In this document: one piece after another, positions 1-41,706 of the stretch
Position numbering within the stretch: position 1 is the stretch's first letter
Layout of the letters: each line of letters opens with the position of its first letter
Assembly (NCBI GenBank): GCA_003222895.1
Contig: QHXI01000086.1
Coordinates: 16,967-58,672 of the forward strand
DNA length: 41,706 nt
DNA from: Acidobacteriota bacterium
GTDB lineage: Bacteria; Acidobacteriota; Blastocatellia; Pyrinomonadales; Pyrinomonadaceae
Direction of reading: 5' to 3'
Translations under genes and position numbers: made by a program
Notes under the pieces: model-generated
Database searches by the model: none
The model's input: only the letters and a program-made list of their open reading frames with translations
What the model was told of the DNA's origin: nothing

Positions 1-1897
1 GGGGGAAGTTCACACGCCGCGCTATCTCTTCGACGGTGCGCGCTGCGACGAGCTCCGAATCTTCGCCCATCGGGATGATCATTTCGTATTGGTCAGTTCT
101 CGCTGCTGAAGCCTCGCTCTTTTCAGATTTGATCCGCTCCGCGAGTAAACGAAATTGTTGAGCACTTGAGCTGAACGCATCGCGTTGCTTAAGCAGTTCG
201 CCGGCCTCTTCGGAGAATCCTTCGCGCGCGATTAGCCAGATGCGAAAACGATCAAAGCCGCTTTCGCTCGCCAGACTTGCCAGTCGATCGCACCACTCTT
301 CCGTCAACTCCCTGCTTGCCTCCAATTTCGAATCGATTTCCGCTGCGAGCCAAACGATTTCGTTTTCGTCCGTGTATTCCGCGGCTTCGAATCCATGCGC
401 GACGATGCATCGATTGGGATCGTAAGCGACCGTGTTCGAGTACGCCGAACATGCTGAGGAATGGACGACTTGCGGCAATCGAATCAGATCGGATTCAGCG
501 TCGAGTCCAGCATCGATCGTATCGGCGTCTTCGCCTTTGTAAGCAGCCGCAAATCGATCGTAATGCAAGAGCACCGCCGGAACGCTTTGACAATTGAACT
601 CCGGCGGCAGCCCGGCTAACCCAACCGCAGATTCACGCCGATACTTGCGGACCATCGTCTGCTGCGCGCGCTTCAGCGTTTCCAATAGTGTCATCGCGAC
701 AACTCTCGCGCGGAGCTCGCCGGCAACCTCGAGTTGATACTGAGCTCGCAGGTAATCGATCCATGCGGACGATTCAGTGTTGACTTCGATGAATGCGGCC
801 GTCGAATTCACCAACTCGTAAACGTGCAGGACTTCGATCAAACGTTCGAATTCGTTCGCGGCCAGGCCGAGACGTTTCTTCCATGCCCACAGTGATGATT
901 TGCGCGTCTCGCTCATCGCAGATTCGTGGAGCACGCGTATCAGTGTGCGTTTGGTTTGCGGGCTGTCAGCCACACTCCCGATGATTCGATCGAAATAGCG
1001 TTTGATGTGGCCACCCAACAATTCGTCGACGTAAAGTCGCTGGCAATTGAGGAAACTCGTCAATTGCGTGTTCGTCCCGCGGGCAGCACGCAAAAACTCG
1101 GCAATGTAGAACGGACTACCGCGAAGTTGCTGGACGATCAAATCGCGCGTTGATTGGTTGGCCTCGATTTCGTAGCGTCGCGCGAGGAGGTCAATCAGGC
1201 GGCTCGCATCTTCATCGCTGAGCCGATCGACGTGAAGGGTATTGTTTGTTTCACGATTGATGTTATTCGCGTCGTGAAGCAGCTCGCCGACTTGACGTCG
1301 TAGTCCCGCAATCGCGAATGGGCCATTCATCCGCATGACGGCTCGGCTCAGCTCGCGAGCAGTGTTCATTTCTTCACCAAACGGGTCCACGTCGATGCAG
1401 TCGATCAGCGGGTACGCAGTTCGACCTTCTACCGAAAGTCGATGCGGCAAGCCGAAGCAGAAATTAACGAAGTCACTCGCGGAAGCTGCTTCTCGCTCGA
1501 ACGCCTCGGTAAGATTCGCGATAAGTTCGTAATCAGCCGGCAGCGCAATTTCTGCAAGGTCGTGAAGCGTTAGCGGCGCTTCGCACAGCGATGGATCCAC
1601 GCGACGATACGCGACGAACTGCCGAAGCAGGGTCTTGAAAAAGCGGCGCGCCGTTTCAGTCGCCGATTCTTCGCCATGATTCAAAGCGAAATGGAGTGGG
1701 ATTGAGAAGCTGCGCTGCAGAAATAATTGGTCGTAAGCCTGGCCAAGCAATTCCGACCCGCCGGCGCCGGGCGCAGCCAACACTAAAACGCCCTGCGATT
1801 TTGCCGCAGATCCTTGTTGGGTTATCGCGCGCAGCTCGGCATCGCGGCCGATAAAGTCTGCGCGCGGAGTGCGGGCGAGTATCTGAGTCTGCTTCAT
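1..1897 (-). CDS. ATPase-like signalling protein with RsbW-like C-terminal start (partial)
   Basis: The frame starts at ATG 1897 and stays open to the left edge (about 632 codons), so the C-terminus is missing. Near residue 40 is a hydrophobic strand followed by APGAGGSELL, which looks like an AAA/STAND P-loop but has lost the Walker A Lys-Ser/Thr. The middle is helical and leucine-rich, as in STAND regulators. The last visible residues (IPMGEDSELVAARTVEEIA) resemble the first strand and helix of an RsbW/HATPase_c_2 anti-sigma kinase, which would continue outside the window. It follows the GGDEF gene by 17 bases, so the two are probably co-transcribed. I infer a regulatory protein that couples a degenerate nucleotide-binding module to a serine-kinase-like output. 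The partner is unknown, and the RsbW assignment rests on only about 25 residues. Confidence 0.6.
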   Translation of the reverse strand, partial: MKQTQILARTPRADFIGRDAELRAITQQGSAAKSQGVLVLAAPGAGGSELLGQAYDQLFLQRSFSIPLHFALNHGEESATETARRFFKTLLRQFVAYRRVDPSLCEAPLTLHDLAEIALPADYELIANLTEAFEREAASASDFVNFCFGLPHRLSVEGRTAYPLIDCIDVDPFGEEMNTARELSRAVMRMNGPFAIAGLRRQVGELLHDANNINRETNNTLHVDRLSDEDASRLIDLLARRYEIEANQSTRDLIVQQLRGSPFYIAEFLRAARGTNTQLTSFLNCQRLYVDELLGGHIKRYFDRIIGSVADSPQTKRTLIRVLHESAMSETRKSSLWAWKKRLGLAANEFERLIEVLHVYELVNSTAAFIEVNTESSAWIDYLRAQYQLEVAGELRARVVAMTLLETLKRAQQTMVRKYRRESAVGLAGLPPEFNCQSVPAVLLHYDRFAAAYKGEDADTIDAGLDAESDLIRLPQVVHSSACSAYSNTVAYDPNRCIVAHGFEAAEYTDENEIVWLAAEIDSKLEASRELTEEWCDRLASLASESGFDRFRIWLIAREGFSEEAGELLKQRDAFSSSAQQFRLLAERIKSEKSEASAARTDQYEMIIPMGEDSELVAARTVEEIARRVNFP

Positions 1898-1914
1898 CGC
1901 TTACGGTTGCGGAT

Positions 1915-3618
1915 TCATGTCGCCGCGGCACTGCCAGGTTGAGCGCCTTGATACGCATATGCCCGGTTCTTTCCGTGGTGCTTCGCGTGATAAAGGGCGC
2001 GATCCGCCGCGCGTACGATGGCTTCGGCTGAATCAAGTGTCGCCGAGAAAGTCGACAGACCAATGCTTACGCTTACGCTGCCGATTGGCTGCGTCTTGCC
2101 ATGCGGAAACGGCGTCGTCATGATCTTTCTGCGAATGCGATCGGCAATGACGCCGGCCTCTTCCAGACTTGTTTGCGGCAAAAGGATCGAAAATTCTTCG
2201 CCGCCATAACGCGATGCCACATCAACTTTGCGTAGCATTGCGCGCAGGCATTGCGCGGTGATTTCCAACGCCCGGTCGCCGGCCTGATGGCCATTGCGAT
2301 CGTTGTAGAGTTTGAAATCGTCGATGTCGATCATCATGAAGCTGAGCGGATAATTGTAACGCTTCGATCTGCTCAGTTCTTCGGCGAGCCGTGCTTCAAG
2401 ATAACGTCTGTTGTGCAGACCCGTAAGCGGGTCGGTGATCGACATCAACTGAAATTGATTCGCGCGTTGCTGCCACTCTGCGCGTTCCAACGCCAGAGCG
2501 ATCTGCGGCGCGACTACATCAATAATGCTCAAGTCGTGAATGTCGTATGCACCGCCACCGATCTTGTCGGCGAGATTTAGAACGCCGAAGCGGCGCTCGC
2601 CGATCGTGATCGGATAGCTGATAAATGATTTCGTTTTGTAGCGGCGCTCGGCCGGGCTGATTCGTCCCAACTCGTCGACGGTTGCAACCAGCGGGCGATT
2701 TTCGCGCATTACCGCTCCGGCGATTCCCTCGCCCACGGCGATGGGCCCAACGTCGGCGACCAATACCGGAATCCCACGCGCGGCAGTCATCGTCAAACGA
2801 TTAGCAGCTTCATCGAACAGAAGCAGCGAACCGCGCTCAGCTCCAACCAGATCGGCCGAACGCGCGACAATCGACTCATACGTTCGTGCCGGATCAGTGG
2901 CGTCTATTTGTTCGGCGAACTTGCGAATCGATTCAGCGAGACTGAAAGCCGTAGCAGTTTCCGCCGGCCGTGACTCCGTTATCGGCTCATCGAAGCTGTC
3001 GGATTCGATGGTTGCCACCGGTTTTTCAGATTCAATCGCAGGCTGCGCAGTGCCTGGCCGCGCGGTCTGAGTGAAATCCCGCGCTGCGCTGCTTATCCGC
3101 AGCGCCGCATGATCGAGATCGGCTTCGTCGGCGAAAATAACGTTTTGGAAAAACTCGTTCGAAAATACTGCCTGTAGGTCACCCGATCGAACCCGTTCTA
3201 CCAGTTCGCGATAATCAGAACTACGTACAAACGCCCGCCCGCCGATGACCGCCAGACCGCGCGCCGAATCGATTTCGATTGGCATGGCAAAGCATTGCAA
3301 CCCGGCGTGGCATCGATAGTGAGTAATTGTGCCAGCCGTGATTGCGCGCGCATGCGCTTCGCCGCAAAACGGATCGCAGAGTTTCACATGCTCAGGCGAA
3401 GACTGGATCGCCTGGCAGATCGAATTATTGTTGCTGACGGTTAACGCCGGCGGTTGATGACCCTCGACCAGCAAAAATGCTAATCCTGATGAGGCTGCGA
3501 TTTTTTCTTGAATCTCGCGCCATCCCCCGGGCTCGCGTTCCGGCAGCTCCTGGGGAATTGAGCGCTCGGCTTCGCCGCCGCTATTCTTTGACCGCGTTTT
3601 GGGGGTGGATCGCTTCAT
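1915..3618 (-). CDS. PocR-GAF-GGDEF diguanylate cyclase
   Basis: A 567-residue cytoplasmic protein predicted to make cyclic di-GMP from two GTP. Residues about 32-170 form a PocR-type ligand-sensing domain with a cysteine-rich pattern (CDPFC, then YRCHAGLQC). Residues about 235-380 form a GAF domain. The rest is a GGDEF domain with the active-site motif YGGEEF near residue 471. RKVD sits five residues before it, the expected spacing for the RxxD inhibitory site, so product feedback inhibition is likely. There is no membrane segment or signal peptide. ATG 3618 is supported by a promoter-like pair just upstream (3652-3680). It precedes the ATPase/RsbW-like gene in a probable two-gene operon. 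The PocR ligand is not evident from the sequence. Confidence 0.88.
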   Translation of the reverse strand: MKRSTPKTRSKNSGGEAERSIPQELPEREPGGWREIQEKIAASSGLAFLLVEGHQPPALTVSNNNSICQAIQSSPEHVKLCDPFCGEAHARAITAGTITHYRCHAGLQCFAMPIEIDSARGLAVIGGRAFVRSSDYRELVERVRSGDLQAVFSNEFFQNVIFADEADLDHAALRISSAARDFTQTARPGTAQPAIESEKPVATIESDSFDEPITESRPAETATAFSLAESIRKFAEQIDATDPARTYESIVARSADLVGAERGSLLLFDEAANRLTMTAARGIPVLVADVGPIAVGEGIAGAVMRENRPLVATVDELGRISPAERRYKTKSFISYPITIGERRFGVLNLADKIGGGAYDIHDLSIIDVVAPQIALALERAEWQQRANQFQLMSITDPLTGLHNRRYLEARLAEELSRSKRYNYPLSFMMIDIDDFKLYNDRNGHQAGDRALEITAQCLRAMLRKVDVASRYGGEEFSILLPQTSLEEAGVIADRIRRKIMTTPFPHGKTQPIGSVSVSIGLSTFSATLDSAEAIVRAADRALYHAKHHGKNRAYAYQGAQPGSAAAT

Positions 3619-3644
3619 TGACTCGACTTACTGAGACCGGCGAT

Positions 3645-3680
3645 TTCTGCGAGTATAGGTTTGAACCCATGCTTCGCCAA
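3645..3680 (-). promoter_or_regulatory. Predicted sigma70-type promoter for the GGDEF operon
   Basis: Reading the minus strand, TTGGCG (3680-3675) and TATACT (3657-3652) are separated by 17 bases. This would start transcription about 27 bases before the ATG at 3618. It rests on consensus match and spacing only. Confidence 0.4.
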
Positions 3681-3775
3681 CTGCTTATCGGAGCACACGC
3701 CTAGCCGAAGGCCAGGCAAAACGCCCAAACGAATTCAGTTCACATTCTCCGTAAACGACTAATAGGCTGAGGTTT

Positions 3776-4840
3776 TCACGCTGAATGAGCGATTGAGGCA
3801 AGGCGTAGACCCGGCGCGTCGCCCGGCCGTACTCGCTCGATGTCCGGTTCGGCCGCGCTGATTCGAATGCAAGCCGCAAAGTGATTTGGTTTGATTTGGA
3901 CCAGTTGAGGCTCAACATCGCGACATGCGTCAATCGCGTAAGGGCAGCGAGTACGAAACCGGCAGCCGCTCGGAGGATTAATCGACGAGGGCACATCGCC
4001 CGTCAGCACGATGCGTCGCCGCGCCGTCTCAACTTTCGGATCGGCCACGGGCACGGCGGAGATAAGCGCTTTCGTGTAGGGCATGAGCGGATTTGCATAA
4101 ATTGACCGTGCTTCGGCGAGTTCGACGATCTTTCCCAGATACATCACGGCAATTCGATCGGAAACATGACGCACCGCACGCAGGTCGTGCGAGATGAATA
4201 GATAGGTTAGCCGTTTCTGGTTGCGCAGACGCGCGAGCAAATTCATGATTTGCGCTTGGATCGAAACGTCCAGCGCAGAAATCGGTTCATCCGCAACGAT
4301 GAATTCAGGATCAACCGCGAGCGCCCGAGCGATGCCAATTCGCTGTCGCTGACCGCCTGAGAATTCGTGTGGATATCGCTTAAGGAACCGCGTGCTCAAT
4401 CCGACCATATCCATCAATTCCCGCACCCGGCGTTTTCTCTCGTCGCCGCTCGCCAGACGAAATGTTTCGAGCGGCTCTCCGATAATTTGGCTGACCGTCA
4501 TCCGCGGATTCAATGAAGCATATGGATCCTGGAAAATTATTTGGAGCTTGCGCCGTTGCGCGCGCATCTGGGAATTCGAGAGTTGCGCGAGATCCTGATC
4601 GCGAAAAAGGATTTGACCGGAGGTTGGTTCAGTCAACCGCAGAATCGCTCGCCCCAGAGTTGTTTTGCCGCAACCGGATTCGCCGACCAGACCCAAAGTC
4701 TCGCCAGAATGAATCGAGAGATCGACGCCATCGACGGCTCTCAAAACCTGTTTGGATCGACTGAACAGTCCCCGACCAGCGACTGGAAAGTGGACTTTCA
4801 AATCTTTGATAGAAATCAGTGGCTGTGCGATCTCGTTCAT
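3776..4840 (-). CDS. oppF: Oligopeptide ABC transporter ATP-binding protein (OppF-like)
   Basis: One of two ATPases powering peptide uptake at the inner face of the membrane. I chose ATG 4840 (354 aa, beginning MNEIAQPLI) because its ATG overlaps the TGA of the preceding oppD by four bases; a longer open frame to 4978 has no family support. Walker [13 protein letters not shown] signature FSGGQ, Walker B FIVADEP and the switch ISHD are all present. The C-terminal oligo_HPY region has the cysteine pattern (GCRF..RCPYA..C..AAC) seen in OppF/DppF proteins, which in some homologues binds an iron-sulfur cluster. It is the last gene of the opp operon. The specificity call (oligopeptide rather than dipeptide) is uncertain. 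Confidence 0.9.
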
Positions 4841-5844
4841 CGAGTTGCGCCTGTCTCGGCGTACACCTCGTTTGCAAAGTGGCAGAGCGATTGATGACTG
4901 GGCGTCAGTTGCACAAACGGAGGAAACTCTTTCTGGCAAACTTCTTCGGCACGCTCGCAGCGTGACGCAAACGGACAACCGGGTGGCAGGTGCGCGAGGT
5001 CCGGCGGCTGCCCGGGAATTTGATACAGCGTTCCCTCATCCTCAGTCGGATCAGGCACAGAACGCAACAGGCCGCGCGTGTACGGATTACCCGGGCGCTC
5101 GAATAATTCTCTCGTCGGCGCTTGCTCGAATACTCTTCCCGCGTACATCACGATAACGTGATCGGTCATGCCGGCGATTACGCCGAGGTCATGCGTGATC
5201 AAGATGACGCTCGCGCCGGTCTCGGACTTTAACTGTTTAATTAGCTCGAGAATCTGCGCCTGAATCGTGACATCCAGCGCAGTCGTTGGCTCGTCGGCAA
5301 TCAACAGCTCAGGTTGACATGACAGAGCCATCGCGATTATCACGCGCTGGCGCATACCACCTGAAAATTCGTGCGGATAACTGTCGACGCGTTCAGCGGC
5401 ATCGGGAATTCCGACGTGCTCGAGCATTGCGATCGCGTGCGCGCGCGCCTGTCGTTTGGTGTGGCCGAGATGAAGTTGCGTTACTTCCATCAACTGTTTT
5501 GACACTCGCATAAACGGATTCAGCGACGTCATCGGATCCTGGAAGATCATTGCGATCCGCTTACCGCGAAGCGCGCGAATTTCAGACGGCGAAAGTCTCA
5601 GCACATCGCGTCCGTCAAAGCTAATCGAGCCGGAAGCGATCTTGCCCGGCGGTTCTGGAATCAAACGCATCAACGAAAGATTCGCCACCGACTTGCCTGA
5701 GCCTGACTCGCCGACGATGCCCAGCGTTTCGCCGCGTTTCACGTCAAAACTGATTCCGTCGACAGCTCGCACACTGCCGTCTTCCGTTTCGAAATAGACG
5801 CGAAGGTCTCGAACGCTCAGCAGATTTCCATTGTCGTCACTCAT
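4837..5844 (-). CDS. oppD: Oligopeptide ABC transporter ATP-binding protein (OppD-like)
   Basis: A 335-residue ABC ATPase that pairs with the OppF-like protein. Motifs: Walker A GESGSGKS near residue 43, Q-loop FQDP, signature FSGGM, Walker B LLIADEP, switch ITHD, and the C-terminal oligo_HPY domain with its cysteine set ([15 protein letters not shown]). The ATG at 5844 lies 6 bases after the oppC stop, and its own TGA overlaps the oppF start in an ATGA junction, so the three are translationally linked. Length is normal and no residue is missing. Confidence 0.92.
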
Positions 5845-5850
5845 TGTTCT

Positions 5851-6879
5851 TCAGTCGCGTCGCGCCTGCGGATCGAGCGCATCGCGCAAACCGTCTCCGA
5901 CAAAGTTCAGCGAGAAAAGCATCAATGCCATCGTCAATCCCGGAAAGATCAACTGCCAGGGATAGACGGCAAGATTCTGCGCGCCCTCCGCGGCGAGACT
6001 TCCCCATGACACCCGCGGTGAGCGAACGCCAAGACCGAGAAAAGAAAGAAAGGCTTCGCTCAACATCACGGTTGGAATCGTCAGGGTCGCATAGACGATC
6101 ACTGGCCCAAGGGCATTTGGAACTAAATGTCGAAAGATAATTTTCGGCGTCGATACTCCCGTTGCGCGCGCCGCCAAAACGAATTCCTGATTCTTGAGCG
6201 ACATGATCTGGCCGCGCACGATGCGCGCCATCGTCAGCCACGATACTGCGCCAAGCGCGAAGAATAACTGCGCGAGTTGTGCCGTTGGCGTCTTCGCGGG
6301 TAACAGCGCCAGCAGAACGATTACAATGATCACGTATGGCAACGAATAAAGCACGTCGACGATTCGCATCATCAACTCGTCCAGTCGCCCGCCCGCATAA
6401 CCTGCGATCGCGCCATACGAAACGCCGATTATCAGCGAGACCAAAGTTGCGATCAGCGCAACCATCAGAGAAATTTGCCCACCGGAGAGTACTCGCGCCA
6501 GAATGTCACGGCCTGCTGAGTCGGTCCCCATCGGGTGCGCGAACGAGAATCGGCCATCTGGCCCACGAAACGGCGGAAATGATTTCAGCAGTGAAGCGTC
6601 TTTGGGAATTGCGTCGTATGCATAACCAGTCGTGCGTTGGATAACCGTCGGGCCGATTAGCGAACCCAACACAACCAGAATAACGACGACCATTCCGAAC
6701 ACAGCCAACTTGTTTTTCAACAAGCGCCGCCAGGCGTCGCGCCAAAGCGAGCTGCCTGAAACAACTCTTCCCGTCAGGAGTTCTGCCACGTCTCGTTCAG
6801 CAACAGCGTACTCTGGGCCGATGTGCAGATCTGCCGAATCAATTTGACCGCGATCGTCTTTTTGCGGGTTCTGTTCCAT
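5851..6879 (-). CDS. oppC: Oligopeptide ABC transporter permease (OppC-like)
   Basis: A membrane permease of the BPD_transp_1 family (342 aa). After a cytosolic N-terminus of about 50 residues comes the OppC N-terminal segment, then DSAGRDILARVLSGG and five further membrane helices. The EAA loop that contacts the ATPase (around AARATGVSTPKIIFRHLVPN) is intact. I chose ATG 6879; an in-frame TTG two codons earlier (6885) is the alternative. It lies between oppB and oppD in the usual order and has normal length. Confidence 0.9.
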   Translation of the reverse strand: MEQNPQKDDRGQIDSADLHIGPEYAVAERDVAELLTGRVVSGSSLWRDAWRRLLKNKLAVFGMVVVILVVLGSLIGPTVIQRTTGYAYDAIPKDASLLKSFPPFRGPDGRFSFAHPMGTDSAGRDILARVLSGGQISLMVALIATLVSLIIGVSYGAIAGYAGGRLDELMMRIVDVLYSLPYVIIVIVLLALLPAKTPTAQLAQLFFALGAVSWLTMARIVRGQIMSLKNQEFVLAARATGVSTPKIIFRHLVPNALGPVIVYATLTIPTVMLSEAFLSFLGLGVRSPRVSWGSLAAEGAQNLAVYPWQLIFPGLTMALMLFSLNFVGDGLRDALDPQARRD

Positions 6880-6910
6880 GAACAATCACAACTCGACAAC
6901 TTGTGCTAAG

Positions 6911-7831
6911 TCAATATCGAATTCGCGGATCGATGAACGCGTACGAAATGTCGACCAGCAGATTGAAAACCAGGACCGAAATGGCGATGAATGCAACGAT
7001 GCCGATAATTAGCGGCTCGTCGCGATTGAAACACGCGTTGATGAAATAGTTGCCCAGGCCCGGCAACGCGAAGACGCGTTCGACCACGACCGTGCCGGTA
7101 ATCAAAAACGCCAGCGCGGGTCCAGAGAATGAAACGACCGGCAGCAAACCGCCGCGCAACGCGTGACGTGTGACGACTTGTCGCTCGCTCAATCCTTTCG
7201 CTCGGGCGGTGCGAATGTAGTCTGAGCCCATCACTTCAAGCATTCCCGATCGCGTCAGCCGCGCGATGTAGGCGATATAGATTGCCGATAGAGTCAGCGC
7301 CGGCAACACCAGGCTCTTACTTGGGAAGCCATTCCAGAGCGCGGGCGGAAACCAAAACAACGTTAACGAAAACAGAAGCACGAGCAGCGGGCCAAGGACA
7401 AAATTCGGAATCGAGATTCCCAGCATCGCCAGCGTCATGCTTGCGTAATCGAGCCAAGAATTCGGTTTGAGCGCCGCAAGCGTTCCCATGATGATGCCGA
7501 CGAGCAGTGCGATCAGATAAGCCGTGATACCGAGGGTTGCTGAAACGGGAAGCCCGCGCAGCAAAATTTGATTCACTGATTGACCTTCGTATTTCAGCGA
7601 ATTACCGAAATCGAAACGGCCAATGTTCTTCAACACTTTTCCGTACTGCACATACCAGGGCTTGTCGAGCCCATACTTTTCTCGCAGGTTCTTCTCAACT
7701 GCGGGCGCCAATTTCTTTTCGCCGCTGTAGAAATTTCCCGGAGCCAGCCGCACCAGCACCCACGTGAGTGAGACGATGATGAATAGCATCGGAACGATGA
7801 CGATGACACGGCGGATGATGAAGCGAAGCAT
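6911..7831 (-). CDS. oppB: Oligopeptide ABC transporter permease (OppB-like)
   Basis: A 306-residue inner-membrane permease, the partner of OppC. The first helix (residues 7-27) is followed by the OppB periplasmic region (REKYGLDKPWYVQYGK) and five more helices. The EAA loop DYIRTARAKGLSERQVVTRH near residues 205-225 is intact, and the typical GTVVVERVFALPGLG and final DPRIRY are present. The gene begins three bases after the displaced oppA stop at 7835, so expression may depend on read-through from oppA. Family and role are clear; the transported peptide class is not. Confidence 0.92.
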   Translation of the reverse strand: MLRFIIRRVIVIVPMLFIIVSLTWVLVRLAPGNFYSGEKKLAPAVEKNLREKYGLDKPWYVQYGKVLKNIGRFDFGNSLKYEGQSVNQILLRGLPVSATLGITAYLIALLVGIIMGTLAALKPNSWLDYASMTLAMLGISIPNFVLGPLLVLLFSLTLFWFPPALWNGFPSKSLVLPALTLSAIYIAYIARLTRSGMLEVMGSDYIRTARAKGLSERQVVTRHALRGGLLPVVSFSGPALAFLITGTVVVERVFALPGLGNYFINACFNRDEPLIIGIVAFIAISVLVFNLLVDISYAFIDPRIRY

Positions 7832-7834
7832 CTT

Positions 7835-8088
7835 TCAGTTACTCATACTCGGCATTCCGTAATCCCACTTGCTCTGATCGCGTTCGATATAAGCAAACTT
7901 CCACGGATGAAGCATTGCGGGATTCGGATAGAACCCTTTCAGATAAGGTTTCTTCAGCGAGCGCGTGGCGCCAACGGTCAAAGGAATCACGGGCTGCGCG
8001 TCCAGCAGCAGTTGTTCAGCCTGAGCCAATAGTTGATAACGTTGCTGATGATCGACTGTGCGATTGGCTTCGTCGAGCAGCGCGACGT
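7835..8088 (-). pseudogene. oppA: Displaced C-terminal end of OppA (out of frame)
   Basis: This stretch encodes the normal C-terminus of the peptide-binding protein but in a different frame from the main oppA frame. It reads YVALLDEANRTVDHQQRY and continues through QPVIPLTV, KKPYLKGFYPNP and WKFAYIERDQSKWDYGMPSMSN to TGA 7835-7837. That matches how OppA proteins end. It has no start signal of its own. It joins the main frame at about 8087-8091, where family members have roughly 25-40 additional residues. A second copy of a real gene is unlikely because the homology is collinear. Confidence 0.8.
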
Positions 8089-9729
8089 ATAGTCCGCGGC
8101 ATAACCGGTGCGCGAAACGCCTTTGTAATCAAGTGCCGACTGCGCTTTGAAAAACGTTTTGGCCTCCATGGGCCGCAACTGAATGGTGACGCCAAGATTC
8201 TGCTTCCACTGCGCTAGAATGAATTCGGCGTAGGAAAGGTTGTTGCTGTCCGGATTGGTGATTAACTCGATCTCAGTGGCGTCGAATTTCTTCGGATCGA
8301 AATTGCCTGCTCCGTCGCGGTAGCCAGCCTCGGCCAGTAATCGCTTGGCCTTTTCAGGATCGAAGGGATCGCCTTTGGGTTGCGGATAACCAGGAAAAAT
8401 TCCATCCGGAGTCATCGCCGTCAGTGCTTTGACGTGACGCCAGTCGGCGAGCGCCTTCTTGTCCAGAGACATGTTCAGCGCTTTGCGCACGCGCACGTCG
8501 GCGGTTGGTCCTTTAGTGGTGTTGAAGTTGTAGTAGTCGATCGCGGCTTCGGGTGCGTCCATGAAATCCTTCAGTGGCCCAATCACGTCCAGCCACGCCG
8601 AAGGCACCGTGTGGTTGTAGGTCGCATCGAGCTCGCCGGCTTTATAAAGGCTCATCATCGTGGTGTTTTCGGCGAGCAGGTAGAAGATAATTTTGTCCAG
8701 CTTCACATTTCCCGCGTCCCAATACATGGGATTACGAGTGACGACGATGCGGTCGTAGTATTTCCAGGATTCGAGCTTGAAGGGGCCGCTGGTGACGATG
8801 TTCGCGGCGTCAGTCCACGCTGGACCAAACTTCTCAATCGTCTTCTGATGGAGCACACGAAAAAACTGGTGCGGCATCATACCGATAAAGTACGGCGCGG
8901 GCTGGCTGAGCGAAATCCGCAGCGTGTAATCATCGACAGCTTCGACGCCGACGTCTTCAGCCTTCACCGGAACAAACTGTTTGCCGGCAACGGCGTTGTT
9001 TAGTTTTGGATTTTTGTCGAGAATCTTCTTTCGATCTTTCTCAGACTTCGGCAGGACCAAGCGCGCGGGCGAATGCATGAACTGGTGAAACGCTGTGTCC
9101 ATCGCCGAGTTCCCGGCGGGGGCAACAGGATATTCTTCGGCGATCGATTTGAATGGCAGCGAGCTCAAGGGCATCGCTGCTAGTGTCTGAGAGTTCCCTT
9201 CCTCGAAGTCTTTTTCCAACAAATAAATCTTCGTGGCTGAATCAAAAACTAATACGTCGCTTTCGTTGAATGCCTGGGCGTACTTGATTGGATAAGCGAA
9301 AGACGCCGTGCGCGAGCCGGTCTCGGGCGTCAAGCCGCGGCGAATGGTGTAAACAAAATCGCGCGCGGTGATTGGATCACCATTCGAGAAGCGGCCATCG
9401 TGACGCAGATGGAACACGAACTCGGAAGAATCCTTGTTAACTTCCCAACGCTCGGCCAGCGCAGGAATCGCTTCGCTGGTTTTTGGATCGTACTCCGCCA
9501 GACCTTCATAAAGAGCCAGGCAGATGCGCGCTTCATTCTGTGCGTTTGGGATTTGCGGATCGATGGTTTCGGGTTCTGATCCGGAAACGTAGCGCAGGAT
9601 GTTATCGCGCGGTGGCTCGGTTTTGCCAAAGAAGATGGAATTCTTGGCGGAAGCTGCGCAACCAGCGACGATGAGGCATCCGATCAACGTGATCGATAGA
9701 GTTCGAAGTCGCGAAGCCGAATAAGACAT
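7987..9729 (-). CDS. oppA: Peptide-binding lipoprotein (OppA-like), C-terminus disrupted
   Basis: The substrate-binding protein of the opp importer (SBP_bac_5 family). I chose ATG 9729 (MSYSASRLRTLS) because it places a lipoprotein signal and lipobox (LIVAGC) correctly; an upstream GTG at 9768 is possible. The fold is collinear with OppA (SGSEPETIDPQ near the start, then AEYDPKTSEAIPALAERW, and VRKALNMSLDKKAL later) as far as RTGYAADY at 8089-8091. After that the family expects a segment such as NEP/MDPxSFL..., but here the frame runs into about 35 unrelated residues and stops at 7987. The true C-terminus lies in another frame (7835-8088). As written, the product would lack the last strands of the binding lobe. 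Either the gene is inactivated or bases are missing from the assembly. Confidence 0.8.
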   Translation of the reverse strand: MSYSASRLRTLSITLIGCLIVAGCAASAKNSIFFGKTEPPRDNILRYVSGSEPETIDPQIPNAQNEARICLALYEGLAEYDPKTSEAIPALAERWEVNKDSSEFVFHLRHDGRFSNGDPITARDFVYTIRRGLTPETGSRTASFAYPIKYAQAFNESDVLVFDSATKIYLLEKDFEEGNSQTLAAMPLSSLPFKSIAEEYPVAPAGNSAMDTAFHQFMHSPARLVLPKSEKDRKKILDKNPKLNNAVAGKQFVPVKAEDVGVEAVDDYTLRISLSQPAPYFIGMMPHQFFRVLHQKTIEKFGPAWTDAANIVTSGPFKLESWKYYDRIVVTRNPMYWDAGNVKLDKIIFYLLAENTTMMSLYKAGELDATYNHTVPSAWLDVIGPLKDFMDAPEAAIDYYNFNTTKGPTADVRVRKALNMSLDKKALADWRHVKALTAMTPDGIFPGYPQPKGDPFDPEKAKRLLAEAGYRDGAGNFDPKKFDATEIELITNPDSNNLSYAEFILAQWKQNLGVTIQLRPMEAKTFFKAQSALDYKGVSRTGYAADYTSRCSTKPIAQSIISNVINYWLRLNNCCWTRSP

Positions 9730-9761
9730 TTCAGTCAAGGTCTGCGGCAAGAAGTTGGAAG

Positions 9762-10406
9762 TTAACACGAGCCGCGCGCTGCATCAATAATTTCCTGGTT
9801 ATTTGTCGATGCGTTCCGCAGTTGTTCGAACAATGTTTCGACCTGCGCGCGGGTACCGGCAAAGTCGCCCGACGTATCGATCAGAAAATCCGCGTATCTT
9901 ATTTTCTCTTCCTGCGGCATCTGCGCGCTAATTCGTGTTTGAGCCGCTTCAGGCGATAAGCCGTCACGCTTTATCAGGCGCTGCAATTGAATTTCTGGTT
10001 CACAGTAAACGACGATCAATTTGTCGAGACGTTTGTAGCCACCGGATTCGATCATCAATGCAGCGTCGATGATGGCGATGCCATTCGGATCTTTCGCCTC
10101 AAACGCCCGAACCGTTTCATCCTGAGCGGCAATGATCATCGGATGAAGAATCGAATTGAGCTTGTTTCGCTTCGCTTCGTCACCAAAAACGATTTCACCG
10201 AGTCGTTCTCGATTCAGCGTGCCGTCGTCTCTCAACACACTGGATCCGAATGCCTCAGTTACGGATCTCAAACCAGGCGTTCCGGGCGCCACCACATCGC
10301 GCGCAATCTGATCCGCGTCGATCACGTGACAACCAAGTTCCTTCAGCACGCTGAGCACGCATGACTTGCCCACGGCTATCGATCCGGTTAGACCAACTTT
10401 TAGCAT
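9762..10406 (-). CDS. coaE: Dephospho-CoA kinase
   Basis: Catalyses the last step of coenzyme A synthesis, phosphorylating the ribose 3'-OH of dephospho-CoA with ATP. The 214-residue length is typical. The P-loop GLTGSIAVGKS is at residues 5-15, followed by HVIDADQIARDVVAPG (the substrate-binding Asp region) and the LID segment QLQRLIKRDGLSPEAAQTRI. ATG 10406 places the P-loop correctly. It lies between folD and oppA, with 32 bases to oppA. A divergent repeat pair (10416-10526) separates it from folD, so it may not share folD's transcript. Confidence 0.95.
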   Translation of the reverse strand: MLKVGLTGSIAVGKSCVLSVLKELGCHVIDADQIARDVVAPGTPGLRSVTEAFGSSVLRDDGTLNRERLGEIVFGDEAKRNKLNSILHPMIIAAQDETVRAFEAKDPNGIAIIDAALMIESGGYKRLDKLIVVYCEPEIQLQRLIKRDGLSPEAAQTRISAQMPQEEKIRYADFLIDTSGDFAGTRAQVETLFEQLRNASTNNQEIIDAARGSC

Positions 10407-10415
10407 CGAACAGTT

Positions 10416-10526
10416 CCCTCTCCCTGTGGAAGAGGGTTAGGGTGAGGGATTAGCTTTGAAAACCAAAAACTTTTCCTAAGCTTATCCGCCGCAAGACCCT
10501 CACCCAGCCTCTCCCAAAGGGAGAGG
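10416..10526 (-). repeat. Inverted pair of CCCTCTCCC-type repeats
   Basis: Two copies of a short element face each other: 10416-10448 (CCCTCTCCC, a short loop, then AGAGGG and GGTGAGGG) and 10497-10526, which on the minus strand reads CCTCTCCC...GGGAGAGG...GGTGAGGG. Each copy can fold alone, and the pair can form a long stem. Elements of this sequence type are widespread in bacterial intergenic DNA. It fills the folD-coaE gap. Confidence 0.7.
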
Positions 10527-10535
10527 AGATGATAG

Positions 10536-11480
10536 CTACAAGCCTCTTCGCCACTTTGCCGCTTGCAGAGAGTTCTTCATCAGCATCGCAACAGTTAGCA
10601 AACCAACTCCGCCCGGAACCGGGGTCCTTCGTCCGGCGATCAAATCGGCTTCCGCAGGATGAACGTCGCCGACAAGTGTATAGCCCCGCTTCTCGATGGC
10701 TTCGATCCTCTTATCGGCGTCGAAGCCAAAAAACTCGCGTGCGCCTTCGACTCTCGTCACTTGGTTCACGCCAACGTCGATCACGGTGGCCCCCGGCTTG
10801 ATGAAATTCCCGCGAATGAATGCAGGACGGCCGATGGCAGCGATCAAAATATCCGCTTCCCGAGTCACAGCCGGTAAGTCGCGAGTCTTTGAGTGGCAGA
10901 TCGTCACAGTCGCATGTCGTTGCAGCAGCAGACTGGCTATTGGTCTTCCCACGATTTGACTGCGCCCCACCACACACGCGTTCGCGCCGGCAATCTCAAT
11001 CTGATTACGATCCAGCAGTTCGATGATTCCGGCGGGCGTGCAAGGCACAAACCGCGGCCTGCCCATTGCCAAATAACCAACATTCGTTGGATGAAACGCG
11101 TCCACGTCCTTCGCCGGGTCGATGGCTTCGATGATGACCGAGTCGTCAATCTGTTTAGGCAAAGGCAACTGCACCAGAATGCCATCGACGTTATCGTCGG
11201 CATTCAATCGGCGCACAACGGCGAGAAGTTCCTCGGTGGTTGTACTCGCGGACAAATCAATCTTGTCGGATTCAATCCCGACTTCGGCGCACGCGCGCAC
11301 TTTGTTACGCACATAGACCGCAGAGGCGGCATCATCGCCGACCAGAACTGCCGCTAGGCGCGTAACGACGCCATGCTGCTCTCGAAGCCGGCTCACTTCC
11401 GCGGCGACCTCTTTCTTGATCGCGTCCGCCACCGGCCGGCCTTCCAGCAACTCTGCTCGTTGTTGTGCTTTCGCCATCAT
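10536..11480 (-). CDS. folD: Methylenetetrahydrofolate dehydrogenase/cyclohydrolase
   Basis: The bifunctional one-carbon enzyme that interconverts 5,10-methylene-, methenyl- and 10-formyl-tetrahydrofolate with NADP. I chose the ATG at 11480 (314 aa; a second ATG follows immediately). The open frame extends upstream to 11783, but that part overlaps the divergent SCO gene and has no family match. Key motifs: catalytic YVRNKVRAC (Tyr-x3-Lys), GILVQLPLP, KDVDAFHP, PCTPAGI, and the cofactor loop VGRSQIVGRP; the end PVPGGVGLLTVAML is diagnostic. The gene is complete. It is divergent from the SCO/CusF gene, with a shared 94-base upstream region. Confidence 0.95.
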   Translation of the reverse strand: MMAKAQQRAELLEGRPVADAIKKEVAAEVSRLREQHGVVTRLAAVLVGDDAASAVYVRNKVRACAEVGIESDKIDLSASTTTEELLAVVRRLNADDNVDGILVQLPLPKQIDDSVIIEAIDPAKDVDAFHPTNVGYLAMGRPRFVPCTPAGIIELLDRNQIEIAGANACVVGRSQIVGRPIASLLLQRHATVTICHSKTRDLPAVTREADILIAAIGRPAFIRGNFIKPGATVIDVGVNQVTRVEGAREFFGFDADKRIEAIEKRGYTLVGDVHPAEADLIAGRRTPVPGGVGLLTVAMLMKNSLQAAKWRRGL

Positions 11481-11574
11481 CGCGCCAATCGTAACATAGA
11501 AGCAGCGTCGCGTTCGTCGGCCTTTTGAGATCCGTGCCGCTCCCGTTAACCTATCACTCGTGCTTTCAAACATC

Positions 11575-12459
11575 ATGCATAAATACCGCAAAGAAACTTT
11601 TGTATTAATCACACTGGTCCTGGCTCTGAGTGGTGCGGGTTGTCGGCGAGGATCGAAAAACGAAAAGCGATTTCCAATCAAAGGCAAGGTCATCGCGGTG
11701 AACAAACTCGATCGCACGGCAACCATCTCGCACCAGGACATTCCCGGGTACATGCCGGGCATGACGATGGATTTCAAGATCAAGAACGACGGGGATCTCG
11801 AGATGATGAAACCGGGGGATCAAATCACCGGCACGCTGGTCGTCGACGGCCTTTCATCATGGGTTGAAGTCACCGCCATCACAGAAGGCGGCGCGCAGTT
11901 GACACCCACGACTGTGGTTCCTGGCGAACCGAAGCCCGGCGACGCTATTCCTGATTTTGCCTTGCTGAATCAGGATGGAAAAGCTATTCGCTTATCGCAA
12001 TACAAAGGCAAAGCGCTGGCGCTGACTTTCATCTACACCCGCTGCCCGCAACCGGACCAATGCACGTTGATGAGTCAGAACTTTGCGGCGATCGATCGCG
12101 AACTGCAAAACCTGCCGGATGTTTACGCGCAAACTCACTTGCTATCCATCACTTTCGATCCCGATTACGACACGCCGAAAGTTTTGCGCAGTTATGGCGC
12201 GTCGCACACGGAACGTTATTCCGATGAAACTTTTCAGCACTGGGAGTTCGCGACCGGAACAAAGGATGAGATCAAAGGAATGGCGCAGTTCTTTGGAATG
12301 CGTTATTACCACGACACCGAATCAGGCGACGAGCAAGTCATCCACTCGCTGCGCACCGCAGTCATCGACAAGAATGGGAAGCTCGTGAAGCTGTACCGGG
12401 GGAACGAGTGGAAGCCTGCGGAGATTGTTAACGATCTGAAGGCTTTGGCTGGCGCTTAG
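11575..12459 (+). CDS. CusF-like copper-binding domain fused to SCO1/SenC thioredoxin fold (lipoprotein)
   Basis: A 294-residue exported protein. ATG 11575 gives a lipoprotein signal ending LALSGAGC; an in-frame GTG at 11560 is the alternative. Residues about 35-105 match the CusF/copper-binding fold (GKVIAVNKLDRTATISHQDI, then PGYMPGMTMDF with the Met-rich site). Residues about 125-290 are an SCO1/SenC domain with FIYTRCPQPDQC, where the two cysteines are separated by five residues instead of the CxxxC of mitochondrial SCO1. The ligand histidine is in VIHSLRTAVID. SCO proteins deliver copper to, or reduce, the CuA site of cytochrome oxidase; the CusF part suggests periplasmic copper capture before transfer. 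No oxidase genes are nearby. It stands alone on the plus strand. Confidence 0.88.
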   Translation: MHKYRKETFVLITLVLALSGAGCRRGSKNEKRFPIKGKVIAVNKLDRTATISHQDIPGYMPGMTMDFKIKNDGDLEMMKPGDQITGTLVVDGLSSWVEVTAITEGGAQLTPTTVVPGEPKPGDAIPDFALLNQDGKAIRLSQYKGKALALTFIYTRCPQPDQCTLMSQNFAAIDRELQNLPDVYAQTHLLSITFDPDYDTPKVLRSYGASHTERYSDETFQHWEFATGTKDEIKGMAQFFGMRYYHDTESGDEQVIHSLRTAVIDKNGKLVKLYRGNEWKPAEIVNDLKALAGA

Positions 12460-12574
12460 ACCGCGTGCTAGACAAAAACCGTTGCGCTACCTCCGATTCT
12501 CTCGCAAATCCTTGGACCCAAAGCCGCCAATCAACCGAAACAGTTAAGAACGAGCCGAGGCGGGTGGCAACTCC

Positions 12575-12601
12575 GGAAGTTGGCCTTTTCGGCCAATTTC
12601 C
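12575..12601 (+). terminator. Hairpin downstream of the SCO gene
   Basis: GGAAGTTGGCC and GGCCAATTTCC flank a 5-base TTTTC loop, a stem with 10 of 11 pairs. It lies 115 bases past the SCO stop. It has no T-run after it, so it is a weak terminator candidate or simply part of the repeat-rich region. Confidence 0.4.
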
Positions 12602-12622
12602 TAAAGTCTAATGGGAATGGAT

Positions 12623-13042
12623 GATCCCCTCCAAGGTGGCGCTGATCCCCGCCGAGGCGGTGCTGATCCCCGCCCATGCCGGACTGATCCCCACCGAGGC
12701 GGTACTGATCTCCACCGAGGTGGCGCCGATCCCCGCCAAGGTGGTGCCGATCTCCACCAAGGTGGCGCTGATCCCCGCCAAGGTGGCGCTGATCCCCACC
12801 GAGGCGGTGCCGATCCCCACCGAAGCGGCGCTGATCCCCACCGAAGCGGCGCTGATCCCCGCCGAGGCGGTACTGACCCCCACCGAGGCGGCGCTGATCC
12901 CCGCCAAGGTGGTGCTGATCCCCGCCAAGGTGGCGCTGATCCCCGCCAAGGCGGTACTGATCCCCACCGAGGCGGTGCTGATCCCCGCCAAGGCGGCGCT
13001 GATCCCCACCGAGGTGGCGCTGATCCCCGCCAAGGCGGCAAT
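12623..13042. repeat. Twenty tandem copies of a 21-bp repeat
   Basis: Twenty consecutive 21-base units (first 12623-12643, last 13022-13042) with no insertion or deletion. Each starts GATCCCC (minor variants such as GATCTCC and GACCCC) and carries a near-palindromic core of the form CCRAGGYGG. Variation is almost all C/T or G/A and falls at a few fixed sites. Because 21 is a multiple of three and no unit contains a stop, at least four frames stay open: plus-strand heptapeptides GGADPRQ-like and LIPAKVA-like, and two proline/serine/glycine-rich frames on the minus strand. None has a convincing ribosome site. I treat it as a minisatellite. Protein coding is possible but unsupported. Confidence 0.93.
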
Positions 13043-13201
13043 CAGTCGCTCACCGTGGATTAATTATTGGATCGCCGCGTCGCCGCGCTGGATCAAGTTT
13101 CGAGGAAAAATTTTCGTGACGTTGGAAGTGTCCTCGCACACCCGAGGATTAGCCCTTCGATATGAGGGACTTGGTCCTCTCAGATCAAGGAGAACAATTA
13201 G

Positions 13202-13471
13202 TAATGCTCTGTTAGTGTGTTGCTGTTCTGCGTGAGTCCCGTAGGGACGAAAATATTTATAGCCACTGGTGCAACATAATTGAGCAAGCTCCGAAGGAGC
13301 GAAATATTATCGAATGACTCACATTTAGCTCCTACGGAGCTAGGGTCGTTGGATGGCTGTTGCTATAAACATCCGGCTCCTACAGAGCTAAACGATCGCG
13401 ACAGTTGTACGGCGTTCTTTCCATGCCACTTGGCAACACTGTTATCTCAGCAACACACTAACGGAGCACTA
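13202..13471. mobile_element. MITE-like element with 24-bp terminal inverted repeats
   Basis: The ends 13202-13225 and 13448-13471 are inverted repeats sharing the core GTTAGTGTGTTGCTG; 22 of 24 bases match. Both ends begin with TA, which would fit a TA target duplication as in IS630/mariner-like elements. Inside are four small palindromes of one family: GTCCCGTAGGGAC (13236-13248), GCTCCGAAGGAGC (13288-13300), GCTCCTACGGAGC (13328-13340) and GCTCCTACAGAGC (13376-13388). Each has an adjoining AT-rich tail (for example GAAAATATTTATAG); the first two point right and the last two point left. There is no transposase and no long reading frame. The rest of the 13043-13603 gap shows nothing I can name. 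Confidence 0.65.
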
Positions 13472-13603
13472 CCGAAAAATTAAACCAGTTGACCCTTCCA
13501 GATTGTACTGGGTCATTTATTCGCGTCGCGACAGCGCCCGCTACAGTCAGCACATACTGTTAGCGTTAATCCTTACACCGGATTGCTTGATTTCCATTAT
13601 CAC

Positions 13604-15706
13604 TCACCAAATCTGACAGCGCTTATCGGGCGGCCGCACCATCGCATCGCCTTCTTTGCACGCGTAGGCCGCGGCAAACTGCGGCATGTTCGATAGCGGT
13701 CCGTTGACACGAAACTTTGCCAGCGGATGCGGATCGGTGGCGTTTCTCAAGCGCGCTGCCTCGGGCCGAATGTTCTCCGCCCACACCTGCGCCCAGCCTA
13801 AAAAGAAACGCTGCTCAGGCGTGAACCCATTGATGTCCTTTGGCCGTGGCTTGCCCGCTAACGACTTTTGATAAGCGGCATATGCTACGGTCAATCCGCC
13901 CAAGTCAGCGACTGATTCGCCAACGACCAGTTGTCCTTTCTGATGCAGGCCAGGTTCGACTTCGAAAGAATCAAACTGTTGGACCACGCAATTCGTGCGG
14001 TCGGTAAACTTCTTGTAATCATCCGGCGACCACCACATCACCAGGTTGCCGTTTGCGTCATATCGCGCGCCGGAATCGTCAAAGCCGTGGGTCATCTCGT
14101 GGCCGATCACCGCGCCAATGCCACCGTAATTGAATGCCTCATCAGCCTTCGGATCGTAGAAAGGCGGTTGCAGGATGCCCGCCGGGAAAACGATCTCGTT
14201 GAATTGCGGATTGTAGTAGGCGTTGACGGTCGGCGGCGACATTCCCCACTCAGTCCTATCGACGGGCTTGCCGATCTTGCCGAGGTTTCGTCTGAATTCA
14301 AACTCACCGGCTGAAACAAAATTGTTGTAGTAAGCACCGCGACTAATCTGAAGCGCTTCATAGTCCCGCCACTTATCCGGATAGCCAATCTTGCGATTGT
14401 AAGCCTCGAGTTTCGCGATCGCTTTCTGACGCGTGTCGTTGCTCATCCAATTGAGGGTCGTCAGATCATCCTTCAGGGCTGTGACTAGATTCGCAACCAT
14501 TTCGCGCGCTCGCGCCTTGGCTTGAGGCGTGAACGTCTTGGCGACGTAGATCTGGCCCAGCGCTTCACCCAACGCGCGATCCGTGCTGGCGACGCAACGC
14601 TTCCAGCGCGGCAACATCTCGGTCGTGCCTTGCAGATACTTGCCGTTGAAGTTAAAGCTCTCTTGCACGAACTTCGACGAAAGTGTATTCGAAGCGGCAT
14701 TCACCAAGTGCCAGCGCAGATAAACTTTCCAGTCAGCGATCGGCGTGTCTTTCAGGATTTTGTCAGCGGCTTTGAAGAAATCGGGCTGGCCAACGTTAAC
14801 CTTTGCTATCTCGGGCAAACCGATATTGCGGAAGTAGCGGCCCCAATCAAAATCCGGAGTCATCTGCAGCAACATGATCTTGGTCATCGGGTGATAGTTT
14901 GCTTCCGGATTGCGTCGCTGAATTCGTGTCGAAGAGTTCTCAGCGAGCTTCGTCTCGATTTTCATTACCGTATTCGATTCGGCTGCGGCTTCTTGAGGAG
15001 TATCGCCCATCAACTCGAACGTGCGCGCGACGTGTTTTGAATACTCGTCGCGGGTGGCCTTGTTCTTGGCTTCATCGCTCGCGTAGTAATCGCGATCCGG
15101 CAATCCCAATCCACCTTGCACAAGCTGCGCGATAATTTGACTCGAATCTTTCGCGTCCTGATTCGCGCCAAAACCAAAGACCGCGGGAATGCGATGAGCA
15201 TGGAGACTCGCGATTTCATCTTCGAGGCTCAACAGATCGGAAATGCTCGCAATCCGCTGAAGCTCGGACTCGAGCGGCTTAATTCCCTCGGCTTCGATCT
15301 TCTGCTCATCCATGCACGATCCATAAAAGTCGGCGATCTTCTGTTCGTTGCCGGGCGCCAGGGTTTTCTTATTCAGAAGACCTTCGAGAATGTCATGCAG
15401 CACGCTGATGTTCTGTTCGTCGAGCTGCGTAAACCGGCCCCAAACCGAATAGGCCCCCGGAACCGGGTTCTTATCCATCCAGCCGCCGTTAGCGAAACGA
15501 TTGAAGTCCTGGCAGGCGCTCGCGTTTCGATCGAGGTTCGAAAAATCGAAACCGGCGACGACGGAATTTTGCGGCTTGTCGGATATTTCGAATGTCAATG
15601 ACGAGTCTGTTGGCAACGCAGCCGACGCCTGACGAGTGCGAAACACTGAAGTGGTCAAAAGTGATATCAGACAGAGCAACAGCACACAGCGATAGAATGG
15701 ATTCAT
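13604..15706 (-). CDS. M13 family zinc metallopeptidase (neprilysin/PepO-like)
   Basis: An exported endopeptidase of about 700 residues that cleaves oligopeptides. I chose ATG 15706 because TGGAGG lies eight bases before it; an in-frame GTG at 15721 overlaps that site. An N-terminal signal peptide (LLLCLISLL core) precedes the M13 N-domain. The catalytic domain has VNAYYNP (substrate binding), HEMTH at about residues 536-540 (two zinc ligands and the catalytic Glu) and ESVAD at about 597-601 (third ligand plus the stabilising Asp). The C-terminal RVNGPLSN and final CQIW are typical of the family, so it is full length. It stands between the repeat region and a coiled-coil gene and is probably its own transcript. 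Confidence 0.95.
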   Translation of the reverse strand: MNPFYRCVLLLCLISLLTTSVFRTRQASAALPTDSSLTFEISDKPQNSVVAGFDFSNLDRNASACQDFNRFANGGWMDKNPVPGAYSVWGRFTQLDEQNISVLHDILEGLLNKKTLAPGNEQKIADFYGSCMDEQKIEAEGIKPLESELQRIASISDLLSLEDEIASLHAHRIPAVFGFGANQDAKDSSQIIAQLVQGGLGLPDRDYYASDEAKNKATRDEYSKHVARTFELMGDTPQEAAAESNTVMKIETKLAENSSTRIQRRNPEANYHPMTKIMLLQMTPDFDWGRYFRNIGLPEIAKVNVGQPDFFKAADKILKDTPIADWKVYLRWHLVNAASNTLSSKFVQESFNFNGKYLQGTTEMLPRWKRCVASTDRALGEALGQIYVAKTFTPQAKARAREMVANLVTALKDDLTTLNWMSNDTRQKAIAKLEAYNRKIGYPDKWRDYEALQISRGAYYNNFVSAGEFEFRRNLGKIGKPVDRTEWGMSPPTVNAYYNPQFNEIVFPAGILQPPFYDPKADEAFNYGGIGAVIGHEMTHGFDDSGARYDANGNLVMWWSPDDYKKFTDRTNCVVQQFDSFEVEPGLHQKGQLVVGESVADLGGLTVAYAAYQKSLAGKPRPKDINGFTPEQRFFLGWAQVWAENIRPEAARLRNATDPHPLAKFRVNGPLSNMPQFAAAYACKEGDAMVRPPDKRCQIW

Positions 15707-15838
15707 GGCAGAAACCTCCACAGAAAAGATTTATCAATTCGCTTTTCGAGGGGACGTGGGAATGTTAGGACTTGAGGAGCGAAAAGGCAAAAAGCGGCTC
15801 CGGTTGGGACGAGGCAGACTCAATTGCTCGATCAGAGG

Positions 15839-16273
15839 TCAGCTAAGCTCGCGCCCCTCAAGTTGTGCTATGCGTCTGCCGTGAATCTTCATTTCCTGAC
15901 GAAGCTCATAGAAATCGAGCAGCACTCCATCAAACTTCTCAACCACCCTTTGGAGTTGTTCCTGGACAGCTTCCCAAATTGGCCGCGTCTCTTTTAGACG
16001 TGCGTCGACGCGCTCTTCTAGGGATGTCAGACGATGATCGAGACCTGCGATGTTCTTGGCCATTGCTGCCTGCTGTGTGCGAATCTCGGCAACGTCATCG
16101 CGTATTTCCACGATGTCGGTGCGCATCTCGGCAATAGCGGCAATAACTTCTTTCCGCATCGCCGCCTGATCTGAGCGCATGGCTGCTTGTTCAGCGCGCA
16201 CGGCCGCAAACTCATCGAGCACTCGCTTCTGAAAAGCGCGCGTCGCCAGATCCTTTGTTGGCTCGTCGTTCAT
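15839..16273 (-). CDS. Hypothetical coiled-coil protein
   Basis: A 144-residue soluble protein made almost wholly of heptad-repeat helix. Residues about 25-75 contain near-repeats (VRAEQAAMRSDQAAMRKE, then two blocks built on EIR and DVAEIRTQQAAM); a second helix covers 85-140. There is no signal peptide, membrane helix or enzyme motif. Similar short coiled-coil proteins are annotated only as hypothetical. It lies 76 bases downstream of etfA on the same strand and could be at the end of the etf transcript. Function unknown. Confidence 0.72.
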   Translation of the reverse strand: MNDEPTKDLATRAFQKRVLDEFAAVRAEQAAMRSDQAAMRKEVIAAIAEMRTDIVEIRDDVAEIRTQQAAMAKNIAGLDHRLTSLEERVDARLKETRPIWEAVQEQLQRVVEKFDGVLLDFYELRQEMKIHGRRIAQLEGRELS

Positions 16274-16349
16274 AATCCGCTTCGTTCAGGGATCGTAGCA
16301 CAACCAACCGCACAATTCAGCGGTAAAAATTCTTGCAAGGCGACGGAGA

Positions 16350-17324
16350 TCAACCCTTTAGTTTTTTGATTTCTGCGGTCAGGACAGGGACGGCTTCGAA
16401 AAGATCGCCGACGATTCCGTAATCGGCGATGTCGAAAATGGGAGCTTCAGGATCTTTATTAATAGCCACGATGGTTTGCGAGTTCTTCATCCCGACGAGA
16501 TGTTGAATCGCTCCCGAGATGCCGATGGCGATGTAGAGTTTCGGCGCGACAGTTTGACCCGACGATCCAATTTGACGATCGATCGGCAACCATTCAGCGT
16601 CACAGATTGGACGCGATGCGGCGAGATCGCCGCCGAGCGCTTCAGCGAGTTTTTCCGCGAGCGCCAAATTGTCCTTGCTCTTGATCCCGCGACCAACCGC
16701 GACGATGATTTCTGCTTTGCTCAGGTCGACTGCTTGCTTTGTTTCCTGGAACGGCGGTTCGGGCTTCATACGCACTTCACCGATTTCAACGTTCATTGAT
16801 TCGACCGGAGCGCCATTTCCCTTCACCGCCTGATCGCCTCGAAAGGCTCCCGATTGAAACGTTGCGAATGTTGGTGGCTCGCCGTCTGAAACCACATCGG
16901 CGTCGAGTTTGCCGAGGAAGATTCGACGGGTAAATGTTACTTTGCCGCCGTCGCCATTCATGCGAATGCAATCGCCAATCAATCCCCTGCCGAAACGAGC
17001 GGCCACCTTTGGCGCAAAGTCGCGCGCGAGATAAGTGTGCGACATGATTACGTATTGAGGATCGATGCTGCGCACTACTTGCTCCAGCGCGGCCGCGTAG
17101 GCGTCGGGAGTGTATTCAGCGAGCTTGGCGTCATCGACGCTAATAACTTTTTCAAGATCGTAAGCGGCGATCTCTTGCGCCAGCGAAGGCGAACCGAGAA
17201 CAACTGCGGATGCTTTCTGCGCGATGTCGGCGCCGAGTTTCTGCGCCGCGGCGATCGCCTCGAGCGAGGTTTTGTTCAGCGCGCCCGCCTTGTGTTCGAT
17301 GAAGATGAGAATGCCGTTAGCCAT
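16350..17324 (-). CDS. etfA: Electron transfer flavoprotein, alpha subunit
   Basis: A 324-residue FAD-binding subunit of ETF, which takes electrons from acyl-CoA dehydrogenases and passes them to the quinone pool. The N-terminal ETF domain starts at ATG 17324 (ILIFIEHKAG). The C-terminal FAD domain has the standard series VAVGRGIKSKDN, RQIGSSGQTVAPKLYIAIG, SGAIQHLVGMKNS, VAINKDPEAPIF and DYGIVGDLFE. It lies 7 bases after etfB. The pair belongs with the thiolase and hydroxyacyl-CoA dehydrogenase at the far end of this lipid block. No ETF-quinone oxidoreductase is in view. Confidence 0.95.
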   Translation of the reverse strand: MANGILIFIEHKAGALNKTSLEAIAAAQKLGADIAQKASAVVLGSPSLAQEIAAYDLEKVISVDDAKLAEYTPDAYAAALEQVVRSIDPQYVIMSHTYLARDFAPKVAARFGRGLIGDCIRMNGDGGKVTFTRRIFLGKLDADVVSDGEPPTFATFQSGAFRGDQAVKGNGAPVESMNVEIGEVRMKPEPPFQETKQAVDLSKAEIIVAVGRGIKSKDNLALAEKLAEALGGDLAASRPICDAEWLPIDRQIGSSGQTVAPKLYIAIGISGAIQHLVGMKNSQTIVAINKDPEAPIFDIADYGIVGDLFEAVPVLTAEIKKLKG

Positions 17325-17331
17325 AATCGGG

Positions 17332-18105
17332 TTAGATCAACCTTGCTTCGGTGCGCAGCTTCTCGGCCAATTCAACCGCGCCCTTTTTCGCGTCGCCGTC
17401 GCCCAGGAACTGTGTCTGCTTCGATTTGTGCGGCAGGTAAATTTTTTCTATCCGTTGATGGGAAGGTTTGCTGGCGATGTCGGGGTTGGGCGTGACTTCC
17501 TTAATCTCTTTTTTCTTCGCGGCCATGATGCCTTTCAAGGTCGCATAGCGAATCTGGCTGATGCCGGATTGAATCGTGAGCAAAGCCGGCTTTGGCATCG
17601 TGTACCATTGATACCAACCGCTTTCCAATTCACGCTTGACGCGAAGTTGATCGCCGCTCGCGTCAATCTCAATGACTATCGTCGCATGCGGAAGGCCCAA
17701 AATCTCCGCGAGAATAACCCCCGTTTGCGCATAGCCGTAATCGTCAGACTGGAGCCCGGTCATGACGAGGTCCGCCTGCTCATCGCGAATCGCCCCGGCG
17801 AGTACGCTGGCGGCGGCAAACGGCGACAGGTGCACGACGTCGTCGCCAACGACATGAATCGCGCGATCAGCACCACGGGCCAACGCGTCTTTGATGACAC
17901 TCTTAGCCCGTTGCGGCCCCATTGAAACCACGACAACCTCGCCGCCGACTTTTTCCTTGATCCGCAGGGCTTCTTCCAGCGCGTAACCGTCCGACTCGTT
18001 CACTTCAAACGACAGATCGCCTTCTTCGATCCAGGTCGCATCTTTGTTGATGCGCAGGATCGCATCCTTATTCGCGACCTGTTTCATTAGAACAAGAATT
18101 TTCAT
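17332..18105 (-). CDS. etfB: Electron transfer flavoprotein, beta subunit
   Basis: A 257-residue beta subunit, the partner of EtfA, beginning at ATG 18105 (MKILVLMKQVANKDAILRIN). An upstream start at 18132 would lie inside an ATTCATTG-type repeat and adds residues that do not match the family. The ETF-beta pattern is present: NESDGYALEEALRIKEK, MGLQSDDYGYAQTGVILAE-like core (here TGLQSDDYGYAQTG), and the recognition-loop region near ESGWYQWYTMPKPALL. It is separated from fabF by 72 bases of repeats, so it may be a separate transcript or a read-through member of the fab operon. Confidence 0.94.
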   Translation of the reverse strand: MKILVLMKQVANKDAILRINKDATWIEEGDLSFEVNESDGYALEEALRIKEKVGGEVVVVSMGPQRAKSVIKDALARGADRAIHVVGDDVVHLSPFAAASVLAGAIRDEQADLVMTGLQSDDYGYAQTGVILAEILGLPHATIVIEIDASGDQLRVKRELESGWYQWYTMPKPALLTIQSGISQIRYATLKGIMAAKKKEIKEVTPNPDIASKPSHQRIEKIYLPHKSKQTQFLGDGDAKKGAVELAEKLRTEARLI

Positions 18106-18180
18106 TATTGATTCATTGGTCCATTGCTTCATTGACTCATTGATCTTAATGATCCAATGAATCAGTGAGCGAATGAATCA
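18106..18180 (-). repeat. ATTCATTG-type inverted repeat between fabF and etfB
   Basis: TGATTCATTGG (18109-18119) and CCAATGAATCA (18154-18164) are a perfect 11-base inverted pair. TCATTGATCTTAATGA (18137-18152) nests inside, and further ATTCATTG/GAATGAATCA copies surround them. The fabF stop codon (18178-18180) lies in the last copy. It can fold and may act as a terminator or an mRNA stabiliser, but there is no T-run. Confidence 0.65.
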
Positions 18181-19437
18181 ATTTTCTTCGTATCTCTTGA
18201 ACAAAAGCGCGGCGTTCGTGCCGCCGAATCCGAAACTGTTCGACAATGCGTACTGCAGCTTAGCCTCTCGCGCCTGGTTCGGTATGTAATCCAGATCACA
18301 CTCCGGGTCGGGCGTTTCGTAATTGATTGTCGGCAACAGCAGGTTGCGATAGATGGAGAGGACGGAAAATACTCCCTCAACACCGCCCGCTGCGCCAAGC
18401 AAGTGTCCCGTCATCGATTTCGTCGAACTGATCGCCAACTTGGATGCATGCTCGCCGAAAGTCCGCTTGATCGCCATCGTCTCGAACTTATCGTTGTAAG
18501 GCGTCGACGTTCCGTGCGCGTTGATGTACTCGACTTCTTCGGGCTTCACGCCTGCATCGTCGAGCGCCTTTTGCATCACTCGCACCGCGCCTGATCCGGT
18601 TTGGTCCGGCATCGTGATGTGAAACGCGTCGCCCGTCATACCGTAACCTACAACTTCGGCATAAATCCTCGCGCCGTGACTCTTGGCGAATTCAAGCTCT
18701 TCGAGGATCAAAATCCCCGCGCCTTCGCCGATTACGAATCCGTCGCGATAAAGCTCGAATGGCCGCGAGGCGTGTTTCGGATCGTCGTTGCGAGTCGAAA
18801 GCGCGCGCAGCGCTGCGAATCCCGCGACGCTCATCGGGGTGATTGCCGATTCGGCGCCCCCGCAAATCATCGCCTGTGCGTCGCCGCGTTGAATTATTTT
18901 GAAACTGTCCCCGATTGCATGTGCGCCGGCTGAACAAGCCGTCGCGGTCGCAGAGTTCGGCCCCTTCGCATTGTGCCGAATTGAAACCTGACCGGAGGCG
19001 AGATTGACGATTGCCGAGGGAATAAAGAATGGCGAGACGCGGCCCGGACCATCTTTCAAAAGCTTTTCATGCTCACGTTCGATGGCCCAGAAATCACCGA
19101 TACCGCTACTGATGTAGGTGCCGACGCCTTCCGCGATGTCATCGGTTATTTGCAGGCCGCTGTCGGCTACTGCTTCCTGTGAAGCGGCAACTGCGTATTG
19201 AATGAAAGCGCCCATCTTGCGCGCTTCCTTCTTTTCGACATAGTTGAGCGGATCGAAGTCGTTGACTTCGCAGGCGAACCGAACCGGGAACTTTTCGGCG
19301 TCAAATTTTCTGATGTAATCCGCGCCGCTGCGGCCTTCCTTCAGCGCGGTCCAGGTAGTCTCGACTGAATTACCAACAGGAGTAACCAGACCGAGACCAG
19401 TAACGACAACGCGACGATTCAAACGAAAATTCTCCAT
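18178..19437 (-). CDS. fabF: Beta-ketoacyl-ACP synthase II
   Basis: A condensing enzyme that elongates acyl-ACP with malonyl-ACP in type II fatty acid synthesis. From ATG 19437 (MENFRLNRRVVVTGLG) it is 419 residues. The thiolase-fold catalytic triad is complete: Cys in TACSAGAHAIG, His in NAHGTSTPYND, and His in MTGHLLGAAGG; the C-terminal FGFGGTNAALLFKRY is typical. An in-frame TTG upstream (19455) falls inside a REP-like element and is unlikely. It follows acpP in the block, with a foldback repeat between them. Confidence 0.96.
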   Translation of the reverse strand: MENFRLNRRVVVTGLGLVTPVGNSVETTWTALKEGRSGADYIRKFDAEKFPVRFACEVNDFDPLNYVEKKEARKMGAFIQYAVAASQEAVADSGLQITDDIAEGVGTYISSGIGDFWAIEREHEKLLKDGPGRVSPFFIPSAIVNLASGQVSIRHNAKGPNSATATACSAGAHAIGDSFKIIQRGDAQAMICGGAESAITPMSVAGFAALRALSTRNDDPKHASRPFELYRDGFVIGEGAGILILEELEFAKSHGARIYAEVVGYGMTGDAFHITMPDQTGSGAVRVMQKALDDAGVKPEEVEYINAHGTSTPYNDKFETMAIKRTFGEHASKLAISSTKSMTGHLLGAAGGVEGVFSVLSIYRNLLLPTINYETPDPECDLDYIPNQAREAKLQYALSNSFGFGGTNAALLFKRYEEN

Positions 19438-19444
19438 CGGAAAA

Positions 19445-19519
19445 TGTAGGGGCAAGACTTATCCTTGCCCGCGTCATTCAACAAAGGCACCGCGGGCAGA
19501 GGCGAGACCTGCCCCTACA
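19445..19519 (-). repeat. REP-like foldback between acpP and fabF
   Basis: TGTAGGGGC (from 19445) and GCCCCTACA (19511-19519) are outer inverted arms. Each half also folds alone: GGGGCAAG...CTTGCCC on the left and GGGCAGAG...CTGCCC on the right. Elements built on GTAGGGGCA are common dispersed repeats. It fills almost all of the acpP-fabF gap and could set relative mRNA levels of the two genes. Confidence 0.7.
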
Positions 19520-19521
19520 CG

Positions 19522-19767
19522 TCATTTCGCTTTGTGCTGATCGATGTAGTTATACGCGTCGCGCACGCTTTGAATCTTCTCGGCGTCTTCGTCCGGAATT
19601 TCGATCCCGAACTCTTCTTCGAAACGCATCACCAACTCAACCGTGTCGAGCGAATCTGCGCCGAGATCGTCAATGAACCTGGCATTTGGCGTCACTTCGT
19701 TTTCATCGACGCCAAGTTCGTCAACGATAATCTGTTTTACTTTTTGCTCAATCTCTGGATCGGGCAT
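19522..19767 (-). CDS. acpP: Acyl carrier protein
   Basis: An 81-residue acidic four-helix carrier. The 4'-phosphopantetheine attachment Ser is in [12 protein letters not shown] near residue 39. The family pattern [13 protein letters not shown] and the acidic helix around [16 protein letters not shown] are intact. ATG 19767. It sits between fabD and fabF, the usual position, and is expected to carry all intermediates made by the neighbouring enzymes. Confidence 0.97.
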
Positions 19768-19808
19768 TCGTTTTTTGCTCCTCTGATAATGATGTCAGAA
19801 CTAATCGT

Positions 19809-20738
19809 TCAGATAACAATCGCTTCGCGTGCCGCGCGCAAACTCGATTCGGACTCGACGTTAACGCAGCGCGCATTGCGATCGATCTGGCGCACTAAAC
19901 CACTTAAAACTTTTCCGGGACCAATCTCAATAAAGGTTTGTACACCTTGATTGATCAAAAATTCAACTGATTCAAGCCAGCGAACGGGTTGCGAAACCTG
20001 GCGCACCAATGAATCGCGCAATTTGATGCCGTTTTGTTGCGCGGCCGCATCAACATTTGTCACGACTGGCATTTTGGCGTCGTTAAGCGCGGTATTTTGC
20101 AAATCAATCGCGAGTCGATCTTGTGCCGGCTTCATCAGCGCACAATGAAACGGTGCGCTGACCTTCAGCTTGATCGCGCGTTTCGCCCCGCGCTCTCTCA
20201 ACAACACCATGGCTCGATCGATTGCTCCCGCGCTTCCGGCGATCACGATTTGCGCCGGCGAGTTAATGTTCGCTGCACTGCAAACTTCGCCTTGGGCCGC
20301 TTCGGCACAGGCTGCATTAACTAATTCAACGTCAGCTCCGAGAATCGCGGCCATTGCGCCGGTGCCGACCGGGACTGCTTCCTGCATGTAACGACCACGA
20401 GCGCGTACGATCCTTACCGCGTCCGTCAACGAAAGCGAACCAGCTGCAACCAGTGCCGAGTATTCGCCGAGGCTGTGGCCGGCCACGAAATCGGCAGCCG
20501 GAAAATTCTCGCTTTGTATCGCTCGCAACGCAGCGATTGATGTCGTCAAAATCGCGGGCTGCGTATTCTCTGTCAACTGCAGCTCTTCAGCCGGGCCGTT
20601 GAAACACAATTCGGAGAGCGCAAATCCAAGCGCGTCGTCAGCTTCTTCAAAGACCTGTCTGACCGCGGGAAACTTCTCAGCCAAATCCTTTCCCATGCCT
20701 GGACTCTGCGAGCCTTGACCAGGGAAAATGAACGCCAT
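19809..20738 (-). CDS. fabD: Malonyl-CoA:ACP transacylase
   Basis: Moves the malonyl group from CoA to ACP. It is 309 residues from ATG 20738 (MAFIFPGQGSQSPGMGKDLA). The nucleophile is Ser in GHSLGEYSALVAAG near residue 90, the catalytic His is in SAPFHCALMKPA, and the oxyanion Gln is in PGQGSQ. The TTG further upstream (20765) lies in AT-rich repeat-like DNA and is rejected. It is followed by acpP after 41 bases. No fabG is found between them, unlike most fab clusters. Confidence 0.95.
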   Translation of the reverse strand: MAFIFPGQGSQSPGMGKDLAEKFPAVRQVFEEADDALGFALSELCFNGPAEELQLTENTQPAILTTSIAALRAIQSENFPAADFVAGHSLGEYSALVAAGSLSLTDAVRIVRARGRYMQEAVPVGTGAMAAILGADVELVNAACAEAAQGEVCSAANINSPAQIVIAGSAGAIDRAMVLLRERGAKRAIKLKVSAPFHCALMKPAQDRLAIDLQNTALNDAKMPVVTNVDAAAQQNGIKLRDSLVRQVSQPVRWLESVEFLINQGVQTFIEIGPGKVLSGLVRQIDRNARCVNVESESSLRAAREAIVI

Positions 20739-20860
20739 TGCCGAATGCCGAATGTCGATTGCCAATTTCTCTTTCTTTCGAATGCCTCCCGATCAACCCG
20801 GCACGATTCTCACTGCCAATTGATCAGTCGGCAATTAACAATCGAAAATCGCCAATGCTT
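20739..20860. repeat. Low-complexity intergenic stretch with degenerate short repeats
   Basis: Between fabD and fabH the DNA repeats degenerate blocks such as CGAATGCCGAATG, TTGCCAATT, CTGCCAATTGATC and CGGCAATTAACAATCG. It resembles remnants of the dispersed AT-rich repeats seen elsewhere in the window. I see no gene and no clear promoter. Confidence 0.4.
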
Positions 20861-21847
20861 TTACCATCGCATCGCCACAGCGCCCCAAGTGAAGCCACCA
20901 CCAAACGAAGCCATCAGAATCACGTCGTCCTTCTTGACGCGGCCGCTCTCGACGCATTCATCCAAACCGATGGGAATTGATGCCGATGAAGTATTGCCAT
21001 GCTGGGCGATGTTCGAAAAGACTTTCGATTCATCGACGTTGAGGGCGTTTGATACGGCATCGGTAATTCTTTGATTCGCCTGATGCGGAATAAACAAATC
21101 AATGTCTTCAGTTTTTAAACCAGCTTCGCACAAAACGCCGCGGGAGATTTCAGCCATCGAGCGAACAGCGACTTTGAAGACCTCGTTACCCTTCATCTTG
21201 AAGAAGTGATCGCCACGCGCGATCGTTTCAGCCGTAAAGCCGGCCTTCGTGCCACCGCCGGGCGCATAGAGTTGTTCCTCGTAACGCCCATCGGATCGAA
21301 TTCTTGCCGCCAGAATGCCGCGGCCTTCCTCAACTGGTCCGAGGATCGCTGCGCCTGCACCATCACCAAACAGAACGCACGTCGAACGATCGGTGTAATC
21401 GACATAGCGTGTGAGAAGCTCGGCGCCAATCACCAGCGCGTACTTGACTTGACCGCACCGAATCATCGGATTCGCGATTGATAACCCGTACAAAAAGCCT
21501 GAGCACGCCGCGACGATATCCATCGCGGCCGCTTTGTTAGCACCGAGCTGCGCCTGAATCAAACACGCCGTCGAAGGCAGAATTTGATCGGGCGTCACGG
21601 TCGCACAGAGAATCAGATCGATCTCGTTTGGATCGATGCCCGCGCGTTTGATGGCTTCCTGCGAAGCGCGCGCCGCAAACTGCGAAGTGTATTCGCCGGG
21701 CGCGGCTTTGCGTCTCTGCTTAATGCCCGTGCGCGAAGTGATCCATTCGTCCGACGTCTCGACGATCTTTTCCAGATCGGCGTTTGTCAGAATGCCTTCA
21801 GGATACGAATGGCCGGTGCCGAGGATTGCTGCGTTCACTTTGTTCAA
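20861..21847 (-). CDS. fabH: Beta-ketoacyl-ACP synthase III
   Basis: Starts fatty acid synthesis by condensing acetyl-CoA (or a branched primer) with malonyl-ACP. It has 328 residues. The catalytic Cys is in VAACSGFLYGLS, the His in FIPHQANQRI, and the Asn in HGNTSSASIP; the C-terminal GGGFTWGAVAMRW is typical. No ATG fits: translation begins at TTG 21847 or GTG 21838 (giving MNAAILGTGH). It is the first fab gene after rpmF, but the plsX gene normally between them is absent. Confidence 0.93.
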   Translation of the reverse strand: MNKVNAAILGTGHSYPEGILTNADLEKIVETSDEWITSRTGIKQRRKAAPGEYTSQFAARASQEAIKRAGIDPNEIDLILCATVTPDQILPSTACLIQAQLGANKAAAMDIVAACSGFLYGLSIANPMIRCGQVKYALVIGAELLTRYVDYTDRSTCVLFGDGAGAAILGPVEEGRGILAARIRSDGRYEEQLYAPGGGTKAGFTAETIARGDHFFKMKGNEVFKVAVRSMAEISRGVLCEAGLKTEDIDLFIPHQANQRITDAVSNALNVDESKVFSNIAQHGNTSSASIPIGLDECVESGRVKKDDVILMASFGGGFTWGAVAMRW

Positions 21848-21874
21848 TGAATGTTACGACCACTTAATATTGAA

Positions 21875-21936
21875 AGCCGTTTAGAAGCAGGACTGATCCT
21901 GCCAGAGTGCCGCGCGATGGCGGCATCTAAACGGCT
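21875..21936. repeat. Palindromic REP-like element between rpmF and fabH
   Basis: AGCCGTTTAGA (21875-21885) and TCTAAACGGCT (21926-21936) are a perfect 11-base inverted pair. Two smaller hairpins nest inside: GCAGGA-CTGA-TCCTGC, and TGCCGC and GCGGCA either side of GCGATG. The cloverleaf-like outline is not a tRNA, as it has no anticodon stem or T-loop sequence. Confidence 0.7.
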
Positions 21937-21945
21937 CAGAGTTTA

Positions 21946-22131
21946 TCAGGCGTTTTGATCCACCTGAATGATTTCGCGACCCTTGTAATAACCACACTTG
22001 GGGCACACTCGATGTTGCATGCGCGGCTCCTGGCAGTTAGGACACACGACGGTTTGCGGGACGCGCAGCGCATCGTGCGCGCGACGTTTGCCGCGACGGG
22101 CTTTTGAATGTCTACGTTTTGGATTTGGCAT
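21946..22131 (-). CDS. rpmF: 50S ribosomal protein L32
   Basis: A 61-residue basic ribosomal protein. The N-terminus MPNPKRRHSKARRGKRRAHD is characteristic, followed by a zinc site made of CPNC and CPKC. ATG 22131. It follows the yceD (DUF177) gene, the classic yceD-rpmF pair that leads into fatty acid genes in many bacteria. Confidence 0.97.
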   Translation of the reverse strand: MPNPKRRHSKARRGKRRAHDALRVPQTVVCPNCQEPRMQHRVCPKCGYYKGREIIQVDQNA

Positions 22132-22145
22132 AATTACTCCTGAAC

Positions 22146-22229
22146 ATTTTAGATTTTTGATTTGCGATTTTCGATTGTCACTCCTCGAGTTTCGCGACTA
22201 CCGGCGATCGAAAATCAAAAGTCTAAAAT
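22146..22229 (-). repeat. ATTTTAGA-type inverted repeat between yceD and rpmF
   Basis: ATTTTAGATTTTTGATTT (22146-22163) is inverted against 22211-22229, with 17 of 18 positions pairing; CGATTTTCGAT and GATCGAAAATC add further pairing. Repeats of this sequence type occur dispersed in several phyla. The yceD stop codon (TAG, 22223-22225) lies inside the right arm. Confidence 0.65.
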
Positions 22230-22738
22230 TGCAAGTCCCCTAGTTTCTCCCATCGCGAATCGATCCGCTCCGATTCGCACTCACAAGTCTCTAAGTTTCG
22301 ATCTGCGCCGCAAATCGGGCACAAGCCCTGGCAATCTTCACGACACAACACATGTCCGGGAACCGCCAGTAGAATCTCTTCCTTCACGAGATCGTCCAGC
22401 TCAATTCCTTCGCCATCAAGAACCGATATGTTCAGGTCTTCTTCCTGAAGCTCGTGTTGCTCTTCGTGCCGCCACGACACGGCCGGTACGAAGCGCTCGG
22501 CGAACTTAACCTCGATCGGCAACTCAACCGGTTTCAAACAACGACCGCACGGAGCTGAGACTTTCGTTTTCAGCTCGCCGCGAAGCTCCACTTCGCCGTT
22601 CTTGCGTCCGGCCCGACCGCTAACCTCGACCGGCCCGCTGAGCCGCAGTTCAGCTTCTTCAAACCGCAATTGCTCCGGCGCGTAAACCCGCGAGAATTTC
22701 CCGCCGGCTTCTTCCACGTTTTCAAGCTCAATCCGCAT
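22223..22738 (-). CDS. yceD: DUF177/YceD family protein
   Basis: A 171-residue protein of the family linked to 23S rRNA accumulation and ribosome assembly. Visible marks are CGRCLKPVELP near residue 80 and the C-terminal cysteine region DCQGLCPICG followed by CECE, which probably binds zinc. ATG 22738. It is directly upstream of rpmF, as in most bacteria. The stop codon is supplied by a dispersed repeat, so the last residues (after RWEKLG) may differ from relatives. Molecular activity is not established for the family. Confidence 0.9.
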   Translation of the reverse strand: MRIELENVEEAGGKFSRVYAPEQLRFEEAELRLSGPVEVSGRAGRKNGEVELRGELKTKVSAPCGRCLKPVELPIEVKFAERFVPAVSWRHEEQHELQEEDLNISVLDGEGIELDDLVKEEILLAVPGHVLCREDCQGLCPICGADRNLETCECESERIDSRWEKLGDLQF

Positions 22739-22838
22739 AGCTGAACCCCCTGGGCTGATACAGATGGCGCAGGGGGTACGGCAGAAAGTCGCTAATTATA
22801 GCCGTGAGGGTTGAACTTTCAAAACGCAGGCGCGGCGA

Positions 22839-23288
22839 TTATCCACCGGTCGCCGCCTTCCGCTTCGTCCTTCTATTCTTGGTTGGCCGGTTATTTTGAT
22901 TCTGTTTCTCTGCTGGTTCGTTCAACTTTTGGCACTCAGCATGCCATCTAGATTCGAGCTGCCCATTGTCGACGACCCCGCATTCGTTGAGAATTTCGAT
23001 CAAGCTTTTCACCAGCGCATGATTGCTGAAAGTCGTCTCCGATTGTCGCAACAGCAACTTCAAACTCTGCTCCAATCGTTCCGCCAAATGCGCGAGCGTA
23101 TTCTCTAGCATCGTCATGCGCTCGAGCAGATGCTCTTCGTGCGGAGTCGTCGCAGGTATGTCGACCCGCATCGACGGAGGCTGCACGACCAGCATCAACC
23201 GCGTGCCGCATCGTCGGCAGAACTCCTGGCCCAACGGATTTGCCGCCCGGCACTTCTGACAGAAATGTGAAATCGCTCCTGAAGGCAT
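22839..23288 (-). CDS. Zinc-ribbon and coiled-coil protein, hypothetical
   Basis: A 149-residue protein. An N-terminal zinc ribbon (CQKC at residues 10-13, CRRC at 23-26) is followed by a helical, probably coiled-coil stretch (residues about 50-110, HLAERLEQSLKLLLRQSE) and a basic tail ending KNRRTKRKAATGG. It has no signal peptide or enzyme motif. ATG 23288 lies three bases after the hydroxyacyl-CoA dehydrogenase stop, so it is co-transcribed with lipid genes. The ribbon and basic tail suggest nucleic acid or ribosome contact. Function unknown. Confidence 0.8.
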   Translation of the reverse strand: MPSGAISHFCQKCRAANPLGQEFCRRCGTRLMLVVQPPSMRVDIPATTPHEEHLLERMTMLENTLAHLAERLEQSLKLLLRQSETTFSNHALVKSLIEILNECGVVDNGQLESRWHAECQKLNEPAEKQNQNNRPTKNRRTKRKAATGG

Positions 23289-23291
23289 TAG

Positions 23292-24137
23292 TTAGTATTC
23301 GTAGAACCCGCGTCCACTCTTCTTCCCCAACCAACCAGCATCGACGTAACGCTTCAACAGCGGACACGGCCGATACTTCGAATCGTCGAACCCATCATGT
23401 AACACGTTCATGATCGCAAGGCAAACATCCAGGCCGATAAAATCAGCGAGTGTCAGCGGTCCCATCGGATGATTCATCCCCAACTTCATGATGCTGTCGA
23501 TGCTTTCGCGAGTCGCGACTCCTTCATACAACGCGAAGATCGCTTCATTGATCATGGGCATCAACACGCGATTAGAAACGAAGCCGGGATAGTCGTGGCA
23601 CTCGAGCGGCGTTTTGCCGAGCTTCTCGCTGAGCGCGCGTACCTTTTCGTAGGTTTCGTCCGACGTCGCTGCGCCGCGAATTATCTCGACCAGCTTCATC
23701 ACCGGCACTGGATTCATAAAGTGCATTCCGATCACTTTGTCGGGACGCGAGGTCGCAGCTCCGAGCTTGGTGATCGAAATTGATGAAGTATTCGAAGCGA
23801 GAATGGCGTCTGGTTTCGTGATCGTGTCGAGCGCTCGAAAGACTTCCGCTTTGACGCTGAAGTTTTCAGTCACAGCTTCGATGACGACGAATGCGTCGCT
23901 CAATGCGTCAAGGTCGGTTGCTGTTCTGATTCGCCCGATAATCGCTTCTTTTTCTTCGGGGCCGAGGCGCTCTTTATCGACGTCGCGCTGCAGGCTCCTG
24001 TCGATTGCCATCATGCCGCGAGCGAGAAATTCGTCCGCAACGTCACGCATCACGACATCGAAACCAGCGCGCGCCGCGACCTGAGCAATTCCATTGCCCA
24101 TCGTTCCGGCGCCGATTACTCCGAATATTTCGCTCAT
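23292..24137 (-). CDS. 3-hydroxybutyryl-CoA dehydrogenase
   Basis: An NAD-dependent 3-hydroxyacyl-CoA dehydrogenase of 281 residues, the short single-function Hbd/PaaH type. The Rossmann motif [17 protein letters not shown] is at residues 8-24, the catalytic region is [16 protein letters not shown], and the C-terminal domain has [18 protein letters not shown]. It interconverts acetoacetyl-CoA and 3-hydroxybutyryl-CoA. ATG 24137 overlaps the stop of the small membrane protein gene by four bases (ATGA). With the thiolase two genes upstream it makes a two-step C4 module. Confidence 0.93.
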
Positions 24138-24589
24138 GACTTAGATCGATTGGCCCAATTCATCAGCGGCTGTGCGCCGCGCATCGCATCGCCTAACTCA
24201 GCCTCAGACCCTGACGATGATTTGCCGCCATAAAGAGTGACCCCGGGATCGCCGCGAAAGAACTTGATTGTGTAAATGCCGAGGGCCGTTCCGATTGGAA
24301 TATTGATCAGCGAAATGATTGACAGAGCCTGCGCGGAAGGCTTCAACCAACGGCTTCGCCGTCGAAAACCAAAACCAACCAATAACGGCAGTACTCCGAC
24401 AGCCAGCAAGAGAAGCGCGAACGTAATCACTGAAATCGCTATCCAAAGCCCGGAAAGCGTAATCGCATCCGAAACCGACAACTTAACGATCAGGACCAGC
24501 AGGAGCAGACCAAGCAGCGTCAGTCCGTGCATTGCGCCGTAGATGAACCATAACGTCGCCAGCGTATTGTTGTGCTCTTCCCCAGTCAT
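24134..24589 (-). CDS. Small integral membrane protein, hypothetical
   Basis: A 151-residue protein with three clear membrane helices (about residues 17-37, 46-74 and 85-110) and a cytosolic or periplasmic tail of about 40 residues ending [10 protein letters not shown] recognise no family motif. Its ATG overlaps the thiolase stop by one base (TAATG), and its stop overlaps the dehydrogenase start (ATGA), so it is translationally tied to both. That close coupling argues for a real gene linked to their pathway, but no function can be stated. Confidence 0.78.
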
Positions 24590-25776
24590 TACCTCTCAAC
24601 CGCCATCGCCACGGCATTCCCACCGCCGAGACACAGCGCCGCGATTCCGCGCCGCGCGTCGCGCCGCTTCATCTCATAAAGCATAGTCGTCAGAATGCGC
24701 GAACCTGATTGTCCGATTGCATGGCCCAGCGCAACCGCCCCGCCATTTACATTCAGCTTCTCTGGATCGAGATTCAGTTCGCGTGTGATTGCTACCGCCT
24801 GAACCGCGAATGCTTCGTTCAATTCGATCAGGTCAACGTCCGCGAGCGACCAACCAATCTTTGCCACCAGCTTCTTGATGGCCTCGACAGGGGCCATCAT
24901 CACCAGTCGCGGCTCAGTTCCCGAAGTCGCCTGCCCGATGATTCGCGCCAGCGGCTCAATTCCCAAAGCCTTCGCGCGTTCATCGGACGTCACCACCACC
25001 GCCGAAGCGCCATCGTTCATTCCGGGGGCGTTGCCTGCTGTTACCGTGCCGTCGTCCTTGAATGCCGGCTTTAATTTGCCGAGCGACTCGATCGAGGTGT
25101 CTTCCCGCACCGGCTCGTCAGTATCGAAAACGATTGGCGTGCCTTTCTTTTGTGGAATCTGGACGGGAACGATTTCGTCTTTGAATTTTCCAGACTTGAT
25201 CGCCGCACTCGCTCTGCGATGCGAGTTGAGCGCGAATTCATCTTGCTCTGCGCGCGAAACATGAAAACGTTCCGAGACGACTTCACCGGTACAGCCCATG
25301 TGCTGATCGTCAAAAGCGCACCACAAACCGTCCTGAATTACCGTATCAAGTATTTTCCCGTGACCCAGCCGGTAGCCTTCACGCGCTTTCGGAAGCAAGT
25401 AAGGCGCATTCGACATCGATTCCATCCCGCCGGCGACTACGATTTCAGTATCGCCGAGCTGCACGCCCTGCGCGGCCATCATGATCGCCTTTAATCCCGA
25501 GCCGCACACTTTGTTCACGGTCACCGCTGAGACAGTGTTAGGAAGTCCACCATTCAGCGCTGCCTGCCGCGCGGGATTCTGTCCGAGCCCCGCTTGAATG
25601 ACGCAGCCCATGATGACTTCGTCGACGTCTTCGGGTTTTACGTCGGCGCGTTTCACGGCTTCGCGCACGACGATCGCACCCAGCTCGGTTGCTTTGAATC
25701 CCTTCAGCGCGCCGAGAAATTTTCCTACCGGTGTGCGTACGGCGCTGATGATTACTGGTTGTTTGATTGATGACAT
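24589..25776 (-). CDS. Acetyl-CoA acetyltransferase (thiolase)
   Basis: A 395-residue thiolase of the biosynthetic AtoB/PhaA type, which condenses two acetyl-CoA to acetoacetyl-CoA or runs in reverse. I chose ATG 25776 ([20 protein letters not shown]); an upstream frame to 25860 lacks family match. The acyl-accepting Cys is in [12 protein letters not shown], the His in [17 protein letters not shown], and the second catalytic Cys in [14 protein letters not shown]. It is the first gene of the lipid block. A longer-chain 3-ketoacyl-CoA thiolase cannot be excluded, since ETF and the dehydrogenase fit either role. Confidence 0.94.
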
Positions 25777-25887
25777 GAGTAATTCTTTAATTGACGAAGA
25801 TAATTTAGGATTGCTTTTAATCTCAGCGCTGTCAAGGAATGCAACTGTGCCGAAAATCACACGCGGAGTTGATGAGGGACCGACTGA

Positions 25888-27501
25888 TTACGGATCGCGG
25901 CCAATCAGATAAAAGCGTTCGCGTTGTGGCCGACGCAGCATCTTGATCGTGATTCCTCCATGGCCGTATGTCTCTGCAGTCGCCAGTATCTTCAACGACG
26001 GATCGTTCTGTAACACAACGCCCATTTCTCGCTCGTTAACCAACAAAACTGCATGCATATCGCTCTGTAGAATTTTCGCAAACTCTTCTCTACCAGCTCT
26101 TTCAATTCGATGCGGCGCCGGCAGATTGAAAGCCAGATCGTCGGCCCATGCGCTCGCGGCGATCGAAACAATCCAAACGCGATCCGGCGCCGCCGCAACG
26201 AGTTTGGACGCAATCAGGTAGTTGCTGAAGACGGGCAGCAGCGTATATTCCGCCGCCAGGAAAGTCGTCCCAATCGTTACAGAGAGCAGAAGAGCGGCGC
26301 GTGCGGGTTTCTTTCTGCCGACGAACGTCGCGATCGCTGCGGCGCCAGCTATGGCGACGACCGCCGGTAGCCAACGAAAGGAAGAGGTAACTCCAAAAAC
26401 CAGAGAAGCCTTTATCGCGATTAGCGCGGAAGCAACAACCGCCAGACAACCCATAATCAAAAAGATTCTTAGCACCCAGATGACGCGCGGCGAATCCTCT
26501 TTCACAAACAGCCGCGCGATAAGGAGCGCCGCCGCAGGCATTGCCGGCAGCAAATAGTAATCAAGTTTGAAACTCGACAGCGAAAACAGCAGAGTGGTCG
26601 AACCCAGCCAAAGATAAAGAATTCGCGTGAGACGATCAGCTCGAGCGCGCTGCTTCCAGTCAACCCAAATGGCGACGAAGATCAGGATCGACCACGGCGC
26701 AAAATCTCCAAAGAACGCGACCAGCTCAAACCAAAACGGCCGGGCCAACGCGCCGTAAACCTGCCCGGTAAACCTTTGAAGATTTTCACCGACGAAGAAA
26801 AACCAAAGTGAATTCGCGCCGCCGCGGAAATAAACAAACACGAAGTAAGGAAGCGCCAGAATCGCGAACAGGATGCTTCCGCTTACGAGCCGAAGTTTCT
26901 TCAAATCATCACGGCGCCGGGACAGCAACAGCTCTAGAGCGATTGGCGCAATTACCAATGCGGCAGCCACCGGGCCTTTCGTCAAAACGCCGAGCGCCAG
27001 CGACGCGTAGCCGAGCCAGACTACCCTCCTTTTCGCATCAGACTTCAGCGCGATCGAGAAGCAGAGGATGCTTGCCGTGACAAAAAGCGTGAGCAGCATG
27101 TCGCTCATAGCCATGCGCGCGAAGCTCAAAAACAGAAAGCTCGTCGCCAGGATTGCACTCGCTATCAAACCGGTGAAGGCACGGTACGTGAAAGCAGCTG
27201 CCGCATACACAAGCAAGAGGACGAGCATCGCGGAAATCACTGACAGCAAACGTGCCGCGCCATAGCTCGGGCCAAATGCTTTGTACGAGGTTCCGATCAG
27301 CCAATAAGTCAACGGCGGCTTATTCAGCACCTGCTCGTCCGGCGCATGCGGCGTTAGCCATTCGCCTTGCTCAACCATTAAACGCGCTCCCAACGCAAAG
27401 TAGCTTTCCGCGCGCACGAACTCTTGGTACGCCCAGACGTCACTGGTAAATAGAATCGCCGCGCACACGAGAAGAGCTGCGAAGCCGCGATGTCGTTTCA
27501 T
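25888..27501 (-). CDS. ArnT/PMT-like glycosyltransferase (GT39/GT83 type)
   Basis: An integral membrane glycosyltransferase that would move a sugar from a polyprenyl-phosphate donor. From ATG 27501 it has about 537 residues; a TTG at 27549 is possible. About ten to twelve hydrophobic helices follow. The first periplasmic loop has the family pattern VRAESYFALGARLMVEQGEWL and LNKPPLTYWLIG, equivalent to the DE..YA.IAREM and KPPL.YW motifs; here the usual Asp-Glu pair is reduced to a single Glu in RAES. The C-terminal periplasmic part is about 130 residues. It is divergent from the sugar-nucleotide genes at 27640-30205. The acceptor (lipid A, protein or glycan) cannot be read from the sequence. 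Confidence 0.85.
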   Translation of the reverse strand: MKRHRGFAALLVCAAILFTSDVWAYQEFVRAESYFALGARLMVEQGEWLTPHAPDEQVLNKPPLTYWLIGTSYKAFGPSYGAARLLSVISAMLVLLLVYAAAAFTYRAFTGLIASAILATSFLFLSFARMAMSDMLLTLFVTASILCFSIALKSDAKRRVVWLGYASLALGVLTKGPVAAALVIAPIALELLLSRRRDDLKKLRLVSGSILFAILALPYFVFVYFRGGANSLWFFFVGENLQRFTGQVYGALARPFWFELVAFFGDFAPWSILIFVAIWVDWKQRARADRLTRILYLWLGSTTLLFSLSSFKLDYYLLPAMPAAALLIARLFVKEDSPRVIWVLRIFLIMGCLAVVASALIAIKASLVFGVTSSFRWLPAVVAIAGAAAIATFVGRKKPARAALLLSVTIGTTFLAAEYTLLPVFSNYLIASKLVAAAPDRVWIVSIAASAWADDLAFNLPAPHRIERAGREEFAKILQSDMHAVLLVNEREMGVVLQNDPSLKILATAETYGHGGITIKMLRRPQRERFYLIGRDP

Positions 27502-27562
27502 GAATTCCAAGATGCTCGCTAGTCTGTTTGTGCGTGCAGCTTCCGTCAAGGAGATCGCTCGA

Positions 27563-27591
27563 TTGAAAGGATCACAATCGGGTGTTAGACT
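27563..27591 (+). promoter_or_regulatory. Predicted sigma70-type promoter for the sugar-nucleotide genes
   Basis: TTGAAA (27563-27568) and TAGACT (27586-27591) are 17 bases apart. Transcription would start about 40 bases before the nucleotidyltransferase ATG at 27640. Sequence match only. Confidence 0.4.
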
Positions 27592-27639
27592 CTCGATTTG
27601 AATTCATCCCCTATCAGCACTTACCGAACATAAATCACT

Positions 27640-28680
27640 ATGCAGGCACTCATTCTGGCTGGCGGAAAAGGCACGCGGCTGCGGCCATTGACCGTCTATA
27701 CGCCGAAACCGATCGTCCCGATTTGCAATCGGCCTTTCCTGCTTTATCAAATCGATACGCTGCGACGCGCGGGCGTCACTGACATCACGCTTTCGCTTTC
27801 TTATCAGCCTGAGAAGATCGAACAACAGCTCGGCGATGGCTCGGATTTCGGTGTCAAGTTGAAGTACACGGTCGAGCCGCAGCCAATGGGCACTGCCGGC
27901 GCGTACAAGTTCGCCGAAGATTTGATTCGCGAGCCAACGGTTGTTTTCAATGGCGACATTCTGACGGATCTCGATCTGAAGACAGTTATTCGGCAGCACA
28001 AAGAGCGCAAAGCGACTGCGACGATCGTGCTCAACCCAGTCGAAGATCCAAGCATGTACGGCGTCGTGGAAACGGATGACGATGGGCGCGTGCTGCGATT
28101 TCTGGAAAAACCAAAACCGGAAGAGACTGCTTGCCGAAACATTAACGCCGGCACGTACGTGCTCGAGCCGGGCGTGCTCGACCTGATTCCCACCGGCGAG
28201 AATCATTCATTCGAGTACGGCTTGTTTCCCAAGCTTTTGGAAAAGGGCGAAGCTTTCTTTGCGCACATTCCGCCGCGAACTTATTGGCTGGACATCGGCA
28301 CGCCGGCGAGATACCTGCAGGCGCATCACGACTTGCTCGCGAATCGCGTCACCCGATTTCACTTGAAAGATCGTCGCGGGAATTTTGATTCAGCGACCCA
28401 TTCAGACATCGACGATCTTTCAATCGTGGCTGACGAGTGCACCCTCAAGCCGGGCGTTGTGATCGTTAACTCGGTTCTGGGCAAGGGTTGTTACATTGAA
28501 GAGCGCGCGCGCATCGAGAATTCCGTGATTTGGAGTCACACGCGCGTCGGCACAGCGGCGCGTGTGAGAGATGCGATCATCGGACGCGGCTGTCACATCG
28601 GTCGTTCGACTTTGGTTGGGCCAGGCGCGATCCTGGGAGATAAGACTTCGCTGACCGACTACGCGAAGACCTGCGCCTAA
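27640..28680 (+). CDS. Sugar-1-phosphate nucleotidyltransferase (GDP-mannose pyrophosphorylase-like)
   Basis: Makes an NDP-sugar from NTP and sugar-1-phosphate. It has 346 residues. The N-terminal Rossmann-like domain shows LAGGKGTRLRPLTVYTPKP (NTP binding, residues 6-24) and FNGDILTDLD (metal-binding Asp near residue 105), with EPQPMGTAGA and the sugar-binding NINAGTYVLEP. The C-terminal third is a left-handed beta-helix of hexapeptide repeats (VIVNSVLGKGCYI, ARIENSVIW, ARVRDAIIGRGCHIG). The architecture matches GMPP-type mannose-1-phosphate guanylyltransferases, and the following phosphomannomutase supports that. Glucose-1-phosphate thymidylyl- or uridylyltransferase activity is the alternative. 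Confidence 0.85.
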   Translation: MQALILAGGKGTRLRPLTVYTPKPIVPICNRPFLLYQIDTLRRAGVTDITLSLSYQPEKIEQQLGDGSDFGVKLKYTVEPQPMGTAGAYKFAEDLIREPTVVFNGDILTDLDLKTVIRQHKERKATATIVLNPVEDPSMYGVVETDDDGRVLRFLEKPKPEETACRNINAGTYVLEPGVLDLIPTGENHSFEYGLFPKLLEKGEAFFAHIPPRTYWLDIGTPARYLQAHHDLLANRVTRFHLKDRRGNFDSATHSDIDDLSIVADECTLKPGVVIVNSVLGKGCYIEERARIENSVIWSHTRVGTAARVRDAIIGRGCHIGRSTLVGPGAILGDKTSLTDYAKTCA

Positions 28681-28698
28681 AGGTTTGCCATCGAGACC

Positions 28699-28822
28699 CG
28701 GAGACACAAAGAAATGGTCACCGATAAATACGGATTCGCACGGATAATTCAGAAATCGGTGTGCATCACTGTTCATCTGCGGCTGATTCTTTTCTCACCT
28801 CTGTGTCTCTGTGGCGAATGTG
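28699..28822. repeat. GAGACACA/TGTGTCTC inverted repeat
   Basis: GGAGACACAAAGAAA on the left faces CCTCTGTGTCTCTGTGGC on the right, giving outer inverted arms. The interior, with CGGATTCGCACGGATAATTC and GTTCATCTGCGGCTGATTC, is like a known kind of dispersed repeat. It lies between the nucleotidyltransferase and the mutase and ends about 20 bases before the mutase start. It could weaken or modulate their co-transcription. Confidence 0.6.
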
Positions 28823-28843
28823 TTGATGAATAAGGATGGCACA

Positions 28844-30205
28844 ATGAACTTCGACTGCTTTCGCGCTTACGACATTCGTGGTGTTTATCCAGCCGATCTT
28901 GATGAGGAAGCTTATTACCGCATCGCCAAGGCCTACACTTTGCTCTTTCATCCAAAGACGATGGTCGTTGGGATGGACGCGCGTGAATCCGGACCGCCCT
29001 TAAAGAAAGCTCTTACTGATGGTTTCGTCGATGCAGGCGTGAACGTGGTCGACATCGGCGGCATCACGACCGACATGCTCTATTTCGCCGTGGGCTCTGA
29101 CAACGAATATTCGGGTGGGATAGTTGTTTCAGCTTCGCACAATCCGAGAGAATACAACGGCGCGAAAATGGTGAAGGAAAAGGCCGCGGCGATCTCTTCC
29201 GACACTGGACTTTTCGAAATTCGCGACATTATCAAAGCCGGCAAAGACAAAGGCGTCACCTCAGAAACAAAAGGAAAGGTCACTGAGAAAAACGTGCTCA
29301 ATGCTTACGTCGAGCACGTGCTCAGCTTTATCGATCGCGACGCGATCAAACCTTTTCACATTATTGCGAACGCGAACTTTGGTTACGTCGGCGGCGGCGC
29401 ACAGCTCATCGCTGACAAGCTGGGTCTGAATCTCACGAAGTTGAATTGGGAGCCGGACGGAACTTTTCCTAAAGGCACACCCGACCCGATGCAACCAGCG
29501 AATCGCGCGGAAACGGAAATTGCCGTGCGCAACGGCAAGTTCGATTTCGCCGCAATCTGGGATGCCGACGCTGACCGCTGCATGTTTCTCGACGAAAAAG
29601 GTGAGTTCATCTCAGGCGCTTATGTCACTGCGATGCTCGCCGATGTTTTGCTGACGAAGCACGGCGGCAACAACAAAATCATTTTCGATCCGCGTGTGAT
29701 TTGGCCGACGATGAAAGTCTGCGAACAGCACGGCGCCGAAGCGATCATCTCAAAGAGCGGCCACGCCTTCATTAAAGATCGCATGCGTAAAGAAAACGCG
29801 ATCTTTGCCGGCGAGATGAGCGCGCATTATTACTTTCGCGAAAACTTCTACGCCGACAACGGCGTGATTCCCTTCCTGCTAGTGCTCGAACAATTGTCGC
29901 GCAGCGGCCAAACTTTTTCAGAGACGATGCAGCCTTACATCGAAGGCCACTACATGTCGGGCGAGCTGAACTACAAAGTTGCAGATGCGCAGAAAACGAT
30001 CGAGGCAGTCCGAGATCGTTTCAGCAAAGAAGGTGAGGAAGATTTCACCGACGGCTATTCGCTGAATGCGGGCGACTGGCGCTTCAACATTCGTCCTTCA
30101 AACACCGAGCCGCTGCTTCGTCTCAACATCGAAGCCCGCAAACCTGAATTGGTTGAGAAAGTGCGCGCTGAAGCGGAAGCGATCATCGGAACGAAACCCC
30201 ACTAG
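28844..30205 (+). CDS. Phosphomannomutase/phosphoglucomutase
   Basis: Interconverts hexose-6-phosphate and hexose-1-phosphate, feeding the preceding pyrophosphorylase. ATG 28844 is preceded by AAGGA at good spacing; the two earlier starts (28811, 28826) are in the repeat. The 453-residue alpha-D-phosphohexomutase has the phosphoserine loop VSASHNPREYNGAKM, the metal loop DADADRCMF, the sugar-recognition loop FAGEMSAHYYFREN, and the phosphate-binding RPSNTEPLLRLNIEA. The GEMSxHYYF form is typical of dual-specificity PMM/PGM. All four loops are intact. Confidence 0.93.
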   Translation: MNFDCFRAYDIRGVYPADLDEEAYYRIAKAYTLLFHPKTMVVGMDARESGPPLKKALTDGFVDAGVNVVDIGGITTDMLYFAVGSDNEYSGGIVVSASHNPREYNGAKMVKEKAAAISSDTGLFEIRDIIKAGKDKGVTSETKGKVTEKNVLNAYVEHVLSFIDRDAIKPFHIIANANFGYVGGGAQLIADKLGLNLTKLNWEPDGTFPKGTPDPMQPANRAETEIAVRNGKFDFAAIWDADADRCMFLDEKGEFISGAYVTAMLADVLLTKHGGNNKIIFDPRVIWPTMKVCEQHGAEAIISKSGHAFIKDRMRKENAIFAGEMSAHYYFRENFYADNGVIPFLLVLEQLSRSGQTFSETMQPYIEGHYMSGELNYKVADAQKTIEAVRDRFSKEGEEDFTDGYSLNAGDWRFNIRPSNTEPLLRLNIEARKPELVEKVRAEAEAIIGTKPH

Positions 30206-30357
30206 CGAAACGGAGCGCACGCATCCCTTCGTGCGGTTCGCAGGCATCCTGCCCCCGGCTTGGCATCCCACGGCACGACCCTTGCGGAACAACCTGTGAA
30301 AATTTGATCCCGGCGCAGAATTAGTCGCGCCTGGGTACACACAGGAGGTTCGGAACA

Positions 30358-30510
30358 ATGGGGTTGATCCTACTGATCATTCTGATACTTTTGCTTTTGG
30401 GCGCGGTGCCGGCGTGGCCTTACAGCCGCAGTTGGGGCTATGGACCAAGCGGCGGCCTCGGCTTGCTGGTGCTGATTGTGATCATTCTCTTGTTGCTGCA
30501 CGTGTTCTAA
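30358..30510 (+). CDS. DUF3309 small membrane protein
   Basis: A 50-residue protein, MGLILLIILILLLLGAVPAW followed by PYSRSWGYGPSGG and a second hydrophobic segment ending LLLLHVF. Two membrane helices flank the invariant Pro-Tyr-Ser-x-Ser-Trp-Gly-Tyr-Gly-Pro-Ser-Gly-Gly turn that defines DUF3309. AGGAGG lies eight bases before the ATG, a strong ribosome site. It stands alone between the mutase and mutM. The family has no known function and is often found singly, as here. Confidence 0.92.
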   Translation: MGLILLIILILLLLGAVPAWPYSRSWGYGPSGGLGLLVLIVIILLLLHVF

Positions 30511-30604
30511 CCTAAGACGTTCTGTCCCCTACAGAGAATTCAAAACGTGCACTCGGGCACGGAGTCTTTTGACTTTGATTCCGCCCGAACACAAACTCTC
30601 CGGC

Positions 30605-31489
30605 ATGCCGGAGCTTCCCGAAGTCGAGCACGTCGTGCGCGCGTTGCGTCGTGCGGTAGTTGGTCGGACAATCGTCGCCAGCGAAATACGGCTGCGAAAG
30701 CTGATTGGCCCAACCTCACCAGCAGCGTTCAGACGAAAGCTGAAAAATGCGACGATCGCGGGTGTGTCGCGCCGCGGTAAGTTCATCTTGATTGAACTCG
30801 CGCCCCCGGATCGAAGCGCGGGCATCCTGCCCGCAAAGCGCGCTCTGCCCGCTCAACTGCTCGTCCTCGCAGTACATCTCCGGATGACCGGCAAGTTTCT
30901 TTACTTGAATGCTGACGACGACTTGCCGAAGCACTCGCACGCGATTTTTTATCTCGACAACGATCGGCGTTTAGTTTTTCGCGATCAGCGACAGTTCGGC
31001 GTGATGAAGTTAGTTGCCGCCAAAAGTCTCGCGAAGATAAAAGGGATCATTGAACTTGCGCCTGAACCTTTCGGCGATGAATTCCGGCTCGATTACTTGA
31101 AATCGGTTTTGAAACGATCGCGTCGTTCACTGAAAACTTTGCTTTTGGATCAGACGAAGGTTCTGGGCCTCGGCAACATTTATGCTGCCGAAGCTCTGTT
31201 TCGCGCTCGTATCAATCCATTCAAGATCGCGACGCAGCTTTCGTCATCACGCGTGGCGCGTCTTCATCAATCAATTATCGACGTGTTGGCCGATGCAATC
31301 AGCGACAGCTCAACTTCACGAATTGATTTGGAACAACCGGATGGCTTTTCTTACGGCGAAGCATTCGAAAGATTCTGGCAGGTGTATGAACGTGAAGGCG
31401 AGCCTTGCGTCAACTGCGGCGCAAAGATTCGGCGCGCCGCGCACGGCGGGAGATCAACTTACTGGTGTCCGAAGTGTCAGAGGAGATAA
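30605..31489 (+). CDS. mutM: Formamidopyrimidine-DNA glycosylase with repeat-derived insert
   Basis: Base-excision repair enzyme that removes oxidised purines and nicks the DNA. Translation must start at ATG 30605 because the catalytic N-terminal Pro of PELPEVEHVV becomes residue 1; the open frame continues upstream but is not used. RRGKFILIEL carries the catalytic Lys, QTKVLGLGNIYAAEALF is the H2TH motif, and the C-terminal zinc finger is CVNCGAKI with CPKCQRR. Between the Lys strand and the next conserved strand (HLRMTGKF) lie about 18 additional residues (PPDRSAGILPAKRALPAQ). These are encoded by a palindromic repeat (30818-30834). The insert is in frame and in a loop, so activity may survive. 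At 294 residues it is about 25 longer than E. coli MutM. Confidence 0.93.
   Translation: MPELPEVEHVVRALRRAVVGRTIVASEIRLRKLIGPTSPAAFRRKLKNATIAGVSRRGKFILIELAPPDRSAGILPAKRALPAQLLVLAVHLRMTGKFLYLNADDDLPKHSHAIFYLDNDRRLVFRDQRQFGVMKLVAAKSLAKIKGIIELAPEPFGDEFRLDYLKSVLKRSRRSLKTLLLDQTKVLGLGNIYAAEALFRARINPFKIATQLSSSRVARLHQSIIDVLADAISDSSTSRIDLEQPDGFSYGEAFERFWQVYEREGEPCVNCGAKIRRAAHGGRSTYWCPKCQRR
30818..30834. repeat. Palindromic repeat inside mutM
   Basis: GCGGGCA-TCC-TGCCCGC has perfect seven-base arms and is translated as part of AGILPA. A related string (GCAGGCATCCTGCCCCC) occurs outside genes near 30240, between the mutase and DUF3309. Confidence 0.7.
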
Positions 31490-31493
31490 TCCA

Positions 31494-31643
31494 CAGATTA
31501 CGCAGATTACACAGATAAGAAAGTTTAGCCACAAAAAAGCACAAAAGACCCATAAGCAGGCCAAGTGTGGAGATATTGCCTTTGTGCTTCTTGTGCCTTT
31601 TTGTGGCCAGCTTATCGCCTATCTGTGTAATCTGCGTAATCTG
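31494..31643. repeat. 150-bp foldback repeat, copy 1
   Basis: Outer arms 31494-31516 and 31621-31643 are a perfect 23-base inverted repeat containing CAGATTACGCAGATTAC. Inner arms GCCACAAAAAAGCACAAAAG and CTTGTGCCTTTTTGTGGC pair as well. It sits between the convergent mutM and S9 peptidase genes, begins 5 bases after the mutM stop, and may terminate both. Confidence 0.85.
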
Positions 31644-31655
31644 CTGATGAACTTC

Positions 31656-33716
31656 CTACAGATTCCCGACAATAAAATCCGTCATCATCTGGCGCATCTG
31701 CTTTACCAGCACTGGGTCGGTCACGCCGTGCCGCGACTTTGGATAGACCATCAACTGCACTTGCTTGCCGGCCTTCTGCAACTCATACAGCAAGTCCTTC
31801 GCAAAGTGCACCGGTGAACTTTTCCAATATCCGTCGGCATTGTTTTGGGGCGTCTGCATGTATCGCTCGGTGTAGATCGAATCGTAGTTGCGCCAATCGG
31901 AAACGGTGCCACCCGCGATGCCGACCTTGAAAGTTTGACTGTGCGTAAGCGCATAGCTGGTCATGAATCCACCATAGCTCCAGCCCCACAAGCCGATCCG
32001 CGATCCGTCGACGTAAGGCTGGCTCTTCAGCCAGGCGTATCCATCTTCCAAATCGCGCAATTCCAACTCGCCGAAGTTTTTGTAAAGCGGCCAAGCGGAA
32101 TTCACGCCCTTGTTGCTAGCGGTGCGGTTATCGCACATCCAGATAATGTAGCCCTTCTGTGCCAGCAGTTGATGCCACATAAAGGTTGTCCCGCCCCAGG
32201 CGTTGCGCACTTGCGGCGCTTGCGGGCCGCTGTAGGTGTACGACATCACCGGGTATTTCTTCGACGGATCGAAATCAGGCGGCTTGATCATCATCGCTTC
32301 CATCGTGAAGCCGTCGCGCGTCTTCACGTTCACGAATTCAACTTTACCCAGCTTGAATTGCGACAACGCTTCGATTTTGTTCTCATCAAGCGCTCGGACC
32401 ATCTTCCCCGCTGAGTCGTTCAGCCGAACTTCCGTCGGCGTATTTACATCGCTCCAGGAATCGACAAAATACGTTCCGCTTGGATTGAAAGAAGCGCGAT
32501 GGTTCCCTTCGCTCATCGTGATGCGCGTCATGCCTGTGCCGTCAAACTTGATCGCGTATTCGTTGTTCGCGATGTAACTATGCTCGGTGCTGCTGAAGTA
32601 GATCGTTCCCTTCCCGTCGTCAACCGAATCGAGCGAGCGAACGTCCCAATCGCCATTCGTGACTTGCTTGATGAGCTTTCCGTCGGCGCCGTAATGATAG
32701 ATGTGACGCCACCCGCTGCGATCGCTCAGCCACAGAAACGATCCATCGTTCAGCCATTGCAAACCGTCATCGATCGCTTCGACCCAGGCGCTGGTCTTTT
32801 CACGAAACAGGTTCGAAGACTTTCCGTCGTCGGGGTTCGCAGTATTTAGATCGAGAAAAGTCTGCTCGCGATTCTGCGCTTGAAACCAAACCTTTTTGCC
32901 ATCGGGAAACCAACCGACGCGCACGATCAGCAAGTCTTCCGCTGGATACTTGTACGTGTCGGCCCAATTCACATCCCCGCCCGCCGCGTTGACGAGGCCG
33001 AGCTTAACAATCGGATTCGGATCGCCGGATTTCGGATAAGGAGTTGACTCAAGTTTTTGTTCGAGCGGAATGTGATCGACGACCGGAAATTCAGGAACCG
33101 GACGTTCGTCAAGCCGCAGAAAAGCAATCTTCGTCGAGTCGGGACTCCACCAATACGCGCCAAAATTTCCGCGGCCGTAAACCTCTTCCTGATAAACCCA
33201 ATCAAGCCGCCCGTTGAGAATCTTGTCGCTACCATCGCGCGTCAGCGCGCGTTCGCGACGCTGCATGCTCAAATCTTCGACATAGAGATTTCCGCCGCGC
33301 ACAAAACTAATCATGCGTCCGTCAGGACTGAATCCCGCGCCGACTTCTTCTTCGGGATTACTGGTGAGTCGAACGGCTCGATCGCTGCCGAACTCGTAAT
33401 AAAAGAGATCGTTCGCGATGCTAATTCCAGGCACTGCAGCGAGCGCCGCCTGCATCTTCGCTGCGTCATAAAAACTTTCGGACTTGCCGGTCACGGCATT
33501 CACTTTCAGCAAGCGCGGAAAAGCGTTTCGATCTTTGCTCGCGACGATGTAATGCACGCCGTCTTTCAACCAGCGCGGCTGCGAAGGATTGCCGCTGAAG
33601 TTGACCAGCTTCGCGGGATCGAAGATGTCGTCGATGGTGAGAAGTTTATTCTGGGCCGAGATTGACGGCGCAAACAGAAGTAGAATGCCGATTAAGAGAA
33701 AAATTCTTCTTCGCAA
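31656..33716 (-). CDS. DPP IV-like S9 peptidase lacking the catalytic-Asp segment
   Basis: An exported 686-residue protein: signal peptide (FLLIGILLLFAPSISA), a DPP IV N-terminal beta-propeller (residues about 40-430), and an alpha/beta-hydrolase domain. It begins at TTG 33716, with AGGAG eight bases before. The nucleophile is Ser580 in GLWGWSYGGFM, and the His is at about 663 in SRHGV. The expected segment between them, with the catalytic Asp motif (HGTxDDNVHxxN), is absent: SSPVHFAKDL (ending near residue 642) runs straight into LYELQKAGKQ. In human DPP4 the Ser and His are 110 apart; here they are 83 apart, so about 27 residues are missing in frame. The product should fold poorly or be inactive, unless the gap is an assembly error. 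A POT transporter gene precedes it by 23 bases. Confidence 0.85.
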   Translation of the reverse strand: MRRRIFLLIGILLLFAPSISAQNKLLTIDDIFDPAKLVNFSGNPSQPRWLKDGVHYIVASKDRNAFPRLLKVNAVTGKSESFYDAAKMQAALAAVPGISIANDLFYYEFGSDRAVRLTSNPEEEVGAGFSPDGRMISFVRGGNLYVEDLSMQRRERALTRDGSDKILNGRLDWVYQEEVYGRGNFGAYWWSPDSTKIAFLRLDERPVPEFPVVDHIPLEQKLESTPYPKSGDPNPIVKLGLVNAAGGDVNWADTYKYPAEDLLIVRVGWFPDGKKVWFQAQNREQTFLDLNTANPDDGKSSNLFREKTSAWVEAIDDGLQWLNDGSFLWLSDRSGWRHIYHYGADGKLIKQVTNGDWDVRSLDSVDDGKGTIYFSSTEHSYIANNEYAIKFDGTGMTRITMSEGNHRASFNPSGTYFVDSWSDVNTPTEVRLNDSAGKMVRALDENKIEALSQFKLGKVEFVNVKTRDGFTMEAMMIKPPDFDPSKKYPVMSYTYSGPQAPQVRNAWGGTTFMWHQLLAQKGYIIWMCDNRTASNKGVNSAWPLYKNFGELELRDLEDGYAWLKSQPYVDGSRIGLWGWSYGGFMTSYALTHSQTFKVGIAGGTVSDWRNYDSIYTERYMQTPQNNADGYWKSSPVHFAKDLLYELQKAGKQVQLMVYPKSRHGVTDPVLVKQMRQMMTDFIVGNL

Positions 33717-33739
33717 TACAGTGTCTCCTGAAAGAAAGT

Positions 33740-35275
<1,536 letters not shown>

Positions 35276-35383
35276 TCAGCAGTCCCTCACTTGAGATATC
35301 GAGAGCGCTTTCTTTGATCTTAGAACGATTCGTGGAGAGTGGGAGCATTCAGCCAGATGCCGTTCCGCGTGTCAAGGTTGCAG

Positions 35384-35413
35384 TTGACATCGATACGCAC
35401 CGCGGCGTATAAA
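35384..35413 (+). promoter_or_regulatory. Predicted sigma70-type promoter upstream of the riboswitch
   Basis: TTGACA (35384-35389) and TATAAA (35408-35413) are separated by 18 bases. The predicted start site is near 35420, just before the SAM-II-like aptamer, leaving the whole leader in the transcript. Confidence 0.6.
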
Positions 35414-35419
35414 CTCATT

Positions 35420-35476
35420 TGAAAAACGTGGTGAGTTAAGGCGACTTGCGGCCACGAAAAACAAACAGCTAAACAG
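35420..35476 (+). ncRNA. SAM-II-like riboswitch aptamer
   Basis: The leader of the HMT/MTHFR gene matches the SAM-II layout from memory of the family. CGTGGT (35427-35432) pairs with GCCACG (35451-35456); the loop contains GAGTTAAGGCGACTTGC; a short A-rich linker (AAAAACAAACA) then leads to the conserved 3' GCTAAA (35468-35473), which would form the pseudoknot. SAM-II binds S-adenosylmethionine and turns down methionine-synthesis genes, as fits the gene it precedes. SAM-II is best known from Alphaproteobacteria. I could not run a covariance model. Confidence 0.75.
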
Positions 35477-35524
35477 CTCGGCGAGTTCAAAGGCTAAGCC
35501 GAAAAACTTCAGACGATTTGAAGT

Positions 35525-35550
35525 CCCGCGTTGTTTAGCGCGGGATTTTT
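35525..35550 (+). terminator. Hairpin expression platform before the HMT/MTHFR gene
   Basis: CCCGCG (35525-35530) pairs with CGCGGG (35539-35544) around an eight-base loop, followed by ATTTTTATT. It looks like an intrinsic terminator. It ends three bases before the ATG at 35554, and its 3' arm contains the only candidate ribosome site (GGGA), so it may instead hide that site. Another stem (ACTTCA with TGAAGT, 35506-35524) precedes it. Confidence 0.7.
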
Positions 35551-35553
35551 ATT

Positions 35554-37449
35554 ATGCACACCTTTCAAGACCTGCTCGATTCCGACCGCTCATACATCTT
35601 TGATGGCGCGATGGGCACGATGCTTTATTCAAAGGGCATCTATATCAATCGATCTTACGACGAGCTGAACCTCGTCGCCGCCGACCTGGTGCGCGAAGTG
35701 CACTCGGAATACGTGCGCGCAGGCGCCGACATTATTGAGACAAACACCTTCGGCGCGAACGTAAACAAGCTTCAGCCGTACGGTCTGGAAGCGAGCGCCC
35801 GCGAAATCAATATCAAAGCCGCGCAGATTGCGCGCGAAGCTGCCGGAAATCGAGCCCTGGTCGCCGGCGCGGTCGGCCCGCTCGGGTTGCGTATTGAGCC
35901 GTATGGTCCAACTTCATTCGACGAGGCGAAGCAACTGTTCGCCGATCAAGTCTCGGCTTTGCTCGAAGGCGGCGTCGATCTCTTCGTGCTCGAAACTTTC
36001 TCGGACATTTCGGAATTGCATCATGCGATCCGCGCGGTGCGCGAGCTTTGCGATTTGCCAATCGTTGCGCAAGTCACGATTCAGATTGACGGCAACACTT
36101 CCTTCGGGACGACCGCAGAAGTTTTCACGACGCAGCTCGACGAGTGGGGCGCCGATGTGATTGGACTGAACTGCGGTGTTGGCCCAGCGATTGTTCTGAA
36201 CTCAATCGAGAAGATGCGCACGCTCACAAGTCGCAAGCTGTCCGCGCAACCAAACGCAGGTTTGCCGCGCGATGTTGGCGGCCGGCAAATTTACATGTGC
36301 TCGCCGGAATACATGGCCGAATACTCGCGTCGCATTATTCAAGCGGGCGCGAAGTTCGTTGGCGGTTGCTGCGGCACAACGCCGGCGCATATTAAAATGA
36401 TCGCCGACGCGATTCGTCAGTTCCACCCGCGCACGCAACAAGTCTCGCCCTCAACAGTTGCGAAAATTAGTCTGCACGAATTGAAGCCACCGGATGTTAC
36501 GGTCGTGCCCGCTGAAGAAAGATCGAACTGGTCTCGGAAGATCGCAACAGGCGAATTCGTTACTACAGTCGAAGTCCTGCCGCCGAAAGGCTGCAATCCG
36601 TGGAAGACACTTGACTCGATTCGGCTGTTGAAAGATGCAGGCGTCGATGGCGTGAACATTCCCGATGGACCGCGCGCGCAAACGCGCATGGGCGCAATGG
36701 CGACGGCGTTAATGGTGCAGAAAGAAATCGGCATGGAAGCCGTGCTGCACTACTGCTGTCGCGATCGAAATCTGCTGGGCATGATGTCTGATCTGCTTGG
36801 CGCTGCGGCGATGGGGCTGCGAAATGTCCTTTTGATTACGGGCGACCCGCCGAAGATGGGCCCTTATCCGGATGCGACGGCCGTGTTCGACATCGACGCG
36901 ATTGGTTTGACGAACATGGTCAACAAACTGAATCACGGCCTGGACATCGGCGACAATCCGATCGGCGAGCCAACCGCCTTTTCGATCGGCGTCGGTGTAA
37001 ATCCCGGCGCGGTCAACATGGAAGAAGAGCTGCGACGCTTCGAATGGAAGATAGAAGCCGGCGCTGAATACGCGATCACTCAACCAGTGTTCGACACACA
37101 ACAGCTTCGCGATTTTCTCAAGCGCATCGAGTCGTTTCGCATTCCGATCGTCGCGGGCATCTGGCCGCTTGTTTCTTTCCGCAATGCCGAGTTCCTGCAC
37201 AACGAAGTTCCCGGCGTGCAGGTCACGCCTGAAATCATGGAGCGCATGCGCAACGCATCGGCGATTAGCAAAGAAGCCGGACGCGACGAAGGCTTAAAGA
37301 TTGGCCGCGAGTCCCTGGTCGAAGTTCGCGATCTAATTCAAGGCGTGCAAGTATCAGCGCCGTTCGGAAATGTGAAGTACGCGCTGGAAGTATTCAGTGT
37401 GCTGCCGGAGCTCGCGCAGAAAGAAGCCGCCGCCCCTGGCGTTTCGTAA
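35554..37449 (+). CDS. Bifunctional homocysteine S-methyltransferase/methylenetetrahydrofolate reductase
   Basis: A 631-residue fusion. Residues about 1-290 are a homocysteine methyltransferase domain (GAMGTMLYSKG near the start, ETNTFGANVNKL, GLNCGVGP, and the zinc ligands in GGCCGTTPAHI). Residues about 325-620 are a MTHFR barrel (TTVEVLPPKGCNPW, GVDGVNIPDGPRAQTRM, LLITGDPPKMGPYP, and EYAITQPVFD). It would reduce methylene-THF and transfer the methyl group to homocysteine without the cobalamin domain of MetH; YitJ of Bacillus has a similar layout. ATG 35554. Control by the upstream SAM-II-like element makes biological sense. Both halves look complete. Confidence 0.94.
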   Translation: MHTFQDLLDSDRSYIFDGAMGTMLYSKGIYINRSYDELNLVAADLVREVHSEYVRAGADIIETNTFGANVNKLQPYGLEASAREINIKAAQIAREAAGNRALVAGAVGPLGLRIEPYGPTSFDEAKQLFADQVSALLEGGVDLFVLETFSDISELHHAIRAVRELCDLPIVAQVTIQIDGNTSFGTTAEVFTTQLDEWGADVIGLNCGVGPAIVLNSIEKMRTLTSRKLSAQPNAGLPRDVGGRQIYMCSPEYMAEYSRRIIQAGAKFVGGCCGTTPAHIKMIADAIRQFHPRTQQVSPSTVAKISLHELKPPDVTVVPAEERSNWSRKIATGEFVTTVEVLPPKGCNPWKTLDSIRLLKDAGVDGVNIPDGPRAQTRMGAMATALMVQKEIGMEAVLHYCCRDRNLLGMMSDLLGAAAMGLRNVLLITGDPPKMGPYPDATAVFDIDAIGLTNMVNKLNHGLDIGDNPIGEPTAFSIGVGVNPGAVNMEEELRRFEWKIEAGAEYAITQPVFDTQQLRDFLKRIESFRIPIVAGIWPLVSFRNAEFLHNEVPGVQVTPEIMERMRNASAISKEAGRDEGLKIGRESLVEVRDLIQGVQVSAPFGNVKYALEVFSVLPELAQKEAAAPGVS

Positions 37450-37453
37450 TAAT

Positions 37454-37598
37454 TATCCGCAGATTACACAGATTACACAGATAAAAAGTTAAGCCACAAA
37501 AAGGCTCAAAAAGCACAAAGGGGAAATTGGCTTAAGTTTCCTCTTGCGCCTTTTGTGCTTCTTCGTGGCTCGGTTTTTATCTGTGTAATCTACGGATA
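37454..37598. repeat. 150-bp foldback repeat, copy 2
   Basis: A second copy of the 31494-31643 element. The left arm from 37454 (TATCCGCAGATTACACAG, with the ATTACACAG part doubled) faces 37574-37598 (TTTTTATCTGTGTAATC then TACGGATA). Inner arms carry GCCACAAAAAGGCTC and GCCTTTTGTGC. It starts five bases after the HMT/MTHFR stop and ends just upstream of the ChrA gene. Confidence 0.85.
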
Positions 37599-37623
37599 CT
37601 CTCATGTTACACTCGCTCATGCA

Positions 37624-39066
37624 GTGGCACAGACCGTAGTTGCTAAACGAACTCACCGGCGACAGCGCGTTCGCAAGATCAAAACTCGCGCTCGTTACGA
37701 ACATCGAAGACTAAAACAAATCTCGCGGACCGCAACTTTCGGCGGACTCTTCCTCTCATTCCTGAAAATTGGCGCCAGCGGCTTCGGCGGCGGCTTTGCC
37801 GTGCTGAGTCAAATTCGTCATCTCGTAGTGCTGGAGCGACGTTGGCTCACTGAGCAAGACTTCATCGAAGCTCTTGCGCTTGGCCAAAGCTTGCCGGGCA
37901 CCAGCGCCGGCAACGCCGTCACATACGTTGGCTTCCGCCTGCGAAGTTGGCGCGGTGCGTCAGTCTCGCTCGCCGGTTTCATCTTGCCGTCAATGCTGAT
38001 GATGATCGCGCTGGCGATCTTTTATGATCGATTTCGGGCGCTGCCTAACACCGAACAACTTTTTCACGGATTTAATGCGGCGGTGGTGGCGCTTATTGCC
38101 GTGACTGCGTGGCGGATGGGCAAGCACACCTCGAGAAAACCCTGGCAGCGCATACTTATCGGTCTCTCATTCGCGGCCATCATCTTTCTCCGGGCGACCG
38201 TCGTGGAAATCATTCTGATTTCGGGATTGATCGGAATCGGAATCGAATCTTTCACTGAGCGACAATTGCCGCGGCTCGAGCGCATTCGCGGTTTTGCTAC
38301 GCGCAGGCAGAAGCGCATTCGCACGCGCATCGCTCTGCGGCGGCCCACAAAGCCGCATCGCTTTTTCGGCGGCTATTTGACTGAAGCAATGGCCGAAGAG
38401 CGTTTGAGAAACATGAGTGAATCGCGCGTCACGCAAGACGCGGATGACGATAACGATGTCACGGATGATTCAACATCGCGGGACAAATCCTCGATGCCCG
38501 CGTTTCTGGTAGTCGCGCTTCCCGCGATTGCGAAAATAGGTCTCGCGTTGTCTATCTCATTCATCTTTCTGCGTATCGGCGCGGCCACGTTTGGCGGCGG
38601 CTTCGTGATGATTCCTGAAATTCAGAACGAAGTCGTCAATTCCCATCATTGGCTGACGCACCAAGAGTTCGCTGATGCAACTGCGCTTGGCCAAATTACT
38701 CCCGGGCCGGTTTTGATCATGGCGACGTTCGTCGGATATCGCGTTGCTGGAGCTGCCGGCGCGCTGTTGTGCACCGTCTGTGTCTTTCTGCCTTCGTTTC
38801 TGATGACGATTGCCGCGGGTTCTTCATTTCATCGCTTTCGCGCGAACCGGCAGACCCAAGCATTTCTGCGTGGCGTTGCGCCCGCGGTAACTGGTCTGCT
38901 CGGCGCGGCCGCCTGGAGCGTCGCGCGTTCAGGCATTCACACGATCATCGGCGCGGTGATGGCCGTGGTCATCGTCGCGATTTTGATTCGTTATCGTCCT
39001 AATGCTTTGTGGGTTTTGTTGGGTGCAGGAGTTTTTAGATTCCTGTTGGCGCTGGTGCTGTGGTGA
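37624..39066 (+). CDS. chrA: CHR family (ChrA-like) transporter, two-domain
   Basis: A membrane protein of the chromate transporter family with two homologous halves, as in long-chain ChrA. The first half has KIGASGFGGGFAVLSQI and ALALGQSLPGTSAGNAVTYV; the second has RIGAATFGGGFVMIPEIQNE and ATALGQITPGPVLIMATFVG. An acidic and basic linker of about 80 residues joins them. The start is uncertain: the open frame begins at 37555 inside the repeat, no in-frame ATG fits, and GTG 37624 is my choice (480 aa). ChrA exports chromate and may carry other anions such as sulfate; actual substrate unknown. Confidence 0.85.
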   Translation: MAQTVVAKRTHRRQRVRKIKTRARYEHRRLKQISRTATFGGLFLSFLKIGASGFGGGFAVLSQIRHLVVLERRWLTEQDFIEALALGQSLPGTSAGNAVTYVGFRLRSWRGASVSLAGFILPSMLMMIALAIFYDRFRALPNTEQLFHGFNAAVVALIAVTAWRMGKHTSRKPWQRILIGLSFAAIIFLRATVVEIILISGLIGIGIESFTERQLPRLERIRGFATRRQKRIRTRIALRRPTKPHRFFGGYLTEAMAEERLRNMSESRVTQDADDDNDVTDDSTSRDKSSMPAFLVVALPAIAKIGLALSISFIFLRIGAATFGGGFVMIPEIQNEVVNSHHWLTHQEFADATALGQITPGPVLIMATFVGYRVAGAAGALLCTVCVFLPSFLMTIAAGSSFHRFRANRQTQAFLRGVAPAVTGLLGAAAWSVARSGIHTIIGAVMAVVIVAILIRYRPNALWVLLGAGVFRFLLALVLW

Positions 39067-39087
39067 TAGCTAATGAGCAGGACCAGT

Positions 39088-39586
39088 TCAGGCCATTTCC
39101 TTGAGCGCTTGCCAGCGACTCAGGAAGTCGTAATCTGTTATCTCAGTCAACAGTTCACCGATGACACGTTCAATGAGTGCGACGTCAATTCGATCGGCGA
39201 GAGCGCGAATTACAGATCGAGAATCTTCAAGATCGCGCTCACGCGTGGCGAGCAACTTGAGAATTACAAAGTCCTCTGGTGAAACTACGCGCAGCGGCTG
39301 AGCTCGAAGCGTAATAGTCAGTGCGCGCTGCTGCACTTCGCGTGCATACTTAGCGGACCTTGGCTCAACCAAATCAACAGTATTTAGAGATCCGCCGGCT
39401 CCGCCCGCCAGCGTCAAGCGACTAAGAAGCTGGCGGCGACGGCCATATCTGCATCCTAGTCTCGCGTGGCTCGGCGTACATTGCCAGAGCAAGACCTCCG
39501 TACGCGGCGGCTTGAAGCCCTGCGAGTTCAAGTACTCGACTCGCTGCGATCAGAACTGCGGTCGGGTCGTTTAGATCGATCTTCAT
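39088..39586 (-). pseudogene. Degraded nucleotidyltransferase (DUF6036-like)
   Basis: Three frames together spell one minimal nucleotidyltransferase. From ATG 39586 the first frame reads to YGGLALAMYAEPRETR (ending about 39455), the N-terminal G-x-A-L segment. A one-base slip then gives DADMAVAAAS, the metal-binding D-x-D strand. After a further shift, LLSRLTLAGGAGGSLNTVDL and VVSPEDFVILKLLATRERDL continue to the stop at 39088. Relatives have about 25-30 residues between the last two parts. The gene is therefore broken by at least a frameshift and a deletion, or misassembled. The start overlaps the preceding small gene. Such proteins often act as half of toxin-antitoxin-like pairs, but no activity can be claimed. 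Confidence 0.72.
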
Positions 39587-39719
39587 CTTTGCGTGACTTG
39601 TGTTGCTCGATCAGGCGCCCTCGGATCGCTATTAATTCAAGCGTTGCACGGCGCAATGCAACGCGAGCGCGGTCTGCTTCTGCCGCCCGCCGATCGAGTT
39701 CTTCTTGTTCAAATTTCAT
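39528..39719 (-). CDS. Small charged coiled-coil protein, hypothetical
   Basis: A 63-residue protein, highly charged: MKFEQEELDRRAAEADRARV, a helix with heptad spacing through residue 42, then a Lys/Arg/Asp/Ser-rich tail. Its ATG overlaps the TIGR01777 epimerase stop by one base (TAATG), and its end overlaps the start of the broken nucleotidyltransferase by 59 bases. The tight coupling suggests it is a real gene paired with the nucleotidyltransferase. No family recognised. Confidence 0.6.
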   Translation of the reverse strand: MKFEQEELDRRAAEADRARVALRRATLELIAIRGRLIEQHKSRKDEDRSKRPDRSSDRSESST

Positions 39720-40612
39720 TAGCTTTCCAGATAAGTCCGGAGCGTTGGTTCCAATTCGCGATACTGAAACTCAAATCCGGCCGCGTTCAATTTCTTCGGC
39801 ACGACGCGCTGACTGACCAGCAGCATCTCGTCGGCCATTTCGCCAAACGCCAAACGCGCAGCGAATGCCGGCATCGCCATCACCGTCGGACGGGAAAGCA
39901 CTTCACCCAGCGTCTTCGTGAACTCTTCGTTGGTAACTGGATTTGGAGAAACCACATTCAATGGTCCACGGATTGAACCATCCTTCAACGCCAGCAATAT
40001 CGCGCTCACAGCATCGTCGATTGCGACCCAGCTTATGTATTGTTTGCCCGAACCGATCTTGCCGCCCAGACCCAGCTTAAAAGGCGTCAACATCTTTTCC
40101 ATCATGCCGCCTGCGCGCGCCAGGATTGGCCCAAAGCGAAAATTAACGACGCGCACGCCGGCTTTCGATGCCGGCTCAGTCGCCTTCTCCCATTCGCGGC
40201 AAACGCCCGCCAGAAATCCACCGCCCGATTCGCTCTGCTCAACGAGAATTTCATCGCCACGATCGCCGTAGATTCCCGTTGCGGACGCGCAGAGAAAAAC
40301 TTGCGGCTTCTGTGGAGTCTTCGCGATTGCCTCGCTCAGCAGGTGCGTCCCGTTCACGCGGCTGTCGCGAATCCGGCGCTTCTTCTCATCTGTCCAGCGG
40401 CCTTCCGCGACATTCTCGCCCGCGAGGTTAATGATGGCGCCGAATCCATTCAGCTTCGCCGGATCGATCTCATCCTGATTCGGATGCCATTCGACTTCAT
40501 TCGCGCGCGGAGTATCGCGCACCAGCCGAATGATTTCGCCGCCATCGGCCTCGAGACGCGGAATCAAGGCCGAGCCAACCAAACCGCTTGCTCCTGCGAT
40601 CGCGATCTTCAT
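39719..40612 (-). CDS. TIGR01777 family NAD(P)-dependent epimerase
   Basis: A 297-residue atypical short-chain dehydrogenase (the SDR39U1/YfcH group). The Rossmann motif GASGLVGSALIPRL is at residues 7-20; NLAGENVAEGRWTDEKK, SATGIYGDRGDE (with the Tyr) and VNFRFGPILARAGGMM are family marks. The C-terminal DUF1731 region ends FQYRELEPTLRTYLES. ATG 40612. The substrate is unknown for the family, although relatives influence cell division (SulA-like annotations) in some bacteria. It is the first gene of a three-gene minus-strand set. Confidence 0.93.
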   Translation of the reverse strand: MKIAIAGASGLVGSALIPRLEADGGEIIRLVRDTPRANEVEWHPNQDEIDPAKLNGFGAIINLAGENVAEGRWTDEKKRRIRDSRVNGTHLLSEAIAKTPQKPQVFLCASATGIYGDRGDEILVEQSESGGGFLAGVCREWEKATEPASKAGVRVVNFRFGPILARAGGMMEKMLTPFKLGLGGKIGSGKQYISWVAIDDAVSAILLALKDGSIRGPLNVVSPNPVTNEEFTKTLGEVLSRPTVMAMPAFAARLAFGEMADEMLLVSQRVVPKKLNAAGFEFQYRELEPTLRTYLES

Positions 40613-40792
40613 CTTTGCTAATCGTTTGAGTGTTCGAGTACGCCTTGTCGGCGTTTACGCGCATCGTAACTCAGCCTCGAAAATACTGCTACCACCGAGC
40701 TGATACTGAAACAGAATTTTGCGCTTCTTTCATTGTATTTGAACGAAAAACGTATAGAATTCCGCCCGCTCAAAAACGGACGGACGCCTTTA

Positions 40793-41706
40793 GTGCATCG
40801 CCCCCGCATATTTGTTTTCCTGCTCGCCTGCGCGGCGGTTGTGTCTTTCGTCTGCCTCAGACAGACGAAGAGTCAGTCAGGGCTGCGGCGCATCACCAAC
40901 ACAACTGAAGAGGGCATCAACATCAATCCGTCACTGAGTGGTGATGGCAGAATCCTCGCTTTTGAATCGACGGAAGACGTGGCCGGAGCCGGCGGCACGG
41001 ATCACTTTCGCGGGATTCGCGCAAACATCTCAGTCGATCCGCCAACATTTTTTCAGATGGGCGGTACGCGCGCCGTCGCGCCGGCGATTTCACAGGACGG
41101 CTCGCGCATCGCGTTCGCATCGAAAGACGATCCGCTCGGAACGAATCACGATGGCAATTCAGAGATTTTTCTCTTCAATGGCTCGAACCTGCTTCAGATA
41201 ATGAACACGTCGCCCGGCGACCCGGCCAACCGCGTAATCAATGGGAACTTTCAGCCTTCGATTTCGGATGATGGACGCTTCATCGCGTTCGCGTCGAATC
41301 GTGATCTCGCGTCGCAAAACGGCGACGGCAATCTCGAAATTTTCATCTACGATTCAATCGCGAGCACTTTTACCCAACTCACAAACTCAAGCGCCACGGT
41401 AGGCTTCAGTGACGCGAAAATTAGCGGCGATGGCTCAACCATCGCCTGCATCCGCGACAACGGAGCGACGGCGAGCACCAATCGCGATCTGATAAAAATC
41501 ACTCGCACTACCGCGGCGCAGTTGGCTTTAGCGACGAACGTGCAGAAGCTCGCGATGACTTATGGCCGAGCGATTAGCGACGACGGCGCGCGCGTAGCCT
41601 ATTCGGGAGAGACTGCGACTAACTCATCGCAGGTGTTCTTCTATGATGGCCGTAGCGGAAATGTGAATCGGCAGGTGACGTCGCTCGGCACGCGCTCGAC
41701 TGAAGT
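40793..41706 (+). CDS. Secreted TolB-like beta-propeller protein (partial)
   Basis: An open frame from GTG 40793 to the right edge (about 304 codons, no stop). The N-terminus is a signal peptide (RIFVFLLACAAVVSFVC); after it come repeated PD40/TolB-type blades: NPSLSGDGRILAFEST, APAISQDGSRIAFASKDD, QPSISDDGRFIAFASNRD, KISGDGSTIACIRDN and AISDDGARVAYSG. Each has the S-x-D-G-x-x-I/V-A-F pattern. Such exported propellers are common in Acidobacteriota; C-terminal domains beyond the window are unknown. It is divergent from the epimerase. Confidence 0.8.
   Translation, partial: MHRPRIFVFLLACAAVVSFVCLRQTKSQSGLRRITNTTEEGININPSLSGDGRILAFESTEDVAGAGGTDHFRGIRANISVDPPTFFQMGGTRAVAPAISQDGSRIAFASKDDPLGTNHDGNSEIFLFNGSNLLQIMNTSPGDPANRVINGNFQPSISDDGRFIAFASNRDLASQNGDGNLEIFIYDSIASTFTQLTNSSATVGFSDAKISGDGSTIACIRDNGATASTNRDLIKITRTTAAQLALATNVQKLAMTYGRAISDDGARVAYSGETATNSSQVFFYDGRSGNVNRQVTSLGTRSTE

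Follow-up and report, generated by a model that had tools for sequence, protein, structure and literature searches.

The window analysed here, a 41,706 nt stretch of a contig from a draft Acidobacteriota genome (4.77 Mb in 167 contigs), contains a tandem array of twenty 21 bp units (12623-13042, plus strand; consensus GATCCCCGCCGAGGCGGCGCT). The array is intergenic, lying between two genes identified through Pfam: a plus strand gene encoding CusF and SCO1/SenC domains upstream (11560-12459), and a minus strand gene for an M13 peptidase downstream (13604-15721). It is immediately preceded by a 'leader' (12522-12622, plus strand), beginning AGCCGCCAATCAACCG, which recurs at one other site in the same genome. 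The element formed by the leader and array begins 62 bp past the stop codon of the SCO1/SenC gene, which it follows in the same orientation. Several other features of the window are of note. To the right of the array is a dispersed repeat of approximately 0.24 kb (~13235-13473), recognised through sequence matches within the same genome. These number 36 in total, including the query itself, and comprise three further near full-length copies (82-88% identity) and many partial ones; a pair of 25 bp inverted arms (13201-13225 and 13448-13472) overlaps this repeat. Elsewhere, a SAM_alpha riboswitch (RF00521; 35418-35493) is found just 5' of a fused homocysteine S-methyltransferase / MTHFR gene (35554-37449).

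Analysis with Tandem Repeats Finder, together with a list of the individual units, confirmed the exact coordinates, the unit number and the unbroken 21 bp register reported in the initial annotation. The twenty units are contiguous, with 0% indels and 83% matches, and a pattern representing two successive units was found 11 times in the window and in none of 100 shuffled versions of it. Most of the units differ from one another: ten columns are invariant across all 20, while changes are concentrated in seven others (columns 8, 11, 13, 15, 18, 19 and 21). As had also been observed previously, these differences are mostly transitions, which make up 47 of the 53 departures from the consensus. Ten arrays were available for comparison, from which the window array itself and L069, consisting of two units, were left out; in the eight others, including the second array of the same genome (L002), the transition share ranged only from 11/36 to 33/45, and hence the bias of the window array is the strongest. 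Transitions that destroy CpG dinucleotides account for 39 of the 53 departures, an excess absent from the other 21 bp arrays examined. Because these other arrays lack such an excess, and because CpG is over-represented (1.48) in the window outside of the array, the decay of 5-methylcytosine can be regarded only as a suggestive source of these changes. A better score at a period of 42 bp raised the possibility of a higher-order unit of this length, which was rejected as similarity at a lag of two units is not elevated (p = 0.42). Sites 8 and 11 are anti-correlated in the window array (p = 0.023, uncorrected, across 21 site pairs), and in the L002 array unit similarity is raised at a lag of three (p = 0.005, one of 12 lag tests). 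A CRISPR array was also rejected, the units being contiguous and without unique spacers between the repeats.

The second array, L002, is found on contig C42 and consists of 18 units, including a degenerate first unit, again with 0% indels; together with the window array, it represents the only sequence family of 21 bp arrays known in this genome. Its leader (positions 1414-1512 in the numbering of that stretch) is 93% identical to that in the window over 100 bp, whereas the arrays themselves are 83% identical between the two copies. RNA folding of the leader predicts a stem-loop with an 11 bp stem and a 5 nt loop (12575-12601, plus strand), within which the single difference found at L002 generates a wobble pair, such that the stem is kept; taken over its full length, the leader does not fold clearly more stably than shuffled sequences (z scores of -0.98 and -1.64). 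No further copies of the leader were found in this genome, with other matches being only 14-27 bp in length and having E values of at least 0.44. To the right, the alignment of the two copies extends through the last unit and approximately 13 bp beyond it (13022-13055, plus strand), past which a comparison of the tails detected no convincing similarity. At L002, this shared right edge is followed by ~120 bp, reaching as far as the right half of an interrupted palindrome, that are missing from the window copy, and the two copies thus do not define where the element ends on this side.

Both sites lack the array in the related genomes that could be compared. The SCO1 and M13 peptidase genes are separated by 1144 bp in the genome containing the window, but by only ~0.1 kb in G005, in which the M13 peptidase is 88% identical to that in the window, and ~0.35 kb in G001. 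This comparison rests on two genomes because the other stretches available from the same genus either do not include both genes or, in the case of G006, have no match to the M13 peptidase. For the L002 site, five genomes of the same genus could be compared: the inserted stretch was unmatched in all of them, none had a 21 bp array of more than two copies at this position, and the spacing was ~0.5-0.6 kb shorter in four of the five. Measured between the same matching stretches, the site spans 752 bp in the genome carrying L002, relative to ~167 bp in G005 and ~200 bp in G004 (the latter obtained by subtraction from the match list), and it is longer than its counterparts in G002 and G006 by ~0.6 kb and ~0.5 kb, respectively. 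In the fifth genome, G001, the distance between the stretches that match in this pair is 1205 bp, relative to 1177 bp in the genome with the insertion; as the latter is not the longer of the two, G001 must carry other DNA at this point.

The insertion at L002 interrupts a REP-like palindrome, the left half and loop of which end at position 1413 and the right half of which starts at position 2023, with 609 bp in between. The same palindrome is intact, with three or fewer mismatches, at seven other places in the genome, and the three of these that were viewed have flanking GTCCGC/GCGGAC hairpins, as does L002. The REP-like element, as seen at L173, L174 and L110, is composed of three hairpins: GTCCGC..GCGGAC, CCCAGCGATTTATCGCTGGG and a second GTCCGC..GCGGAC. 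The window copy, as judged by eye, is not located at such a palindrome. Within the L002 insert, nothing was recognised as a transposase gene. An IS110 element was considered as a carrier and rejected: there is one IS110 transposase match in the genome, and only a 14 bp match (E = 0.72) to the insert. Additionally, the nicotinamidase-like gene preceding L002 apparently lacks ~90 bp near its 3' end (at about 1305-1360) relative to L088 and L090, again judged by eye.

At an E value threshold of 1e-6, the sequence of the leader and array was detected in just one of 162 genomes of the class. Weak matches (E value of 0.01 or below) were found in 11 other genomes among the 119 belonging to the family, none of which was surrounded by a 21 bp array identifiable with Tandem Repeats Finder, and the same program found no matching array at any of 12 single pattern matches to other taxa in the genome_contigs set. 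Viral contigs contained no matches to the leader pattern and three single matches to the array pattern, and plasmids and phages had no match to the patterns for the leader and array. Searching the 119 genomes for three TGATC motifs at 21 bp spacing revealed other 21 bp arrays of unrelated sequence. Several of the unrelated arrays in relatives carry indels, and therefore a strict register is not a rule.

The abundance of such arrays was gauged in stretches sampled from five genomes, with clusters assigned to their smallest period; small pieces from elsewhere, many of which were chosen for their known arrays, were not counted. In 391 kb of G035 there were 16 clusters with a period of 21 bp, ten of which had at least 3.5 copies, alongside one, two and three clusters with periods of 18, 24 and 27 bp, of which none, none and one, respectively, had at least 3.5 copies. 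The G035 contigs had been chosen via pattern hits, and eight of the ten arrays were not those hit by the pattern. These arrays are unrelated to that in the window and to one another, with a single weak exception (33 bp, E = 4e-5). In a 400 kb sample of the window's own genome, including the contig already known to harbour L002, L002 was the only cluster with a period of 21 bp, while the samples of G001 (385 kb), G009 (400 kb) and G099 (400 kb) contained one, three and four such clusters, respectively, none of which reached 3.5 copies; one G009 cluster filed under a period of 14 bp (L170) also scores at 21 bp. Across the window plus 400 kb of its own genome there were only two arrays of at least 3.5 copies, and the samples of G001, G009 and G099 had none; the preference for 21 bp is therefore strong in G035 and not shown for the genome studied here.

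One interpretation offered for the array was that it encodes a selected, repetitive heptapeptide protein, either DPRRGGA-like in the frame starting at 12611 or IPAEAAL-like in that starting at 12621. It is indeed open in several frames, as originally described, with four ORFs of 100 aa or more overlapping it and five of the six frames open from stop to stop; furthermore, the ATG at 12611 is within the conserved leader and is in frame with the units at L002 as well. The Gly-Gly pair said to be kept in nearly all units is present in 17 of the 20. However, the five open frames carry little weight, because a frame that is free of stops in a 21 bp unit stays open at any copy number, and most close near the array: they end 2-193 nt past it, with eight of the ten ends no more than 25 nt away. 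The suggested check for a synonymous bias in each frame was performed by relocating the 15 distinct changes individually to equivalent sites picked at random, with the base and CpG context kept. Five of the 15 were synonymous in frame 12611, relative to 4.3 expected (p = 0.43), and three in frame 12621, relative to 5.8 expected (p = 0.97), with an excess in none of the six frames (best p = 0.30). No ribosome-binding sequence is evident by eye upstream of 12611, the array is more diverged than the leader between the two copies, and none of the class's 161 other genomes has a match. For none of the four ORFs did a Pfam match exceed a curated cut-off, the sole match listed being to a viral glycoprotein and falling below its threshold. 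Such a protein is consequently very unlikely, and from its sequence the array appears not to code for amino acid repeats. A role for the array as structured RNA or DNA is also quite unlikely, if less so; it would take the form of a string of hairpins that might, for instance, attenuate transcription or stabilise the 3' region of the SCO1 mRNA. The location of the element downstream of SCO1 in the same direction, and the retention of the leader stem in both copies, are consistent with such a role, and the RNA folds of the whole array are somewhat more stable than those of dinucleotide shuffles (z scores of -2.37 and -1.92 on the plus and minus strands, with 3 of 100 shuffles as good for each strand); this stability is the sole result favouring the hairpin reading. 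By contrast, the near-palindromic core, CCRAGGYGG, that had been ascribed to every unit is found in 17 of the 20, with units 3, 10 and 11 deviating, and as a feature it did not prove remarkable, since the 5 bp stem of the consensus unit lies within the range expected from composition by chance, with 39% of shuffled versions of the unit forming one at least as good. When 16 units from this genome and its relatives were compared with shuffles, the hairpin core was rejected as a selected feature (Fisher p = 0.11), with the p values of single-unit stems ranging from 0.009 (L074) up to 1.0. The central pair of sites 8 and 15 is GC in six of the window units, AC in six, GT in four, AT in three and TT in one, with no covariation detected in the form of compensating changes, and pairing within units is no better than in column shuffles (p = 0.84 on the plus strand and 0.67 on the minus strand). 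Nor does any Rfam family reach its gathering score over the array, and tandem GC-rich units would tend to pair with one another. Dyad symmetry across the whole unit, assessed in 17 arrays, is absent from the window array, clearest in L074 (p = 0.002) and weak in L116 and L057. The window itself is ordinary in these respects, supporting neither a gene nor a selected array of hairpins.

An alternative that is unlikely, albeit less so than either of these, is that the array provides a phased platform to which a DNA-bending or nucleoid protein binds. As 21 bp corresponds to two helical turns, every unit shows the same face of the DNA, and the binding of a protein that requires a constant unit size is one of the functions discussed for repeats of this type (PMC8161180). 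The exact 21 bp phase of both the window array and L002, the ten columns invariant in 20 units where seven take most of the changes, and the existence of other arrays in the family built from 21 bp units of unrelated sequence would each fit with such a platform. Nevertheless, the arrays of different genomes have no sequence in common, the indels in those of several relatives mean that an exact phase is not universal, the leader and array have no match in relatives, and whole-unit copying alone would also conserve the phase. That the copy number reflects an artefact of assembly is very improbable: tandem repeats are readily mis-assembled and this draft genome is in 167 contigs, but most of the units are distinct in sequence, and the leader occurs at two loci that lie on different contigs with different flanks.

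Most probably, the array is a non-coding 21 bp satellite that forms part of a small dispersed element of approximately 0.5 kb, comprised of the leader with its stem-loop, the array and the short right edge. Such an element would have been copied or moved as a unit, with repeats subsequently gained, lost and homogenised through slippage or unequal recombination; as this turnover would occur in whole-unit steps, the register would be kept while the leader and array diverged at different rates. The earlier proposal of a minisatellite homogenised by recombination is supported in its first part, in view of the intergenic location, the lower identity of the arrays than of the leaders and the likeness to known 20-21 nt repeats. 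Homogenisation was not directly seen, adjacent units in the window array being no more similar to one another than when their order was shuffled. Given the leader and the second insertion, a mobile origin is plausible, although, with only two copies, movement rests on two sites. A more specific possibility, which is conceivable but doubtful, is that this is a composite mobile element with the satellite as its cargo, in which the hairpin leader mobilises the array into REP-like palindromes and the 3' ends of genes, perhaps through a transposase acting in trans. If true, this would account for the way in which bacterial satellites of a single unit size become established at further places in a genome. 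As for what the repeats do, a function such as protein binding every two helical turns would be a guess.

Bacterial tandem repeats of a constant size, either 20-21 or 52 nt, have been described in Bacillus and many other groups; they are of unrelated sequence and generally do not code for protein, and the correspondence of 20-21 nt to two helical turns has led to discussion of roles in nucleoid binding or as small RNA (Subirana & Messeguer 2021, PMC8161180). The window array fits the 20-21 nt class, having a 21 bp unit, at least four units, a regular unit length (defined in that study as at least 60% of units being of one length), apparently no coding function and a sequence specific to one species among those searched (1/162 genomes), with unrelated 21 bp arrays present in related genomes. 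It differs in that its own genome contains few such arrays and in that the two present share a non-repeat leader, a feature not mentioned in the sections of that report drawn upon here. What is new is this shared leader and the second insertion. The parts of the satellite studies drawn upon here leave open both the function of these repeats and their route to new sites. Two copies that have a leader in common, each missing from its site in the relatives compared, provide a case in which spread can be separated from the growth of an array.

Transposition of non-coding satellites was described as rare in a 2019 survey (PMC6749651), which reported transposed families in Leptospira interrogans and Methanocella conradii. 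Similarly, one satellite is found here at two unrelated places in the genome, although in only two copies and accompanied by a unique leader, whereas the survey refers to families having long repeats. Among the matches listed in literature searches there was no report of a satellite whose copies share a leader, which is not proof of absence. Insertion sequences are known to target REP palindromes (Tobes & Pareja 2006, PMC1525189), and L002 likewise sits in a REP-like palindrome; the inserts in that report are insertion sequences, however, whereas that at L002 has no recognised transposase gene and there is no third copy of the leader.

G035 appears to be a rich genome in which to ask why a length of 21 bp is preferred. 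Heptanucleotide repeats, such as GATAGRA in Chloroflexus aurantiacus (PMC6749651), offer one parallel, in that, among short repeats, 7 bp arrays are the most common type in the G035 and G009 samples and 21 is three times seven, but the window unit has no internal 7 bp period visible by eye. The stretches of G035 (L113-L132) contain 75 clusters of 7 bp arrays and 16 of 21 bp arrays, mostly of unrelated sequence, in 391 kb. Longer periods are also found, with the 21 bp arrays L057 and L199 of G054, and L074 of G116, additionally scoring as a 63 bp higher-order unit.
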